59,288 bases of DNA from Halorubrum saccharovorum DSM 1137 (GTDB lineage Archaea > Halobacteriota > Halobacteria > Halobacteriales > Haloferacaceae). The notes beneath the pieces were generated by a model, which saw nothing but the letters and a program-made list of their open reading frames with translations, searched no databases and was not told where the DNA came from. The DNA is taken from assembly GCF_000337915.1 (NCBI RefSeq), contig NZ_AOJE01000058.1, forward strand, positions 1 through 59,288. Direction: 5' to 3'. Positions 1 through 59,288 of the stretch are shown here, in pieces. Position 1 is the first letter of the stretch, and every line of letters starts with the position of its first letter. Both the position numbers and the translations under genes were made by a program.

Positions 1-51
1 TCGCTTCGCAGTCGGACATTCATCGGCAAAAGCGACGGAGCGATCTACCGC

Positions 52-2760
52 TCAGTCGTCGGCGAGTTCGCCGATATCGAGCTCGTCAGCGTCGAGCGCG
101 GCGGCGTCCTCCCGCCGCACCGTCGACCGGTTCGATCGCGGGTCCTTCTCTACCGTCACCAGCTCGTCGGCCGCGCCGACCAGCTCGTCGTCGTGGCTGA
201 CGATGAGGATCTGGCGCACGCCGAACCCGCGCATCTCCTCGACGAGCCGGACGAGCCGGGAGACGTGCCCGGAGTCGAGGAAGACGGTCGGCTCGTCGAG
301 GATGAGCGGCGGCGTCGGCGCCGCGCCCTCGATCCCCTCCGAGAGCAGTCGGTAGATCGCACAGCGCAGCGAGAGGTTGAACAGGGCGCGCTCGCCGCCG
401 GAGAGCTGCTCGGGGTCGAGCGGCTCCCCGTCCTTCTGGTAGACGGTGAGGACGTACTCGCCGTCCAGTTCGATATGCGAGTAGGCGTCGTTGCCGTAGA
501 CGAGCTCGAACGTCTCGTTCAGGGTGCGTTCCAGCTCGGCGACGTTGCGCTGCCGGAGCTCGGCCCGGAGGTCGCCGTACATCGCCTCCAGCTCGCTCGT
601 CTCCTCGTGGAGCGCTTCGAGCGCGTCCACCCGCTCCGCGAGCGACTCGCGCTCTTCCCGGAGGTTCTCCAGCTCCCGTATCTCGCCCTTGACCCCGCCG
701 ATCGCGTTCTGGAGCTCTTCGCGCCGTTCGCCGAGCCGGTCGAGCTCGCCGGCGACCTGTTCGAGGTACTCCTCGGCCCGCTCCTTCTGCCCTCTCGCCT
801 CCTCGACCGCGTCCTCGTCGACGGCGTCCGCGAGCTCGTCGCGCCGTTCGCGCTTGTCGGCGAGTCGGTCGCGCCGCTCGTCGTTCACCTCCTTCAGATT
901 TTCGCGCTTCTCGCGGCGACGCCCGATCTCGTCTTCCGCGTCCGCGATCGCCGAGAGTCGCTCTTCGATCGCCGCCACCGCCTCCCGCGCGTCGTCGACC
1001 GTCGCGAGCGCGTCTTCGAGCTCCGCCACGCGCGCCGCGGCCGCCTCGGCCTCCTCGCGCTTCCGGGCGGCGACCTCGCGGGTCTCCTCGGCCTCCTCGC
1101 GGAGGTCGGCCGCCCGCTCGCGCTTCTCGTCCGCCGCCTCCCGCTTCCGCTCCGCCTCCGCCCGCTTCTCCTCGACTCGCTCGTCGAGCATCGAGGTCGT
1201 CTCGTCGATCTCGTCGAGCCGGTCCGCCGCGCTCGCGAGCTCGTTCAGCTCCGCGATCCGGTCGTCGAGGTCGCTCTCGCGCTCGCGGGCGTCCTCCAGC
1301 TCCGATTCCAGCTCGGCGACCCGCTCGCGGTCCTCTTCGACCCCGCTCGCGTGGGGGGAGTCCTCTACCGGCTGACCGCACTCGGGACACTTCCCCGCCG
1401 AGAGCAGCTCCTCGGCCTCCTCGACGCGCTCGCGGGCGTTCTTCAGCTCCGCCGACAGCTCCGCGCTCCGCTCGCGGACCTCGCCGCGACGCTCCTGCAG
1501 CCGCTCGCGCTCGTCGTCGACACCCTCGCGGTCGACCTCGGCGTCGGCGGCCGCGAACCGCTCGCGAAGCGTCTCGGCCTCCCCGCGGAGCTCCTCGATC
1601 GAGGACTCCCGCTCCTCGGCCTCGTCCGCGGCTGCTTCGGCCTCGTCGGCGAGGTCGTCGGCCTCCGACTTGACCTCCGCGGCGCGCTCGGCGCGATCGT
1701 CGGCCTTCTCGTCGAGACTCGTCGCCTGATTGCGGAGCGCCTCGGCGCTCACCCGCTCGTCGCCCAGTTCCTCACGGACCGCCTCCTCGCGGTCGTCGAG
1801 CTCGTCGCGGCGCTCGGCTATCGCCTCCTCGCTCGCCGCGCCGAGCCCGGCGTCGCCGAGCCGGTCGTCGATCTCGCTTTCGATCTCTCCGATCCGCTCG
1901 CGGGCCTCTTGGATCGCGTCGCGGTGCTCGTCGCGTTCGCGCTCGGCCTCGCGGATCGCGGCCTCGATCTCGTCGATCTCCGACTCGACCGCCTCCAGCT
2001 TCTCGCGCTTCTCCGCGTGGGTCGACAGCGTCTCGGCGGCGGCCTCCCGGGTCTCCTTCGCCTGCTCCCGTTGCGTCTCGTAGCGGCCGATCTCGTCGGT
2101 GACTTCTGAGAGGTCGCTTTCGAGCGCGTTGAGCCGATCGTGGAGTCCCTTCTCCTCCTTCTCCGCGATCTGGTCGTCGAGCTGGTCGAGTCGTCCGCGG
2201 CGGTTCTCCAGCACGTCCTCGACGCCGAGCCGCGCGTCGCCCGCGCGCTCGCGGTACTCCTCCAGTTTTCCCAACTGGAGCAGGTCGTCGATCGTGTCCT
2301 GGCGCTCGCGGGGCGTGGCGTTGATCAGCTTGTTCACCTCGCCCTGCCGGACGTACGCGCAGTTGACGAACGCCTCGGCGTCCATCCGGAGCAGCTCGGT
2401 GACGAACTCCCGCACCGCGCGGGCGCCGTCGCGGCTCACGTCGCTCCCGTCCGTCGCTTCGAGCGTGCACTGGTGGTCGATCCGGCCGTCGTACTCCTTG
2501 AGCCGTCGCTCGACGTGATAGGAGACGCCGTCGTGGGTGAACCACAGGTCGACCTCGGTCTCCTCCTCGCCGTTCGTGATCACGTCGCCGAGGGTGCCGT
2601 CGAGCGCCTTCGAGCCGTAGAGCGCGAAGAAGCAGGCCTCCAACAGCGAGGACTTTCCGCTGCCGTTGAGCCCGTGAATGACCGTGACGCCCTCGGTCAG
2701 CCGGAGGTCGGCGTCGCCGTACGGCTTGAAGTTCGCGAGTCGGACGCGGTCGAAGTTCAC
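52..2760 (-). CDS. rad50: DNA double-strand break repair ATPase Rad50
   Basis: SMC-like ATPase that works with Mre11 in processing DNA double-strand breaks. The 902-residue protein starts with an ABC-type head (FKPYGDADL, then Walker A GLNGSGKSS near residues 31-39). A long, very Glu/Arg-rich antiparallel coiled coil is split in the middle by the zinc hook CPEC at residues 458-461. The second head half follows, with signature LSGGERALF and Walker B LILDEPT near the C terminus. Length and domain order are normal for the family. The start is GTG, placed in a GTGA overlap with the stop of the upstream mre11, so the two are translationally coupled. The function is secure from the zinc hook and the split ATPase. 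Confidence 0.97.
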   Translation of the reverse strand: MNFDRVRLANFKPYGDADLRLTEGVTVIHGLNGSGKSSLLEACFFALYGSKALDGTLGDVITNGEEETEVDLWFTHDGVSYHVERRLKEYDGRIDHQCTLEATDGSDVSRDGARAVREFVTELLRMDAEAFVNCAYVRQGEVNKLINATPRERQDTIDDLLQLGKLEEYRERAGDARLGVEDVLENRRGRLDQLDDQIAEKEEKGLHDRLNALESDLSEVTDEIGRYETQREQAKETREAAAETLSTHAEKREKLEAVESEIDEIEAAIREAERERDEHRDAIQEARERIGEIESEIDDRLGDAGLGAASEEAIAERRDELDDREEAVREELGDERVSAEALRNQATSLDEKADDRAERAAEVKSEADDLADEAEAAADEAEERESSIEELRGEAETLRERFAAADAEVDREGVDDERERLQERRGEVRERSAELSAELKNARERVEEAEELLSAGKCPECGQPVEDSPHASGVEEDRERVAELESELEDARERESDLDDRIAELNELASAADRLDEIDETTSMLDERVEEKRAEAERKREAADEKRERAADLREEAEETREVAARKREEAEAAAARVAELEDALATVDDAREAVAAIEERLSAIADAEDEIGRRREKRENLKEVNDERRDRLADKRERRDELADAVDEDAVEEARGQKERAEEYLEQVAGELDRLGERREELQNAIGGVKGEIRELENLREERESLAERVDALEALHEETSELEAMYGDLRAELRQRNVAELERTLNETFELVYGNDAYSHIELDGEYVLTVYQKDGEPLDPEQLSGGERALFNLSLRCAIYRLLSEGIEGAAPTPPLILDEPTVFLDSGHVSRLVRLVEEMRGFGVRQILIVSHDDELVGAADELVTVEKDPRSNRSTVRREDAAALDADELDIGELADD

Positions 2761-4049
2761 AGGTAATCCTCCATGGAGATCTGTCCGTCGGTCGGTTCGC
2801 CGTCGCCGGTCGGTTCGCCGTCGCCGGTCGGTTCGTCGGCCGGTTCGCCGTCGCCGGTCGGTTCGTCGTCGCCGGTCTCGCTGCTGTCGTCAGCCCCGCC
2901 GCTGTCTGATTCAGATCGGTCGAACGCGCCGAGGTCGTCGAGGTCGTCGATCCGCTCCTCGACCCGGCGTTTCACCGTCTCCCTGACGTTCGCGTCGGGG
3001 ACCGTGTCGGCGCGGACCGCCTCCTCGACGTCGAGCGCGGCCTCGGAGAGCCCCATCTCCTCGACCCGCTCCCGGACGGCGTCCTCGGGGTCGGCGAAGC
3101 TCACGTCGACCTCGGCGTCCGTCTCCACCTCGCGGCGGTCGGTCACGCGGGCGATCAGCGCCCCCTGGTCGGTCGCGAACTCCTCGATCGCCGCGGGGGT
3201 AACCGGGTCGCCCTCGCCGGTCACGTCGACGAGGACGACGGCGTCGTCGAGGTCGTGCTGGCGGACTTTCTCGCGCACCCGCGCCGCGCCCTCGCCCTCG
3301 CGGAGGTCGGCCTCCACGAAGACGAACGGGCGGGTGTCGAGCGCGCGCCGCCGGATCTCCACGCGGTCGTCGCCGCCGGCGGCGTCGGCGTCGAAGGTCA
3401 CGAGGTTGTACCCGCGCCCCTCGCGCTCGCTCGCGCTCGCGCGCTCGGTCGAGCCGGGATACGTGACCCACGTGCCGTCGACCTCGGCGACGTCGGGCGT
3501 GTGGTTGTCGCCGAGGAGCATCGCGTCGAACGCCACGTCGCTCTCCGCCAGCACTTCCCCCGTGTCCCAGTCCGCGTAGCCGAACGGCTCGAAGAGGCCG
3601 TGCGCGACGAGGGCGGCGTAGTCGGCGTCGTGGTCCGCGAACGCGTAGTCGAGGTCGTCGCGTCGCGAGACGGGGACGTGATCGAGCCCGTAGAAGGCGG
3701 TGTCGCCGACGACGGTGGGTTCGTCGCCGAGCCGGGTCGCGAGCCCCAACCGCTCGAACAGGTCGAGCCACTGGCCCCCCCGCGTCGACTCGTGGTTACC
3801 GACCACGGCGAGGAAGGGGATCCCGGCGTCGTCGAGCCTGCGGAGGACCGAGATCGTTCCCATCAGGTCGGGGAGCTCCGGCCGGCGGTCGTGGAAGAGG
3901 TCGCCGGCGTGGACCACCGCGTCGACCTCCCCCTCGATCGCGTCGTCGATCACGGCCGCGAACGCGTCGAGGAAGTCCTGGCGTCGGACCGGCGAGTGGT
4001 ACTGCGCGTACCCCACGTGGGTGTCGCCGGTGTGGATCACCCGTGTCAT
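2757..4049 (-). CDS. mre11: DNA repair exonuclease/endonuclease Mre11
   Basis: Metallophosphoesterase nuclease partner of Rad50. The 430-residue protein begins with the phosphodiesterase motifs HTGDTHVGY (near residue 6), HAGDLFHD and GNHES, then a capping domain. From about residue 375 it is disordered and acidic, carrying several PTGDGE-type repeats before a conserved-looking end MEDYL. The repeats correspond to an 18-base DNA repeat around 2793-2870. It is the first gene of the mre11-rad50 pair and overlaps rad50 by four bases. Catalytic motifs are intact; the repeated tail is probably a linker whose length varies between strains (inference). Confidence 0.96.
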   Translation of the reverse strand: MTRVIHTGDTHVGYAQYHSPVRRQDFLDAFAAVIDDAIEGEVDAVVHAGDLFHDRRPELPDLMGTISVLRRLDDAGIPFLAVVGNHESTRGGQWLDLFERLGLATRLGDEPTVVGDTAFYGLDHVPVSRRDDLDYAFADHDADYAALVAHGLFEPFGYADWDTGEVLAESDVAFDAMLLGDNHTPDVAEVDGTWVTYPGSTERASASEREGRGYNLVTFDADAAGGDDRVEIRRRALDTRPFVFVEADLREGEGAARVREKVRQHDLDDAVVLVDVTGEGDPVTPAAIEEFATDQGALIARVTDRREVETDAEVDVSFADPEDAVRERVEEMGLSEAALDVEEAVRADTVPDANVRETVKRRVEERIDDLDDLGAFDRSESDSGGADDSSETGDDEPTGDGEPADEPTGDGEPTGDGEPTDGQISMEDYL

Positions 4050-4114
4050 CTGCCCGGCTCTTGGCCGGTATCGGGTTTAGGGGTTCCGGGGGCGGAGCGG
4101 AAGTGGTCCGAGGG

Positions 4115-4426
4115 TCACCGGCCGCTCTCGTCACCGGCATCGCCGGGCGGACGGGCGCCCCCGTCTGCCGCCTCGCGAAACCGACGGAACGCCGCGCGTG
4201 CGTCGCGCCCCCGCTCCGCGGCGTCCTCGTCGGCCGCGCGCTCGGCGGCCGCGATCGCCTCGTCGAGCCGGTCGAGTCCGTCCGCGTCGACGAACCCCGC
4301 GGCCCGCCGGAGGTCGGATCGCGCGGCCTCGGCCTCGTCGATCACGGCGACGGACGGCCGGGTCGCGGTGTCGGTTCGACGGGCCAGCGCGGAGAGCGCC
4401 CGCTTGACGGCGGCGGTCGAGACCAT
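4115..4426 (-). CDS. Small haloarchaeal hypothetical protein
   Basis: 103-residue soluble, alanine- and arginine-rich, acidic protein of no recognised family. It looks entirely helical, starting MVSTAAVKRALSAL and ending in a charged tail. It has no cysteines, membrane segment or signal peptide. It lies 65 bases upstream of mre11 in the same direction, so it could be the leader gene of the repair operon. ATG start. That it is a gene rests on length, acidic composition and strand continuity with mre11-rad50; no function can be given. Confidence 0.7.
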   Translation of the reverse strand: MVSTAAVKRALSALARRTDTATRPSVAVIDEAEAARSDLRRAAGFVDADGLDRLDEAIAAAERAADEDAAERGRDARAAFRRFREAADGGARPPGDAGDESGR

Positions 4427-4541
4427 GGGCGGGCTGAGTCGCTATCGCTCATAAGACGTGGCCCCGAACGGGGAGAAGGCGGCGCTGCGGGACGGGAAAG
4501 GCGCTCCTGGGGAGCGGCGGGATCGGCTCCGGTCCGGACCT

Positions 4542-4805
4542 CTACAGCGACAGCGTGTACAGCCGCTTCCGGGCGTCGGAGAAGGAGAACCGAGAGTCGA
4601 CGACTCCCTCCTCCTCCAGCCGCGAGAGCGCGTACCTGACCGTTCGGGGCGGAAGCAGGGTCTCCTCGGCGAGCTCGCTCTGCGTCAAGGTCTCGTTGTA
4701 ATCGAGCACTTTCGCGACGAGCTTCGCGCTCGGCGGCAGATCCCGAACGTCGTTCCAGCGGTCCGTGGCGTTCTCCTCGGTGACGACAGCGTCGGTGGTG
4801 CTCAT
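4542..4805 (-). CDS. Winged-helix (MarR/TrmB-like) transcriptional regulator
   Basis: 87-residue DNA-binding protein consisting almost wholly of one winged helix-turn-helix. A helix reading LTQSELAEETLLPPRTVRYA (about residues 41-60) is followed by the wing LEEEGVVDSRFSFSDARKRLYTL. The ATG at 4805 is preferred over an in-frame ATG at 4826 because GGAGGAGGT, a near-perfect anti-16S sequence, lies four bases before it (4809-4817). No ligand domain is visible, so it may bind DNA constitutively or with a partner. An AT-rich palindrome lies just upstream and could be its own operator (inference). Similar one-domain regulators are common in haloarchaea; its targets are unknown. Confidence 0.85.
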   Translation of the reverse strand: MSTTDAVVTEENATDRWNDVRDLPPSAKLVAKVLDYNETLTQSELAEETLLPPRTVRYALSRLEEEGVVDSRFSFSDARKRLYTLSL

Positions 4806-4830
4806 GTGTACCTCCTCCTCGTTCATGCTG

Positions 4831-4845
4831 GTAAATAATATTTAC
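4831..4845. promoter_or_regulatory. AT-rich palindrome at the promoter of the winged-helix gene
   Basis: GTAAATA-A-TATTTAC is a perfect inverted repeat with 7-base arms around a single base. It sits 26 bases before the preferred start of the regulator, in an AT-rich island inside otherwise GC-rich DNA. The position overlaps or adjoins where TATA box and transcription start are expected. It may be an autoregulatory operator or simply a symmetrical promoter element. Confidence 0.5.
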
Positions 4846-5006
4846 TATCAAGAATTATTACTGATGGGAATCTACTTGGGGTGGCTGCGGACGGTCGCGG
4901 CTCGCGTTTCGCTCGCGTTTCGCTCGCGCGGCGCCCGCCGCTCTCGGATCGAAGCATCGACCGATCGGTGTCGGACGAGAGGGTCCGTCCGGCAGACGGA
5001 GGTCCG

Positions 5007-5816
5007 CTACGCCGCCAGTAGCGCGCCCGTCAGCGACAGCGCGCCGAGACAGACACAGACGCCCCAGAACGGGAGTCTGTCGGCGGTTCGCAACAGCGCG
5101 CCGATCGTCGCGTAGCCCGTGGCGGCGGCCGCGCCGAGCGCGACCGCCGCGGCGAGCGCGCCGATACCGATCCCCGTGTCGACGTAGGCCAGCAGACCGC
5201 CGCCGACGGACGCCGGGATGGCCAGCAGAAACGAGAGCCGGAACGCCCGGTTCGGTTCGTGGCCTCGGAGGAGGAGGGTCCCGGCGGTCACGCCCGAGCG
5301 AGACACGCCCGGGAGGATCGCGAGCCCCTGGGCGACGCCGACCGCGACCGCGTCGACTCCGTCGGGCGTCGCCCGGCCGCCACCAACGTCGCGCACGGCG
5401 TACTGGAAGGCGCCCGTGAGCACGAGGAGCCCGCCGATCGCCGCGAGGAGACCGCCTCCGGCGGAGGCGGTGAAAAGGCCCGTCAGCGAGGCGTACGCGG
5501 CGAGCCCGACCACGCCGGACACCAGCGTTCCGACGGCGAGAAACGTCACCGACGCCAGCTCCTCGTCGAAGGCGCGGCTCGGACGCCATCTCGGCGTCAC
5601 CGCGGCGAGCTCTCGGAGCTCCCCGTGGTAGTACACCGTCGCGGAGAGCGCGGTCCCGAGGTGGACGAACAGCGCGAACGCGACCACCCGTTCCGGGGTT
5701 CGCCCCAGCGCCGACAACAGCAGCGCGACGTTCCCCTCGCTCGAAACGGGGAGCCACTCGAGTACCCCCTGCGCGATCCCGACCGCGAGCCCGACGAGAA
5801 TTCCCGAACCGTTCAT
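5007..5816 (-). CDS. uppP: UppP/BacA-family polyprenyl-diphosphate phosphatase
   Basis: Integral membrane phosphatase of the undecaprenyl-diphosphatase family, 269 residues and about eight membrane helices, as usual. Both family active-site motifs are present: QGVLEWLPVSSEGN near residue 15 (the usual QGLTEFLPVSSSGH with Glu for Ser and Asn for His) and LPGVSRSGVTAG near residue 168. It would remove a phosphate from a polyprenyl diphosphate to recycle the lipid carrier used in surface glycan assembly. It is 10 bases downstream of the sugar transferase that uses such a carrier, so the two form an operon with linked functions. The GHL-to-GNV change in the first motif is worth noting; the substrate in archaea is inferred. 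Confidence 0.88.
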   Translation of the reverse strand: MNGSGILVGLAVGIAQGVLEWLPVSSEGNVALLLSALGRTPERVVAFALFVHLGTALSATVYYHGELRELAAVTPRWRPSRAFDEELASVTFLAVGTLVSGVVGLAAYASLTGLFTASAGGGLLAAIGGLLVLTGAFQYAVRDVGGGRATPDGVDAVAVGVAQGLAILPGVSRSGVTAGTLLLRGHEPNRAFRLSFLLAIPASVGGGLLAYVDTGIGIGALAAAVALGAAAATGYATIGALLRTADRLPFWGVCVCLGALSLTGALLAA

Positions 5817-5826
5817 CGGTGTCGGC

Positions 5827-7290
5827 TCATCGCCGGAGCCTGTCGGTGAAAAGCGAGACCAGGTCGCCGAACACCTGCCAGAGCTGGCGGACGATGATCT
5901 TGGCGTCGAAGCGCAGCGACTGCCGTCGGATGTACTGCAGGTCGCACTGGAGCTTCTCTCTCGGCGTCTCGCTCGACGCGTCGTTTATCTGTGCGAGCCC
6001 GGTCAGCCCCGGCTTCACGAACCACCGCTTCTGCCACGCTTGGCTCTCTTCGAGGAGCAGCTCCTCTTCTTCGGTCCACACCGCGCGCGGCCCGACGACG
6101 CTCATCCGACCCTGGAGGATCGACCACAGCTGCGGGATCTCGTCGAGATGGGTCCGTCTGAGGAGCCGCCCGACGCGGGTGATACGGCGCTCGTCCTCGC
6201 CGGGCGTCGCGGTCTCGCTTTCGGGGAACATGCTCCGGAACTTGTACACGGGGAAGGTGTCGCCGAACATCGCCGTCCGGTCCTGACGGTAGAAGACGGG
6301 TCCCCGGCTGTCGAGTTTGATGGCGACCGCGATCAGCGCGCCGAGCGGCGCGGTCGCGAGCAGCATCGTCCCGGCGAACCACACGTCGAAGAGGCGCTTG
6401 CCGAGCCGCTGCTGGAGCCCCCACGGTTCGAGGTCGATCTCGCAGAGCCCGGCTTCCGTTCCGACCCCGGCGTGTCGGTCGCTGAGAAGAACGCTCTCGT
6501 CGTGTTCGTCCGGAACCACCACGTCGACGCCGTGCCGGTGGCAGGCGGCGAGCACGCCGAAGAACTCGCCGCGGTCGGCCTCGGCCAACATCGGGATCAC
6601 GGTGCCGACGTTGGAGCCCTCGAGGATCTCGTCGAGGCGCGAGAGCCCGCCCAGACAGTCGTAGTCCCCCACGTCGGGACCGATCGCTTTGTACCCGCCG
6701 TCGGTCCCGACGCGCTTCCCGTTCGCCGCGGTCGTGTGCGTCGAGGACGCGTATCCCACGACGGACTCGCTGGTGCGTTGGATCGCGGTCTCGATCCGCT
6801 CGGGCTCGTGTCCGATAACCAGCGCTCGGCCGTTTCCGTCGAGGTAGCGACGCTGGAGCGCGAGGAACCACACCGGCAGCGCCGCCCCAAGACCGATCGT
6901 CGCGAACAGGAGCGTCGGCTGCGCGAGCCGGTACGGGAACCCGAAGTAGCCGAGCGTCGCCAGCACGAGGACCGCAATCGCTAACGGCCGAAGCGTCCCC
7001 GTGATCGTATCGAGGACGCGTCGCGAGCGCGGCTTGTACAGCGGCTGCAGCGCGACGGCGATCACGAGGGTCGTCACGGCGAGCGTCGGCGTGAGAGCCG
7101 ACACGGACGAGGCGGACGACGGGTCCCCGAGACGCAGCAGCCGAGCGACGCGCGTTTGCACCCACGGCGCGTTCCCCGCGACAACCGTCAGGACGGTCAT
7201 CGCGACGGTTCCGACGAAGCCCAGAGACCGATACAGCTGCCCCGAGCGCATCGTCATGGCCGTCCGACCGCCACGGGTCGATTCGAACAC
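5827..7290 (-). CDS. Polyprenyl-phosphate sugar-1-phosphate transferase (WbaP/WcaJ type)
   Basis: Initiates lipid-linked glycan synthesis by moving a sugar-1-phosphate onto a polyprenyl phosphate. The 487-residue protein has about four N-terminal membrane helices (residues 20-125), a cytoplasmic linker domain, a fifth helix near 285-305, then the catalytic domain with VYKFRSMFP, HLDEIPQLWSILQGRMSVVGPR and KPGLTGLAQIND. GTG at 7290 gives the longest form; ATGs at 7257 and 7251 are also possible. A TTAGG-N4-CCTAA box lies 81 bases upstream, suggesting iron control. It is followed by the uppP-like gene. The sugar is unknown. Confidence 0.93.
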   Translation of the reverse strand: MFESTRGGRTAMTMRSGQLYRSLGFVGTVAMTVLTVVAGNAPWVQTRVARLLRLGDPSSASSVSALTPTLAVTTLVIAVALQPLYKPRSRRVLDTITGTLRPLAIAVLVLATLGYFGFPYRLAQPTLLFATIGLGAALPVWFLALQRRYLDGNGRALVIGHEPERIETAIQRTSESVVGYASSTHTTAANGKRVGTDGGYKAIGPDVGDYDCLGGLSRLDEILEGSNVGTVIPMLAEADRGEFFGVLAACHRHGVDVVVPDEHDESVLLSDRHAGVGTEAGLCEIDLEPWGLQQRLGKRLFDVWFAGTMLLATAPLGALIAVAIKLDSRGPVFYRQDRTAMFGDTFPVYKFRSMFPESETATPGEDERRITRVGRLLRRTHLDEIPQLWSILQGRMSVVGPRAVWTEEEELLLEESQAWQKRWFVKPGLTGLAQINDASSETPREKLQCDLQYIRRQSLRFDAKIIVRQLWQVFGDLVSLFTDRLRR

Positions 7291-7370
7291 GTCCGTTTCG
7301 CCCGAGCGGGTCCCGGACGCTCTCGGTGCGGATCGCGATCGGCTGTGCGTCGCATGATTGCTGAACGTTT

Positions 7371-7384
7371 TTAGGCTGACCTAA
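7371..7384. promoter_or_regulatory. DtxR/IdeR-type iron box (sugar transferase side)
   Basis: Perfect palindrome TTAGG-CTGA-CCTAA, flanked by T and A runs. It matches the general DtxR/IdeR half-site TTAGG and is 81 bases upstream of the GTG start of the sugar transferase. Five close relatives occur elsewhere in the window in front of iron-related genes. Binding by an iron-dependent repressor is inferred from sequence and context. Confidence 0.72.
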
Positions 7385-7568
7385 ATCAAAAAGGTGTGGG
7401 TTTCGCGGCGGCGCGGCGACCGTCGCTCGCCGCGCTCTCGGCGAGGTTCCGCGCGATTTATTCGTGAACCGCCCGAACCCGACGACGTGATCTCGCCCTC
7501 GGCGGACCACCGTCCGCTGCTCGTCCACCGGCGTTCGTCTCCGTCGAAGGCGGCGAGGCATAAATGTT

Positions 7569-7582
7569 TTAGGCCAGCCAAA
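7569..7582. promoter_or_regulatory. DtxR/IdeR-type iron box (ferric-ion importer)
   Basis: TTAGG-CCAG-CCAAA, extended by T and A runs to a near-palindrome. It ends 12 bases before the ATG of the ferric-ion binding protein, just downstream of a TATA-like ATAAATG (about 7560-7566). A repressor bound here would cover the transcription start, as expected for iron repression of an importer. Confidence 0.75.
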
Positions 7583-7594
7583 AAAGAGACTGGT

Positions 7595-8848
7595 ATGGAC
7601 GAGCATGACGGCAGCCGTGTGGAACGACGTTCTCAGCGCGCGCTTGGGCGACGTCGCGGGTTCCTCAAACACGTCGGTGCGGTTGCCGGAATCGCTGGAG
7701 TTGCGGGCTGTCTGAACGGGTCCGACGGGTCGAGCGGTTCCGACGGGTCGAGCGGTTCCGTCGGGTCGGGCGACTCGGCGTCGGTGCCCGAGCCGATGAC
7801 CCACTCCGACGACGAGCTCTACAACATCAACGACTGGCGCGGTGACGGCCCGCAGGTCGGGGAGCGTCCGAGCGAGTACACCGGTCTCTCGGTGCTCGAC
7901 CTTCCCGACCTCCGCGGAGAGATAACCGTGTACCTCGGCGGGGGCGAAGGCGGGCTCTACGAGGACGCGATGCAGCGCATCCAGAACCTCTATCGGGACT
8001 TCTCCGTCTATATTCGGCCGGCGTCCTCCTCGCAGTTGGCGAACACCATCATCGAGGAGGCCAACGCCGGACAGAGCCCCGCCGACGTCTTCTGGGCCAT
8101 CGACGCCGGCTCCGTCGGCGTCGTCGCCGAGAACGGTGCGACCCTCACGCTCCCCGATCACGTCACGCAGTCGGTCCCGGACACGTATCACCCGACCGAC
8201 GAATGGGTCGGTATCATGGGCCGCGCGCGCTCGATCCCGTTCAACACCGACCAGTTCGACGAGGCCGACATCCCCGACGCGGTCGCCGAGTTCCCCGAGC
8301 ATCCCCCGTTCGAGGACGGCATGGGATGGGCTCCGACGTACGGCGCCTTCCAGGCGTTCGTCACCGCGATGCGGGAGCTCAACGGTCGGGAGGCGACGAA
8401 GCAGTGGCTGGAGGCGATGCAGGAACACGGCGTCGAAACGTACGGCAACGAGTTTCAGGTCGCCAACGCCGTCGCCAGCGGCGAGATCGCGGCCGGCTTC
8501 TCGAACCACTACTACTCGCGGCTGGTGTACGAGGAGCGCCCCGACGCCCCGATCGAGCTCGCCTTCACGGAGAACGACGCGGGCGCGCTCGTCAACTGCT
8601 CGGGGGCCGGGGTCATCCAGAACAGCTCAAACCCGGAGACGGCGGCGAACTTCATCCATCACCTCCTGTCTATCGAGGTTCAGGAGTTCCTCGGCACCCG
8701 CGGCTTCGGCTACCCGCTCGTTCCGAGCGTCCCGCCCATCGGGAACCTCCCGACCATCGACGAGCTCAACCCGCCGGACCTGGACCTGAGCACGCTCGCC
8801 AACGTCGAACCGACCCTCGACCTGCTCCGGGAGGTGGGCGCGCTGTAG
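7595..8848 (+). CDS. Ferric-ion ABC transporter substrate-binding lipoprotein
   Basis: Extracellular binding protein that delivers ferric iron (FbpA/FutA type) to the permease encoded next. Mature protein is anchored by a lipid: RRRGFLK at residues 19-25 is a Tat signal and VAGC gives lipobox Cys39, followed by a Gly/Ser/Asp linker with a GSDGSS repeat. The paired tyrosines Tyr306-Tyr307 (NHYYSR) match the iron-binding tyrosine pair of this family. Length is 417 residues. ATG at 7595 is chosen because it puts the Tat signal at the N terminus and is directly preceded by an iron box. First gene of a three-gene importer operon. Confidence 0.92.
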   Translation: MDEHDGSRVERRSQRALGRRRGFLKHVGAVAGIAGVAGCLNGSDGSSGSDGSSGSVGSGDSASVPEPMTHSDDELYNINDWRGDGPQVGERPSEYTGLSVLDLPDLRGEITVYLGGGEGGLYEDAMQRIQNLYRDFSVYIRPASSSQLANTIIEEANAGQSPADVFWAIDAGSVGVVAENGATLTLPDHVTQSVPDTYHPTDEWVGIMGRARSIPFNTDQFDEADIPDAVAEFPEHPPFEDGMGWAPTYGAFQAFVTAMRELNGREATKQWLEAMQEHGVETYGNEFQVANAVASGEIAAGFSNHYYSRLVYEERPDAPIELAFTENDAGALVNCSGAGVIQNSSNPETAANFIHHLLSIEVQEFLGTRGFGYPLVPSVPPIGNLPTIDELNPPDLDLSTLANVEPTLDLLREVGAL

Positions 8849-8849
8849 G

Positions 8850-10499
8850 ATGTCCGCGCTCGACCGACTCGGCGGACCGCTCGCTCGGCTCGGATCGTCG
8901 GACTCGGAGCTTCCGACGGGGCTCGTCCTGTTGAGCGGCGCCATCGCGGCGGCGGTGCTCTCGCCCATCGCGTGGCTCCTGTTCCGCGTCGTCAACGCCG
9001 AAACCGACGTCTCCCTGCTGACGCAGCCGACGACGCTGCTCACGAGTATCGGTCTCGTCGCGGTCGTCACGGGCGCGTCCGTCCTCCTCGGCGTCCCGCT
9101 GGCCTTCCTCACGGTCCGGACCGACCTCCCGTTCAGGCGCTTCTGGACCATCGCGGTCGCGCTGCCGCTCGTCATCCCCAGCTATCTCGGGGCCTTCACC
9201 TACATCTCCGCGTTCGGTCCCAGCGGCTACGTCGCCGACGCGCTCGCGGCCGTCGGCGTCGAGTCGATCCCGTCGATCTACGGCTTCTCCGGCACCGCGC
9301 TCGTGTTGACGCTGTACACGTTTCCGTACGTCTTCATCACCACGCGCGCGTCGCTGCTCTCCTTCGACGAGTCGCTGATCGAGGCCGCGCGGACGCTGCA
9401 GGTGTCGCGGCTGGAGGCGTTCCGGCGCGTGACGCTCCCGCAGCTCGTCCCCGGTATCGCGTCCGGGGCGCTGCTCGTCGCGCTGTACGCGCTCTCCGAC
9501 TTCGGGACGCCGAACCTCCTCCGGCTCGAAGTGCTCACGCAGGCGATCTGGGTGGAGTTCAACGGCTTCGGCCGCGAGACGGCCGCGATGCTGTCGCTGC
9601 AGCTGCTCACCATCACGGCGGTCATCCTCGCGGTGCAGTCGCGCGTCGGCGACACGACGCAGGGCGCGTACGTCGGCACCCGCGCCGGCACGAGCGGCGA
9701 CACGACGGTCTCGCTCGGCGCGTGGACGGCGCCGGCGCTCGCCTTCTGTAGCGCCGTCGTCACGATGTGTCTGGCCGTCCCGCTCGGCGTCCTGTTCGTC
9801 TGGTTCCGGCGGGGCGGATCGAGCATCGGCCGAACGCGGCTCGTGTTCGAGTGGTCGTACGCCACGAACTCCGTGCTCGTCTCAGTGGCCGCGGCGGTGG
9901 CGTGCGCCCTCGCGGCGATCCCCGTCGCGTACCTCGCCGCCCGACACCGCTCGACGGTGACGGAGATCATCGACCGCGCGACGTACGTCGGCTACGCGAT
10001 GCCGGGCATCGTGCTGGGGCTCGCGTTGGTGTTCTTCGGCGTCGCCTACGGGTCGACGGTGAGCGACATCGCGTCGGTGGTGCCCGCCGCGAACTACCTC
10101 CCGACCCTCTACCAGACGCTCCCCCTCTTGATCTTCGCGTACGTCGTCCGCTTCCTGCCGCAGTCGGTCGGTGCGACCCGATCGTCGGCGATGCGGGTCG
10201 ACCGGAACCTGACGGAGGCGGCCCGGCTGCTCGGCCGCTCGCCGCTCGCCGCCTTCCGGGAGGTGTCGCTGCCGCTCATCGCGCCCGGCGTGTTCGCGGG
10301 CGCGGCGCTCGTCTTCCTCACGACGATGAAGGAGCTTCCGGCGACGCTGCTGCTCCAGCCGACCGGCTTCGACACGCTCGTCACCTACATCTGGGCGATC
10401 CGCGAGTCCGGCAGCTACGGGGCGGCGGCGATCCCCGCCCTCGTCCTCATCGTCGTCTCCGGCCTCTCGATGGTCGTCATCCTCTCACAGGAGAAGTAA
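8850..10499 (+). CDS. Ferric-ion ABC transporter permease (FbpB type)
   Basis: Membrane subunit of the importer, 549 residues with about 12 helices in two homologous halves, as in FbpB where both halves are fused. Each half has the EAA loop that contacts the ATPase: EAARTLQVSRLEAFRRVTLP around residue 180 and EAARLLGRSPLAAFREVSLP around residue 455. It starts two bases after the binding-protein stop and ends two bases before the ATPase start, so the three are co-transcribed. Iron rather than another metal is inferred from the binding protein and the iron box. Confidence 0.93.
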   Translation: MSALDRLGGPLARLGSSDSELPTGLVLLSGAIAAAVLSPIAWLLFRVVNAETDVSLLTQPTTLLTSIGLVAVVTGASVLLGVPLAFLTVRTDLPFRRFWTIAVALPLVIPSYLGAFTYISAFGPSGYVADALAAVGVESIPSIYGFSGTALVLTLYTFPYVFITTRASLLSFDESLIEAARTLQVSRLEAFRRVTLPQLVPGIASGALLVALYALSDFGTPNLLRLEVLTQAIWVEFNGFGRETAAMLSLQLLTITAVILAVQSRVGDTTQGAYVGTRAGTSGDTTVSLGAWTAPALAFCSAVVTMCLAVPLGVLFVWFRRGGSSIGRTRLVFEWSYATNSVLVSVAAAVACALAAIPVAYLAARHRSTVTEIIDRATYVGYAMPGIVLGLALVFFGVAYGSTVSDIASVVPAANYLPTLYQTLPLLIFAYVVRFLPQSVGATRSSAMRVDRNLTEAARLLGRSPLAAFREVSLPLIAPGVFAGAALVFLTTMKELPATLLLQPTGFDTLVTYIWAIRESGSYGAAAIPALVLIVVSGLSMVVILSQEK

Positions 10500-10501
10500 C
10501 C

Positions 10502-11731
10502 ATGTCACGAATGACCCCTACACACACCGACGAATCGGACGCGGAGACCGACGCCGCTATGGACGCGACAACTGACGCCGCCGTGGACGCGGAGACCGAC
10601 ACCGCTATGGACGCGACGACTGACGCCGCCGTGGACGCGGAGACCGGCCCCGCCCAGACCGACCCCGCGGCCGAGACGGTCCTCGATCTGGACGGCATCG
10701 CCAAGACCTACAGCGCCGAGAGCGCGGTCCAAGATCTCTCGATGTCGGTCGTCGACGGCGAGATCCTGGCGCTTCTCGGCCCCTCCGGCTGCGGGAAAAC
10801 CACGACACTGCGGCTGATCGCCGGGCTCGAACGCACCGACGCCGGGACGATCGATCTCGACGGCCGGACGCTCGCCGACCCGGCGTCCGGGGTCTTCGTG
10901 CCGCCGGAGGAGCACAACATCGGACTGGTCTTCCAGGACTTCGCGCTGTTCCCGCACCTGACCGCCGCGGAGAACGTCGCCTTCGGGCTGTCTGACCGCC
11001 CCGAGAGCGAGCGCGACGAGCGCGTCGCGGAGCTGCTCGACCTCGTGGGGCTGACCGACCACGCCGACCACTACCCCGAAGAGCTCTCCGGCGGTCAGAA
11101 ACAGCGGATCGCGCTGGCCCGTTCGCTCGCCCCCGAACCGGACGTACTGTTGCTCGACGAGCCGCTCTCGAACCTCGACATCCGGCTCCGGGTCTCGATG
11201 CGCGAGGAGATCCGCGACATCATCAAGGCGACCGGCGTCACGGCCGTCTGGGTCACTCACGACCAGGAGGAGGCGCTCTCGGTCGCCGACCGCGTCGGCG
11301 TCATGAACGACGGCCGCCTCCAGCAGATCGGTTCGCCGGAGTCCATCTTCGAGCGGCCGGCCTCGCGGTTCGTCGCCACCTTCCTCGGGCAGGCGAGCTT
11401 CCTCTCGGCCCGCGTCGCCGGCGACTCGCTAGTGACGGACCTGGGTCGCATCGACGCCGATCGCTGCGCCGGCCTCGACGCGCCCGAGGGGTCGACCGTC
11501 GACGTCCTCGTCCGTCCGGACGACCTGCGGGCGGCGCCCACGGACGGAGCCGGAGACGGCCGCATCGTCCGCCGGCAGTATCAGGGTCCCGCCTTCGTCT
11601 ACCGCGTCGAACTCTCCGACGGCAACACGGTCCACTGTCTCCACAACCACACCGAGAACTTCGAGGTCGGCGAGCCGGTGACCGTGGAGATCGCCGCCGA
11701 TCACTCGCTCTCCTGGTACCCGTCCGAGTGA
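10502..11731 (+). CDS. Ferric-ion ABC transporter ATP-binding protein (FbpC type)
   Basis: Energises the importer. After an unusual 60-residue acidic, threonine-rich N-terminal extension comes a standard ABC domain: Walker A GPSGCGKTT near residue 95, signature LSGGQKQRIALARSL near 197, Walker B VLLLDEPLSNLD near 217. A C-terminal TOBE-like regulatory domain follows. Total is 409 residues against about 350 for relatives, the excess being the extension, which is encoded by a 48-base tandem repeat. An ATG nearer the ABC domain could be the true start, but GGAG before 10502 supports the long form. The last 31 bases overlap the convergent GT2 gene. Confidence 0.92.
   Translation: MSRMTPTHTDESDAETDAAMDATTDAAVDAETDTAMDATTDAAVDAETGPAQTDPAAETVLDLDGIAKTYSAESAVQDLSMSVVDGEILALLGPSGCGKTTTLRLIAGLERTDAGTIDLDGRTLADPASGVFVPPEEHNIGLVFQDFALFPHLTAAENVAFGLSDRPESERDERVAELLDLVGLTDHADHYPEELSGGQKQRIALARSLAPEPDVLLLDEPLSNLDIRLRVSMREEIRDIIKATGVTAVWVTHDQEEALSVADRVGVMNDGRLQQIGSPESIFERPASRFVATFLGQASFLSARVAGDSLVTDLGRIDADRCAGLDAPEGSTVDVLVRPDDLRAAPTDGAGDGRIVRRQYQGPAFVYRVELSDGNTVHCLHNHTENFEVGEPVTVEIAADHSLSWYPSE
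10538..10646 (+). repeat. 48-base in-frame tandem repeat in the ATPase gene
   Basis: Two near-identical 48-base units (10538-10585 and 10586-10633) and 13 bases of a third. They differ at very few positions and encode repeated DAETD and DATTDAAV blocks at the N terminus of the importer ATPase. Because the unit is a multiple of three, copy-number change would keep the frame. No related ATPase is known to me to need such a leader. Confidence 0.9.
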
Positions 11732-12591
11732 GGAACCGCCGCCCGGCGCTGTCGCAGCGACCCCGCCGTCCGCGCCCACTTCTGCATGCACGCGAAGATG
11801 AACCACAGAACGAGCTCGTGTCGTCGTTCGGGGACCCGTTCGAGCGACTCGCGGAACCGGAGCGGGTGAACCGGTAGCGCGTTCCGCGGGTCCGCGAGCG
11901 GTCGCACGTCGAACCGGTCGCCGTGGTAGCGGCGGAGCTGCTCGCGCCCCCGACCGATCCGGCGGTTCTGCGAGAGCACGTCGCCGAGCGTCGCGCGAGC
12001 CGGATGGTACAGCGTGATGTCCGGCTCGTACGTCAGATCGAAGCCCGCCTCGTGCGCTCGGCGGCCGAACTCCAGGTCGCCGTTCGAGACCAATCGCGCG
12101 TCGAAGTCGCCGATCGCGTCGAGCAGCCGCCGGCTGACCGCGAGACAACAGGTCGGCGCGAAGCGGTTCTCTCGGACGTACTTCTCGATGGGAAACCCGC
12201 TCGCGCGCCGGTAGCGCGCCACCGTCCCGTCGCCGGCGACGAGCTCGACCCGACAGCCCATGTAGTCGCGTTCCGCCATCGCCCGCTCGACGGCGCCGAC
12301 GTAGTCTTCCTCGACCCACATGTCGGCGTCGACGAAGCCGATCACGTCGCCCGAGGCGGCGGCGATCCCCGCGTTGCGCGCGGCGTAAGAACTCTGCACC
12401 TCGTCTTCGACGACGTGTCGGACCCGCTCGCGCTCCGCGAACCGCCGCGCGACGGCGCGAGTCTCGTCCGTCGAGCCGTTGTCGGCGATGACGACCTCGT
12501 AGTCCGTCGCGCGCTGGTCGAGCAGCGACTCGACGGTCGTCTCTAACCCCTCCGGATCGTTGTACACCGGGACGACGACGCTCGTCGTCAT
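11701..12591 (-). CDS. GT2 family glycosyltransferase
   Basis: Nucleotide-sugar-dependent glycosyltransferase with the GT-A fold. The 296-residue protein opens SVVVPVYNDPEG, has the donor-binding stretch VVIADNGSTDET and a DxD motif in GFVDADMW near residue 92. The acceptor region includes NGDLEFGRRAHEAG. There are no clear membrane helices, though the C-terminal part (LVLWFIFACMQ) may touch the membrane. It overlaps the asparagine-synthase-like gene by four bases and is last in the iron-boxed operon from 16350, so it may glycosylate that pathway's product; alternatively it belongs to the surface glycan set. Its 3' end overlaps the convergent ATPase gene by 31 bases. Confidence 0.85.
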   Translation of the reverse strand: MTTSVVVPVYNDPEGLETTVESLLDQRATDYEVVIADNGSTDETRAVARRFAERERVRHVVEDEVQSSYAARNAGIAAASGDVIGFVDADMWVEEDYVGAVERAMAERDYMGCRVELVAGDGTVARYRRASGFPIEKYVRENRFAPTCCLAVSRRLLDAIGDFDARLVSNGDLEFGRRAHEAGFDLTYEPDITLYHPARATLGDVLSQNRRIGRGREQLRRYHGDRFDVRPLADPRNALPVHPLRFRESLERVPERRHELVLWFIFACMQKWARTAGSLRQRRAAVPHSDGYQESE

Positions 12592-14408
12592 CGGTCGACG
12601 AGCCGCCGCGTAAGCGGCATTTCGAGGACGGTCACCAGCCGATACAGCTCCTCGCCGACGTTCGCCTCGCGGTCGCGGTGGCGCCGGTACATCCGCTCGG
12701 TCACGTCCCGGTCAAGGGGGGACAGCGCGCGGATCGTCTCCTCGTTCGCCGCGATGGCGTCCCCCACGAAGTCGCTGTTGCGGACGACCTCGTTTTTGTC
12801 CTGCCAGGGACCCTCGGTCCGGTAGGACGCCGGCCCGAGCTCGTCGAGCTGGTTCGACACCCGCTTGCCGACGGCGTGGGCCGCCTTCGGATACGACATC
12901 GGGAGCCGCGAGGAGGCGTGCGGGATCCGGCCGAGCGAGTCGTCGAACGACGCCACGGCCCGCTGGACCACGTCGTGACGCAGGCGGTGCGCGAGCGGCA
13001 TCGAGAGGTGCAGATCGATCAGCCGCCGGTCGAGAAACGGGTTCCGCGTCGGCGCGACTTGGAGCGCGCTGAACAGGTCGAATCCGATTCCGTTCGTGAT
13101 CGGGAACAGCGACGTGTGGAGGCTCAGCTGCTGGATCGACTCGTAGCCGACGCCGTGGAACGCGACGCCGTCCGACCCGGCCGCGGTGTTTTCGGCCAGT
13201 ATCTCCCGATAGGCGGGCCCGGTCAGGTACGACGGCTGGCGGGTCTCGCCCGACGCCACCCGCCGGTCGAGGAACCCGTCCACGTCCGGCACTCGGTCGA
13301 CGAACGGCGGATACAGCTCCACGCCCGCCGGCAGCTGCACCGTCCGCTGCGGGACGCTCCACGCGCCGAACAGGTCGTCGCTGTACAGCCCCGTCAGGAG
13401 CGTGTCGACACCGCTGGCGATCTCCTCGGCGAACCCGAGCGTGTGACCGGTGTGGAACGGGCCGACGAACTCCTGTATCGGCGCGGCCCGTTCGAGCAGC
13501 GTGGCGTGGTACCCCGGACCGCGGTCGAGCCGCTCGAACCGGGCGCCGCCGGCTTCCGCCGCTCGGCGCGCGGTCCGGGCCTCCCGGTTCTCGCCGTCGG
13601 CGAGGTGGTACGCCGCGAGGTCGGCGTCGGCGGCCGCGAGAACCGCCCGGGAGTCGCTCCCGCCGCTCATCAACAGCCCGTAGTCGCGGCCGTCGTCGGT
13701 CCGATCGGCGACGGCCTTCGCGAACCGCTCTCTGAACTCCCGAGCGAAGTACGACGCGGGCTTGTCGACCGGCCGGTAGCGCGGCGTCCAGTACCGCTCG
13801 CGGGTCGTCTCTCCCGAGTCGAGGTCGCGGGTGAGCACCGTCGCCGGCGGCAGTTGCGTGACGCCCGTCACCGGCGTCTTCGTTCCGAAGACCCGCCGCG
13901 CGTAGAGGTACTCCGAGAGGTACGCGTCGTCGAACCCGAACGAGACGCCCGGCGGCTCCGGCACGGTCTGGACGTTCGTCGAGAACGCCAGCCGGTCGTC
14001 GCCGGCCGCGAGGTACAGCGGTCGCGCGCCCAGCCGGTCGACGAAGAGGGCGGCGGTTCCGGCGCTCGGGTCGTAGACGCAGCCGACGAACTCACCGTCC
14101 AGCCGGTCGACGAAGTCGAGTCCGTGGGCGGCGTGCTCGGCGGCACAGACCGCGGCCGTTCGCCGCGGGTCGACCGACCGCCGGCCGTCGTCGTCGTCGA
14201 CGCTGTACACCTCGCCCCAGACCCACACGAGCGCGCCGTCGGGCCCCTCGACCGGCTGGTCGACCGTCGAGCCGTCGTGGAACGCCGTCCGGACCGCGAT
14301 GTCCGCGTCTCGGTAGGTCCCCGTCGTCTCGCCGCCGGCGACCGTTTCCGGGACCGTCCGAAGGTCGCCCGCGGGGTCGCCCCCCACGACGCCCGTGAAC
14401 CCGACCAT
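12588..14408 (-). CDS. Asparagine-synthase-like adenylating amide ligase without the glutaminase cysteine
   Basis: 606-residue protein with the two-domain layout of class B asparagine synthetase. The N-terminal Ntn-hydrolase-like domain (about 1-190) reads MVGFTGVV: the catalytic Cys that should follow Met is Val, so glutamine hydrolysis is unlikely. The C-terminal synthetase domain keeps the ATP-pyrophosphatase loop SGGSDSR at residues 248-254. Such proteins, like beta-lactam synthetase, activate a carboxylate as its adenylate for attack by another amine. Two bases separate it from the N-hydroxylase gene upstream and it overlaps the GT2 gene downstream. Context suggests it joins a hydroxamate building block to something; the exact substrates are unknown. 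Confidence 0.82.
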   Translation of the reverse strand: MVGFTGVVGGDPAGDLRTVPETVAGGETTGTYRDADIAVRTAFHDGSTVDQPVEGPDGALVWVWGEVYSVDDDDGRRSVDPRRTAAVCAAEHAAHGLDFVDRLDGEFVGCVYDPSAGTAALFVDRLGARPLYLAAGDDRLAFSTNVQTVPEPPGVSFGFDDAYLSEYLYARRVFGTKTPVTGVTQLPPATVLTRDLDSGETTRERYWTPRYRPVDKPASYFAREFRERFAKAVADRTDDGRDYGLLMSGGSDSRAVLAAADADLAAYHLADGENREARTARRAAEAGGARFERLDRGPGYHATLLERAAPIQEFVGPFHTGHTLGFAEEIASGVDTLLTGLYSDDLFGAWSVPQRTVQLPAGVELYPPFVDRVPDVDGFLDRRVASGETRQPSYLTGPAYREILAENTAAGSDGVAFHGVGYESIQQLSLHTSLFPITNGIGFDLFSALQVAPTRNPFLDRRLIDLHLSMPLAHRLRHDVVQRAVASFDDSLGRIPHASSRLPMSYPKAAHAVGKRVSNQLDELGPASYRTEGPWQDKNEVVRNSDFVGDAIAANEETIRALSPLDRDVTERMYRRHRDREANVGEELYRLVTVLEMPLTRRLVDR

Positions 14409-14410
14409 CG

Positions 14411-15769
14411 CTAGTCGGGGCTCGGCGCTTCGGTCGTCTCTCCGGGCCGTCGGGCCCCGCGTTCGCGGACGAAGTCGTCGACCGAGAACTGTTGGAACGT
14501 CTCGGCGGGCGCGGCGTCGTACACCGGTTCGCCGACCAGTCGATTGACGATGACGGCGTTTCGGTGCGGGCCGAGCCCGAGGTCCGGCGCGTTGATGCCG
14601 TGGGTGTGAAGCTCCGCGTTCTGGACGAATATCTCGCCGTCGAGCGCCGTTCGGAGCCGGAAATCCTCCGTGATCGAGAGTCGCCCGGCGTCGTCGCGCG
14701 CCAGTTCCGGTTCGAGGGGCGCGAGGAACGGTGGATCCTCCCGCTCGTACCCCGTCGCCAGCACGACCGCGTCGCTCGCGTGGACGAACGCCTCGTCCTC
14801 CTCGCGCTGTTCACAGAGCAGCTGGTGGCCGGGCTCGCCCTCGATGTCGCCGATGTCGACGACCTCCGTCGCGGCCAGCAGGCCGACGTCCACGTCCGCG
14901 CCGCCGATGGACTGCTCGTACAGCTGGTCGTAGATCTCCGCGCTCGTGGCGGGATCGATCCCCTTGTACACCAGGTCCTGCTCGGCGAGCAGCTCGTCTT
15001 TCGTCTCCTGTGACAGCCCGTAGAAGTACTCGGTGTACTCCGGGGTGTACACCATGTGACCGAGCTTCCCGTCGACCATCTGGAAGAAGCCGGGCGAGCG
15101 CGTGATCCAGTCGAGGCCGTAGCCGTTCTCGGGACGGCGTTCGAGCAGGTCGCGGAACACCTCCGCGGCGCTCTGCCCGGACCCGACGACGGTGACCGAG
15201 TCCGCCTCCAGACAGCGGTCGCGTCGGCCGAGGTACGACGCCGAGTGGAACACGCTCCCGCCGAGGGCGTCCGACAGCTCCTCGGGGACGTGCGGCTTCG
15301 TGCCGATGCCCATCACCACGTTCTCCGCGGTGTAGCGGTCGCGCTCGCCGGTGGCCGGATTGACGGTCTCGACGGTGAAGACGCCGTCCGATTCGTCGAC
15401 GTCGGTGACGCGGCGGTCGAACCGGAGCGTCGACAGCGAGTCGGCGACCCACCGGCAATACTCGTTGTACTCCCGCCGCGGGATGAAGAACTCCTCGTAG
15501 AAGTAGAAGTCGTACAGCCGGTTCGCCTCGCTGAGGTAGTTGAGGTAGCTGTGGGGGTTCGTCGGGTCGACCATCGTGACGAGGTCCGCGAGGAACGGGA
15601 CCTCGAGCGTCGTCCCCCGGATGAGGGTGTCCTCGTGCCAGTTGAACTCGGGGTTCTGTTCGAGGAACCGCACGTCGAGGTCCGCCGGCGCGCCGTCGAG
15701 CAGCGCCGCCAGCCCGAGGTTGAACGGGCCGAGGCCGATACCGAGGAGATCGTACTCGGCGTCGGTCAT
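14411..15769 (-). CDS. L-lysine/L-ornithine N-monooxygenase (IucD/SidA/PvdA family)
   Basis: FAD- and NADPH-dependent enzyme that hydroxylates the side-chain amine of lysine, ornithine or a diamine, the first step toward a hydroxamate. 452 residues, normal length. FAD-binding motif GIGLGPFNLGLAALL is at residues 11-25, the typical NPEFNWHEDTLI and LADLVTMVDPTNPHSYLNYL follow, then NADPH-binding VVGSGQSAAEVFRDLL near 200, and the family ATGYE motif near 345. It overlaps the acyltransferase gene upstream by four bases (ATGA). Whether the substrate is lysine (IucD-like) or a diamine (RhbE-like) cannot be told from sequence alone. Confidence 0.93.
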   Translation of the reverse strand: MTDAEYDLLGIGLGPFNLGLAALLDGAPADLDVRFLEQNPEFNWHEDTLIRGTTLEVPFLADLVTMVDPTNPHSYLNYLSEANRLYDFYFYEEFFIPRREYNEYCRWVADSLSTLRFDRRVTDVDESDGVFTVETVNPATGERDRYTAENVVMGIGTKPHVPEELSDALGGSVFHSASYLGRRDRCLEADSVTVVGSGQSAAEVFRDLLERRPENGYGLDWITRSPGFFQMVDGKLGHMVYTPEYTEYFYGLSQETKDELLAEQDLVYKGIDPATSAEIYDQLYEQSIGGADVDVGLLAATEVVDIGDIEGEPGHQLLCEQREEDEAFVHASDAVVLATGYEREDPPFLAPLEPELARDDAGRLSITEDFRLRTALDGEIFVQNAELHTHGINAPDLGLGPHRNAVIVNRLVGEPVYDAAPAETFQQFSVDDFVRERGARRPGETTEAPSPD

Positions 15770-16350
15770 GCGTTCCCTTCGAAGCGCGCCCGGTCACAGA
15801 ACATCAGCAGCCCGGTCTTGTCCGGCAGATCGACCTCCCGCTGGGGCTCGAAGCCGCACTGCTCGAAGACGTGGATCACCGTCTCGTTGCGGGCGTCCGG
15901 CTCGACGACGACGCGGTCGGTCTCGGAGTGCTGGAACAGGAACGTCAGCATGGCGGACACCAGCGGCGCGGCGTAGCCGCGGCCCAGGTACTCCGGCGGC
16001 CCGATAAGCAAGTGGAATCCCCGGTCCGCCGGGCCCGCGTCGTAGTACTCGCCGATCCGGTCGTCGGCCGCCCAGTAGGCCTCCCAGTAGCTCATCGGCG
16101 TGTGATCGAGCGACCCGATGTAGAGGGTCTGGTTCGGGTTCGCGGCCCGCTCGCGGATCGTCTCGTGGACCTGCGGAAGCGGGTCGTTCTGCTCCCAGTA
16201 CGGGAGCACGTGGTCGCTGTTGAGCCACGTGTGGAGGCGGCCGAGGTCCCGGTCGGGGTCGACCTCCCGGAAGCCGACGTGTTTCCCGATCGAGTCGTCG
16301 ACGGCGGAGAAGCTGTACGGATCGCGGACCGCCTGCTGGTGGCCCTTCAT
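15766..16350 (-). CDS. Siderophore-type GNAT N-acyltransferase (IucB/RhbD family)
   Basis: Transfers an acyl group from acyl-CoA to an N-hydroxylated side-chain amine, giving the hydroxamate. The 194-residue protein has hallmarks of the IucB/AlcB-type GNAT family: LHTWLNSDHVLPYWEQN, YIGSLDHTPMSYWEAYW, the CoA-binding region LLIGPPEYLGRGYAAPLV, and the C-terminal PDKTGLLMFCDRARF. First gene of a four-gene operon (acyltransferase, hydroxylase, ligase, GT2) with four-base overlaps or a two-base gap between genes. An iron box lies 133 bases upstream. Together with the hydroxylase it defines hydroxamate siderophore chemistry. Confidence 0.92.
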   Translation of the reverse strand: MKGHQQAVRDPYSFSAVDDSIGKHVGFREVDPDRDLGRLHTWLNSDHVLPYWEQNDPLPQVHETIRERAANPNQTLYIGSLDHTPMSYWEAYWAADDRIGEYYDAGPADRGFHLLIGPPEYLGRGYAAPLVSAMLTFLFQHSETDRVVVEPDARNETVIHVFEQCGFEPQREVDLPDKTGLLMFCDRARFEGNA

Positions 16351-16482
16351 GGTCCTGTCGAGCGGGACGGCGGTCGGTCGTGGTCGCGCTCTTCCACCGC
16401 GTCTCGGCTCCCCCCGAAACTGCCCGAACGCGCCCGTCTCGTCGTTCTACTCACGCGTGATCACTCTCTTGAGTCGTATTGT

Positions 16483-16496
16483 TTAGGCTGGCCTTA
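16483..16496. promoter_or_regulatory. DtxR/IdeR-type iron box (hydroxamate operon)
   Basis: TTAGG-CTGG-CCTTA, one base off a perfect palindrome, in an AT-rich pocket that includes a TATA-like element read leftward (about 16493-16502). It lies 133 bases before the acyltransferase start and so implies a leader of about 120 bases. Presence of the box fits iron repression of siderophore synthesis. Confidence 0.72.
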
Positions 16497-16596
16497 AAAT
16501 TATTCCCATCCACCGTTTCGGCGGTACGGCTTTCGAGCGGTCGGTTCGCGGAGATCGACGGTCCGACGCCTCCCCCGTCGGAACGGCGGGTGATCG

Positions 16597-17709
16597 CTAC
16601 TCGCCGAGGTCGGTGACCGTCCCGTCGACCGTCACGGTTTCGAGGCGCAGCGTGAGGTCCGTCCCGGCGCGGAGCGACCGTCCGTGGAACCGGAGGCCGT
16701 CGGCGGTCCGTCGCGTCCGGAGGTCGACCGTGAGCGTCACGTCGACGTCGCGGGGGTGCTCGCGCTCGTAGATGTTCCCGTCGTCGCTCGTGAGCACGAC
16801 GGCGGCGGGCGCGGTCCGCCTGTCGGTGACGGTTGCGGTGACGGTGTCGCCGCGCCGCTCGACCGCTCCGGTGCGAACGTCGTCGGCGACATCGGGGTCG
16901 ACACCGCGGAGCGTGACCGTCGCCGTCGTCGTGACGGGCTCGCCGGCCGGCGAACTGTTCCCCCAGCGGGTCACGTTCCCGGCGAAGGCGTATCGGGAGG
17001 TGCCGAACTCGATCGATTCGGCCAGCTTGACCTCCGTGCCGCCGAAGTAGGTCCCGCCGGAGCGGTTCACGGTGTGGAGCGTGAGGCCGACGAGGTCGGT
17101 CCGAGTCGACTCGTTTCCGACCGGCGGGAACGCCGTCTCCTCGACCGTCGCCACCCGCCGGCCGTCGAGCCGGAAGGCGTCGCCGACGCTGATCGCGTCC
17201 CGGGTCGCCGCCGGGAGGCTCGTTTCGACGACGACCGGGAGGGTGCCGGTGTCGAGCGACGCGCCGGACTCGGCCAGCGCCAGCACGGTCCCGTCGACGT
17301 CGTACGTCGGCGTCGTGACCGCGAGCCGATCGCCGCGCCGAACCGGGTCGCCCCCGTACTCGAACGCCCGTTCACCGGCGGCGTCGGCGGGAGTCAGCGT
17401 CCCGTTGACGCGAACGCGGGCGACGACGGTGACGTTGTCTCCCGCCCCCGGTCCGACGTACACGTCGGTGACGACGACGTCGCCGTCGCGGGACGCGTCG
17501 CCCGCTGAGAGCTGCGACGCGACCGCCGGCGACCGGTCGCCGAGGTCGACGGTCGCGTACCTGGACTCCGGGGTCCCGCGATCGCCGGTGAGCGACACGA
17601 GGACCATCCCGCCGGCCGCGAAGAGGAGGAGCGCCGCGACCGCGACCACCGCGGCGTCGATGACGTTGACGCGGCCGAACAGCCGTCCCCGCTCGTCGAT
17701 GAGGCTCAC
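16597..17709 (-). CDS. DUF4330-like membrane-anchored protein
   Basis: 370-residue protein with an N-terminal LFGRVNVIDAAVVAV segment leading into one membrane helix (about residues 15-38). A long outside region follows with repeated beta-rich blocks that each resemble the others around DGRRVATV and DRLAVTTPTYDV. This layout matches the DUF4330 family as I recall it, which is often near surface polysaccharide genes. Start is GTG. It is divergent from the ABC exporter and follows the iron-box region on the same strand as the hydroxamate operon, but is upstream of that promoter. Function unknown; an assembly or export accessory role is a guess. Confidence 0.72.
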   Translation of the reverse strand: MSLIDERGRLFGRVNVIDAAVVAVAALLLFAAGGMVLVSLTGDRGTPESRYATVDLGDRSPAVASQLSAGDASRDGDVVVTDVYVGPGAGDNVTVVARVRVNGTLTPADAAGERAFEYGGDPVRRGDRLAVTTPTYDVDGTVLALAESGASLDTGTLPVVVETSLPAATRDAISVGDAFRLDGRRVATVEETAFPPVGNESTRTDLVGLTLHTVNRSGGTYFGGTEVKLAESIEFGTSRYAFAGNVTRWGNSSPAGEPVTTTATVTLRGVDPDVADDVRTGAVERRGDTVTATVTDRRTAPAAVVLTSDDGNIYEREHPRDVDVTLTVDLRTRRTADGLRFHGRSLRAGTDLTLRLETVTVDGTVTDLGE

Positions 17710-17812
17710 GGGATCGCCCTCGCCGTTCGTCGGTTGGTGGCGGTCTCCATCGTTCGAGTCAACTAACCACGATTCCGAGAGCCCCGACTAATGCGTTTCG
17801 TATATGGATGCG

Positions 17813-17820
17813 CTTATAAT
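17813..17820 (+). promoter_or_regulatory. TATA box of the ABC exporter
   Basis: CTTATAAT 36 bases before the ATG at 17856, in the 146-base divergent gap. Composition and distance fit an archaeal TATA box with a short leader. A second AT-rich stretch (TATATGG near 17801) may serve the leftward DUF4330-like gene. Confidence 0.6.
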
Positions 17821-17855
17821 CGCCGGCGGCTCTCCACCGAAGTACGCAATCGGTA

Positions 17856-19661
17856 ATGCCGGACCCTGACCCCCCCTCGGCCTCGAGACGACAGAAGCTG
17901 GAAGCGATCGCGAGCGTCGCCCGTTACAACCCGCGTCTCACCGGCGGGATAATCGCGCTCGGAACGCTCGCGGCCGTTCTCGAAGGGATCGGGCTGAGTT
18001 TCATCCTCCCTATCATCCAACTGGTCCAGTCGGGTTCCGGAGGCGCCGCCGGCGGTATCGCCGAGGCGTTCGCGAGCGTCTACCGGTTCGTCGGCGTTCC
18101 GCTGACGCTCGGTACCGCGGTGGCCGGCGTCGCCGTCGTCATGACCGTCCGGTTCACGGCCAGTTTCTTCGTCGCGTGGCTGCGGGAGGCGCTGCGGACC
18201 TACTACATCCGCGACCTCCAGATGACGGCGTTCTCGAACGCCTTCGACGCGCGCATCTCGTACTTCGACGAGGAGGGGTCGGACGACGTGTTGAACGCCA
18301 TCATCACGCAGACGTTCTACGCCGGGCGCGTCATCGAGAACTTCGTCCTCTTCTTCGAGCAGTCGCTGCTCGCGCTCGCGTACGGGCTCACCGCGCTCGT
18401 CATCTCGCCGGTGCTGACCGTCGTCACCGCCGTCACGCTCGGCGGCGCGACCCTCCTCTCCCGCAGCATGGTCGACTCCGGATACGACGTGGGCGAGCGG
18501 GTCGCGGACGCCAACGAGCAGCGCCAGTCGGCCGCGCAGGCGGGCACGCAGGGGATGCGCGACATCCGCATCTTCGGTATCGGCGACGAGCTCTTCTCGG
18601 AGTTCAGCGACGCCGTAGAGCAGTACACCCGCTCCCGGATCCGGCTCCGGCGGAACGAGGCGCTGATCACGAACTTCTACCAGCTCGTCGTCGCGGTCTC
18701 GATATTCGCGCTGATCTACCTCTCGCTCACGGTCGCCGACCTGAGCCTCGGCCACCTCGGGCTCTTCCTCGTCGCGACGTTCCGACTGGGCCCGAAAGCG
18801 AGCCGCGCGAACGAGCTCGTCTACCAGATCGAGAAGGACCTCCCGCACCTCGTCCGGACCCGAGAGTTCACCGCCGAACTGTCGAGCAACACCGAGCCCG
18901 AGGGGGGCTCGGAGCCGGTTCCGGACGCCGTCGAGACGCTGGTCGCCGAGGACCTGGCGTTCTCCTACGACGGGGAGACGCCGGTGCTCCGCGGCATCGA
19001 CTTCGAGGCCGAGGCGGGCGAGTCCGTCGCGTTCGTCGGCCAGTCGGGGGCGGGGAAATCCACCGTCGTCTCGCTGCTCTCGCGCATGTACGAGCCGACG
19101 GGCGGCGAGATCCGAGCGAACGGGACGCCGATCCGCGAGATGGACATCGACGAGTGGCGCGAGCACGTCGCCGTCGTCAGGCAGGACCCGTTCGTGTTCG
19201 ACGACACGCTCCGGTACAACCTCACCATCGGCAACCGCGACGTCGACGAGGCCGAGCTCGACCGCATCTGTCGCATCGCCCGCGTCGACGAGTTCATCGA
19301 CGACCTGCCCGACGGGTACGAGACCCGGGTCGGCGACGACGGCGTCAGGCTGTCGGGCGGGCAGCGTCAGCGCGTCGCCCTCGCGCGCGCCCTGCTCGAC
19401 GCCGACGCCGACGTTCTCGTGTTGGACGAGGCGACGAGCGACCTCGACTCCAACCTCGAACGGGAGGTCCAGCGGGCCATCGAGGCGATGAGCCACGAGT
19501 ACATCGTCGTCACCATCGCACACCGGCTCTCGACGGTGAAAAACGCCGATCGCATCTACACGCTGGAAGACGGTCGCATCTCGGAGGCCGGCGATCACGC
19601 CGAACTGATCGAGCGGGACGGGACCTACGCGGACCTGTACGGGATCCAGACGAGCCGGTAG
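17856..19661 (+). CDS. ABC exporter with fused membrane and ATPase domains (MsbA type)
   Basis: 601-residue half-transporter that would work as a dimer to export a lipid-linked glycan, lipid or small hydrophobic product. Six membrane helices lie in residues 30-320. The ATPase domain follows with Walker A GQSGAGKST near 395, signature LSGGQRQRVALARALL near 504 and Walker B VLVLDEATSDLD near 525, then the H-loop AHRLST. All catalytic motifs are intact. It stands alone rightward between the iron/hydroxamate operon and the glycosyltransferases, so the cargo could be either a siderophore or a glycan lipid; sequence does not decide. Confidence 0.92.
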   Translation: MPDPDPPSASRRQKLEAIASVARYNPRLTGGIIALGTLAAVLEGIGLSFILPIIQLVQSGSGGAAGGIAEAFASVYRFVGVPLTLGTAVAGVAVVMTVRFTASFFVAWLREALRTYYIRDLQMTAFSNAFDARISYFDEEGSDDVLNAIITQTFYAGRVIENFVLFFEQSLLALAYGLTALVISPVLTVVTAVTLGGATLLSRSMVDSGYDVGERVADANEQRQSAAQAGTQGMRDIRIFGIGDELFSEFSDAVEQYTRSRIRLRRNEALITNFYQLVVAVSIFALIYLSLTVADLSLGHLGLFLVATFRLGPKASRANELVYQIEKDLPHLVRTREFTAELSSNTEPEGGSEPVPDAVETLVAEDLAFSYDGETPVLRGIDFEAEAGESVAFVGQSGAGKSTVVSLLSRMYEPTGGEIRANGTPIREMDIDEWREHVAVVRQDPFVFDDTLRYNLTIGNRDVDEAELDRICRIARVDEFIDDLPDGYETRVGDDGVRLSGGQRQRVALARALLDADADVLVLDEATSDLDSNLEREVQRAIEAMSHEYIVVTIAHRLSTVKNADRIYTLEDGRISEAGDHAELIERDGTYADLYGIQTSR

Positions 19662-19717
19662 CCCAGGTGAGCCGGTAGCGCGGTCGCGTTCGGCCCCGAC
19701 CGCACTCTGCTCGCCGA

Positions 19718-20953
19718 TCAGCCGTCGAGGCACCGCTCGTACAGCCGCTCGAACTGCGGTACGACGGTGCTCGGGCGGTAGGCGTCCACCGTCTCTTTCG
19801 CGCGTTCGGAGAGCGTCGGCAGGTCGTCGCCCGCGGTGAGCGCGCCGATGGTCTCGACGAACTCCTCGACGGAGCCGTCGGTGACACGGCCGCCGTCCCC
19901 GACGATGTCGGCCACGCTCCCCACGTCGCTGGCGACGACCGGGGTCCCCGTCGCGAGCGCTTCGAGGAACACCCGGCCGAACGGCTCGTCCCACTGCCCG
20001 GGATAGACGAAGCAGTCGTGGTCGGCGAACAGCGCCGGGAGGTCGGCGTTGGGCACCCATCCCGTGAACGCGACGGCCGATCCGACCCCCTCCCGCTCGG
20101 CGGCGGCCGCCAACTGCGACTGCTTCCCGCCGTCGCCGACGACGGTCAGTCGGAAGTCGGCCTCGTGGCGGCGGTTCAGCGCCGCGAGAATCGGAATCAG
20201 TCGGTCGACGCCCTTGTGCTCAGCGAGCGCGCCGACGTACAGCAGGTCGTACGGGGGCCGGAAGTCGCTCTCGTGGGGACGGTCGAACCGGTCGTCGAGG
20301 AGGTTCGGAATCACGGCGAGCCGGTCCGCCGGAAAGCCGAAGTCGGCGTACGTCGACTTCAGGTGCGGCGAGAGCGCGTGATAGCCGTCGATCCGATCGG
20401 CGACCGCCTCCCCCCGTCGGACGAGTTCCAGGTAGCCGAGTCGGCTCGCCGCCCGGTACGGCGCGCTGTACTCGTCGTGCCCGCCGCTCGTCGCGACCGT
20501 GCAGGCGGCGCACTTCGCGAGGCCGTTCGACGCACACGCCTCTCGGTCCATGTACCGGAGGTCGTTTTTCGGGCAGACGGCGCCGTAGGCGTTGAGCGTC
20601 ACGACCGTGGCCGCGTCGGTGTCGGCGACGGCCTCGCCGAGCGCCGGCATCGCGTTCATCACGTAGCTGTGGACCACGTCGTACGCGCCGAACTCCGCGG
20701 CCCGGTCGCGGATCGCGTCGTTCAGCTGGAACCCCGTGTGGTACGGGTAGCCGGAGCGGTCGAGCGAGCGGAGCTCGATCGCCGGATCGACCGCGGCGTC
20801 CTCCGGGGGGCGTTCCCGGCAGTACACGGTCACGTCGTGGCCCCGATCGGCCAGTTCGGAGACGATGCGAGTGGCGCTGTGGGTCGCGCCCGTCCCCTCG
20901 CTTTCCGGGTGACTCGGGTGGATAAACGCGATCGCGAGCGACTCGCCGGTCAT
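19718..20953 (-). CDS. GT4 family glycosyltransferase
   Basis: 411-residue GT-B fold glycosyltransferase. It opens IAFIHPSHPESEGTGATHSA, the glycine-rich acceptor-side loop of GT4 enzymes, and has the donor-binding region EPFGRVFLEALATGTPVVA near residue 325 with the E-x7-E signature. A cysteine-bearing insert around residues 125-150 (AVCPKNDL, then CASNGLAKCAAC) resembles the metal-binding-like insert seen in some GT4 proteins. ATG at 20953 is used; a longer open frame upstream lies antisense to other genes. Two bases after the stop of the phosphatase-superfamily gene, so the two form an operon. Sugar unknown. Confidence 0.9.
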   Translation of the reverse strand: MTGESLAIAFIHPSHPESEGTGATHSATRIVSELADRGHDVTVYCRERPPEDAAVDPAIELRSLDRSGYPYHTGFQLNDAIRDRAAEFGAYDVVHSYVMNAMPALGEAVADTDAATVVTLNAYGAVCPKNDLRYMDREACASNGLAKCAACTVATSGGHDEYSAPYRAASRLGYLELVRRGEAVADRIDGYHALSPHLKSTYADFGFPADRLAVIPNLLDDRFDRPHESDFRPPYDLLYVGALAEHKGVDRLIPILAALNRRHEADFRLTVVGDGGKQSQLAAAAEREGVGSAVAFTGWVPNADLPALFADHDCFVYPGQWDEPFGRVFLEALATGTPVVASDVGSVADIVGDGGRVTDGSVEEFVETIGALTAGDDLPTLSERAKETVDAYRPSTVVPQFERLYERCLDG

Positions 20954-20955
20954 CG

Positions 20956-21906
20956 TCACTCCGCGTACCCGAGGTCGCGCAGCCGTTCGGCGACGACGCT
21001 CTCGTCGGCCTCGCCGGAGCCGTCGGCATCGTCGGCCTCGTTGTCCTGACTGTCGGGTGCCCCGTGGGTGACGGTTCGGCGCGGACCGGACTCGTGGACC
21101 AGCCACGGCACCTCGACGAGCTCGTCCGTGTAGACGCCCCGCGGGTGCCCCCACTCGCGGAACGGGATGGGGAACGACCGCTCCCCGACCATGTTCCCGT
21201 GGTCGGCCGTCACGACGGTCCGGCCGTCGAGCGACTCCACCAGCGACTCGACGTGCGGGAGGGCGCGGTCCAGGTTCTCGGCGTAGAGCCGCCAGATCTC
21301 CTCGCGGTCGACATCGAGGCGTCCCGTGAGAAGCCGATTCCAGACGTTCTCGCCGTCGCCCGCGCCGTCGAGATGCCCCTCGTCGAAGGTCGTTCCCGAC
21401 CCGACGAACGGGTAGTGCGGCTGCATGTAGTGGACGACCAGCCGCTTGTTCGGGTGCTCCTCGGCCGCCCGCTTCGCGTAGGTCGTCACCGTCTCGGGGA
21501 GGACGGTGCCGTGGTCGTCGTCCCACCCGTCCTCGCGCCAGACGTCGACGACCTCGTGGAAGTCGGGCCGAATCGACTCCCGGTGCTGTGAGAGCTGCGG
21601 GTTCGCCGTCACGTACACCGTGTCGGTGAGGTCCCGCCCGGCGACGTTCGCGCGGAGGAACTCCACGGTAGTCGAGCCGCGCGAGCGCCGGCGTTCGAGC
21701 CGGCCGGGGAGGTCGCTCCGCCGTTCGAACACGTCGTAGCGGCAGGCGTCCAGCACGACGAGCGCGTCCCAGTCGGCCTCGAAGACGGCGATCCCGTCGG
21801 GGTTGTGCGGGCGCAGACCGAGGCGGCGGTGGAACTGGCGGTTGCACCCGCGCAGGAACAACACCGGGTTCGTCAGGGCGCGAGCGAGTCGGGCGCGCGT
21901 CTCCAT
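20956..21906 (-). CDS. Alkaline phosphatase superfamily (sulfatase-like) protein
   Basis: 316-residue soluble protein with core motifs of the alkaline phosphatase/sulfatase superfamily. ALVVLDACRYDVF near residue 50 is the first metal site, YMQPHYPFVG lies near 165, and VVTADHGNMVGE near 230 carries the second metal site Asp-His. The classical sulfatase Cys/Ser-x-Pro-x-Arg maturation motif is absent. It is first in an operon with a GT4 gene, so it may add or remove a phosphate, phospho-alcohol or sulfate group on a surface glycan. The acidic C-terminal tail (DNEADDADGSGEADES) looks disordered. Reaction not determined. Confidence 0.82.
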   Translation of the reverse strand: METRARLARALTNPVLFLRGCNRQFHRRLGLRPHNPDGIAVFEADWDALVVLDACRYDVFERRSDLPGRLERRRSRGSTTVEFLRANVAGRDLTDTVYVTANPQLSQHRESIRPDFHEVVDVWREDGWDDDHGTVLPETVTTYAKRAAEEHPNKRLVVHYMQPHYPFVGSGTTFDEGHLDGAGDGENVWNRLLTGRLDVDREEIWRLYAENLDRALPHVESLVESLDGRTVVTADHGNMVGERSFPIPFREWGHPRGVYTDELVEVPWLVHESGPRRTVTHGAPDSQDNEADDADGSGEADESVVAERLRDLGYAE

Positions 21907-21986
21907 GTGTTCGGCGTCGTCGGGGGACCGGATTGAGCCTTTCGCTGGAAGGCAAGACCTTACTGCCGACGCGCGGTCGACCCGAT

Positions 21987-23180
21987 ATGCACCTGTTGGC
22001 GGCGACGAACAACCTCTTCCCCGACCCCGAGGCGACCGGCTCGGGACGGTACAGCTACGAGGTGGGCCGCCGGCTCGTCGACCGCGGTCACCGCGTCTCC
22101 GTCGTCACGAGGCGCCGCGGCGACGCGCCCCGACGGGAGACTGTCGCCGGGATGGACGTCTACCGATACGGGGCGTCGATCCCGCGGCTCCCGGCCACGC
22201 TCAGAGAGATCCGTCGGCACGTCGAGGCCGTCGAGGCCGAAGCGCCGGTCGACGCCGTGGGATTTCACGGCGCGTTGAGCTCCCTCGGCGTCGACCGCGC
22301 CGTCTCCCCCGCGGTCCCGCGGACGTACACGGTTCACGGGCTCTGGGGCGTGGAGTACGACATCCGAGCCTCCGGCGGCGCGCTCGCGGCCCCGTGGCAC
22401 CGACTCAACCGGTGGCTCCGCCACCGCGTCGAGGCGCGCACCGTCTCGCACAGCGATCGGGTCGTCGTCTTGAGCGAGTACATGCGCGACCGGGTCGACC
22501 GCCACCACGACGCGACGCCGCCGTGTACGGTCATTCCCGGCGGCGCCGACACGGCGCGGTTCGCTCCGAGCGCGGCGACGGCGGACCGGTTCCCGACCGC
22601 GGGACCGAACTTCCTGACGGTCCGGCGGCTGACGCCCCGGATGGGGATCGAGACGCTGCTCGACGCGTTCGCGGCCGTCGTCGAGGACGCGCCGGACGCG
22701 CACCTCTACGTCGGCGGCGACGGCCACCTCCGGGAGTCGCTCGTCGCCCGCGCCGAGCGGCTCGGCGTCGCGTCTTCGGTGACGTTCCTCGGCTACGTCC
22801 CCGAGGACGACCTGCCGGCGACGTACGCCAGCGCGGACGTGTTCGTCCTCCCGACGCTGGAGCTGGAGGGGTTCGGGCTCGCGACGCTCGAAGCGCTGGC
22901 CGCGGGGACGCCGGTCGTCGGGACCCGCGCCGGCGCGACTCCGGAGATCCTCGGCGACCTCGACGGCGACCCGGCGATCCCCGAGTCGCTCCTCGTCCCG
23001 CCGGGCGACGCCGACGCGCTCGCGACGCGGCTGTCGGCGTGGGGGCGGCTGTCGCCCGCCGAGCGCGCGGCGGCCGGCGACGCGTGTCGCGCGTACGTCG
23101 AGCGGGCCGGCTACACGTGGGAGGCGGTCACCGACCGCGTGGCGGCGCTGTTCGAGCGGCTCGCCGCGGACGAAACGTGA
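21987..23180 (+). CDS. GT4 family glycosyltransferase
   Basis: 397-residue GT-B glycosyltransferase. N-terminal LAATNNLFPDPEATGSGRYSY gives the GT4 glycine loop, and EGFGLATLEALAAGTPVVG near residue 292 is the donor-binding signature with both glutamates. ATG at 21987 is chosen over an upstream in-frame ATG at 21933 because the alignable domain starts there and the upstream part overlaps the divergent promoter. The stop overlaps a possible GTG start of the next small gene (GTGA). Part of the surface glycan region; sugar and acceptor unknown. Confidence 0.9.
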   Translation: MHLLAATNNLFPDPEATGSGRYSYEVGRRLVDRGHRVSVVTRRRGDAPRRETVAGMDVYRYGASIPRLPATLREIRRHVEAVEAEAPVDAVGFHGALSSLGVDRAVSPAVPRTYTVHGLWGVEYDIRASGGALAAPWHRLNRWLRHRVEARTVSHSDRVVVLSEYMRDRVDRHHDATPPCTVIPGGADTARFAPSAATADRFPTAGPNFLTVRRLTPRMGIETLLDAFAAVVEDAPDAHLYVGGDGHLRESLVARAERLGVASSVTFLGYVPEDDLPATYASADVFVLPTLELEGFGLATLEALAAGTPVVGTRAGATPEILGDLDGDPAIPESLLVPPGDADALATRLSAWGRLSPAERAAAGDACRAYVERAGYTWEAVTDRVAALFERLAADET

Positions 23181-23212
23181 ACAGTTATCCTCGCGGCGGC
23201 CGGAGTCGGGGT

Positions 23213-23476
23213 GTGCGGCTGGACGACGCGCTCCGCGAGTCGAGGGCCTATCGCGCCCTCCGGACGCTCCGTCGGTGGGCCGACGACAGCGTCGTGTGCT
23301 CCGCCGTCGTCGACGAGCGCGTGCTGAAGGGACTCGTGGCCGTGTTCGTGGTCGGGAGCGTCCTCTCAGTGCTCGCCTCGAACCTCGGTGCGGGAGTCAA
23401 GTTCCTGAGCTTCCTGCTCGTGTTCGCCGTCCTCGGGGGGGCGACGGCCCGCCGCCTCGGTCCGGGCGGCGAGTGA
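23213..23476 (+). CDS. Small membrane protein
   Basis: About 87 residues: a basic amphipathic N-terminal part (ALRESRAYRALRTLRRW), then two adjacent membrane helices (LKGLVAVFVVGSVLSVLAS and VKFLSFLLVFAVLGGAT) and a short tail. GTG at 23213 is used; an in-frame GTG at 23177 overlaps the GT4 stop as GTGA and would add 12 residues. It follows the GT4 gene closely and is probably co-transcribed. Its last 111 bases overlap the end of the convergent membrane-protein gene. No family recognised; the basic helix plus hairpin suggests a small membrane partner. Confidence 0.68.
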   Translation: MRLDDALRESRAYRALRTLRRWADDSVVCSAVVDERVLKGLVAVFVVGSVLSVLASNLGAGVKFLSFLLVFAVLGGATARRLGPGGE

Positions 23477-24631
23477 ACGCGAGGGGGATCGGGAGATGGA
23501 TCGAGAGAGCGACCGGTACCACCCTTCGAGCGCGGGCGCGGCGAACACGCAGAGCAGGAACACGAAGATCGACCGGTGGCGCACCGTCGTCCCGAAGTTC
23601 GCGTCGACGAGGCCGTAGCCGACGACGCCGGCGAGGTAGAAGGCGCCGACCGCGACCGCGACCACCTCTCGCGCCTCTGTCTCCCGCAGCGAGCCGACCG
23701 CGGCGACGGAGACGACGACGAGCGCCGGCAGCGAGGCGATCGCGAGCGCGTCGAACGCCGAGCCGACGTGCAGCGGAAACGGCGCGAACTGGAAGTAGAC
23801 GGCGCGTATCGGGGCCGCGAGCAGCACGTCGAGCCACGAGTCGTAGGCCATCCCTTCGAGGTAGGCGGCGCCTCCAGTCGCTCGGTACTGCAGGCGGCGA
23901 TTGAGCGCGTCCACCGGGAGCACCGCCGCGAACAGGGCCAGTCCGACGACGCCGCTCGGAACCGCCGCCGGTACCAGCGCGCGGAGGCCGACCTCGCCGT
24001 CCGTGAGCCGGCTCGCGGCCAGGGCGCTCCCGCCGGCGACGGCGGCGATCACGGCGAGCAGCGCCAGCTCCTCGCGCAGGAGGAACACGGCGGCCCAGAG
24101 CGGCACCGCGGTCACGGCGGTCCAGTAGTCGCGCTCGTCCAGCGCCCGGACGACGAGCGCGAGCAGGACCGTCGCGAGCAGCGTCGACAGCGCGTCTCGC
24201 ATGGGGAGCGAGGCGAACAGGAAGGGGAGCGGGAAGAACAACAGCGCGAGGACGAGCCCGTCCGTCCGGTCGATATCGGGGTAGAGCCGCCGCGCGATCG
24301 CCGCTGCCGGCAGCGGTGTCAGGACGGCGAACAGCCCGTTGAGCACCGAGACGACGGTCGTGTCGGCGTCGAAGATGACGTACGCGAGCGCCTGGAACGT
24401 CGCGAACGCGTCCACGGACGAGAACGGGTCGGTCGGGCTCCCGGCGACCACGCGGAGCGCGTTGGCGTGAAACAGCGCGATGTCCCACTCGTACGGCAGC
24501 GCCGGGAGGACGACGACCGAAAACAGCAGATGGCCGGCGAGCGCGACCCCCCCGGCGTACCGGTACACCGCGGGGTACGGGCGCGAGAGGAGCGCGAACG
24601 CGACGCCGACCGCGAGGATCGCCAGGAGCAT
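23366..24631 (-). CDS. Polytopic membrane protein, GT-C-like
   Basis: 421-residue protein with about ten membrane helices. After the second or third helix there is an outside loop EWDIALFHANALRVV with acidic residues, followed by DPFSSVDAFATFQAL, the layout of lipid-linked-sugar GT-C glycosyltransferases, though identity is not certain and a polymerase or flippase role is possible. ATG at 24631. The C-terminal 48 residues (SRSISRSPSRS and an acidic tail) are hydrophilic and lie opposite the small membrane protein gene, an unusually long convergent overlap of 111 bases. It is 28 bases downstream of a GT4 gene, so probably in one operon with it. Confidence 0.78.
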   Translation of the reverse strand: MLLAILAVGVAFALLSRPYPAVYRYAGGVALAGHLLFSVVVLPALPYEWDIALFHANALRVVAGSPTDPFSSVDAFATFQALAYVIFDADTTVVSVLNGLFAVLTPLPAAAIARRLYPDIDRTDGLVLALLFFPLPFLFASLPMRDALSTLLATVLLALVVRALDERDYWTAVTAVPLWAAVFLLREELALLAVIAAVAGGSALAASRLTDGEVGLRALVPAAVPSGVVGLALFAAVLPVDALNRRLQYRATGGAAYLEGMAYDSWLDVLLAAPIRAVYFQFAPFPLHVGSAFDALAIASLPALVVVSVAAVGSLRETEAREVVAVAVGAFYLAGVVGYGLVDANFGTTVRHRSIFVFLLCVFAAPALEGWYRSLSRSISRSPSRSLAARTEAAGRRPPEDGEHEQEAQELDSRTEVRGEH

Positions 24632-24659
24632 CGCTCGGGCCGGAGTTACGCGCCTCGGA

Positions 24660-25787
24660 TCATATACCTGCAGGTTCGGCCTCGTCCAGCACCTCGCGGT
24701 ACACCGCCTCGGTCTCGCGGAGGAGCCGGTCGCTCGTGAACTCGCGGCGCACGCGCCGGATCGCGCTCTCGGAGAACCGCTCGTAGCGGTCGGGGTCGTC
24801 GAGAACTCCCTCGACGGCGGCCGCCAGCGCCTCCGGATCGCCGGGCGGGACCGTGCGCCCGGTCTCCCCGTCGACGCTGACGTACGGCACTCCGGTCGGA
24901 AGGTCGGTGTTGACGACGGGAAGCCCCCGCTGCATCGCTTCGAGCTGTACGATCCCGAACGACTCGTTCGCGCCGACGGACGGGAGCACGAACACGTCGG
25001 CCTCGCGGTAGAGCCGGTCGAGGCGCGCATCGGAGACGAACCCCTCGAAGGTCACGCGGTCCGTCAGCTCCCGCCTCGCCGCCTCCCGCTCCAGCGCGTC
25101 GCGCTCGGGGCCGGTGCCGACGACCGACAGCGATCCGTCGACGCGCTCCATCGCGGCGAGGAGCGTCGAAACGCCCTTGAACGGAACGAGCCGGCCGACG
25201 AACAGGACCCGCCGACCCCCGGGTCGACGCGGCGCGGCGGCTGTCTCGTCGGCATCGATCCCGAGCGGAATCACGGTAGTCTTGTCGGCGAAGGGGGCGA
25301 CCGTCTCGCACTCGTCGCGCATGTTGGGCGACGTGACGAGCAGCCGGTCCGCGCCTCGCAGGAAGCGGTCGAGCACCGGACGGTACGGGTAGACGACCGG
25401 CCCCTTCCCGATGATGTCGTCGTGGAACGTCACCACCGTCGGGGCGTCGACGCGGGCCAGCAGGTGACTCACCGGTCCGACCGGAAACGGGAGGTGGTAG
25501 TGGACGAGGTCGGCCCACTCCGCCTGCCGCCGGAGCCGGACCGGGAAGGAGGGCGCGAGCGGGGTGGACTTGACGTTCCCGAGGTTCCCGGCTCGCACGA
25601 CCGGAACCCCGTCCACCGAGTCGACGCCCCCCAGTCCGCGTTCGGTCGCCGTCAGAACCCGGAACGAGACGCCCTCGATCCCCGACACCAGCTGTTCGAC
25701 GACGGTCTCGATCCCCCCCGTCACCGGGTGGTAGTGTTTGCTCACCTGGAGCACGCGGATCGGTCTGTCGTCGGGGGCGGCAGTCAT
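24660..25787 (-). CDS. GT4 family glycosyltransferase
   Basis: 375-residue GT-B glycosyltransferase. It starts RVLQVSKHYHPVTGGIETVV (GT4 glycine loop), contains PTVVTFHDDIIG and VIPLGIDADE, and has ESFGIVQLEAMQRGLPVVN near residue 283 as donor site. ATG at 25787 is chosen; GTG at 25799 is possible. A still longer form would begin with TTG inside the iron box and is rejected. First of a leftward pair with the GT-C-like gene. The iron box at 25826-25839 lies 39 bases upstream and is shared with the divergent FtsX-like operon, so either or both may respond to iron. Confidence 0.9.
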   Translation of the reverse strand: MTAAPDDRPIRVLQVSKHYHPVTGGIETVVEQLVSGIEGVSFRVLTATERGLGGVDSVDGVPVVRAGNLGNVKSTPLAPSFPVRLRRQAEWADLVHYHLPFPVGPVSHLLARVDAPTVVTFHDDIIGKGPVVYPYRPVLDRFLRGADRLLVTSPNMRDECETVAPFADKTTVIPLGIDADETAAAPRRPGGRRVLFVGRLVPFKGVSTLLAAMERVDGSLSVVGTGPERDALEREAARRELTDRVTFEGFVSDARLDRLYREADVFVLPSVGANESFGIVQLEAMQRGLPVVNTDLPTGVPYVSVDGETGRTVPPGDPEALAAAVEGVLDDPDRYERFSESAIRRVRREFTSDRLLRETEAVYREVLDEAEPAGI

Positions 25788-25825
25788 CGCTTCGCTCACG
25801 ACTCTGCGATCCACACGCTTTATCT

Positions 25826-25839
25826 TTAGGCTATCCAAA
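25826..25839. promoter_or_regulatory. DtxR/IdeR-type iron box (between GT4 and FtsX-like operon)
   Basis: TTAGG-CTAT-CCAAA in the 102-base gap between two divergent operons. A TATA-like CTTTATCTT (25818-25826) read rightward touches its left edge, so the box would cover the promoter of the FtsX-like operon. It is also within 40 bases of the GT4 start on the other side. Same architecture as the box before the ferric-ion importer. Confidence 0.7.
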
Positions 25840-25889
25840 AAGCCGCCCGTGTCAGCCGATCAGTCGCTCTCGGCCGCCGTTTCTCCTCC

Positions 25890-28793
25890 ATGAGCTACGC
25901 GCGAGCGCTGCTCGTGCGGTGGTCGACGCGTGACCGGCTCGCGGTGCTCGTGATCGCCGTGACCGCCGCGTTCCTCGTCGGTGCCGTCGTCGTTCTGCTC
26001 GGTGTGTCCGGGCAGACGACGGCGATGGCGGGCGACCACGGCGCGGACGCCGCCGTCAGCCTCGGTCCGCCGGCGACCCCGGCCGACGACGCCGTCGCGT
26101 TCCCACTCGCCGAGGCGACGGTCGACGGCGAGCGCCGGACGGTCGTCGGCGTCCCGCCCGACAACGGGTTCGGGATTCCGCCGCCGCCCGGGGTCGCCGG
26201 GGCGGGCTCCGGCGGGACGGTCACCGTCGTCGGCGACCGCGCGTCGGTGACGCGGACGGCGGTCGCCCGGTCGGGCGACGCTCCGTTTCCGGAGCCGTGG
26301 CTCGTGACCGATGCGGCGACGGCGACAGAGATCGGAGCCGACCGGGGACTCGCGCTCCGGCACACCGCGGATCCGGTGCCCGAGACGGGGGCGCCGCTGT
26401 CGGGCGTGCTCGCCTTCTTCCTCGTCGGGACGCGGCAGATGCTCGCCGTGTTCGGCGTCGTCTCCGTCGGCGTCGCGGCCCTCGTCGGCGTCGTCGCGTT
26501 CAGCGTGACGCGGATGACCGTCCGAGAGCGACGTGGGACGCTCGCCGTGTTGCGCGCGACGGGGGCGTCCGCTCGGCGCGTCGGCGCGCTCGTCGCCGCC
26601 CGCGCCGGGCTGCTCACGCTCTGCGGGGCGGCCATCGGCTACGCGGTCGGGGTGATCGTCCCGAACGCGGCCGCGACGGCGGGCGTCGCGCTCGGGTTCC
26701 CGGTCGGCCTGCCGCTCGAACTCACCGGCCGGGCGACCGCGCTCGTGGCGGCGGTGCTCTGCGGGCTCGTCTGCGTCGGCGTCCTCGCGGGGGCGCTCGC
26801 CGCGCGCTCGGTCGTCAGCGGCGCACCGCTGGACGCGGGCGAGGAGACGGCCGAGCGGTCGCGGGTCCCCGCCCTCCCGTTCCGCGCCGACGGCTCGGAC
26901 CTCCTCCCCGAGGGACCGAAATTCCTCTCCGCAGGCGCCGTCGTCCCGACGGTCTCGACGCTCACGGTGTTCGTCGCGTTCGTCCTCGTCGTCGCCGCGC
27001 TCGGCGGGGTGCTCGGGGGGCTCGGCGCCGGCGGGGGCGGCGGCATGGTCGTCGAGCCCGGGTCGGTCCACCCCGTCGACAGCCGCGTCCCGACGGCCTA
27101 CGCCTCGGCGTTCCGCCAGCGCGGCGTCGCCGCGAGCCCGGAGATCCTGCTGTTCCTCGCCCACGACGGCCGGGCGTTCCCCGCTCGCGGCGTCGACTTC
27201 GACGCCTACTGCTCGGTGTCGGACGCCCGAGTCGTCGCCGGCTCGCCGCCGAACGCGACCGACGAGGCGCTCGTCGGGGCCGGGCTCGCCGACACGCTCG
27301 ACCTCGCCCCCGGCGACGAGCTCGCGCTCGGCGGCAGCACGACGCGGGCGGTCGGCACCGTCGAGATCGTCGGCGTCGTCGCAGCCGGCGGCGCGGCCGA
27401 CGACCACCTGCTCGTCTCGCTCCCTCTCGCGCGCCACTTGGAGGGCGTTCCGGACGGTGCAGCGAACCTCGTCCGGTACCGCGAGGGCGGCGAGGCGACG
27501 ACCGACGAGACGATCGCCACGCTCGGGATCAGCGCGCAGCGACGGGTCGCCGTCGGCGAGAACGTCACCGTCACCGTCCGGCTCCGCAACGTCGGCGCCG
27601 AGCGAACCGCGCGGACGCTCCGGGCGTCCTTCGGCGATCAGGTGCGTCGCGAGCGGGTGACCCTCGGCGGCGGCGAGGAACGGACCGTCGCGCTCTCGTT
27701 CCCCGCTCGCGAGGCCGGCACGCGAACCGTCTCGGTCGGCGACCGCCGGTGGTCCGTGCGGGTCCTCTCGCCCGAGACGCTGGTGTTGGCGCCGCTCCCC
27801 GACCGCGGACCGACCGACGCGACGCTCCGCGTCGGCGTCGGCACCGTCGCCGGCGACCGCGTCGACGGCGCGACCGTCTCGGTCGGCGACCGAACCGCCC
27901 GAACGGACGCGAACGGCAGCGCCCGCGTGCGGCTCCCGTCGGACCCGGGTCGGCACACCGTCGCGGTGACGGCCGGCGAGCGCTCGGCTTACCGCGACAT
28001 AACGGTCGGAAGGGACGCCGCGCGGTCGCCGGCGACCCGACTCGCGCTCCCCGACGAGACCGGGGTGTTCACCGCACCGACGGCCGGACTCCGGGTGCGG
28101 AACCCGTGGGAGCGGTCTCTCGGTCCGGCGGCGACGCTCTCGGGACCGGGCGTCGACCGGACGCGAACCCTCCGCCTCGCACCCAGCGAGGAGGAGCGGC
28201 TGGAGGCGACCCTCGCCCGTCGCCCGCCGGGGACGTACCGCGTTCGCGGGGGCGCCGGCGACGCGAGCGCGACCGGGGAGTACCGCGTGGTCGGCGACGA
28301 CCGACTGGCCGGCGCCGTCGCCGCCAGCGGCCGCGACGCGGGCGGCGCCGGCGCCGGCGGGCTGGTCTCGCGGGCCTTCGGGAACGTCGCGCTCGTGCTC
28401 GCGACGCTCGTGGGGCTCGGCGCGGTGATGACGATCGGGAGCACCGTCGCGGCGTTCGCGGACGCCGTTCAGGCGCGCCGCCGCGACATCGGGACTCACC
28501 GCGCGCTCGGCGCCGCGCCCGGTCGAATCGCGCGGCGGGTCCTCGCCGACGCGGCGCGGATCGGCCTGCCGGCCGCGGTCGCGAGCCTCGCGCTCGCCGG
28601 CGTCGCGCTGGCGGCGCTGTCCCGCGCCGGGCTGCTCACCGTCTTCGGCGTCCGACTCGCCCCGAGCGTTCCGCTCTGGCTCGCGCCGCCGCTCGCCGTC
28701 GGCACGCTGGTCATCTCGCTCGCGAGCGCCGGGATCGTGGCGTGGCGGTACTGCGCGGTCGACCCGTCGGCGCTGTTCGGAGGTGACCCGTGA
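25890..28793 (+). CDS. FtsX/MacB-like ABC transporter permease with large extracellular region
   Basis: 967-residue membrane protein. An N-terminal helix (residues 18-42) precedes an outside domain. Three helices with an FtsX-type core (LVGVVAFSVTRMTVRERRGT near residue 200) and another helix near 362 follow. A large outside part (about 380-820) contains a CARDB/Ig-like beta region (VAVGENVTVTVRLRNVGAER). At the C terminus a second FtsX-type core (VQARRRDIGTHRALGAAPGR near 860) ends the protein. It pairs with the ATPase encoded two genes later; such systems move or release lipoproteins or antibiotics, or act as mechanotransmitters, rather than import. First of four genes coupled by GTGA overlaps and probably iron-responsive through the upstream box. 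Cargo unknown. Confidence 0.85.
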   Translation: MSYARALLVRWSTRDRLAVLVIAVTAAFLVGAVVVLLGVSGQTTAMAGDHGADAAVSLGPPATPADDAVAFPLAEATVDGERRTVVGVPPDNGFGIPPPPGVAGAGSGGTVTVVGDRASVTRTAVARSGDAPFPEPWLVTDAATATEIGADRGLALRHTADPVPETGAPLSGVLAFFLVGTRQMLAVFGVVSVGVAALVGVVAFSVTRMTVRERRGTLAVLRATGASARRVGALVAARAGLLTLCGAAIGYAVGVIVPNAAATAGVALGFPVGLPLELTGRATALVAAVLCGLVCVGVLAGALAARSVVSGAPLDAGEETAERSRVPALPFRADGSDLLPEGPKFLSAGAVVPTVSTLTVFVAFVLVVAALGGVLGGLGAGGGGGMVVEPGSVHPVDSRVPTAYASAFRQRGVAASPEILLFLAHDGRAFPARGVDFDAYCSVSDARVVAGSPPNATDEALVGAGLADTLDLAPGDELALGGSTTRAVGTVEIVGVVAAGGAADDHLLVSLPLARHLEGVPDGAANLVRYREGGEATTDETIATLGISAQRRVAVGENVTVTVRLRNVGAERTARTLRASFGDQVRRERVTLGGGEERTVALSFPAREAGTRTVSVGDRRWSVRVLSPETLVLAPLPDRGPTDATLRVGVGTVAGDRVDGATVSVGDRTARTDANGSARVRLPSDPGRHTVAVTAGERSAYRDITVGRDAARSPATRLALPDETGVFTAPTAGLRVRNPWERSLGPAATLSGPGVDRTRTLRLAPSEEERLEATLARRPPGTYRVRGGAGDASATGEYRVVGDDRLAGAVAASGRDAGGAGAGGLVSRAFGNVALVLATLVGLGAVMTIGSTVAAFADAVQARRRDIGTHRALGAAPGRIARRVLADAARIGLPAAVASLALAGVALAALSRAGLLTVFGVRLAPSVPLWLAPPLAVGTLVISLASAGIVAWRYCAVDPSALFGGDP

Positions 28794-30400
28794 GCCGTCG
28801 CGACCCGTCGCTTTTCGCGGCCGTCTTCGCCGTCGGCGTCGCGGCCCGACTGAGCCCGCTGGGTCGCTCCCCGCTCCCGTACAACACCGACGGGTTCGTC
28901 TTCGCCAGCGGCGCGGAGCGCGTCCTCGCGGCGGACGCCGTCGCGCTCACCGGCCCCGCCGCGCCCGCCGCCGACCAGTACCTGTTCGTGACGCTCGCGG
29001 CGGTCGTGAGCGAGCTCACTGGCGTCGCCCCGCTGTACGTGCTCCAGGGGCTCGTCGCCTGCCTCGGGGTTGTCCCGGCGCTCGTGGCCGTCGCGTACGT
29101 CCGTGCGATCCTGGCCGACCTCCCGCGACCGCACCGGCGCGGTGCCGCCGCCTTCGTCGGCGTCGGGCTCGCGCTCGACGGACCGTACCTGTTCCGAACG
29201 ATGTCGGTCAACGGGGAGGTCCTCGGGCTCGCGGTGCTGTTCCCGTTCGCGCTGGCGCTCCACCGGGCGCTTCGAACCGAGCGCCCCGCGTGGGTCGCGG
29301 CGACAGTCGCGCTCGCCGCGACGTTGCCGTTCGTCCACAACCTGACCGCGCTGATCGCGGGACTGATCGCCACGGTGCTCGTCGCGCTCTCGCTCGCGCG
29401 GCGACCGTCCGCCCGTCGCGCCGCGGCGGGAGCCGCCGGAGTGGCCGGCTTCTGGGCGTTCACCGTCGGCTACTACGAGCTGGTGGCGCTGCCGAAGGCG
29501 GGCGCGGTCTCCGCGGCGCTCGGGCTGTTCCTCGCGTGGGTCGTCGCCGCCGTCGCGCTGGCGCGCTGGCTCGACACCGCGACGCCGACCGTACAGCGGG
29601 CGGTCCCGCTCGTCGCCTTCGCCGCCGGCGCGGGCGTGTTCGCCCTCAACGCGGTCGCGCCGGTGTTCCCCGGGACGGCGACCACGTCGCCGAGGCTGCT
29701 GGCGCTCGCCGGGCCGCTCCTCTGTCTCCTCGGCGTCGCCGCGGTCGGACTCCCGCGGCTCGCGACCCGGCGCGGGCTGGCCGTCTTCGCGGCCGTTTTC
29801 GGGCCCCTCGCGGCCGTCGGTTTCGCGTTCACGGGCGGGAGCACGCCGCTGTATCAGGACCTGGCGTTGCGCGCGTCCACGTTCCTCCACCCCGGCGCGC
29901 TCGTCGCGGTCGCGGCCGCGCTCGCGGCGCTCCGTCGCCGCCGTCCGGCTCTCGGGCGGGTCGCGGTGTGTTTCGCCGTCGCTGCGCTCGTCGCCTCGGC
30001 GGTGCTCCCGTTCGCCGGGCTCGGAACAATCCCGTTCGAGCCGGTCACCGAGCCGGCGGAGCTCGACGCCGTGACCGCGGCCGACGACCGCGCTCCGGAC
30101 GGCTGGGCCACCGACGCCCACCTGGCGCTCGCCGCCGACAACTACCGGTCGAGCGGCGCGACCGCAGCGCCGGTGGCCGCCTGGCTCCGCGGCGACACCG
30201 GTCCGCCGGACTGCCCGACGCTCGCTCGCGAGTCGTGGACGACGGTCGGCGCGCCGACGGCGGTGGAACCGCACCGCATATCACGGCCGGCGTACGAGGA
30301 GTGGCTGATGAACGGCAGCGTCCTCTACGCCAGCGGCGGGGCCGACGGCCTCGCGCTCCGGTGGGCGGACGGCGCCTGCTCCGGCGGGGTGCGGCCGTGA
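28790..30400 (+). CDS. Polytopic membrane protein, GT-C-like, with soluble C-terminal domain
   Basis: 536-residue protein with about twelve membrane helices up to residue 410, then a roughly 125-residue outside domain (from EPVTEPAELDAVTAADDRAPDGW). The first outside loop has LPYNTDGFVFASGAERVL, an acidic residue followed by aromatic and small residues that recalls GT-C enzymes, so it may be a lipid-linked sugar transferase; this is tentative. The GTG start overlaps the permease stop and the stop overlaps the GTG of the ATPase gene, so it is embedded inside an ABC transporter operon, an unusual place for such a protein. Confidence 0.75.
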   Translation: MSRRDPSLFAAVFAVGVAARLSPLGRSPLPYNTDGFVFASGAERVLAADAVALTGPAAPAADQYLFVTLAAVVSELTGVAPLYVLQGLVACLGVVPALVAVAYVRAILADLPRPHRRGAAAFVGVGLALDGPYLFRTMSVNGEVLGLAVLFPFALALHRALRTERPAWVAATVALAATLPFVHNLTALIAGLIATVLVALSLARRPSARRAAAGAAGVAGFWAFTVGYYELVALPKAGAVSAALGLFLAWVVAAVALARWLDTATPTVQRAVPLVAFAAGAGVFALNAVAPVFPGTATTSPRLLALAGPLLCLLGVAAVGLPRLATRRGLAVFAAVFGPLAAVGFAFTGGSTPLYQDLALRASTFLHPGALVAVAAALAALRRRRPALGRVAVCFAVAALVASAVLPFAGLGTIPFEPVTEPAELDAVTAADDRAPDGWATDAHLALAADNYRSSGATAAPVAAWLRGDTGPPDCPTLARESWTTVGAPTAVEPHRISRPAYEEWLMNGSVLYASGGADGLALRWADGACSGGVRP

Positions 30401-31056
30401 GCGACCCCGTCGTCGCGGCCCGCGGCGTGACGCTCACCCGCGGTGACCGGGCGGTCCTCGACGGGCTCTCCTTCGAGGTGCCGGCGGACGCCCGGCTGTT
30501 GGTCCGGGGGGAAAGCGGGGCCGGAAAGTCCTCGCTGTTCGAGGTGCTCGGACTGCTCGCGACGCCCGACGGCGGTCGCGTCGAGGTCCACGGCGAGGAC
30601 GCCGCCCGGCTCCCCGAGCGCGAGCGGGCGGCGCTCCGGCGGGACCACTTCGGCTTCGTGTTTCAGGACTTTCGGCTCATCGACGACCTCAGCGCCTACG
30701 AGAACGCTCGCGTCCCGCAGGAACACGCGGGCGAGACCGACGAGGCGTGGCTCGACACGCTGTTCGAGCGACTCGGGATCGAACCGCTCGCGGACCGTCG
30801 CCCGCCGACGCTCTCCGGCGGCGAGCGCCAGCGCGTCGCCATCGCGCGAGCGCTCGCGAACCGACCGAGCGTCATCCTCGCCGACGAGCCGACCGGGCAG
30901 CTGGACCCGTCGACGACCGACGACGTGCTGGCGACGCTGGCGTCCGTCCACGAGGAATTCACGCGCGCGCTCGTCGTCGTGAGCCACGACCCGCGGATCG
31001 CCGGCCGGTTCGACGACGTTCACGTGCTTTCCGACGGTCGGATCCGCCCGGAGTGA
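30397..31056 (+). CDS. LolD/MacB-type ABC transporter ATP-binding protein
   Basis: 219-residue ATPase of the compact LolD/FtsE/MacB class. Walker A is GESGAGKSS near residue 40, Q-loop FVFQDFRLIDDLSAYEN, signature LSGGERQRVAIARALANRPS near 138 and Walker B VILADEPTGQLD near 155, the ADEPTG form being characteristic of this class. GTG start in a GTGA overlap with the membrane protein gene. It is the natural partner of the 967-residue FtsX-like permease, whose duplicated FtsX cores could supply both membrane halves. Confidence 0.92.
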   Translation: MSDPVVAARGVTLTRGDRAVLDGLSFEVPADARLLVRGESGAGKSSLFEVLGLLATPDGGRVEVHGEDAARLPERERAALRRDHFGFVFQDFRLIDDLSAYENARVPQEHAGETDEAWLDTLFERLGIEPLADRRPPTLSGGERQRVAIARALANRPSVILADEPTGQLDPSTTDDVLATLASVHEEFTRALVVVSHDPRIAGRFDDVHVLSDGRIRPE

Positions 31057-32045
31057 CCCGGAAACCGGAGAACGACAACGCCTTTGACGACGCGCCGATA
31101 GCCGCGGACGTGAACCGCCCGGACCGGTCGCCGCTGGCCGCGCTCCGCCGCTCCCCCGACATCGCGACGGCGCTCGCGGTGGCGATCGCGGCGGACGCGT
31201 TCGCGCTCGCGCCGGTGGTCCGGGACACGTCGCCGCGCGTCGTCTTCGGCTTTCTGCTCGTCCTCTGGGCACCCGGATACGCCGTGATAGCCGCCCTGTT
31301 CCCCCCCGCCGCCGAGGAGGGAGACGCGCCGCTCGACGGGTTTGAGCGCGCCGCGCTCTCGATAGCCGCGAGCGCGCTCGTCGCCGGGGCGTCCGGCGTC
31401 GCGCTGTCGGTGCTGTCGGTCGGCGTTCGACCGGCCCCCCTCGCACTCGCGTTGACTGCGGTCACGGTCGGGGCGTCGGCCGTCGCCCTCGCCCGCCGGA
31501 TGAGGCCCGGAACGCCCCGGGTCGAGGTCCCGACTCCCGGCGTCTCGGTCGACGACCGGCTCACGGTCGCCTTCGTCGCCCTCGCCGTCGCTGCCGTCGC
31601 CGTCGCCGGGTTCGCCGTCGCCTCCCCGCCGGAACCGTACGCGACGCTGTCGATCGCGAGCGCCGACGGCTCGGCGCTCACCGACGACGCGCGGACGATC
31701 GCGCCGGGTGAGAGCGTCGACCTGGCGGTCGCGGTCCGGAACCGCGAGCGTGAGGCGGTCACTTACACGGTCGTCGTCGTGGCCCGCCCCGCCGGCGCCG
31801 CCGCTCCCCCCGATGCGTCGGCCGGCGGGAGCGGCGGCACCGCGGACCCGACCGAACTGCACCGCTTTTCGCGGATCGTCGCGCCCGGCGAGACGTGGCG
31901 GCGCCCGCACTCCGCGTCGCCCCCGTTCCCCGACGACCGGACGCGCGTCGAATACCTGCTCTACCGGGACGCCCCTCCGGACGCTCCGACGATCGCGAAC
32001 GCTGACGAGTCGGTTCACGTCTGGTTCACCGCGACCGACGCCTGA
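31053..32045 (+). CDS. DUF1616-like membrane protein
   Basis: 330-residue protein with four membrane helices in the first 220 residues, starting with RSPDIATALAVAIAADAF and VVFGFLLVLWAPGYAVIAALFPP, the latter typical of archaeal DUF1616 proteins. An outside beta-sandwich-like domain follows (APGESVDLAVAVRNREREAVTYTVVVVA). GTG start overlaps the ATPase stop. DUF1616 proteins are often encoded with archaeal surface glycan genes (recalled). Last gene of the four-gene operon; likely a surface assembly factor, but function is not established. Confidence 0.83.
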   Translation: MTRKPENDNAFDDAPIAADVNRPDRSPLAALRRSPDIATALAVAIAADAFALAPVVRDTSPRVVFGFLLVLWAPGYAVIAALFPPAAEEGDAPLDGFERAALSIAASALVAGASGVALSVLSVGVRPAPLALALTAVTVGASAVALARRMRPGTPRVEVPTPGVSVDDRLTVAFVALAVAAVAVAGFAVASPPEPYATLSIASADGSALTDDARTIAPGESVDLAVAVRNREREAVTYTVVVVARPAGAAAPPDASAGGSGGTADPTELHRFSRIVAPGETWRRPHSASPPFPDDRTRVEYLLYRDAPPDAPTIANADESVHVWFTATDA

Positions 32046-32249
32046 CGCTCCCCCGCGCCGGACGCCGGGATCTATCGCCTCGACGCGAGAGAGCGCCGCG
32101 AGGACGGCCGATCGGTGAGCGTGCCGAGTCACCCGTTCGGACGCTTTATACTCGGTTTCGTATCTGAGTCTAAAACCTCGGATCGAGTTCGCGGTCGGAC
32201 CTCCGTACTCGCCTTCCGCCGAACGCGGATATATCGACGTATGTTTGGA

Positions 32250-32265
32250 TTTTGGCACACCAAAA
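32250..32265. promoter_or_regulatory. Iron box 1 upstream of the NifU-like gene
   Basis: Perfect 16-base palindrome TTTTGG-CACA-CCAAAA. Its centre is 30 bases (about three helical turns) from the centre of the next box, so two dimers could bind the same face of DNA. It is downstream of a TATA-like ATATATC near 32230 and upstream of another TATA-like element at 32303. Confidence 0.68.
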
Positions 32266-32280
32266 ACACATTCCGATTCT

Positions 32281-32294
32281 TTTGGCTCACCTAA
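32281..32294. promoter_or_regulatory. Iron box 2 upstream of the NifU-like gene
   Basis: TTTGG-CTCA-CCTAA, a hybrid of the two half-site variants seen in this window, 42 bases before the NifU-like ATG. With box 1 it forms a spaced tandem pair. Confidence 0.68.
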
Positions 32295-32302
32295 TTGCGA
32301 GG

Positions 32303-32308
32303 TTTTAT
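32303..32308 (+). promoter_or_regulatory. TATA-like element of the NifU-like gene
   Basis: TTTTAT, 28 bases before the ATG at 32336, which fits a leaderless haloarchaeal transcript. Both iron boxes then lie upstream of the TATA element, a position more typical of activation than of direct repression. Confidence 0.5.
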
Positions 32309-32335
32309 GACATTTCCGCCTGATCGCTGAACTGT

Positions 32336-32662
32336 ATGAGCGCCCAAGGACTCGAACGACAGACGCGGCACTACCTGAGCAACAACGTTCCGCAGATACA
32401 GGAGCACGGCGGCCACTTCGAGATCGAGGACGTGAACGAGGAGACGGGGGAGGTCACTGTCGCCATCGGCGGCGCCTGCTCCGGGTGCGGCATCGCGCCG
32501 ATGACGATGAAGGCGATCCGACGGCGCCTCGCCGACGAGCTCGACGGGGTCTCGGAGGTGACCGTCCGGCGAGCCGGTGGCCCGCGGGCGGCGGTCATGC
32601 CCGACAAGACCTCCGAGATGGAGGAGATGGAGGAGTACACCGACTACTCACCCCCGTTCTGA
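32336..32662 (+). CDS. NifU C-terminal-domain iron-sulfur scaffold protein
   Basis: 108-residue protein whose central part is the NifU-like (Nfu) domain with GGACSGCGIAPMTMKAIRRR near residues 46-65; the CxxC binds or transfers an Fe-S cluster. The C-terminal tail (KTSEMEEMEEYTDYSPPF) is acidic and particular to this protein. Standing alone, with its own promoter and two palindromic iron boxes, it probably supplies Fe-S clusters in a way adjusted to iron supply. Family assignment is secure; the regulation is inferred. Confidence 0.9.
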   Translation: MSAQGLERQTRHYLSNNVPQIQEHGGHFEIEDVNEETGEVTVAIGGACSGCGIAPMTMKAIRRRLADELDGVSEVTVRRAGGPRAAVMPDKTSEMEEMEEYTDYSPPF

Positions 32663-32814
32663 CGACCGCGCCGGGCGCCCTCGACCGATTATTTTGCTCA
32701 TCTGCCACGACCGATCGAGCTGCGACCGCGGCGGATCGAGTCCGATGACCGACGCTCACCGGCGGAGATCGCGGCTCACTCCCGGTGCAGTCACCCTGAA
32801 CAGCGCTTCGACTC

Positions 32815-32861
32815 CCTTCGAACGTTCCCTACCCGACTTCCTTCGAACGTCCCCTACCCGA
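32815..32861 (+). repeat. 22-base direct repeat upstream of pan
   Basis: Two copies of a 22-base sequence starting CCTTCGAACGT and ending CCCTACCCGA, at 32815-32836 and 32840-32861, 21 of 22 bases identical and 25 bases apart. They end 34 bases before the PAN start, just upstream of the expected promoter, and could be activator or repressor sites. Each contains the short palindrome TTCGAA. Confidence 0.75.
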
Positions 32862-32895
32862 AACCTCTTACGCGCGAGACGCCTTATTACGCACA

Positions 32896-34113
32896 ATGAC
32901 AGACACCGTCGACGACGTCGAGCTGCCCTACGACGAGGGGTCGGCGTCGAGACAGGAGAAGATCGAGTCGCTCCAAGAGCGGCTCGACGTGCTCGAGTCA
33001 CAGAACGAGGAGATGCGTGACAAGCTCCTCGACGCGAACGCCGAGAACAACAAGTACCAGCAGAAGCTCGAACGGCTCACCCACGAGAACAAGAAGCTGA
33101 AGCAGTCCCCGCTGTTCGTGGCGACGGTCCAGGAGGTCACGCCCGACGGCGCCGTCATCAAACAGCACGGGAACAACCAGGAGGCGCTCACCGAGATCAC
33201 CGCCGAGATGCGGGAGAAGCTCAACCCGGACGACCGGGTCGCGGTGAACAACTCGCTGTCCGTCGTCAAGAAGCTGGAGAAGGAGACGGACGTGCGCGCC
33301 CGCGTGATGCAGGTCGAGCACTCCCCCGACGTCACCTACGCCGACATCGGCGGGCTGGAAGACCAGATGCAGGAGGTCCGCGAGACCGTCGAGATGCCCC
33401 TCGAACACCCCGACATGTTCGAGGACGTGGGCATCACCCCGCCGAGCGGCGTCCTGCTGTACGGCCCGCCGGGCACGGGGAAGACGATGCTGGCGAAGGC
33501 GGTCGCCAACGAGACGGACGCCACCTTCATCAAGATGGCCGGCTCCGAGCTCGTCCACAAGTTCATCGGCGAGGGCGCGAAGCTCGTCCGCGACCTGTTC
33601 GAGGTCGCGCGCGAGAACCAGCCCGCCGTCCTCTTCATCGACGAGATCGACGCGATCGCCTCGAAGCGGACGGACTCGAAGACCTCGGGGGACGCCGAGG
33701 TCCAGCGGACGATGATGCAGCTGCTCTCGGAGATGGACGGCTTCGACGAGCGCGGCGAGGTCCGGATCATCGCCGCCACCAACCGCTTTGACATGCTCGA
33801 CCCCGCCATTCTCCGGCCGGGCCGCTTCGACCGGCTCATCGAGGTGCCCAAGCCGAACACCGAGGGCCGCGAGATCATCTTCCAGATCCACACCCGGAAG
33901 ATGAACCTCGCGAGCGACATCGACTTCACCGAGCTCGCCGAGATGACGCCGGACGCCTCGGGCGCCGACATCAAGGCCATCTGCACGGAGGCCGGGATGT
34001 TCGCGATCCGCGACGACCGCACCGAGGTCACCCTCGACGACTTCCTCGGGGCTCACGAGAAGCTCCAGAAGGACGACGAGACCGGCGCCGACGACTCGCT
34101 GGCGTTCGCCTGA
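32896..34113 (+). CDS. pan: Proteasome-activating nucleotidase (PAN)
   Basis: AAA+ ATPase ring that unfolds substrates for the archaeal 20S proteasome. The 405-residue protein has an N-terminal coiled coil (about 15-75), an OB-like domain, then the AAA module: Walker A GPPGTGKTM near residue 193, Walker B LFIDEIDAI near 252, sensor and arginine-finger region ATNRFDMLDPAILRPGRFDR. Length is typical. The extreme C terminus is DDSLAFA, which does not fit the usual HbYX docking motif (hydrophobic-Tyr-any). ATG start with an upstream 22-base direct repeat. Confidence 0.96.
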   Translation: MTDTVDDVELPYDEGSASRQEKIESLQERLDVLESQNEEMRDKLLDANAENNKYQQKLERLTHENKKLKQSPLFVATVQEVTPDGAVIKQHGNNQEALTEITAEMREKLNPDDRVAVNNSLSVVKKLEKETDVRARVMQVEHSPDVTYADIGGLEDQMQEVRETVEMPLEHPDMFEDVGITPPSGVLLYGPPGTGKTMLAKAVANETDATFIKMAGSELVHKFIGEGAKLVRDLFEVARENQPAVLFIDEIDAIASKRTDSKTSGDAEVQRTMMQLLSEMDGFDERGEVRIIAATNRFDMLDPAILRPGRFDRLIEVPKPNTEGREIIFQIHTRKMNLASDIDFTELAEMTPDASGADIKAICTEAGMFAIRDDRTEVTLDDFLGAHEKLQKDDETGADDSLAFA

Positions 34114-34131
34114 TTCGGCTCGCCACCGCCG

Positions 34132-34148
34132 ATTTTTCTTCCGTTTTT
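34132..34148 (+). terminator. T-rich terminator after pan
   Basis: Two oligo-T runs (ATTTTTC, then GTTTTTCC) beginning 19 bases after the PAN stop, with no strong hairpin. This is the usual form of archaeal intrinsic termination. Confidence 0.6.
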
Positions 34149-34167
34149 CCGATCGCGTCGCCAGTCG

Positions 34168-34314
34168 CTACAGCGCTCGCAGAGCCGCGTACGGTACGAG
34201 GAAGAAGAGCACGAATATCAACCCGGTCGCGATCGCGTAGCCGACGCCGACGCCGGCGAGCGCGCGCCAGCCGTCGTCGGTAGGGAGATCGCCAAGCGAG
34301 AAGTCGGTGTTCAT
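34168..34314 (-). CDS. 48-residue single-span membrane microprotein
   Basis: Short gene between pan and the DHH gene. Translation gives MNTDFSLGDLPTDDGW, a membrane helix of about 22 residues (VGVGYAIATGLIFVLFFLVP) and the tail YAALRAL. The ATG lies 85 bases beyond the stop of the DHH gene on the same strand, so it is probably co-transcribed with it. An acidic head plus one helix and an even spread of third-position GC support it as a real gene. Function unknown. Confidence 0.6.
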   Translation of the reverse strand: MNTDFSLGDLPTDDGWRALAGVGVGYAIATGLIFVLFFLVPYAALRAL

Positions 34315-34399
34315 ACCCGTTGCTTCGCCGCCGTCGACTTAACTCTCGGTGGCCGACCCGCCCCGCCGCGCTCCTTCTCGTCCGCCGGCCGCTCGCCGC

Positions 34400-35575
34400 T
34401 CACACGTCGCCCGCCATCGCGCGGAACAGGTCGTCGGCGAGCCGATCGCGGTCGACGGTCTCCGGTCCCTCGTCGCCGGTCGGGTCGATCGTGGGCGCGA
34501 TCGTCCCGCCGCCCATCCGCGAGTGGCCGCCGCCGTTGCCGTTCTCGCGGCGGGACAGGACGGCGTCGATGGCGTTCCCCATGTGAACGCGGTCGTCTCG
34601 CGACCGGCCGGAGAGGTGGATCGTCCCGTCGCGCTCGCCGATAACGACGACGGCGCTTACCCCCTCCAGCTGGATCAGCTCGTCGGCCGCCTGCGGGATC
34701 GCGTCGACGTTGTTCACGCCGCCCACGTCGGCGACCGCGAACGACCCCTCGACCCGGCGTCCCGCGATCGCCCGCGCCTTCACCTCCAGCACCTCGGCGT
34801 CGACCGCCGGGTTGGCGATCCGGTCGAGCCGGTCCTGGTCGACGCCGGGGTACACGTACGCCGCCGCCGCGAAGTCGGGCTCGCTCGCGCCGACCGTGAG
34901 ATGTTTGGTGTCGGTGAGGATCCCGTACAGGAGCCCGGTCGCCGTTGGGGTCGGCAGCGTGAGGTCGCTGTCCGTCTCGCTCGCGTGCTTGTCCGGCGGC
35001 ACCGGCGTCGCGTCGTTCTGCTGGAAGTACTCCGCGACGACCGAGGCCGTCGCGCCGTAGTCGGTCCGCACGTCGGTGAACGCCTCGCCGGCGCCGTCGC
35101 CGGGGTGATGGTCGACGACGGCGAGCGGGAGCACGCCGTCGGCGCCGGCGAATCCGCGCGGCTCGTTGTGATCGACCAGCACGACCGACTCGGCGGCCAG
35201 GTCGCTCACGTGCTCGATCGGCTCCAAGTCCAGATCGAGCACCGTTCGGAACGCTCGGTTCTCTTGGTGGCGGATCTGTCCGGGATACTGCACCGTCGCG
35301 TCGACGCCGAGCTGTTCCGCGAGCGACGCGACACCGAGCGCCGCCGACATCGCGTCAGGGTCCGGATTCGGATGCATCAACACCGCGATCTCGTCGCGGT
35401 CGGCCAGCAGTCGACGGAACCTGATGCCGGGCGTCCTGCGAGCGCGGAACAGGACGTACCCTCCGACGGCGACGACGAGCGCGACGATCGCGGCCACGAC
35501 GACGAGCTCCGGAGCCTCTCGCGCCATCGCCTCCGCCTGCGAGAGTCGGTCGCCGGCCGCGCTCAGGGACCACAT
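34400..35575 (-). CDS. Membrane-anchored DHH/DHHA1 phosphoesterase
   Basis: 391-residue protein of the DHH superfamily. One N-terminal membrane helix (residues 23-43) is followed by the DHH domain with VLMHPNPDPDAMSAALG, VVLVDHNEP and the signature AVVDHHPGDG, then a DHHA1 domain ending GNGGGHSRMGGGTI. These metal-dependent enzymes cleave nucleic acid ends, cyclic dinucleotides or short oligonucleotides. The membrane anchor, with no PAS/GGDEF module, differs both from RecJ and from bacterial GdpP. Nanornase or cyclic-di-nucleotide phosphodiesterase are the likely options; sequence does not decide. Confidence 0.88.
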   Translation of the reverse strand: MWSLSAAGDRLSQAEAMAREAPELVVVAAIVALVVAVGGYVLFRARRTPGIRFRRLLADRDEIAVLMHPNPDPDAMSAALGVASLAEQLGVDATVQYPGQIRHQENRAFRTVLDLDLEPIEHVSDLAAESVVLVDHNEPRGFAGADGVLPLAVVDHHPGDGAGEAFTDVRTDYGATASVVAEYFQQNDATPVPPDKHASETDSDLTLPTPTATGLLYGILTDTKHLTVGASEPDFAAAAYVYPGVDQDRLDRIANPAVDAEVLEVKARAIAGRRVEGSFAVADVGGVNNVDAIPQAADELIQLEGVSAVVVIGERDGTIHLSGRSRDDRVHMGNAIDAVLSRRENGNGGGHSRMGGGTIAPTIDPTGDEGPETVDRDRLADDLFRAMAGDV

Positions 35576-35677
35576 ACGTGCCGGTCGACTCGCTCCCGAT
35601 ACATCAAGGTTCGTTACCGTTTCGACCAGCCGACGACGCGATAGCCGAAATTCGACCGATCGCGCCTGTCTGCGGGC

Positions 35678-36616
35678 TCACTCGCTCGCCGCTCGGAACG
35701 CCCGCACTGCGTCGCGATACCCCTCTCGGAAGGTCGGGTAGGCGAATTCGTAGCCGAGCGCCCGCAGGCGGTCGTTCGAGCAGCGCTTGCTCGTCCGGAT
35801 CCGCCGCTCGGCCGCCGCGGAGAGGCCGCCCTCCGCGATGCGCTCTTCCTTCGACCGCTTCTCCGGCCGCGACACGCCGCACGCGTCGGCCAGCCAGTCG
35901 GCGAACGCGTGTTTGTCCGCCGGCTCGTCGTCGACGACGAGAACGGCGTCGCCGCGGGCGCGGTCGGCTTCGAGGAGGTACCGGACCGCTCCGGCCGCGT
36001 CGTCGCGGTGGACCATGTTGAGGTAGCCGGCCGTGACCGGGCCGTCGACGTAGCGTTCGAGCCGGTAGCGATCGGGTCCGTACAGCCCCGCGAAGCGCGC
36101 GACCGTCCCGTCGACCCCGAACTCCGCCGCCGTCTCCAGCGCGGTCCGCTCCGCCTCGGCGAGGACGCGGGTCTTCTCGGTCGTGGGCTCGATCGGGGTC
36201 TCCTCGTCGACCCACGCGCCGTCGTGGTCGCCGTACACGCCGGTCGACGACGTGTAGACCAGCCTGTCCGGGGTCGCCGCCCGCGACCCGTACGCCTCGA
36301 TCACGTTCCGCAGACCGTCGACGTACACCTCGCGGGCGGCCGCGGCGCCGCGACCGCCGGAGCTGGCAGCGAACACGATCGCGTCTGCGTCGGGGAGCGC
36401 GTCGAGCGATTCCGGGTCGGTCGCGTCCGCGCGGACGGCGTCCACTTCGGCCTCGCCGCCCGCGTTTCCGTCGCCGTCCACTTCGTCCCCCATCGACTCG
36501 ATCGCGCCCAATCCGGCGTCGGACCGCCGGACGCCCGTCACGGAGTGGCCGCGCTCGGCCAGCTGTCGAGCAAGCTCGAGGCCGACGTAGCCGCAGCCGA
36601 CCACGACGACCCTCAT
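35678..36616 (-). CDS. NAD(P)-dependent epimerase/dehydratase-family SDR protein
   Basis: 312-residue extended short-chain dehydrogenase. Rossmann motif GCGYVG is at residues 7-12, with VYTSSTGVYGDHDG near 130 holding the active-site Ser and Tyr; the nucleotide-sugar epimerase YxxxK lysine is not obvious. It resembles the YeeZ-like SDR group of uncertain substrate rather than true sugar epimerases. An insertion of Gly/Glu/Asp near residues 47-58 is unusual. It overlaps the upstream gene by four bases. Confidence 0.82.
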   Translation of the reverse strand: MRVVVVGCGYVGLELARQLAERGHSVTGVRRSDAGLGAIESMGDEVDGDGNAGGEAEVDAVRADATDPESLDALPDADAIVFAASSGGRGAAAAREVYVDGLRNVIEAYGSRAATPDRLVYTSSTGVYGDHDGAWVDEETPIEPTTEKTRVLAEAERTALETAAEFGVDGTVARFAGLYGPDRYRLERYVDGPVTAGYLNMVHRDDAAGAVRYLLEADRARGDAVLVVDDEPADKHAFADWLADACGVSRPEKRSKEERIAEGGLSAAAERRIRTSKRCSNDRLRALGYEFAYPTFREGYRDAVRAFRAASE

Positions 36617-37062
36617 GGCTTCCGCCGCTCGATGACCGCCATGATCTCCGCGAGCTGGCCCAGCGTCATCGGGGCGCGTCCCTCCAGCGCCTGCTGGACC
36701 TCCTGTCCCGTGAGGTCCGCGTCGATCGCGGCGGCGATCGAATCGACGTCGAGCACCGCCGTCGCCATCCCCATCAGCAGGTGGTCGCGGACCTCGGCGA
36801 CGACCGCGTCGCCGTCGCGGTCGGCCGATACGGCGACTATCGCGGCCCCGTCTTCGAGTCGGAGCCCCGAGACGTTGCCGTCGATAACGGCGTCGATGGC
36901 GGCTCCGTCGATCCCCGCCTCCTCGGCGATCCGATCGTGACCGACCTCGGCGGCCGCCTCGTTCACCAGCGCTTCGAACGCCGCCAGCAGCGTCGCCGCG
37001 GTCACCTCGTCCGCGTCGCTTTCGGCTCCCGTCGTGCCGTCGACGACGACCTCGTGAAACAT
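36613..37062 (-). CDS. Conserved haloarchaeal protein (DUF5791-like)
   Basis: 149-residue soluble, acidic protein beginning MFHEVVVDG and ending GQLAEIMAVIERRKP. The helical C-terminal part (DADLTGQEVQQALEGRAPMTLGQ) resembles what I recall of DUF5791, a haloarchaea-only family; the match is from memory. It heads an operon with the SDR gene, overlapping it by four bases (ATGA). No catalytic motif, cysteine or membrane helix is visible. Confidence 0.7.
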   Translation of the reverse strand: MFHEVVVDGTTGAESDADEVTAATLLAAFEALVNEAAAEVGHDRIAEEAGIDGAAIDAVIDGNVSGLRLEDGAAIVAVSADRDGDAVVAEVRDHLLMGMATAVLDVDSIAAAIDADLTGQEVQQALEGRAPMTLGQLAEIMAVIERRKP

Positions 37063-37104
37063 GGTCGCCCTCGGTCGCGGCGTCTCAAAACGGCTGCGGT
37101 CGGG

Positions 37105-40100
37105 TCACGGGTTCGTACACTTCCCCTCCCCCTCTCTCTCGTCGCTCGCGGGCGACTCCCCGATCGCGCCGGGGCACGGCCATCCCTCGGACCGTTCGTC
37201 GCGGACTCCGTCTACGTCGCCGACGCCGGGCGGGCCGGCCGGAACCGCGACGGCAACCACCGTCTCCGTCTCGAACGCGACCGGCTCCGTCTCGCCCAAC
37301 TGCACCGTCTCGCCGCCGACGTCGACTGTCACGTCGCCCTCGCTCCGGACGTACGCGAAGCGCTCTCCGGGCGTCCCAACGTCGGCGCGCAGCGCGAATC
37401 GCGGATACTCCCCCCGGACTTGGACGCGCCACGCGTTCACGGTCGTCACCCAGTATCCGGGTACGGGTGCGACCGGGAGCCCCGCGCCGACGGTGCGGGC
37501 GGGCTTCAGCGACCACTTCTCGCCCAGCTCCTCCGCCGCCTTCTCGCTGGCCTTCCCGGCGGCCGCTCCGCCCGCCCGCGTCGCTTCCCTCTCGATCGCC
37601 TTCTCCATCCGGTCTCTGAGTAGCACCCGCGCGCCGCTCGTCGTCTCGTCGACGAACCGGGTCGGGACCCGAACCGCGTCTCTCCCGGCCGCGGTCCGGG
37701 TCGCGACGCGGAGGTTCGCGCCGAGCGCCTCCTCGGCCGCCCGCGACAGCGATCCGACGCTCGCGGCCTCGGCGGCGACTCGATCCGGATAGGAGCCGTT
37801 CCCGACGGCGACCGCACGTTCGCCCGTCGAGCCGTAGTTCGCGGCGGCCGCGTCGAGCGCATTGCGCCGCTCGTCGCGAGAGAGAGACGTCCGCACGCGG
37901 AGCGTCGCTCTGAGCGCTTCGTCCACCCCGTCGAGCGACCCGTCTATCTGCCGGGCGAGCGCGTCCCGATCCGCCCGCAGGTCGGGGTCGTCGCCCGACG
38001 CAAGCGCCTCGTTCGCCAACAGGAGCGATCGCCCGGCCGTCCCGACCCGAACCGTGTCCTGGGTGCCGAGGATCCGGTCCACGATACCGCTCGACACCTC
38101 TGCGTACGGTACGGTGACGTAGTTCACGTTGCGGACCGCGAGGGGTCGCGTCGTCGTCCCGTTCACGCCGTCGACGGTCTCTCCGTCGACGGTCGTCCGC
38201 GGGAGATATCCCGGCGAGCCGCTCGGCGCGAACGTCACCTCTCCGCCCGGGCCGCCCTCGCCGACCGCGTACGTCCCGGGGTCGCGGGCGGCCTCGCGGC
38301 TGGCGAGCGCGTCGCCCACGTCGGGGCCGTCGAACGCGCCGTTCACGCGGTCGAGGAACCCGTCCGTCGCGCGTTCGCGGTCGTCCGCGGCGGCCTCCAG
38401 CTCGTCGATCACGGCGTCGAGGTACGCGGCGCGGGCGGCGGTCCCGGCCCGATCGACGGCGCCGTCGTACGTCGCCGGCGCGGCGATGAGTTCCGAACGC
38501 CGATTGCGGAGCGCGTCCGATAGGTCGGCGTACGGTTCCGCCTCACCGACCGCCGCGTCCTCCATCGACGCCTCGGTCTCGATGCCGCGCACCTCGCTCG
38601 CGAGCGCGGCCACCTCGGCCGCGACGGCGTCCCGATCGGCCGCCGAACGAGATCCGACGACGACGGTCGACTCGGTCACCGCTCCGTCGCTGACCGCGTC
38701 CTCGACGATCCGATCGACGCCGTTCTCGGCACCGACTTCAAGATCGGTTCGGGCGGCGGACGGCGCGTCGCGCAGATCCGGACCGTCGGTCGCGTCGCCA
38801 GCACCGAACGTCGCGGTGGCCCGGTCGGGTGCTCCGCCGGTCGGAGCGTACTCGCCCGATACCGACACCCGTACTCGGTAGCGGTCGGTCACCGCGTCGC
38901 GCGTGGTCACCCGATGAACCTGCTCGTCGACGACGCTCCCGTTCGGGCCGCGCTCGACCGTTACTCGTTCCCACTCCGCGATCGCGACGCGCTCGACGGT
39001 CGCCTCGCGGGTCGCGAGGCCGAACGAGACGCGCTCACCGGGGTCGACCGTCCCAGACGGGACGCCTTCCGGAACGCCGTCCCCCGAGACGACCGGGGAC
39101 CGTTCCGCCCGACGCAGATCGACGCGCTCCCAGCCGCTGGTTGTCGCGAACCCCGAGGGCTTCGGCGGTGTCGGACGCCCGCCGTCGATCAGTTGTGTCG
39201 TCGAGGTCTCCATGCTCGCTTCGACCCGATACGCGTTCCCGATGATCGCGTCCAGATCGTCGTAGACGCGCGTCGCCCCCTCGTCGGCCGCACGACCGAT
39301 CGGGACCGAAGTCCGCTCGTCAGTCCGGTCTCTTCCAGGCTCGAACGCGGCGTCCTCACTCGGCTGACCGCTCGGACCGTCGCTCGCTCCCGGACTGTCT
39401 CCCTCACTAGGGCCGTCGTTTTTCTCCGGCGTCGGTGCGTCGAGAACGGCCTCGGTCCACGATCCCTCATCGACGCCGGTCGGCTTGAGCAGGTCGGTAA
39501 CGCCGGTTCGCGCCGTCGCGCGCGCCACTCCTCCGCGCGCGTTCGGATCGCTCGCGCCGAACACGTCGCGTTGCGTCCGGACGATCCCCGCGTTCGTCGA
39601 CAGCTCCACGTGGCGGTTCGCGAGCACGTTCTCGACCGGCGCACCAGCGTACTGGCCGTACCCACGCGCCCACGTCATCGGGTAGAGGCTCGCGGTGAGC
39701 TGGCGACCCAACCCCGGTCCCTCGACGGGGCCCCGGTTGAGTCGCTTCTCGAACCGCTCCGTCCGTTCGTGCGCTGTGAGCGTCGGGACTGCCACCACGA
39801 CGGTCCGATCCCCCGTTCGTTCAACGACGGTGCGCCCGCTCCGAGTCGCGGTCGTTTTCACCCCCTCGAACGTCACACGCGTCGCCGTTCCGTTTGCGGC
39901 GGACCCGATGCGGATCCGGTCGCGCGCCGCCGCTAGCTCACTCGGATCGTCCACCGCTGGTAGCGACGCCGTCGCCGTTACGCCGCCCACTTCGGCGTCG
40001 ACGGCCGCCAGCGCCTCTGCGCCGGCGATCGCGAGCCGGATCCGGAACGCGTCTTCGAAAACTGAACCGTTCCTGACCGCAGTCGCTTCGTGTCCCTCTT

Positions 40101-40413
40101 TCGAGCCGGCGACCGCCTCGTCTGGCGCCCGCGTCACTGGCTCTTTGGCCGCGTCGTGCGCGGCCTGGCGCGCCGCCGCCCTGAGCGCGGCGGTCGAGTC
40201 GGCGTCGACGCGTTCGACGGCGCGCTCCACGCTCCGGTCCTCGCCGATAAGTCCCTGATCGGCGATCCCCGCGGCGTACGTCGAACTCGTCACCAAGAGG
40301 AGCACGCCGATCAGTGCGAACGGGACCCGCGCGCGTTCGTCGACGGTGAAGGACCGACACCTCGATCTGGTGTGCGACGCGCGTGTTCCCGACGATCGCT
40401 TTCCCACGCTCAC
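37105..40413 (-). CDS. Giant accessory protein of the Tad-like pilus cluster
   Basis: 1102-residue protein with one N-terminal membrane helix (ALIGVLLLVTSSTYAAGI, about residues 30-48) behind a basic head, the layout of a membrane-anchored pilin-like or TadE/TadG-like protein. The rest is outside, Arg/Asp/Ala-rich and low in cysteine, without known domains; a second hydrophobic stretch near residue 1000 may be another helix. The GTG at 40413 overlaps the stop of the previous gene (GTGA); GTG at 40416 is equally possible. It ends the cluster and has no recognised family beyond haloarchaeal equivalents. Proposed role: large surface or minor pilus component. Confidence 0.78.
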   Translation of the reverse strand: MSVGKRSSGTRASHTRSRCRSFTVDERARVPFALIGVLLLVTSSTYAAGIADQGLIGEDRSVERAVERVDADSTAALRAAARQAAHDAAKEPVTRAPDEAVAGSKEGHEATAVRNGSVFEDAFRIRLAIAGAEALAAVDAEVGGVTATASLPAVDDPSELAAARDRIRIGSAANGTATRVTFEGVKTTATRSGRTVVERTGDRTVVVAVPTLTAHERTERFEKRLNRGPVEGPGLGRQLTASLYPMTWARGYGQYAGAPVENVLANRHVELSTNAGIVRTQRDVFGASDPNARGGVARATARTGVTDLLKPTGVDEGSWTEAVLDAPTPEKNDGPSEGDSPGASDGPSGQPSEDAAFEPGRDRTDERTSVPIGRAADEGATRVYDDLDAIIGNAYRVEASMETSTTQLIDGGRPTPPKPSGFATTSGWERVDLRRAERSPVVSGDGVPEGVPSGTVDPGERVSFGLATREATVERVAIAEWERVTVERGPNGSVVDEQVHRVTTRDAVTDRYRVRVSVSGEYAPTGGAPDRATATFGAGDATDGPDLRDAPSAARTDLEVGAENGVDRIVEDAVSDGAVTESTVVVGSRSAADRDAVAAEVAALASEVRGIETEASMEDAAVGEAEPYADLSDALRNRRSELIAAPATYDGAVDRAGTAARAAYLDAVIDELEAAADDRERATDGFLDRVNGAFDGPDVGDALASREAARDPGTYAVGEGGPGGEVTFAPSGSPGYLPRTTVDGETVDGVNGTTTRPLAVRNVNYVTVPYAEVSSGIVDRILGTQDTVRVGTAGRSLLLANEALASGDDPDLRADRDALARQIDGSLDGVDEALRATLRVRTSLSRDERRNALDAAAANYGSTGERAVAVGNGSYPDRVAAEAASVGSLSRAAEEALGANLRVATRTAAGRDAVRVPTRFVDETTSGARVLLRDRMEKAIEREATRAGGAAAGKASEKAAEELGEKWSLKPARTVGAGLPVAPVPGYWVTTVNAWRVQVRGEYPRFALRADVGTPGERFAYVRSEGDVTVDVGGETVQLGETEPVAFETETVVAVAVPAGPPGVGDVDGVRDERSEGWPCPGAIGESPASDEREGEGKCTNP

Positions 40414-40910
40414 CACCTCCTGATCACGATCCTGATCTGACCGGTCGAGTTCTCGCCGTTCGGAGCCGGATGCGTGAGCACCGCTGCCGTAACAGCAGCG
40501 CCTCGTGGCGGCTCGCTTCCGACGGTGATCGTGTTCGAATCGTCTGTCTCGTCCGACGATCTCGCCCCCGCCTCCGCGTCGATCCGCGTCCGCGGTCCGA
40601 TTCCCCGTCCGACGGCTGCCAGTGCTTCGGACTCAAACGCCTCTTTCGACGCGCGTTTCTCGTCGCTGACATCGTCTCCGGCCGCCACCAGCGCCAGCAG
40701 TTCGGCGCGCGTCGCGTGGACCGTCCTGGTCCCGTTCGGCGCCTCCTCCGACGCGTACGTCACCGTTACCGTCTCCGTCGCGATCAGATCGGTGACCTCG
40801 GCGGCTTCGGGTCCCGTCTCTCCGCGACCGCCGTCGGCCGCGCCGAGGGCGACGACGCTCGCCGAGACGCAGAGGAGCAGCACCGTCACGTCGAGCACGG
40901 TGCTCGTCAT
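40410..40910 (-). CDS. Pilin-like membrane-anchored protein of the Tad-like cluster
   Basis: 166-residue protein, start MTSTVLDVTVLLLCVSASVVAL giving an N-terminal membrane helix right after a short head, then a variable outside domain (IATETVTVTYASEEAPNGT) with no cysteine. This resembles TadE-like or pseudopilin proteins. It overlaps the neighbouring genes by four bases on both sides. ATG at 40910 is preferred to a longer frame start because the helix then sits at the N terminus. Confidence 0.75.
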   Translation of the reverse strand: MTSTVLDVTVLLLCVSASVVALGAADGGRGETGPEAAEVTDLIATETVTVTYASEEAPNGTRTVHATRAELLALVAAGDDVSDEKRASKEAFESEALAAVGRGIGPRTRIDAEAGARSSDETDDSNTITVGSEPPRGAAVTAAVLTHPAPNGENSTGQIRIVIRRW

Positions 40911-41347
40911 CGGTACACCACCGCCCGAAGCGTTCCGCGGACGTTCCGGCCTGCTCCCACCTTGACCGTTGCCGGCCGCTCGGCGACCGCGACCGCGTCC
41001 GTGTTCCGAGCGCTCTCCATCGCCGGCGCCTCGTCGCCGGACCGGACCGTCCACGTCTCGCCGTCGGCCTCGATCACGACCGTCGCGGCGTATCGGAACT
41101 CGACGACATCGCGCAAGCGTTCCGGATCGACGACCCCGCCCGTCGTCACCGACGGCTCGACCCGATCGAGGGTCGCTTCGGCGGTCGGACGCTCTCGGTC
41201 CGGCGCCGCGTCGTCGAGCGCGGCGACGTACAGCCCGAGCGCGGCACCGACGGCGAGCACGGCGACCAGGGCGGCGATCGGTTCGACCGCGGCGCGGCTC
41301 TCGGTCCCTTCCCCGGAGAGAAGGCCCTCACCCGACGAGCGTGACAT
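40907..41347 (-). CDS. Pilin-like membrane-anchored protein of the Tad-like cluster
   Basis: 146-residue protein with the short head MSRSSGEGLLSGEGTESRA, one membrane helix (VEPIAALVAVLAVGAALGLYVAAL) and an outside beta-rich domain (VVEFRYAATVVIEADGETWTV). The Arg/Glu-flanked helix near the N terminus recalls TadE. It overlaps the upstream gene by 20 bases and the downstream one by four, so the set is tightly coupled. No precise function can be given. Confidence 0.76.
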   Translation of the reverse strand: MSRSSGEGLLSGEGTESRAAVEPIAALVAVLAVGAALGLYVAALDDAAPDRERPTAEATLDRVEPSVTTGGVVDPERLRDVVEFRYAATVVIEADGETWTVRSGDEAPAMESARNTDAVAVAERPATVKVGAGRNVRGTLRAVVYR

Positions 41348-41822
41348 GGACCCCTCCGTAGTGAACGCGTCTCACCGTCAGCCGATCCGGCGCCGGACGC
41401 CACTCGTGGTCTCGCCCCCGAGCGCGCTCGGCGGCGGCCGCGAACGCCTCCGGATCGTCGAACGCGACGGTCGGCGGGACGCCGGCCAGCACTCGGCGAA
41501 GCCCGTCGGCGCCCGAGGATCCGCGTCGCTCCGTCGGGACAGGAGTTACCTGCGGTGCCCGCAGCGCCGCCCGCGCGCTCCCGCTCCCGCTCCCGCTGTC
41601 GAGGGCGATCGATCGGTTCGTGAGACGAATGCGGTCCGCGGCCAGCCCGTGCTCCGCCGTCGCGGGATGCTCGCCGTCGGCAACCGAGTCGATCGTGTGT
41701 GCGACGCCGCTCGCGTCCGGTGGCGGAGAGGCCGGGAGCGCGGCGGCGACGCCGACGGTCGCGACGCTCACCAGCGCCAAGCCGAGCCACGCGTACGTGG
41801 CGTCGAGGTGGGTCTCGAACAC
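41328..41822 (-). CDS. Membrane-anchored protein heading the small-protein part of the Tad-like cluster
   Basis: 164-residue protein from GTG at 41822: VFETHLDATYAWLG, a membrane helix (LALVSVATVGVAAALPA) and an outside domain. The longer open frame upstream is antisense-like and Arg-rich, so the GTG is used. A TATA-like element at 41846-41853 is about 24 bases before this start. The upstream gene tadC ends at 41909 on the same strand, so this is a separate promoter inside the cluster. Confidence 0.72.
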   Translation of the reverse strand: MFETHLDATYAWLGLALVSVATVGVAAALPASPPPDASGVAHTIDSVADGEHPATAEHGLAADRIRLTNRSIALDSGSGSGSARAALRAPQVTPVPTERRGSSGADGLRRVLAGVPPTVAFDDPEAFAAAAERARGRDHEWRPAPDRLTVRRVHYGGVHVTLVG

Positions 41823-41845
41823 GGGACGGCTGGCCGCTGTTTCGT

Positions 41846-41872
41846 ACTTAAAGGATCGCTCCGGGATATATT
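41846..41872 (-). promoter_or_regulatory. Internal promoter of the pilin-like genes
   Basis: Read leftward there is AATATAT (41866-41872) and CTTTAAGT (41846-41853), an AT-rich pocket in GC-rich DNA. The second element lies about 24 bases before the GTG at 41822, right for a leaderless transcript. It would let the small surface proteins be expressed independently of the ATPase and platform genes. Confidence 0.55.
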
Positions 41873-41908
41873 CGGAGGCCTTCCCTTCTCTCCCCTTCCC
41901 TCGCCTCG

Positions 41909-43732
41909 CTACAGCAACATCCCGGCGCCGAGGAACGCGACGAGATACGTCGCGGCCGCGGTCGGGAGCGCGATCCCGACCCGATAGGCGACGAGGGTCC
42001 GATCGAACCCGCGTTCGAGGCCGGTCGCCAACGCGGTGAGCAGCGCCGCGAGGACCAACACGTACGCGCCGACGATCCGTCCGAGCACCGGTACCGACAG
42101 GGCTCCGCCCCCGTTCGTCCCCGGAGCCGATTCCGCGGCCGTTCCGGCCGCCCCGCTTCCGGTGGCGCCGCCACCACCGACGCCGCCGACTCCGAGCGCG
42201 TCCGCACCGGCCGTCGCCCCGGCGCCGAGTCCTCCGGCGTCGACCGCGTCGATACCGGTGGCGAGCGCGATCGTCGCCCCGCCGACGAGCGGCGCGAACA
42301 CCGCAGCGGTGTTCGTCAGCGTCCCCGTTACGGTCGCGAGCTGTCGCCGGGCGTCGCTCTCGAGCTCGCGGAGGTCCTCCAGCTGGTCGGCGAGCTCGAG
42401 CAGCACGTCGCCCGCCGGCCGCCCCTCTCTCGCGGCGACGGCAAGCAGCGCGACTGCTCCCCGAACCCGCGGGGACGGAACCGGAACCGCCGGACCGCCG
42501 CGGCCGAGGAACGCCTCCCGGACGCCGACGCGGAGCGTGTCGCTCCGGTGTCCGGCGAGTTCGAAGAGCTCGCCGGTTGCGCCGTCGAGTCGTTCGCCAG
42601 CGTTCGCAATCGCGGTCTCGACGGCGACGCCCTCGGCCACGTCGCCGCCGATCACCGTCATCGCGTCCGGGAGGGTGCGCTCGACGGCGCGGACGTTCGA
42701 CAGCACCGCTCTGCGGTGCCGGACGGCGACGAAGAGCGCGACGCCCGCTCCGACGCCGACCCCCGCGACCGGCGCGGTCCACTCGGCGACGAACCGCGCT
42801 GCGACCGCGGCGGCGACGGCTCCGGCTCCCAGTCCGGCGACCGTCGCGTGGATTCCTCTCTCCGGGACATCCGGGTGATCTCCGTCGATGCTCGGCGGCG
42901 CGAACGCGACCGGGCGACGGGAGAGCAGCCACGCTGACGCCCCGAGCAGCCCGGCCGGCAGCACGCCGAGGTACAGCGCCGCGACGACGACGGGGCCGAT
43001 CGGAACGCCCGCCGCGGCGGCCGCCGGGAGGAGAGCGATGAGTGCGAGCGGAAGCAACACCCCGAAGGCGTACAGCGCCGAGACGGGACCACGGACAGCC
43101 CCCACGAAGGAGGCGAGCCGATCGGTCGTTCCGGAGATAGTCGCGTCGAGAGCCCGGTCCAAGCATCGTCCTCGGCGCTCCGGCGGTGCCGACGCCGCCG
43201 TCCGAACGAGTGCCGCTGCCCGGTCGATCGTCGGGAACCACGGCTGCCACTCGCGGGCGAACGCCCGGAGCCCGCTGGTCGGTCCGTCGGCGTTCGCCCG
43301 CTCGTGACGCGCGAGGCCGTCGGCAAGCGGCCCGTCGCCGGTCCGCGCGGCGAACCGGACGGCCCGCTCCGTCGAGGGGTCCAACCGCATCCGCAACACG
43401 AGCCGTCCGACGAGTCCGGGCGCGGCCCCGAGCGCTCTGGTCCGCCGGAGCGAAGCGAGCCACACCGGCCCCCGGTGAACGGCGTGTGTGACGCCCAGCC
43501 CCCCCGCCATCCCGGACAACAGGCCCGGAACGGGGCCGGAGACGAACGCGACGACGACGGCACAGACGAGGCCGATCGCCACGCCGGCCCGATATCCCGA
43601 TTCGATCACCTGTGCGCTCGTCGCGTCCCATCCGAGGAAGGCGATCGCGCGACGGAGATCCGCCGACCCCTCACCGCCGTCTGCCGCATTGCGTCGCGAC
43701 GCCCCGACGAAGTCCCTGTCCGGACCGGTCAT
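41909..43732 (-). CDS. Type II secretion F-family membrane platform protein (TadB/TadC-like)
   Basis: 607-residue membrane platform of a Tad/type IV pilus-like system. Two T2SSF-like halves: the first has helices near 45-80 and 235-285; the second starts near residue 365 with the cytoplasmic helices (AVERTLPDAMTVIGGDVAEGVAVETAI) and ends with helices near 480 and 545-605. A glycine/alanine-rich loop of 60 residues near 495-540 separates the last helices. The start overlaps the stop of the ATPase gene by four bases, the normal tadA-tadC order. Confidence 0.88.
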   Translation of the reverse strand: MTGPDRDFVGASRRNAADGGEGSADLRRAIAFLGWDATSAQVIESGYRAGVAIGLVCAVVVAFVSGPVPGLLSGMAGGLGVTHAVHRGPVWLASLRRTRALGAAPGLVGRLVLRMRLDPSTERAVRFAARTGDGPLADGLARHERANADGPTSGLRAFAREWQPWFPTIDRAAALVRTAASAPPERRGRCLDRALDATISGTTDRLASFVGAVRGPVSALYAFGVLLPLALIALLPAAAAAGVPIGPVVVAALYLGVLPAGLLGASAWLLSRRPVAFAPPSIDGDHPDVPERGIHATVAGLGAGAVAAAVAARFVAEWTAPVAGVGVGAGVALFVAVRHRRAVLSNVRAVERTLPDAMTVIGGDVAEGVAVETAIANAGERLDGATGELFELAGHRSDTLRVGVREAFLGRGGPAVPVPSPRVRGAVALLAVAAREGRPAGDVLLELADQLEDLRELESDARRQLATVTGTLTNTAAVFAPLVGGATIALATGIDAVDAGGLGAGATAGADALGVGGVGGGGATGSGAAGTAAESAPGTNGGGALSVPVLGRIVGAYVLVLAALLTALATGLERGFDRTLVAYRVGIALPTAAATYLVAFLGAGMLL

Positions 43733-45699
43733 CGATCGCCACCGTCGAAGTCGCCGTCCTTCCGCGGGCCGTCGCTCCTCCCGCGAGCGTCCCCGTCGCG
43801 GTCTACGTATCGTTCCGGCGCGATCCGTCCGGTTCTCGCTGACTCTCCGACGCGTTCTCCCCGTCGATCGATGGCACTGCGGACGGCCGCGTACGACTCG
43901 CCGGTCTCCGCGAGCGACTCGACGAGCCGACTCTCCCCGCGGTCGATGCGACCAGTAGGAGACAGTCCCGCTCCCGATCGCTCGAACAGCGGCTCGAACG
44001 AGGCTCCCTCGTCGTGGCCGACGACCTCGGCGATCGTCTCGACACGATGGTCATCGAGCACGACGATCAGATCCGTCGCGGCGAACGAGGAAGGAGAGAC
44101 GCCGAGGTCGGTGACGACTCGCTCCTGGACCGCCTCTGGGTCCTCGCCGTGGATCGTTCCGAGGACCGTCTCGCCGGCCGCGCCGACGCGCATCGCCTCG
44201 TACAACGCCGCCGCCTCCTCGCCGCGGACCTCACCGACGACGATCGCGCCCCCTCCGAGCCGGAGGGCGGTCCGCACTGCCTCGCTCGGCGACGGTTCCG
44301 CACCGTCGCCCACTCGGAGCCGCTGCGTATCGCGCCCGGCAGCGGTCACCGCCTCGGCCGGCAGCTCCGGCGTGTCCTCGATCAGTATCGACCGCGTCTC
44401 GGCCGGCAGCTCCCAGAGAAGCGACCCGAGAGCGGTCGTCTTCCCCGCCCCGCGACCGCCGGCGACGAGCCCTGTCACCCCCCGCTCAACGGCCACCGAA
44501 AGGAGCCCGGCGGCCGCTGGTGTGATCGTCTTCACGTCCACGAGCCGCGCGAGGGTCCACGCGTCCGGCTCGCCGCGACGGAACGTGAAGGAGAGACCGT
44601 CGCTGGCGGGATCGGTCGTGGCGGCGACCCGAACGCGACCGGATTCGGCCTCGATCGTCGCGTCGAGGGTCGGGCTCGCGCGGGAGAATCCCTGCCCGCT
44701 CGTCCGTCGGAGCCGAGACGCGAGCGTCGCCGCGCCCTCGGCCGGTAGCCTGACGTTGGTGCGACACCGCTCCCCGTCGACGACGACTCGAATCGGGTTC
44801 TCGGCGACGGGCGCCGACACCGTCGCGTCGCTCACGCGTTCGTCGGCGAACACGTGTTCGAACGCGCCGTACCCGCGGGTGTGCCGACGGAGCACGTCGA
44901 CCAGCGTCGGGACGGGATCGCCGGCCGCCGCGACCGATCGCACCGCTCGTCCCGGTCCCCTGTCGCCGCCGGTCGGATCGTCGAGCAACCGGTCTTTGGC
45001 GGCGGCGAGTCGCTCGACGGCCTCGTCGTCGAGCCGCGCCGAGGGGGGCGTGAGGTGATACGTCCGTAGCGCTCCCGATCCCTCGTACAGCCGCACGGTC
45101 GCGCCGGTGTCGACCTCCCACCGATCGACGAGCGCTGCGTCCGGCGGCGGTGTCGACGCGACGCGCGTGGCCGCGATCCTCGGGCCGGCGTGCGATCGGA
45201 GCACGTCGCCGGGCTCCTCCGCGTCAGAGACGATCTCGGACAGTCCGGTCTCCGCGGCGATCCGCTTCGGCGGCCCCTCACGGCCGCCCGCTTCCCGCGC
45301 CGCCGCGATCGGTTCTCGGGCCACGCGCTCCGCGAGCCGCGTCTCGTGGAATTCGACCTGCTCGCGGAACCGCCCGGCGGCGATCAGACACGCCGCGGCC
45401 CGCCCGGCGTAGGTCCGCTCGCGGCCCGCGTGGCGCGTCCGGACCACGTCGGCGTCGCGCTCCGTCAGCGCCTCCACGACCGTCGCGAGACAGCCGGGGC
45501 TCGCAGCGAGATCACCGCGCCCCGGACAGTCGTCGGCGTCCACCGCGAGCACGACCCGATCGTCGACGCCGGTCCCGACCGGTTCTCTGAACGACGGATC
45601 GCATCGACACTCGTCAGGGTCGTCATCGACCCACGGGAGCGATCGCAGCGGCGCGTCGTCGCCTCCGAGCGACGACAGCGAGGAGAGATCGAAGCTCAT
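43729..45699 (-). CDS. Secretion/pilus assembly ATPase (TadA/VirB11-like, type II/IV secretion E family)
   Basis: 656-residue ATPase that powers pilus assembly. The N-terminal half is family-specific with a Cys pair (ECRC near residue 30), the C-terminal half carries Walker A GGRGAGKTT (Lys420), the Asp box SILIEDTPELP, and Walker B GGGAIVVGEVRGEEAAALYEAM with histidine HGEDPEAV. The C-terminal extension is acidic/basic and variable. An ATG at 45699 sits 23-30 bases after a TATA box, so the mRNA is probably leaderless. Pairs with the downstream platform gene. Confidence 0.92.
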   Translation of the reverse strand: MSFDLSSLSSLGGDDAPLRSLPWVDDDPDECRCDPSFREPVGTGVDDRVVLAVDADDCPGRGDLAASPGCLATVVEALTERDADVVRTRHAGRERTYAGRAAACLIAAGRFREQVEFHETRLAERVAREPIAAAREAGGREGPPKRIAAETGLSEIVSDAEEPGDVLRSHAGPRIAATRVASTPPPDAALVDRWEVDTGATVRLYEGSGALRTYHLTPPSARLDDEAVERLAAAKDRLLDDPTGGDRGPGRAVRSVAAAGDPVPTLVDVLRRHTRGYGAFEHVFADERVSDATVSAPVAENPIRVVVDGERCRTNVRLPAEGAATLASRLRRTSGQGFSRASPTLDATIEAESGRVRVAATTDPASDGLSFTFRRGEPDAWTLARLVDVKTITPAAAGLLSVAVERGVTGLVAGGRGAGKTTALGSLLWELPAETRSILIEDTPELPAEAVTAAGRDTQRLRVGDGAEPSPSEAVRTALRLGGGAIVVGEVRGEEAAALYEAMRVGAAGETVLGTIHGEDPEAVQERVVTDLGVSPSSFAATDLIVVLDDHRVETIAEVVGHDEGASFEPLFERSGAGLSPTGRIDRGESRLVESLAETGESYAAVRSAIDRRGERVGESARTGRIAPERYVDRDGDARGRSDGPRKDGDFDGGDR

Positions 45700-45721
45700 G
45701 GCGGGCGTGCCCGCGGTATCG

Positions 45722-45729
45722 CATATAAA
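45722..45729 (-). promoter_or_regulatory. TATA box of the secretion ATPase gene
   Basis: CATATAAA on the plus strand reads TTTATATG leftward, 23-30 bases before the ATG at 45699. It sits in the 33-base gap between two genes of the cluster, so the ATPase-platform pair has its own leaderless promoter. Confidence 0.62.
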
Positions 45730-45732
45730 CTC

Positions 45733-46203
45733 TCACCCGATCCGCGAAATCCGGACAGTCGGGCCGCCGTCGTCGACGAGGCGGAGGTCCAGGCGACTCT
45801 CGCCGTCGGTCCGGAGCGCGATCGGTCCGTCGACGACTTCGACGGTCGCGGCCGTCGCGCCAGGAACGATCGGACGGGTCCGGCCGCGACTGCCGTCGAT
45901 CCGATACCGAAGCGCGGCGACGGTTTCGTTTCCCGACTGCTCCGCCTCGACGAGTGCCAGACGGTCGATCGGTGCCGCGGTGACGCCGCTCGGCGCGCGA
46001 ACCGTCACCGTCGTTCGGGCGGCGAGCGACGGGTCCGCGACGCTCATCGATCCGGCGGCGAGTCCGCCGATCGCTCGCTCGATGCGGTCCGACTCGGTGT
46101 CGAGCTGCTCCTCGGTCGTCGCGGTCCGGGCGTCTTCCAGCGCCGGTATCGAGGCCGCGAGGAGCGCGACGGCGACGAGGACCGTGAGGACGACGCGGAT
46201 CAC
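45733..46203 (-). CDS. Small membrane-anchored protein of the Tad-like cluster
   Basis: 156-residue protein with an immediate N-terminal helix (MIRVVLTVLVAVALLAASIP) and an outside beta-rich domain (SLAARTTVTVRAPSGVTAAP). No cysteines. GTG start at 46203, 27 bases after the coiled-coil gene. Type III pilin-like or TadE-like in layout; a minor pilin or an anchored assembly factor is a guess. Confidence 0.74.
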   Translation of the reverse strand: MIRVVLTVLVAVALLAASIPALEDARTATTEEQLDTESDRIERAIGGLAAGSMSVADPSLAARTTVTVRAPSGVTAAPIDRLALVEAEQSGNETVAALRYRIDGSRGRTRPIVPGATAATVEVVDGPIALRTDGESRLDLRLVDDGGPTVRISRIG

Positions 46204-46230
46204 GGCCCCGTCCTCGCGGCGCGCCGGCGG

Positions 46231-46980
46231 TTACAGCGAGTCACGGAGCCGATCCAGCGCGCCGGAGCGCCACGAGTCGTCCGCTTTCTCGTCGTTCGTT
46301 TCGGAGCGGTCGGTCGCCGTCTCGACCGCCGACCTGGCTCCGTTCTCTCGGCGCCGGTTTGTCGGTACGGCGTCGTCGCTCGGTACGGCGGCGTCGAGGG
46401 CGTCGTCGCTCGGTACGGCGGTGTCGAGGGCGTTCTCGTTGGCCGCGCCGTCGTGAGTCGCCTCGCCGTTCTCACTCGCTTCGTTCTCACTCGCTTTAGC
46501 GAGCGCGAGGTCGGCGCGGCGCTCGACCGCCTGATTCACAGACCGGATCGATCCGACGTACCCCCTGATCGCTTGCGTCGCCGCCTCCAGTTCCTCCACG
46601 CGTGCTTCGAGGTCGTCGAGCCGCGTCGACAGTTCCTCCCGCTCCGCGCTCGCGGCCGCCCCGTCGCTGAGATCGGCGACAGCGTCGTCGGTCCCGGTGA
46701 GTGCCCGCTCGACCGCGCGGAGTCGCTCTTCGACCCGGTCGCCGTCCCGCTCGGGGTTCGCCCCGATGTTCGGGTCTTTCTCCGATGCGATGTCCGCGTC
46801 GGCGACGGCCGGCCTCTCGCCCGTCGATCGCGTCGATCCGGACGTTCCGGCCGTTCCGGCCGGTGTGCCATCGGCTCGGCCGAACGCCGGAGATCGCTCT
46901 GATTGCTCGTCACCCGTCGTCTCCGGAGCCCCTCCGGCGCCGACGAACGGCCGGTCGCGGTCGCGAGTGTCGTCTGTCAC
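46231..46980 (-). CDS. Acidic coiled-coil protein of the Tad-like cluster
   Basis: 249-residue soluble protein. Residues 1-70 are disordered (TGDEQSERSPAFGRADGTPAGTAG), about 75-155 form a coiled coil (ADLSDGAAASAEREELSTRL, then LEARVEELEAATQAIRG), and the tail holds repeated SENGE and AVPSDDALD blocks, matched in DNA by a short repeat near 46369-46440. GTG start. It is the most upstream gene of the cluster and is divergent from cetZ. Probably a cytoplasmic scaffold or regulator of the pilus machine; not assigned. Confidence 0.74.
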   Translation of the reverse strand: MTDDTRDRDRPFVGAGGAPETTGDEQSERSPAFGRADGTPAGTAGTSGSTRSTGERPAVADADIASEKDPNIGANPERDGDRVEERLRAVERALTGTDDAVADLSDGAAASAEREELSTRLDDLEARVEELEAATQAIRGYVGSIRSVNQAVERRADLALAKASENEASENGEATHDGAANENALDTAVPSDDALDAAVPSDDAVPTNRRRENGARSAVETATDRSETNDEKADDSWRSGALDRLRDSL

Positions 46981-47056
46981 GCGGTCGATTGGCCGCGGGT
47001 TTCTACTTAAACCTCGGGGGAAAAGATATTACGACCGGATCGGTTAGCTCTCGATC

Positions 47057-48136
47057 ATGAACGCGGTCCTCCTCGGCGTCGGACAGGCGGGCGGAAAGCT
47101 TACGACTGCGCTCGCCGAGTTCGACGCGGACGCCGGTTACGGTGCGGTGCTCGACGCGCTCGCGGTGAACACGGCGTCGGCCGACCTAGAGCCACTCCCG
47201 CTCGATACGGTCCTCGTGGGTCAGTCTCGGGTGAACGGGCACGGCGTCGGCGGCGACAACGAGCTCGGCGCCGAGGTGATGGAGGAAGACGCCGTCGAGG
47301 TGCTCGACGCGCTCGCGCCGAAGGTGAACGCCGACGCGGAGGCGCTGTTCGTTGTCGCGGGGCTCGGCGGCGGAACCGGATCCGGCGGCGCGCCGGTGCT
47401 CGTCCGCGAGCTGAGCCGCGTGTACGACGTGCCGGTGTACGCGCTCGGCGTCCTCCCCGGCCGCGACGAGGGGGCGATGTACCAGGTGAACGCCGGGCGA
47501 TCGCTGAAGACGCTCGTCCGCGAGGCCGACGCGACGATTTTGCTCGACAACGACGCGTGGCGCTCCTCCGGCGAGTCGGTCGAGGGCGGCTACGCGGCGA
47601 TCAACGCCTCGATGGCGAAGCGGGTCGGGCTCCTGCTCGCGGCCGGCGAGTCGGTCGAGGGCGTCGCGGAGTCGGTCGTCGACACGAGCGAGGTGATCAA
47701 CACGCTGCGCGCCGGCGGCATGGCCGCGGTCGGGTTCGCGTCCGCACCGGCCGCCGAGGACGCCGAGGAGAACGTCACGACGGTGATGAGTACGGTCCGG
47801 AGCGCGGTGATGACCGGGATGTCGCTCCCGAACGCGACCGACGCGGACGCCGCTCTGGTCGCCATCGCGGGCGATCCCGACAGGATATCCCGGAAGGGCT
47901 CGGAGAAGGCGCGCAAGTGGCTCCAAGAGGAGACCGGATCGATGGAGGTGCGCGGCGGCGACTTCCCGCTCGACTCCGACCGGGTGGCCGCCTTGGTCCT
48001 CCTCGGCGGCGTCGAGCGCTCGCGCCGCGTGGAGGAGTTCCTCGAACGCGCGCGACAGGCGATCCGAGACGAGCCGGAGGAACAGCCCGACCCCGCCGAC
48101 GCGTTCCGCAACGACGAGCTCGACGACCTGCTCTGA
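47057..48136 (+). CDS. cetZ: CetZ family tubulin-like GTPase
   Basis: 359-residue cytoskeletal GTPase of the haloarchaeal CetZ family, which controls cell shape and motility. It has GVGQAGGKL at residues 7-15, VNTASADL, the [16 protein letters not shown] segment typical of CetZ, and the GTP signature [13 protein letters not shown] near residue 100, then [18 protein letters not shown] and [17 protein letters not shown]. The C-terminal tail is acidic. Several paralogues usually exist, so which one this is remains open. ATG lies about 20 bases after an AT-rich element (AAAAGATATTACG). Confidence 0.93.
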
Positions 48137-48221
48137 GACGTGTCGATCCCGCCGGCGGGCGTCGCCCGCTCGCGGGACAGGTTCCGCACCTTTTTGGTCC
48201 CGCCCGGTAGAGTCGATTCCG

Positions 48222-48920
48222 ATGAACAACCCGTGGGACGACTGGGACCACGTGCTGAAGGTCGATCCCGACAAGCAGCTGTACGGGGACGACACCTTCG
48301 AGGACGTCTGCCGGACCGGAACCGACGCGATCGAGATCGGCGGGACCCTCGATGTCACCGCGGAGAAGATGACTCGCGTCGTCGACGCCGCTGCGGAGTA
48401 CGACGTCCCGCTCTACCAGGAGCCGTCGAACCCGGGCGTCGTCATCGATTCGCCCGCCCTCGACGGGTACCTGATCCCGACGGTGTTCAACGCGGGCGGT
48501 CCGTTCTGGATCACCGGCGCGCACAAGGAGTGGGTCCGCATCGACGACCTCGACTGGAGCCGGACGCACACCGAGGCGTACATCGTGATGAACCCCGAGG
48601 CGTCGGTCGCGCAGCTGACCGAGGCCGACTGCGACCTCAGCGCCGACGACGTGGGGGCGTACGCGAAGGTGGCGGAGCGCATGTTCGGCCAGGAGATCGT
48701 CTACGTCGAGTACTCGGGCACCTTCGGAGACACGGAGAAGGTCGCCGCCGCCCACGACGCGCTCGACGAGGCCACCCTGTTTTACGGCGGCGGGATCCAC
48801 GGTTACGAGTCGGCCAACGAGATGGCCGCCCACAGCGACGTGATCGTCGTCGGCGACCTGCTCCACGACGAGGGCGTCGACGCGGTCCGCGAGACGGTGA
48901 AGGGCGCGAAGGACGCGTAA
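48222..48920 (+). CDS. Geranylgeranylglyceryl phosphate synthase
   Basis: First committed enzyme of archaeal ether lipid synthesis; it joins sn-glycerol-1-phosphate to geranylgeranyl diphosphate. The 232-residue protein has the PcrB/GGGPS TIM-barrel pattern: LKVDPDK near residue 12, EIGGTLDVT near 38, [10 protein letters not shown], the prenyl-site region [11 protein letters not shown] near 160 and [15 protein letters not shown] near 188 with the phosphate-binding glycines. Short length is typical of haloarchaea. Follows cetZ by 85 bases, with an AT-rich element (CTTTTTGG near 48190) that could serve as its own promoter. Confidence 0.95.
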
Positions 48921-48959
48921 GCCTCGGAGGAGCAGCCCTGCCGTGCGGTTCTGTCCGGC

Positions 48960-49559
48960 TCAGTACCCGTCCAGCATGTTCTCGACGTACTTCGCGATCA
49001 CGTCCACTTCCAGGTGGACCGGGTCGCCGACCGACTTCTCCGAGAGCGTCGTCAGCTCGTAGGTCGTCGGGATGATCGCGACGTCGAACTCCCCCTCGCG
49101 CTTCTCGGCGACCGTCAGCGAGATCCCGTCGAGCGTCACGGAACCCTTGTCCACGAGGTAGTCGCCGTGGCCCTCGGGAATCGCGAACGTGAACCGCCAG
49201 TCCTCGCCGACGCGCTCGATCGACTTCACCTCGGCGACGGTGTCGACGTGGCCCTGCACGACGTGGCCGTCGAACCGCCCGTCGGCGGGCATCGCGAGCT
49301 CGACGTTGACCGCGTCGCCTTCGTCGACAGCGCCGAGGTACGTCTTCGCGACCGTCTCGCTCGCGAGGAACACCTCGAACCAGTCGTCGTCCGATCCGAC
49401 CGCGTACTCCTCGACCGTGAGGCAGACGCCGCTGACGCTGATCGACTGGCCGTGGTGGAGGTCGTCGAACCCGTCGACCGCGATCCGGAGCCGGAGCCCG
49501 TCCTCGGTCTCGGTCCGCTCGCGGACGGTCCCGGTGTCCTCGACGATGCCGGTGAACAT
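48960..49559 (-). CDS. ribE: Riboflavin synthase alpha subunit
   Basis: Catalyses dismutation of two 6,7-dimethyl-8-ribityllumazine molecules to riboflavin. The 199-residue protein contains two lumazine-binding repeats: MFTGIVEDTGTV at the N terminus and FDGHVVQGHVDTVAEV at about residue 95, with SVSGVCLTV and SVTLDGISLTV in equivalent places. ATG at 49559 starts exactly at the family motif; the longer open frame upstream is not used. No FMN-riboswitch-like sequence was seen in the 112-base gap upstream. Haloarchaea use this bacterial-type enzyme. Confidence 0.95.
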   Translation of the reverse strand: MFTGIVEDTGTVRERTETEDGLRLRIAVDGFDDLHHGQSISVSGVCLTVEEYAVGSDDDWFEVFLASETVAKTYLGAVDEGDAVNVELAMPADGRFDGHVVQGHVDTVAEVKSIERVGEDWRFTFAIPEGHGDYLVDKGSVTLDGISLTVAEKREGEFDVAIIPTTYELTTLSEKSVGDPVHLEVDVIAKYVENMLDGY

Positions 49560-49671
49560 ACCGGAACTGGGCGCGCGCGACACATATCGGTTCGGTGTTC
49601 GCTCGCGGCTCCGCTCTCGGCTCCCGCTGACGCCGCGCCTCTTTTGACCCCCCGGAGCCAACGCAGTCGCA

Positions 49672-50001
49672 ATGAGACTCGGGCTGACCGACATGATCGG
49701 GTTGGCCGCGTCGCTGATCTTCGCCCTCCCGCTCGCGAACTACGCGATCATCCGGCTGTTCGCCGGCGAGGTCGCGCTCGGCGTCGGCCTGCTCGTCGTC
49801 GCCGCCGCGATGGTCGTCCTCCCGCAGTACTTCCTCGATCCCGGGCGGATCCTGCGGGGACTGCTCGCGGGGCTGCTCCCCCGACAGCTCCGCGAGATCG
49901 CCGATCTCGACGCCCCGGATGAGCGTCCGACCCAGGAGCCGTCGATCGAAGGCGAGCAGACCGAGGCGACGCCCGAGGACGGGACACCGGTCGAGAAGTG
50001 A
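49672..50001 (+). CDS. Small two-helix membrane protein (DUF7533-like)
   Basis: 109-residue protein. Two membrane helices (residues 8-27 and 35-54, GLVVAAAMVVLPQYF-type) are followed by an acidic soluble tail (ERPTQEPSIEGEQTEATPED). It resembles a haloarchaea-only family that I recall as DUF7533. Divergent from ribE, convergent with the peptidase gene. Function unknown. Confidence 0.72.
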   Translation: MRLGLTDMIGLAASLIFALPLANYAIIRLFAGEVALGVGLLVVAAAMVVLPQYFLDPGRILRGLLAGLLPRQLREIADLDAPDERPTQEPSIEGEQTEATPEDGTPVEK

Positions 50002-50016
50002 GCGCTCTTTTCGAAT

Positions 50017-51417
50017 TCACTCCCGCGCGGTCGGAACGATCCCGAACGGGTACTCGGCCAGCACCTCGTAGCCGCCCTCGGTGACGACGACGAGGTCCTC
50101 CAGCCTGACGCCGCCCACGTCGGGGTCGTACACGCCCGGCCCGACCGTCACGACGTGGCCCGACCGCAGTTCGCCCGCACCCGACAGCGACGGCGACTCG
50201 TGGCGGCTCACGCCCACGCCGTGGCCGGTGCCGTGGGTGAACCCGGCCTCGCCCTCCCCCGCGTTCGGGTCGAACCCGTACGCGCCAAGCTCGGCGGCGG
50301 CCTCTCCGTGGACGCTCGCGGCCGTCGCGCCCGATTCGACCTCGCCGAGCGCGACCTCGCGGGCCGACTCGACCGCGAGGTACGCCCGACGCTCCCAGCC
50401 GCCGTCGCCGTCGACGACGAACGTCCGGGTCAGGTCGCCGCGGTAGCCGTCGGGCCCGCGCGGCGAGACGTCGATCAGCACCGTCTCGCCCGGCCGGATC
50501 GGGTCGTCGCCGACGTAGCGGAGGTCGGCCGCTGCCGGCCCCACGCGGATCGCGGTGTCGCCGGCGTCCCGGACGCCGCGGGCGGCGAGCGTCGCGTTCA
50601 CGACCCGCCGCAGACGCTCGGTCGTCAGGGGTGCGCCCTCCCACCGGAGGGAGGGCTCGCGGGTCCCCGCCGAGTCGCCATCGGCGTCGGACTCGCTCCC
50701 GACGACCTCGCTCTCGGCCAACACGGTCTCGGCGCGTGCCATTCCCGCGACCGCCGCGCGCTGGACTCGTCGGAGCCGGTCGACCTCCGCGTCGGTCTTC
50801 CGGGATCGGGCGGTCGCGACCGCGTCGGTCGACGCCAGCGCGTTGCCGGCGCGTTCGAGGTACACCGCCGCGTCGTGCGGGATCGACGGGGAAACGAGAG
50901 CGGTGCGGTCGCTGTCGGCTCGGTCGCGCTCTTCGATGTCGAGCAGGTCTCGGACGACCGCCGCCGCGCGCTCGCCCGCGTGGTCGCCGACGCGCTCGGT
51001 CCGCACCTCGCGGGCGACGCCGTCGTGGAACCCGGCGTCGCCGTCGGCGCCTCCGCCGTCAGCGCCTTCGCTTCGGTCGCGCGCCCCGGCGACGAACTCT
51101 CGCTCGGCCTGCTCGCGGAACTGCGAGGGGGCACAGAGGACGGCGCGGCCCGCGATTCCGTCGTCTTCCGAACCCACGCTCTCCGGAACGACCACAAGCG
51201 CGTACGCCCGGTCCGGGCCGGCGAAGCGCGTGAGATACCGGAGGTCGTCGTCGAACCGGTCGCCGACCGCGACGAAGGCGTCGGCGTCCGCGGCCGCGAC
51301 CGCCTCGGCGATCGGTGTGAGGTTGGTGCGGACCGGGAGGCGGTCGCGCAGTTCCGCGGCGTCGCCGTCCCCGCCGCTTCCCGCACCGGCCTCCGCGGCG
51401 TCGCTCCCGTCGCTCAC
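50017..51417 (-). CDS. M24 family metallopeptidase (Xaa-Pro peptidase type)
   Basis: 466-residue M24 'pita-bread' protein. The N-terminal half is a creatinase-like domain, longer than usual because of several acidic loops (for instance around residues 110-135 and 240-255). Metal ligands appear in the C-terminal half: IDVSPRGPDGYRGDLTRTF with both aspartates, FTHGTGHGVG with the histidine, and the last glutamate in VRLEDLVVV. It therefore likely cleaves Xaa-Pro peptides in the cytoplasm. Upstream helicase stop overlaps its start by four bases, so the two are co-transcribed. Confidence 0.9.
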   Translation of the reverse strand: MSDGSDAAEAGAGSGGDGDAAELRDRLPVRTNLTPIAEAVAAADADAFVAVGDRFDDDLRYLTRFAGPDRAYALVVVPESVGSEDDGIAGRAVLCAPSQFREQAEREFVAGARDRSEGADGGGADGDAGFHDGVAREVRTERVGDHAGERAAAVVRDLLDIEERDRADSDRTALVSPSIPHDAAVYLERAGNALASTDAVATARSRKTDAEVDRLRRVQRAAVAGMARAETVLAESEVVGSESDADGDSAGTREPSLRWEGAPLTTERLRRVVNATLAARGVRDAGDTAIRVGPAAADLRYVGDDPIRPGETVLIDVSPRGPDGYRGDLTRTFVVDGDGGWERRAYLAVESAREVALGEVESGATAASVHGEAAAELGAYGFDPNAGEGEAGFTHGTGHGVGVSRHESPSLSGAGELRSGHVVTVGPGVYDPDVGGVRLEDLVVVTEGGYEVLAEYPFGIVPTARE

Positions 51418-53258
51418 GGCTCGGGTTCGGGGACGGCCAGCTCCGCCTGCACCTCCTCGACGAGATCCTGTGCGGGTTCGTCGCGGAGCTCGTTGAAGAG
51501 GAGAACGCTGATCGGGAGCGTCGGTGCCCCGCTGATGAGGCTCTCCATGATCACCAGTCGCTCGCGTGCGCGGGACATCCCGACGTAGAACACGCGGCGC
51601 TCGTTGTCGGTGAGGACCGGGACCGGGCTCGTGGTCTTCGTGAACTCCTCGATGCCGTCCACGTCGGTCGGGTCGTCGATGGAGGCCGCCATCTGCTCGA
51701 CAACCTTCTCGGTGAGGTCGGTCGCGACGAACACGTGGTCGGCCTCGCGGCCCTTCGCGGAGTGGATGGTGCCGACGCGGACGCGGGTCGGGTCCATCCC
51801 CTCGTAGTCGCCGTCGAAGTAGGCGCCCATCGACTTCCGCTGGAAGCTCGTCACCTTCCGGACCATGTCGTTCGCGCTGCTCGCGTCGGGCATGAACGGG
51901 ATGAACTCGTCGAGTTCGTCGTTCGTCACCTCGATCTGGGCGATGTCGTCGGCGTCGGCCGCCTCCTCGCGGTCGTCGAGGAAGTCGTAGAACTCGTCCC
52001 GCTCGTGGGTGCCGAACGCCGAGTCCTGCAGCATGTCGGCGAGCCGTCGGGCCTCAAGCCCGTTCACGGAGTCGCCCGTGTCGGCCTTCTCGATGGCGCT
52101 GACGTAGTCACGCACGCGGTCGGTCCACATCCGGCCGTCGGTCAGCATCGTGAACGGGATCCCGTGGTCGATGAACTCGTCGATGAAGTCGAACATCTGG
52201 TAGCGCGCCCGGAACAGACACATCACGCTGCCCTCGTCGTCCTCGACGGTGTACCGGACGTTCCGGACAAGTTCGAGCATCGACGGCGACTCGATCGCCT
52301 CGACGGTGCCGCCCTCCTTGCGCGGGTGGAGGTCCTTCTCCTGTCGCTTGTCGATGTGGCGGATCTCGGCGTTGACGACGTTGAGGATCTCGGAGGGGAG
52401 CCGGTAGGAGTTCGGGAGCACCACGTCCTCGTCGACGTCGGTGTCTAAGAGGAGGTCGGGGTCGGCGCCCTGCCACGCGTAGACGACCTGGTCGTCGTCG
52501 CCGGCGATGAGCACTTTCCGCATGTGGGGTTTCCACTCCTCGAAGACGTTGTACTGCAGCGTCGTGATGTCCTGGAACTCGTCGATGATCAGGTACTCGA
52601 CGTTCGGCACCAGCGAGCGCTGCGCGACGCGTTCGAGCATGTCTGCGAAGCCGACCAGGTCGTGGTCGCCCTTGTAGCCGCGCCACGCGCGGATCGTGTC
52701 GGGGATGTCGATCCGGTCGTCGTCGGAGGGCCACGTCGGGGTGTACTTGTTCCCCTGCTGCGCGTTGGGGTCCTCCTCGGGCGGGAGCCGGACCTCCTCG
52801 ACGTTCCACTGGAAGGGCACGTCGTACCAGTCGGCCACGTCGCGCTCGGTGCGCTGGAGCCACTGCGAGGTGGCGATGATCTTGTTGCCGATCGTCGTCG
52901 ACCGCGCGGTCCGCCGTCCGGCGCCGCCGTGCTGGTCCTCGAACTCGATGCCGTACTCCTCGCAGAACTCCTCTTTGTCGTCCTCGCCGACCACGTCGCC
53001 GCGCGACAGGTCGAGCAGCTCGTACGCCTTCGCGTGCATGGTACAGACGTTCCCCTGGAGGCTGCGCGGGGAGATGTCGAGCCGCTCGGCGAGCCGCTCG
53101 CGGATCTCGGCGGCGGCAGCACGCGTGTACGAGACGACGAGCACGTCGCGAACGTCGGCGTCCCCGTCGTCGAGGATCCCCTCGACGCGGTCCAGGAGCG
53201 CTGTGGTCTTCCCGCTGCCCGGACCGCCGAACAGTCGCGTCACCGTGGGATCGGTCAT
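51414..53258 (-). CDS. UvrD/Rep-family superfamily 1 DNA helicase
   Basis: 614-residue ATP-dependent 3'-5' helicase used in DNA repair. Motif I GGPGSGKTT near residue 12, motif Ia YTRAAAAEIRERL, motif II LIIDEFQDIT near 225, motif III AGDDDQVVYAWQGA near 255, motif IV region NSYRLPSEIL, motif V VGTIHSAKGREADHVF near 505 and motif VI YVGMSRARERLVI near 575 are all present. Motif II has DEFQD, the family form. Shorter than bacterial UvrD, lacking some accessory insertions. First of an operon with the M24 peptidase. Confidence 0.95.
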   Translation of the reverse strand: MTDPTVTRLFGGPGSGKTTALLDRVEGILDDGDADVRDVLVVSYTRAAAAEIRERLAERLDISPRSLQGNVCTMHAKAYELLDLSRGDVVGEDDKEEFCEEYGIEFEDQHGGAGRRTARSTTIGNKIIATSQWLQRTERDVADWYDVPFQWNVEEVRLPPEEDPNAQQGNKYTPTWPSDDDRIDIPDTIRAWRGYKGDHDLVGFADMLERVAQRSLVPNVEYLIIDEFQDITTLQYNVFEEWKPHMRKVLIAGDDDQVVYAWQGADPDLLLDTDVDEDVVLPNSYRLPSEILNVVNAEIRHIDKRQEKDLHPRKEGGTVEAIESPSMLELVRNVRYTVEDDEGSVMCLFRARYQMFDFIDEFIDHGIPFTMLTDGRMWTDRVRDYVSAIEKADTGDSVNGLEARRLADMLQDSAFGTHERDEFYDFLDDREEAADADDIAQIEVTNDELDEFIPFMPDASSANDMVRKVTSFQRKSMGAYFDGDYEGMDPTRVRVGTIHSAKGREADHVFVATDLTEKVVEQMAASIDDPTDVDGIEEFTKTTSPVPVLTDNERRVFYVGMSRARERLVIMESLISGAPTLPISVLLFNELRDEPAQDLVEEVQAELAVPEPEP

Positions 53259-53393
53259 TAGTTACTCCAGATTCCGGTTCTCCTTAAACGCCGTGGCTCT
53301 GGCCGTACCGGAGGGAACGACGGATCGGCCCCGAGCCATCGATCGGACCGCAGATACGATCGTCGACGGATCGCCGTCGGACTCTCGGCGCGC

Positions 53394-53552
53394 TCAGTTG
53401 CTTCGCGTCGCTCGCGCCTCGCGCACGTCGGCGCCGTCGCGGACGAGATCCTCGCAGTCGGGACAGACTCGGGGCCGATCGATCTCGTTCGGCGTGAAGA
53501 CCCGAACGTAGTCGGTCGTGACGAACGAACCGCAGTTCTGGCAGGTCGGCAT
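53394..53552 (-). CDS. Small zinc-finger protein (DUF7563-like)
   Basis: 52-residue protein with two CxxC knuckles, PTCQNCGSF near residue 3 and RVCPDCEDL near 29, so a single Zn ribbon. ATG at 53552 puts the first knuckle directly at the N terminus; longer frames run through the neighbouring promoter. Like many haloarchaeal zinc microproteins, it may be a regulator or partner protein. I recall the family as DUF7563 but have not checked. Confidence 0.75.
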   Translation of the reverse strand: MPTCQNCGSFVTTDYVRVFTPNEIDRPRVCPDCEDLVRDGADVREARATRSN

Positions 53553-53640
53553 ACTCGCCACTATCGATTGATACCACATAATACTGCCGCCAAACTCAGT
53601 CGAAAGAAAACCGCTAATCGCCCGTGCGACGCCGTCAGCG

Positions 53641-53823
53641 TCAGGTCGGACGCCAGTCGCAGACGTCACACTGTGCGGTTCCTTCGGGATGTAGCGCACC
53701 ACACTCCGGACACTGAAGCTTGTTATAGGATCGCTCCCAGCGTACGATCTCTGTCTCGTGGCCGTGATCGGACAGGAACTCGTCGAACACGTCGTCGTCC
53801 GCGCTGGGTGCACTACTAGACAT
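53641..53823 (-). CDS. Small zinc-ribbon protein (HVO_0416-like)
   Basis: 60-residue protein with an acidic N-terminal part (ADDDVFDEFLSDHGHE), then WERSYNKLQCPECGALHPEG and QCDVCDWRPT, so one zinc ribbon with two CxxC pairs. A TATA-like TATTTATA lies about 25 bases before the ATG, fitting a leaderless transcript. It resembles the haloarchaeal zinc finger family I know as HVO_0416 (from memory). Function unknown. Confidence 0.78.
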   Translation of the reverse strand: MSSSAPSADDDVFDEFLSDHGHETEIVRWERSYNKLQCPECGALHPEGTAQCDVCDWRPT

Positions 53824-53972
53824 GCATGCTAGTGAATGCCACGCGAGTATAAATATCTTGTTGCGGCTCTATCAATCTGCGAAAACGGCCACGAATGATC
53901 GAGATTCACGGACAGAACTGTCGAACCTCGCGACGCGGCTTAGGCCGTCCCGTTCCAATCCGATCTGTCCGA

Positions 53973-54710
53973 TCAGTCGGCCGCCGTCGGGGCGGTTCCC
54001 GAACCGGGGCCGGTGCGGTCGCCCCCGCCCGTCGCGTCTGCCTCGCCCTCGTCGTCGAGCAGCGTCTCGGCGTTCGCGATCACGAAGCCCGCGAAGCCGA
54101 CCCGCAGGATGAAGTCGATGTACTCCAGGGTCACCGCCTGCGTGAACGCGTCGAAGACGCCGAACAGCTGGAGCATCGCCCACGTGATCAAGATCCCGAA
54201 GACGAACAACACGAGGTTCCGGGTCTTCCGGTAGAACAGCGCCCGCCGCGGGGACCGTCGCCGCGCGGCCGCCGCCACCGGGCCGAAGTAGAGCAGCGCG
54301 AGTAGCGCGTATCCGACGACGATGGCCGCGGTCGCCGCGAGTCCGACCGTTCCGTCGGCCACGTCGGCCACGTCGTAGGCGGTCCGCATGAGGAGGATCG
54401 TCGCGACGACGACCCCGATGTACCGGCGGCTCGCACCCGCGACAAACGCCGCGAACCCGAACAGGAGTGGGTAGGTCGCGTAGTCGCTGACCGTCTGTGG
54501 CAACACCAGTTCGCCCGTGCCCACCGGCACGGCGCCGACCCCCGCGCCGCGAGCGGCGACGAGCACCGAGGCGGCGGCGACCACCGCGACGAACGGGTAG
54601 CAGTACCGCCGCGCGGCGGGCCGCTTCAGCCGGACCGCCGCGAACAGCGCCACCGCCCAGCCGCCGTACAGGGTCGCGGAGACGAACCGCACCGTTGACG
54701 GCTCGATCAT
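53973..54710 (-). CDS. Rhodopsin homologue lacking the retinal lysine, partner of an HtrII-like transducer
   Basis: 245-residue seven-helix protein that aligns along its whole length with sensory rhodopsin II from memory of the N. pharaonis protein: RRYC...GVGAVPV matches RRYY...GVGWVPV, then [16 protein letters not shown], and [10 protein letters not shown] against YLDLVTKVGF. Numbering is the same through helix F (Pro71, Thr79, Pro81, Asn165). Changed sites: Lys205 (Schiff base) is Arg203, counterion Asp75 is Ser75, Arg72 is Gln72, Trp76 is Asp76, Trp171 is Phe171 and Tyr174 is Leu174. Tyr199, which binds the transducer, is kept as Tyr197, and Asp201 as Asp199. The gene follows the transducer gene with a four-base overlap, the order known for htrII-sopII. 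It cannot bind retinal covalently in the normal way; its stimulus is unknown. Confidence 0.85.
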
Positions 54711-56296
54711 CGGTCCACCTCCCCACCGTCGGCGGCGGGAACCGCGGCGCGGTCGCCCGTCGGCTCGCCGCTCGCGGTCTGGGTCGAGCGGTCGGTCCGC
54801 GTGTCGAACTCGTCGAGGCGGCGTTCGAGCGTCCGGGTCCGGTCCGACAGCGACGCGGCCGTCTCGCGGACGGTCTCCATCGTCGCCGCGGTCTCGTCGG
54901 CGGTCTCCGCGAGGGACCGCGCCCGGTCGGCCGCGGCCTCCGCGGTCCCGTGGACCTCGTCGACGGTCGCCGCGATCGCCTCGACGCCCGTCGCGCCCTC
55001 GTCGGTCGCCTGCGCGATGTCCGCCATCGCGGCGTCGACGTCCTCGACGGTCCCGGTGAGCTCCTCGATCGCGTCGCCGGCGTCGCGGGCGGCCTCCGTG
55101 GTCTCGTCGAGCTCCGCCATCGTCTCGTCCATCTCCGCGGCCACCGCCGCCACGTCGCCGGTCACCGCGTCGATCGTCTCGTCGATCTCCTCGGTGGACG
55201 CCCGCGTCTCCTCCGCGAGCGACTTCACCTCGTCGGCGACGACCTCGAAGCCGTCGCCGTCGCCCCCGGCGCGGGAGGCCTCGATCGAGGCGTTCAGCGC
55301 GAGGATGTTCGTCTGCTCGGCGATGTCGGCGATCATGTCGGTGGTCTCGCCGACCCCGTCCATCCGGTCGTCGAGCCCGTCGATCAGCTCCTGCAGCTCG
55401 CCGAGCAGGTCGGCGATGGCGAGCACGGAGTCGACCGCCTCGGCGGCGTGTCGCTCGCCGGCCTCGCCGAGCTCGGCCGCGGCCGCGGCGTCGCCCGCCA
55501 CGTCGTCGGTGGTGGAGGCGATCTCCTCGACCATCGCGGAGAAGTCGTCGGTCTCGTCGGACGCCTCCCGGAGCCGGGCCGTCTGGTCGTCGAGCGCGCC
55601 CGCCAGCTCCCGCATCTCCGTCGCGACCGTCTCGTTCATCTCCGCCACGTCGTCGGCGCGCTCGGCCATCCGCTCGCCCGTCGACTCCACGTCCTCGGCG
55701 AACGCGTGGAGGTCGTCGAGCGTCGCGGACAGGTCCGCGGCCATCTCGTTGTACGCGCCGGCGATCCGCGCGATCGCGTCCACGTCAGCGTCCTCGGGCA
55801 GCCGTCGGGTGAAGTCGCCGTCGGCCGCGTCCTCCATCGCCGAGCCGATCCCCTCGGCGTGGTCGAGGAGGTCGTCGGTGAGCGCCTCCGCCTCCTCGCG
55901 GGCCGCCTCCGCGTCGGCCTGCGCCCGTTCCGACTCCGCGACCGCGTCGCGCAGCGAGCGCCGCATCTCGTCGACGGCGCCGAACAGCCGCCCGATCTCG
56001 TCCGGTCGGTCGGAGTCGGCGCTCGCCTCGAAGTCGCCGTCGCGGACCGCCTCCGCGACCGCCGTGAGCCGCCGCAGGTCCACCCCGACGTTCCCGACGA
56101 GGACGATCCCCAAGAGCCCGAGATTGAGCGTGACCACGACCGCCGTGGCGCTCAGCGCCGCGAGCCCCGCCTCGCCCGTGCCGACGGCGGCGACGTGCGC
56201 GCCGAAGATCGCGACGAACGCCAGCGTGGTGCCCAACGCGAGCAACACGAGGACGCCCACTCGGCGCCCGTAGTGGTCCGTTATCGAGTCGAACAT
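54707..56296 (-). CDS. HtrII-like methyl-accepting transducer
   Basis: 529-residue sensory transducer. Two helices (about 12-37 and 45-68) are joined by a very short outside loop, as in the N. pharaonis HtrII (534 residues), so there is no ligand-binding domain of its own and the signal must come from a membrane partner. Asn58 in VTLNLGLL corresponds to HtrII Asn74, which hydrogen-bonds the receptor tyrosine. HAMP domains ([13 protein letters not shown] near 100 and [17 protein letters not shown] near 170) and a methyl-accepting coiled coil follow, with the CheA/CheW contact hairpin [20 protein letters not shown] at residues 322-341. It would control CheA and so motility. Coupled to the rhodopsin-like gene downstream by a four-base overlap. 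Confidence 0.93.
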
Positions 56297-56316
56297 AGAT
56301 CGTTACTCGAAGGAGG

Positions 56317-56331
56317 ATATGTGGGTCATAT
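56317..56331. promoter_or_regulatory. Inverted repeat in the transducer/thioesterase divergent promoter
   Basis: ATATG-TGGGT-CATAT, 5-base arms around a 5-base centre, 21 bases before the transducer ATG. It overlaps the expected TATA/start region (TATATGACC read leftward), so it may be an operator or a symmetric promoter pair. Confidence 0.4.
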
Positions 56332-56416
56332 AGGACTGATCGTCGAGTTATCGTGTGTGATAATCCGTTTGCGCCCCGCCGACGCTCCTTTCACCACCGG
56401 GCGTGTTGGGGCGGCC

Positions 56417-56866
56417 ATGCCGACCGTCAGCGACACCTACATCGAGAACCGCCAGCGCGTCCAGCCGACCCACACGAACAACTACGAGTCGGCCCACGGG
56501 GGCAACGTCGTCAAGTGGATGGACGAAATCGGCGCGATGTCGGCGATGCGCGCCGCCGGCGAGACGTGCGTCACGGCCAAGATCAACGGGCTCGACTTCA
56601 AGCGACCGGTACCGCAGGGCGACACCTGTATCGTCGAGTCGTACGTGTACGCGGTCGGGCGAACGAGCCTCCGAACGCGGATCCGGGCGTTCCGCGAGTC
56701 TCCCCGGACCGGCGAGCGCGAGCTGACGACGGAGTCGTACTTCGTGTTCGTCGCCGTCGACGCCGACGGAAGTCCGACGGCGGTGCCGGAGCTGACGGTC
56801 GAGGGTGACCGCTGCCGAGAGCTGCGCGACGCCGCGCTCGCCGCGGAGCCGGAAGAAGACCGGTGA
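56417..56866 (+). CDS. Acyl-CoA thioesterase, hotdog fold (YciA/BACH type)
   Basis: 149-residue single-hotdog protein. It contains NNYESAHGGNVVKWMDEIGAMSAMRAA (about residues 22-48) with the Asn/Asp-bearing catalytic region of the acyl-CoA hydrolase family, then the strand VTAKINGLDFKRPVPQGD and VESYVYAVGRTSLRTRI. The C-terminal tail is acidic. It would hydrolyse acyl-CoA to free fatty acid and CoA; chain length is unknown. Stands alone, with the transducer divergent upstream. Confidence 0.9.
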   Translation: MPTVSDTYIENRQRVQPTHTNNYESAHGGNVVKWMDEIGAMSAMRAAGETCVTAKINGLDFKRPVPQGDTCIVESYVYAVGRTSLRTRIRAFRESPRTGERELTTESYFVFVAVDADGSPTAVPELTVEGDRCRELRDAALAAEPEEDR

Positions 56867-56935
56867 CGACGGGGCGGACGAGAGCCCGCGACCCGGTCCG
56901 CCTCGGCATCGCTTAAGGCGCCGAGCCGGTCGCCG

Positions 56936-57013
56936 CTACCCAAGTCCCACGCGCGCCGCATCTCGTTGAGGTCCCTACCCAATTCCCACGCGCGCCGCAT
57001 CTCGTTGAGGTCC
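56936..57013 (+). repeat. 39-base tandem repeat, two copies
   Basis: Two adjacent copies of 39 bases (56936-56974 and 56975-57013), starting CTACCCAA and ending GAGGTCC, differing at one base (G versus T). The leftward strand reads LNEMRRAW in each copy, and 39 is a multiple of three, so it may be the remnant of a repeat-bearing gene or a mobile repetitive unit. No spacer, so it is not CRISPR. Confidence 0.85.
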
Positions 57014-57191
57014 CTGGACGACGTTTCGGTGGGAACGGCTCGGCTTCTCGGACGGACGGCGAGCCGTGACCGGTACCTACCGGACGAATGACCGGTCGGA
57101 AAATGATCGGTCGTTGATGGATCCGTTCGGACAATCCCCCAGTCGTAGAGCGAGTTGTTCACGGAGGCGACTGCACCGTGCACCCGGTCGC

Positions 57192-57215
57192 TTCCGGACA
57201 CGTCGTTGTCCGGAA
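57192..57215. promoter_or_regulatory. Perfect 9-base-arm inverted repeat upstream of the lctP promoter
   Basis: TTCCGGACA-CGTCGT-TGTCCGGAA: arms of nine bases, six-base centre, ending eight bases before the TATA box. Position and symmetry suggest an operator for a dimeric regulator of lactate permease expression. A hairpin terminator is less likely, as no T-run follows directly. Confidence 0.65.
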
Positions 57216-57222
57216 ACTTACC

Positions 57223-57231
57223 TTTTATAAT
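57223..57231 (+). promoter_or_regulatory. TATA box of lctP
   Basis: TTTTATAAT, the clearest TATA-like element in this gap. With transcription starting about 25 bases later, the mRNA would have a leader of about 75 bases containing a small hairpin (57257-57281). Confidence 0.65.
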
Positions 57232-57314
57232 CAATGAACGTGATGTACCTCCGTCGCATGTGGATGGTAACTTGTCACATGAGTCGTCGGTGGAATCGAG
57301 CGAACGAGAGTAAC

Positions 57315-57324
57315 GGTGGAGGGG
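57315..57324 (+). promoter_or_regulatory. Shine-Dalgarno sequence of lctP
   Basis: GGTGGAGGGG four bases before the ATG at 57329, one of few strong ribosome binding sites in this window where most genes look leaderless or coupled. It agrees with a leadered transcript. Confidence 0.6.
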
Positions 57325-57328
57325 ACCT

Positions 57329-59095
57329 ATGACGACCGGAATCGACGTCGCCGTGGCCGCGATTCCGCTGCTTCTCGCCGGGGTTCTCCTCGTCGGGTTC
57401 CTGTGGCCGGCGACGCGCGCGATGCCCATCGCGTGGGTCGCAGCCATGGTGATCGGGTACGCGGCGTGGAACATGCCGGTGAACTGGCTGGCGGCGGCGT
57501 CGGCGAGAGGGTTCATGACCGCGATCGAGATCCTCTGGATCGTCTTCGGTGCGCTCGTGCTGTTGTACACCCTGATGGAGGCCGGTGCGTTCGACCGGAT
57601 AAATCAGGGATTCGCGACGGTCAGCGACGACCGACGCGTGCAGATCGTCCTGATCGCCTTCTTCATGGCGACGTTCATCGAGGGCGCCGCCGGGTTCGGG
57701 ACGCCCGCTGCGGTCGTCGCGCCGCTGCTCTTGGGGCTCGGCTTCCCGGCGCTCGCGGCGGTCGTCGCCGGGATCATCGGCCACATCATCGCCGTCACGT
57801 ACGGCGCGGTGGGGACGCCGATCGTGGTCGGGATACAGAATCCGATGGAGAGCGTCGAGTTTACCCGCACCGCTATCCAGGACGGCGGCATGACCGTCCA
57901 GGAGTTCTCCGTCAACGTGGCGGCGTGGGCGGCGACGTATCACGCGTTGGTGGGATTCGTGATGCCGCTGTTCGCGGTCGGCATGGTCGTCTACTTCTTC
58001 GGCGACCCGGACGACCGCTCGCTGGCGCCGGCCTGGGAGGTCGCGCCGCTCTGTCTGGCGTCGGGGATCGCCTTCGCGGTCCCGTACTGGATCTCGGCGT
58101 GGTTCCTCACGGCCGAGTTCCCGTCGCTCATCGGGTCGATGGTCGGCGGCGCGATCATCCTGAGCATCCTGCGCGCGGGCTACCTCCTGCCGGACGACGA
58201 GTGGGAGTTCCCGGAGCGGGAGAAGTGGGCAGACCACTGGGTCGGATCGATCGAGCCGGGGCAGTCGAACGGCTCGAACGGTGAGGGCCCCGAGAGCCGC
58301 GGCGGCGTCTCGCCCGAGGCGAAGGCGGCCGACCTCAGCGGCGGCGAGGACATGTCGCTGCTGAAGGCGTGGTCGCCGTACGTCCTGCTCGTGGTTCTGC
58401 TGGTCGTGACGCGCGCGGTCGGACCGATCTCGAACTTCATCAACCAGAGCATCTTCATCGTCAGTTGGAACGGGATCCTCGGAACCACTCTCGACGGCGC
58501 CGTCGCGTGGATGAACGTGCCGGGGTTCTGGCTGCTCGTGAGCGCCGTGCTCGCGATCCCGATCTTCAGCATGTCCGGCGAGGAGATCGGTGACGCGTGG
58601 AAGGAGGCCGGCCGAAAGATCGTCTCGCCGTTCATCGCGCTGGTGTTCGTCATCGCCATGGTGCAGGTGATGCTCCAGTCCGGCGCGCATCCCGGCGCGC
58701 CGGAAGTGGGGAGCATGATCGTCCTGCTCGCGCAGACGACCGCTGACATCCTCGGCGTCGCCTATCCGGCCTTCGCGTCGCTGATCGGCGCGCTGGGCGC
58801 GGCGATGGCCGGATCGAACACCGTCTCGAACATCACCTTCGGCGCGTTCCAGTTCGAGGCGGCGACGCAGCTCGGGCTTCCGCGAACGATCATCGTCGGC
58901 GCGCAGGCCGTCGGCGGCGCCATCGGGAACCTCGTCGCGATCCACAACCTCGTCGCCGCGCTGGCGACGGTCGGCCTCCTCGGACAGGAGGGGCGGGTGA
59001 TGCGGCTGAACCTGATCCCGCTGCTGTACTACGCGACGGGCGTCGGCCTGCTGTGTCTGCTGTTCAGTTACGTGTTGTTCCCCGGCGTGTTCTGA
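57329..59095 (+). CDS. lctP: L-lactate permease (LctP family)
   Basis: 588-residue proton-coupled L-lactate transporter with about fourteen membrane helices, the normal length. It contains family motifs such as FIEGAAGFGTPAAVVAPLL near residue 112, GAVGTPIVVGIQNP near 157, and GSNTVSNITFGAFQFEAA near 490 plus VGAQAVGGAIGNLVAIHN. A hydrophilic loop of about 45 residues (SNGSNGEGPESRGG region) splits the two halves. Control is suggested by an inverted repeat before the TATA box and a 5' leader with a Shine-Dalgarno sequence. Confidence 0.95.
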   Translation: MTTGIDVAVAAIPLLLAGVLLVGFLWPATRAMPIAWVAAMVIGYAAWNMPVNWLAAASARGFMTAIEILWIVFGALVLLYTLMEAGAFDRINQGFATVSDDRRVQIVLIAFFMATFIEGAAGFGTPAAVVAPLLLGLGFPALAAVVAGIIGHIIAVTYGAVGTPIVVGIQNPMESVEFTRTAIQDGGMTVQEFSVNVAAWAATYHALVGFVMPLFAVGMVVYFFGDPDDRSLAPAWEVAPLCLASGIAFAVPYWISAWFLTAEFPSLIGSMVGGAIILSILRAGYLLPDDEWEFPEREKWADHWVGSIEPGQSNGSNGEGPESRGGVSPEAKAADLSGGEDMSLLKAWSPYVLLVVLLVVTRAVGPISNFINQSIFIVSWNGILGTTLDGAVAWMNVPGFWLLVSAVLAIPIFSMSGEEIGDAWKEAGRKIVSPFIALVFVIAMVQVMLQSGAHPGAPEVGSMIVLLAQTTADILGVAYPAFASLIGALGAAMAGSNTVSNITFGAFQFEAATQLGLPRTIIVGAQAVGGAIGNLVAIHNLVAALATVGLLGQEGRVMRLNLIPLLYYATGVGLLCLLFSYVLFPGVF

Positions 59096-59102
59096 GCGCG
59101 GG

Positions 59103-59126
59103 ACCGCCACGGCGGTGCGGCTTTTT
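59103..59126 (+). terminator. Hairpin and T-run after lctP
   Basis: Short stem ACCGC-CACG-GCGGT followed by CTTTTTAT, eight bases after the lctP stop. Weak hairpin but a clear T-run, adequate for archaeal termination. Confidence 0.6.
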
Positions 59127-59209
59127 ATCGACGCCGACGCCAACGCCGGCGCTCAAGGACACGAAAAAGTCGATGTGCCGGGAAGACGAGCCGAGCGCGG
59201 ACCGCCCGT

Positions 59210-59288
59210 TTAGAGGATGCCTGCGGCTTCGGCGGTTTCGACGATGTCTTGGGCCATTTTGTTGGTGGCTTCGTCGACCATTTGGCCG
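59210..59288 (-). CDS. 3' end of an unidentified gene, cut by the window edge
   Basis: The leftward strand encodes a C terminus reading GQMVDEATNKMAQDIVETAEAAGIL then TAA. Composition is acidic and helical, as expected for a real haloarchaeal protein end, and codons such as AAA and CAA are used more than elsewhere. The rest lies outside the window; family not recognised. Convergent with lctP. Confidence 0.55.
   Translation of the reverse strand, partial: GQMVDEATNKMAQDIVETAEAAGIL

Follow-up and report, generated by a model that had tools for sequence, protein, structure and literature searches.

An arginine-bearing opsin-related protein paired with a transducer in Halorubrum saccharovorum: a candidate receptor for a non-light cue

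Organization of the locus

The window, which is the whole stretch of DNA that was analysed (59,288 nucleotides of contig NZ_AOJE01000058.1 from Halorubrum saccharovorum DSM 1137), contains a gene for an opsin-related protein (ORP) of 245 amino acids. Its reading frame is intact on the minus strand from an ATG at 54710 to a stop at 53973, and a transducer gene lies directly upstream, with its stop overlapping the ORP start by 4 nt (ATGA). The features of the locus, with the evidence behind each, are as follows.

53973..54710, minus strand: group A opsin-related protein (ORP) of 245 aa (ORF and translation, phmmer, Foldseek/VIA, tree)
54102..54104, minus strand: codon CGG for Arg203, at the site of the Schiff-base lysine (NpSRII K205) (Arg in 24/24 Halorubrum)
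54120..54122, minus strand: Tyr197, equivalent to NpSRII Y199, the transducer-docking Tyr, kept (alignments)
54483..54485, minus strand: Asp76 (NpSRII W76), characteristic of group A and located in what was the retinal pocket (the same residue in all 24 Halorubrum sequences)
54707..56296, minus strand: cognate transducer, 529 aa, with two TM helices, a short extracellular loop, HAMP and an MCP signalling domain (Pfam, phmmer)
55946..56077, minus strand: transducer HAMP domain, residues 74-117 (Pfam)
54950..55447, minus strand: transducer MCP signalling domain, residues 284-449 (Pfam)
56123..56125, minus strand: transducer Asn58, equivalent to NpHtrII N74, partner of the docking Tyr (alignments)
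56417..56866, plus strand: acyl-CoA thioesterase-like protein, a divergent neighbour (translation, synteny)

Assignment to the rhodopsin fold and to ORP group A

The ORP matched sensory rhodopsin II of N. pharaonis (NpSRII) with a phmmer value of 2.8e-10, indicating homology far above chance at the sequence level, and the two proteins share their numbering as far as helix F; the first-pass annotation had described the same likeness over all seven helices, and the alignment together with the Foldseek result bears it out. In the alignment, Arg72, Asp75, Trp76, Trp171, and Tyr174 of NpSRII correspond to Gln72, Ser75, Asp76, Phe171, and Leu174 of the ORP, in line with the four replacements that had been listed before (at 72, 75, 171, and 174), and Ala178 (for Trp178), Thr127, and Met108 were found in addition. 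Canonical SRII is recognized by Lys205 and the counterion Asp75, where the ORP carries Arg203 and Ser75. As Arg203 occupies the place of the lysine, retinal cannot be held by a Schiff base. The earlier statement that every chromophore site had been lost goes too far, since Asp201 of NpSRII is retained as D199.

The microbial rhodopsin profile PF01036 matched residues 20-213 of the ORP at 21.5 bits, below its cut-off of 24.6, and NCBIfam returned no family for the protein. Because PF01036 also misses nearly all close group A orthologues in the genus, membership was assessed by sequence and fold searches, so that the profile check suggested in the first-pass annotation fell short while these searches place the ORP in the rhodopsin family. 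Searches with an AlphaFold2 model of middling quality (built from five sequences; mean pLDDT 70, pTM 0.64, helix C weak) gave SRII/HtrII chains as the top Foldseek matches (E 8.5e-07, prob 1.00, TM about 0.7), and VIA-align gave Z about 18 to many rhodopsins, with an rmsd of 3.4-4.0 over about 220 residues. Sequence and predicted fold together indicate that the ORP is a seven-helix protein of the rhodopsin fold and a relative of SRII.

Haloarchaeal opsins without the lysine have been described by Becker et al. 2016 (PMC4915679), who reported 48 of them as 'opsin-related proteins'. Their group A, mainly from Halorubrum, combines Arg at the lysine site with W76>D and Y174>L, retains Y199, and adjoins a HAMP/MCP transducer in 15/16 cases (PMC4915679). 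The class, the Arg subgroup, and the pairing had therefore been published already, and the novelty claimed in the first-pass annotation does not stand. The window gene shares with group A the replacements W76>D, Y174>L, W178>A, F127>T, V108>M, and Lys to Arg, as well as Y199 and the adjacent HAMP/MCP transducer; an acyl-CoA thioesterase also appears in the published neighbourhood legend ('ATH = acyl-CoA thioester hydrolase', S1 Fig, PMC4915679), and no difference of substance was found. By every sequence criterion the gene is thus a further member of group A, a placement made by genus and signature residues, as the sequences of Becker et al. are not in the tree by name. What is new relative to that study is that the Arg clade extends over five families, that the transducer retains Asn or His, and that the constraint on the pocket has been measured.

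Distribution and phylogeny

The ORP was detected in 26/52 Halorubrum genomes, and 2 of the 26 copies (G126 and G136) were damaged; being missing from half of the genus and damaged in these two genomes, the gene is dispensable. In the tree, the lysine-less proteins were split from the K205 receptors (18 rows) with 100/100 support. The order-wide clade named for R205 comprised 60 rows from five families, 57 with Arg, two with Ser, and one with Tyr, and none of the orthologues in the group A clade had Lys at 205, which settles the orthologue check proposed earlier. The Ser- or Tyr-bearing proteins form one subclade (L069, L070, and L075) and are still paired with transducers.

A separate small Arg-bearing branch was located near group B, which bears Leu, suggesting from the tree that Arg at the lysine site arose more than once. 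Its members (L156 in G434, L159 in G432, and L160 in G191) lie outside the group A clade, keep Arg72 and the counterion Asp75, and have transducers with a large extracellular domain, unlike the window pair. Group B as a whole (Natrialba type) resembles the window ORP in lacking the Schiff-base Lys and in being often paired with a transducer, but differs in having Leu or another hydrophobic residue at 205, in mostly keeping Tyr51 and Arg72, and in forming its own branch. Beyond the haloarchaea, a rhodopsin fold without the lysine is shared by the bacterial Rh-noK and FArhodopsins (in the latter, by most freshwater members) and by fungal opsin-related proteins. The FArhodopsin cluster has no transducer gene and Rh-noK stands in tandem with proteorhodopsin (PMC10308929), and the loss of the lysine in fungi was independent (PMC4915679).

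Integrity of the gene and of Arg203

The position of Arg203 was invariant in 24/24 Halorubrum sequences, in which it was encoded by CGG, CGC, or CGT. The 97% identical orthologue comes from Halorubrum salsamenti, which was sequenced independently and has the same Arg codon. A sequencing error at 54102-54104 is ruled out by this shared codon and by the synonymous Arg codons elsewhere. Pairwise dN/dS values among the Halorubrum ORPs ranged from 0.19 to 0.51 (0.235 for the window copy versus L038), indicating that the ORP is under purifying selection as judged from codon substitutions; this ratio and the intact frame rule out a pseudogene for the window copy. The kept Thr79, which had been taken as a sign of selection, does not serve as one, since Ala was found at this position in 19/24 orthologues.

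Damaged copies were seen at three loci. In G126 (L062), the ORP is frameshifted and the neighbouring transducer is intact; in G136 (L071), a 107-aa remnant is accompanied by the thioesterase gene, with no transducer match in the stretch fetched; and in G110 (L057:3042-3350), an extra ORP fragment of 103 aa lies next to an intact copy.

The transducer and its docking contact

Pfam detected HAMP (5.1e-14) and MCPsignal (5.2e-36) in the transducer, and phmmer matched it to NpHtrII at 1.6e-13 over TM1-TM2-HAMP (the first 120 residues). The NLGL segment, which holds N74 in NpHtrII, is present as well. With two TM helices, HAMP, MCP, and homology to NpHtrII, the protein conforms to the HtrII type, and it carries no extracellular domain, which leaves the opsin as the one evident input module of the pair. 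The transducer was upstream of the ORP in 23/23 intact Halorubrum loci examined in addition to the window, mostly with overlapping genes, and most members of the wider R205 clade show the pairing too.

The docking Tyr199 was found in every lysine-less row with a readable transducer and was invariant in group A. On the transducer side, the N74-equivalent was Asn or His in 65/65 transducers read of lysine-less opsins versus Gly or Ser in 17/17 same-family transducers of K205 receptors. As NpHtrII itself has Asn, the Tyr199-Asn74 pair is a known contact that was retained and not an invention; N74 is absent from the main text of Becker et al. (PMC4915679). In addition, K162, R164, N165, and Y197 of the ORP were invariant in 59 rows of the wider R205 clade. 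The window pair therefore has in common with canonical SRII-HtrII of N. pharaonis the fold, the operon layout, the two-TM HAMP/MCP transducer, the docking Tyr199, and Asn74, whereas the ORP differs from canonical SRII in lacking the retinal lysine, the Asp75 counterion, Arg72, and the aromatic cage and in belonging to a separate clade (100/100).

Cellular context and published expression data

The same genome harbors a canonical SRII-HtrII pair (G000:C57, L089), a Brp/Blh-type gene (BCD family), genes with CheW domains, and archaellins. Given the canonical opsin and the Brp/Blh-type gene, retinal should be available to the cell. All 26 ORP-bearing Halorubrum genomes likewise had a canonical opsin, a BCD gene of the Brp/Blh type, and an archaellin, so lost retinal synthesis is ruled out as the cause of the lysine replacement. 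In gene content, this cell context fits a taxis receptor. Becker et al. reported that a group A gene was transcribed, that ORP protein was undetected by mass spectrometry in native hosts, and that a group A protein (Hrr. distributum) given retinal in excess lacked an absorption band at 480-580 nm, and they proposed non-light sensing for the ORPs (PMC4915679). In the open-access literature that was searched, no functional follow-up on haloarchaeal ORPs after 2016 was found.

The former retinal pocket

The positions that line retinal in NpSRII have acquired a new, invariant set of residues in the Halorubrum ORPs, including Q72, D76, Y80, R109, Y112, Y134, D199, and R203, and the aromatic cage of W76, W171, Y174, and W178 has become D, F, L, and A in the ORP of the window. 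Over a list of positions taken to line the pocket of NpSRII, entropy in group A was 0.21 at pocket-equivalent positions versus 0.60 at the other positions of helices C-G, and the canonical receptors gave 0.30 versus 0.78. By this measure, the ORP pocket is about as constrained as that of the canonical receptors; buried positions are generally conserved, so burial could explain part of this constraint, which by itself is no proof of ligand binding. Outside Halorubrum, position 109 is often Val and position 201 is often Gly, Ser, or Asn.

Proposed function and alternative explanations

The impossibility of a Schiff base, the purifying selection, and the pairing with a transducer make a non-retinal role the best reading, as the first-pass annotation had held and in agreement with the published hypothesis. 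We consider it likely that the group A ORP descends from a sensory rhodopsin, has given up retinal, and still functions as the receptor that, together with its transducer, responds to a non-light cue. The opsin would act as the input module, in which the cue would shift helices F and G; the shift would be passed through the Tyr197-Asn58 contact to TM2 and HAMP of the transducer, and the MCP tip would then change CheA activity and archaellum switching. The steps from the fold to the transducer contact are supported by the comparisons above, and ligand binding and behavioural output are inferred. The cue itself is the least certain step: among the candidates, binding of an ion or a small ligand within the rebuilt pocket (Gln72, Asp76, Tyr80, Arg109, Tyr112, Tyr134, Asp199, and Arg203) is favored, and the proposal is a tentative one. 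It is similarly conceivable, though somewhat doubtful, that the retinal pocket has turned into a genuine binding site, with Arg203 and Asp76 holding a small molecule of polar or charged character. The protein would then be a chemoreceptor built on a microbial opsin, and type 1 opsins would be a general sensory family for which light is one of several inputs.

The conservation pattern also bears on a constitutive partnership, in which an opsin that senses nothing would be a fixed subunit stabilising the transducer or setting its baseline, while the transducer would answer to conditions in the membrane or cytoplasm. Over the R205 clade at large, residues on the docking side show stronger conservation than those of the pocket, and in one subclade position 205 has drifted to Ser or Tyr, as such a partnership would allow; within Halorubrum, however, the constraint on the pocket equals that in true photoreceptors, a level that a passive subunit would have no reason to maintain, and this explanation is judged unlikely. 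A physical sensor, whose buried Arg and Asp would respond to pH or membrane potential instead of a ligand, draws on the invariant charged set D76, R109, D113, D199, and R203, situated in helices that have a protonatable centre in rhodopsins. The variability of this set outside Halorubrum makes such a sensor rather improbable, since a shared physical input should keep the sensor residues. Light sensing with a non-covalent or alternative chromophore is very improbable: apo-opsins can still function, though less efficiently, when given modified retinals, an alternate chromophore was left possible by Becker et al. (PMC4915679), and the host has its Brp/Blh-type gene, but the retinal cage is gone from the window ORP and the group A protein, despite growth with retinal in excess, gave no band at 480-580 nm. 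Finally, a decaying pseudogene or a sequencing error deserves almost no credence, because the occasional decay seen in G126, G136, and G110 stands against an intact window copy with low dN/dS and an Arg that synonymous codons preserve in all 24 genomes.

If the preferred reading of the ORP as a receptor for a non-light cue is true, type 1 opsins would be a broader sensory family, in the way that animal opsins form a single branch within the GPCRs. Because a canonical SRII-HtrII paralogue occurs in the same genome as the window pair, the two can be compared cleanly, and the residues of interest for mutation are those of the retained Tyr/Asn contact and of the pocket with its invariant polar set.

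Other neighbouring genes

A lactate permease, a UvrD-like helicase, and a Xaa-Pro peptidase are not beside most orthologues of the ORP and give no clue to its input. The thioesterase-like gene lies beyond the transducer in most Halorubrum ORP loci and is probably not part of the ORP-transducer system. At 57329-59095 on the plus strand, a long membrane protein looks like an L-lactate permease; a similar gene is near the ORP in L038, L049, L050, and L058 and absent near most others. On the minus strand, a UvrD/Rep-like helicase ORF (51414-53258) was found in three Halorubrum loci (L038, L045, and L052) at about 96% identity, far above the conservation of the ORP.
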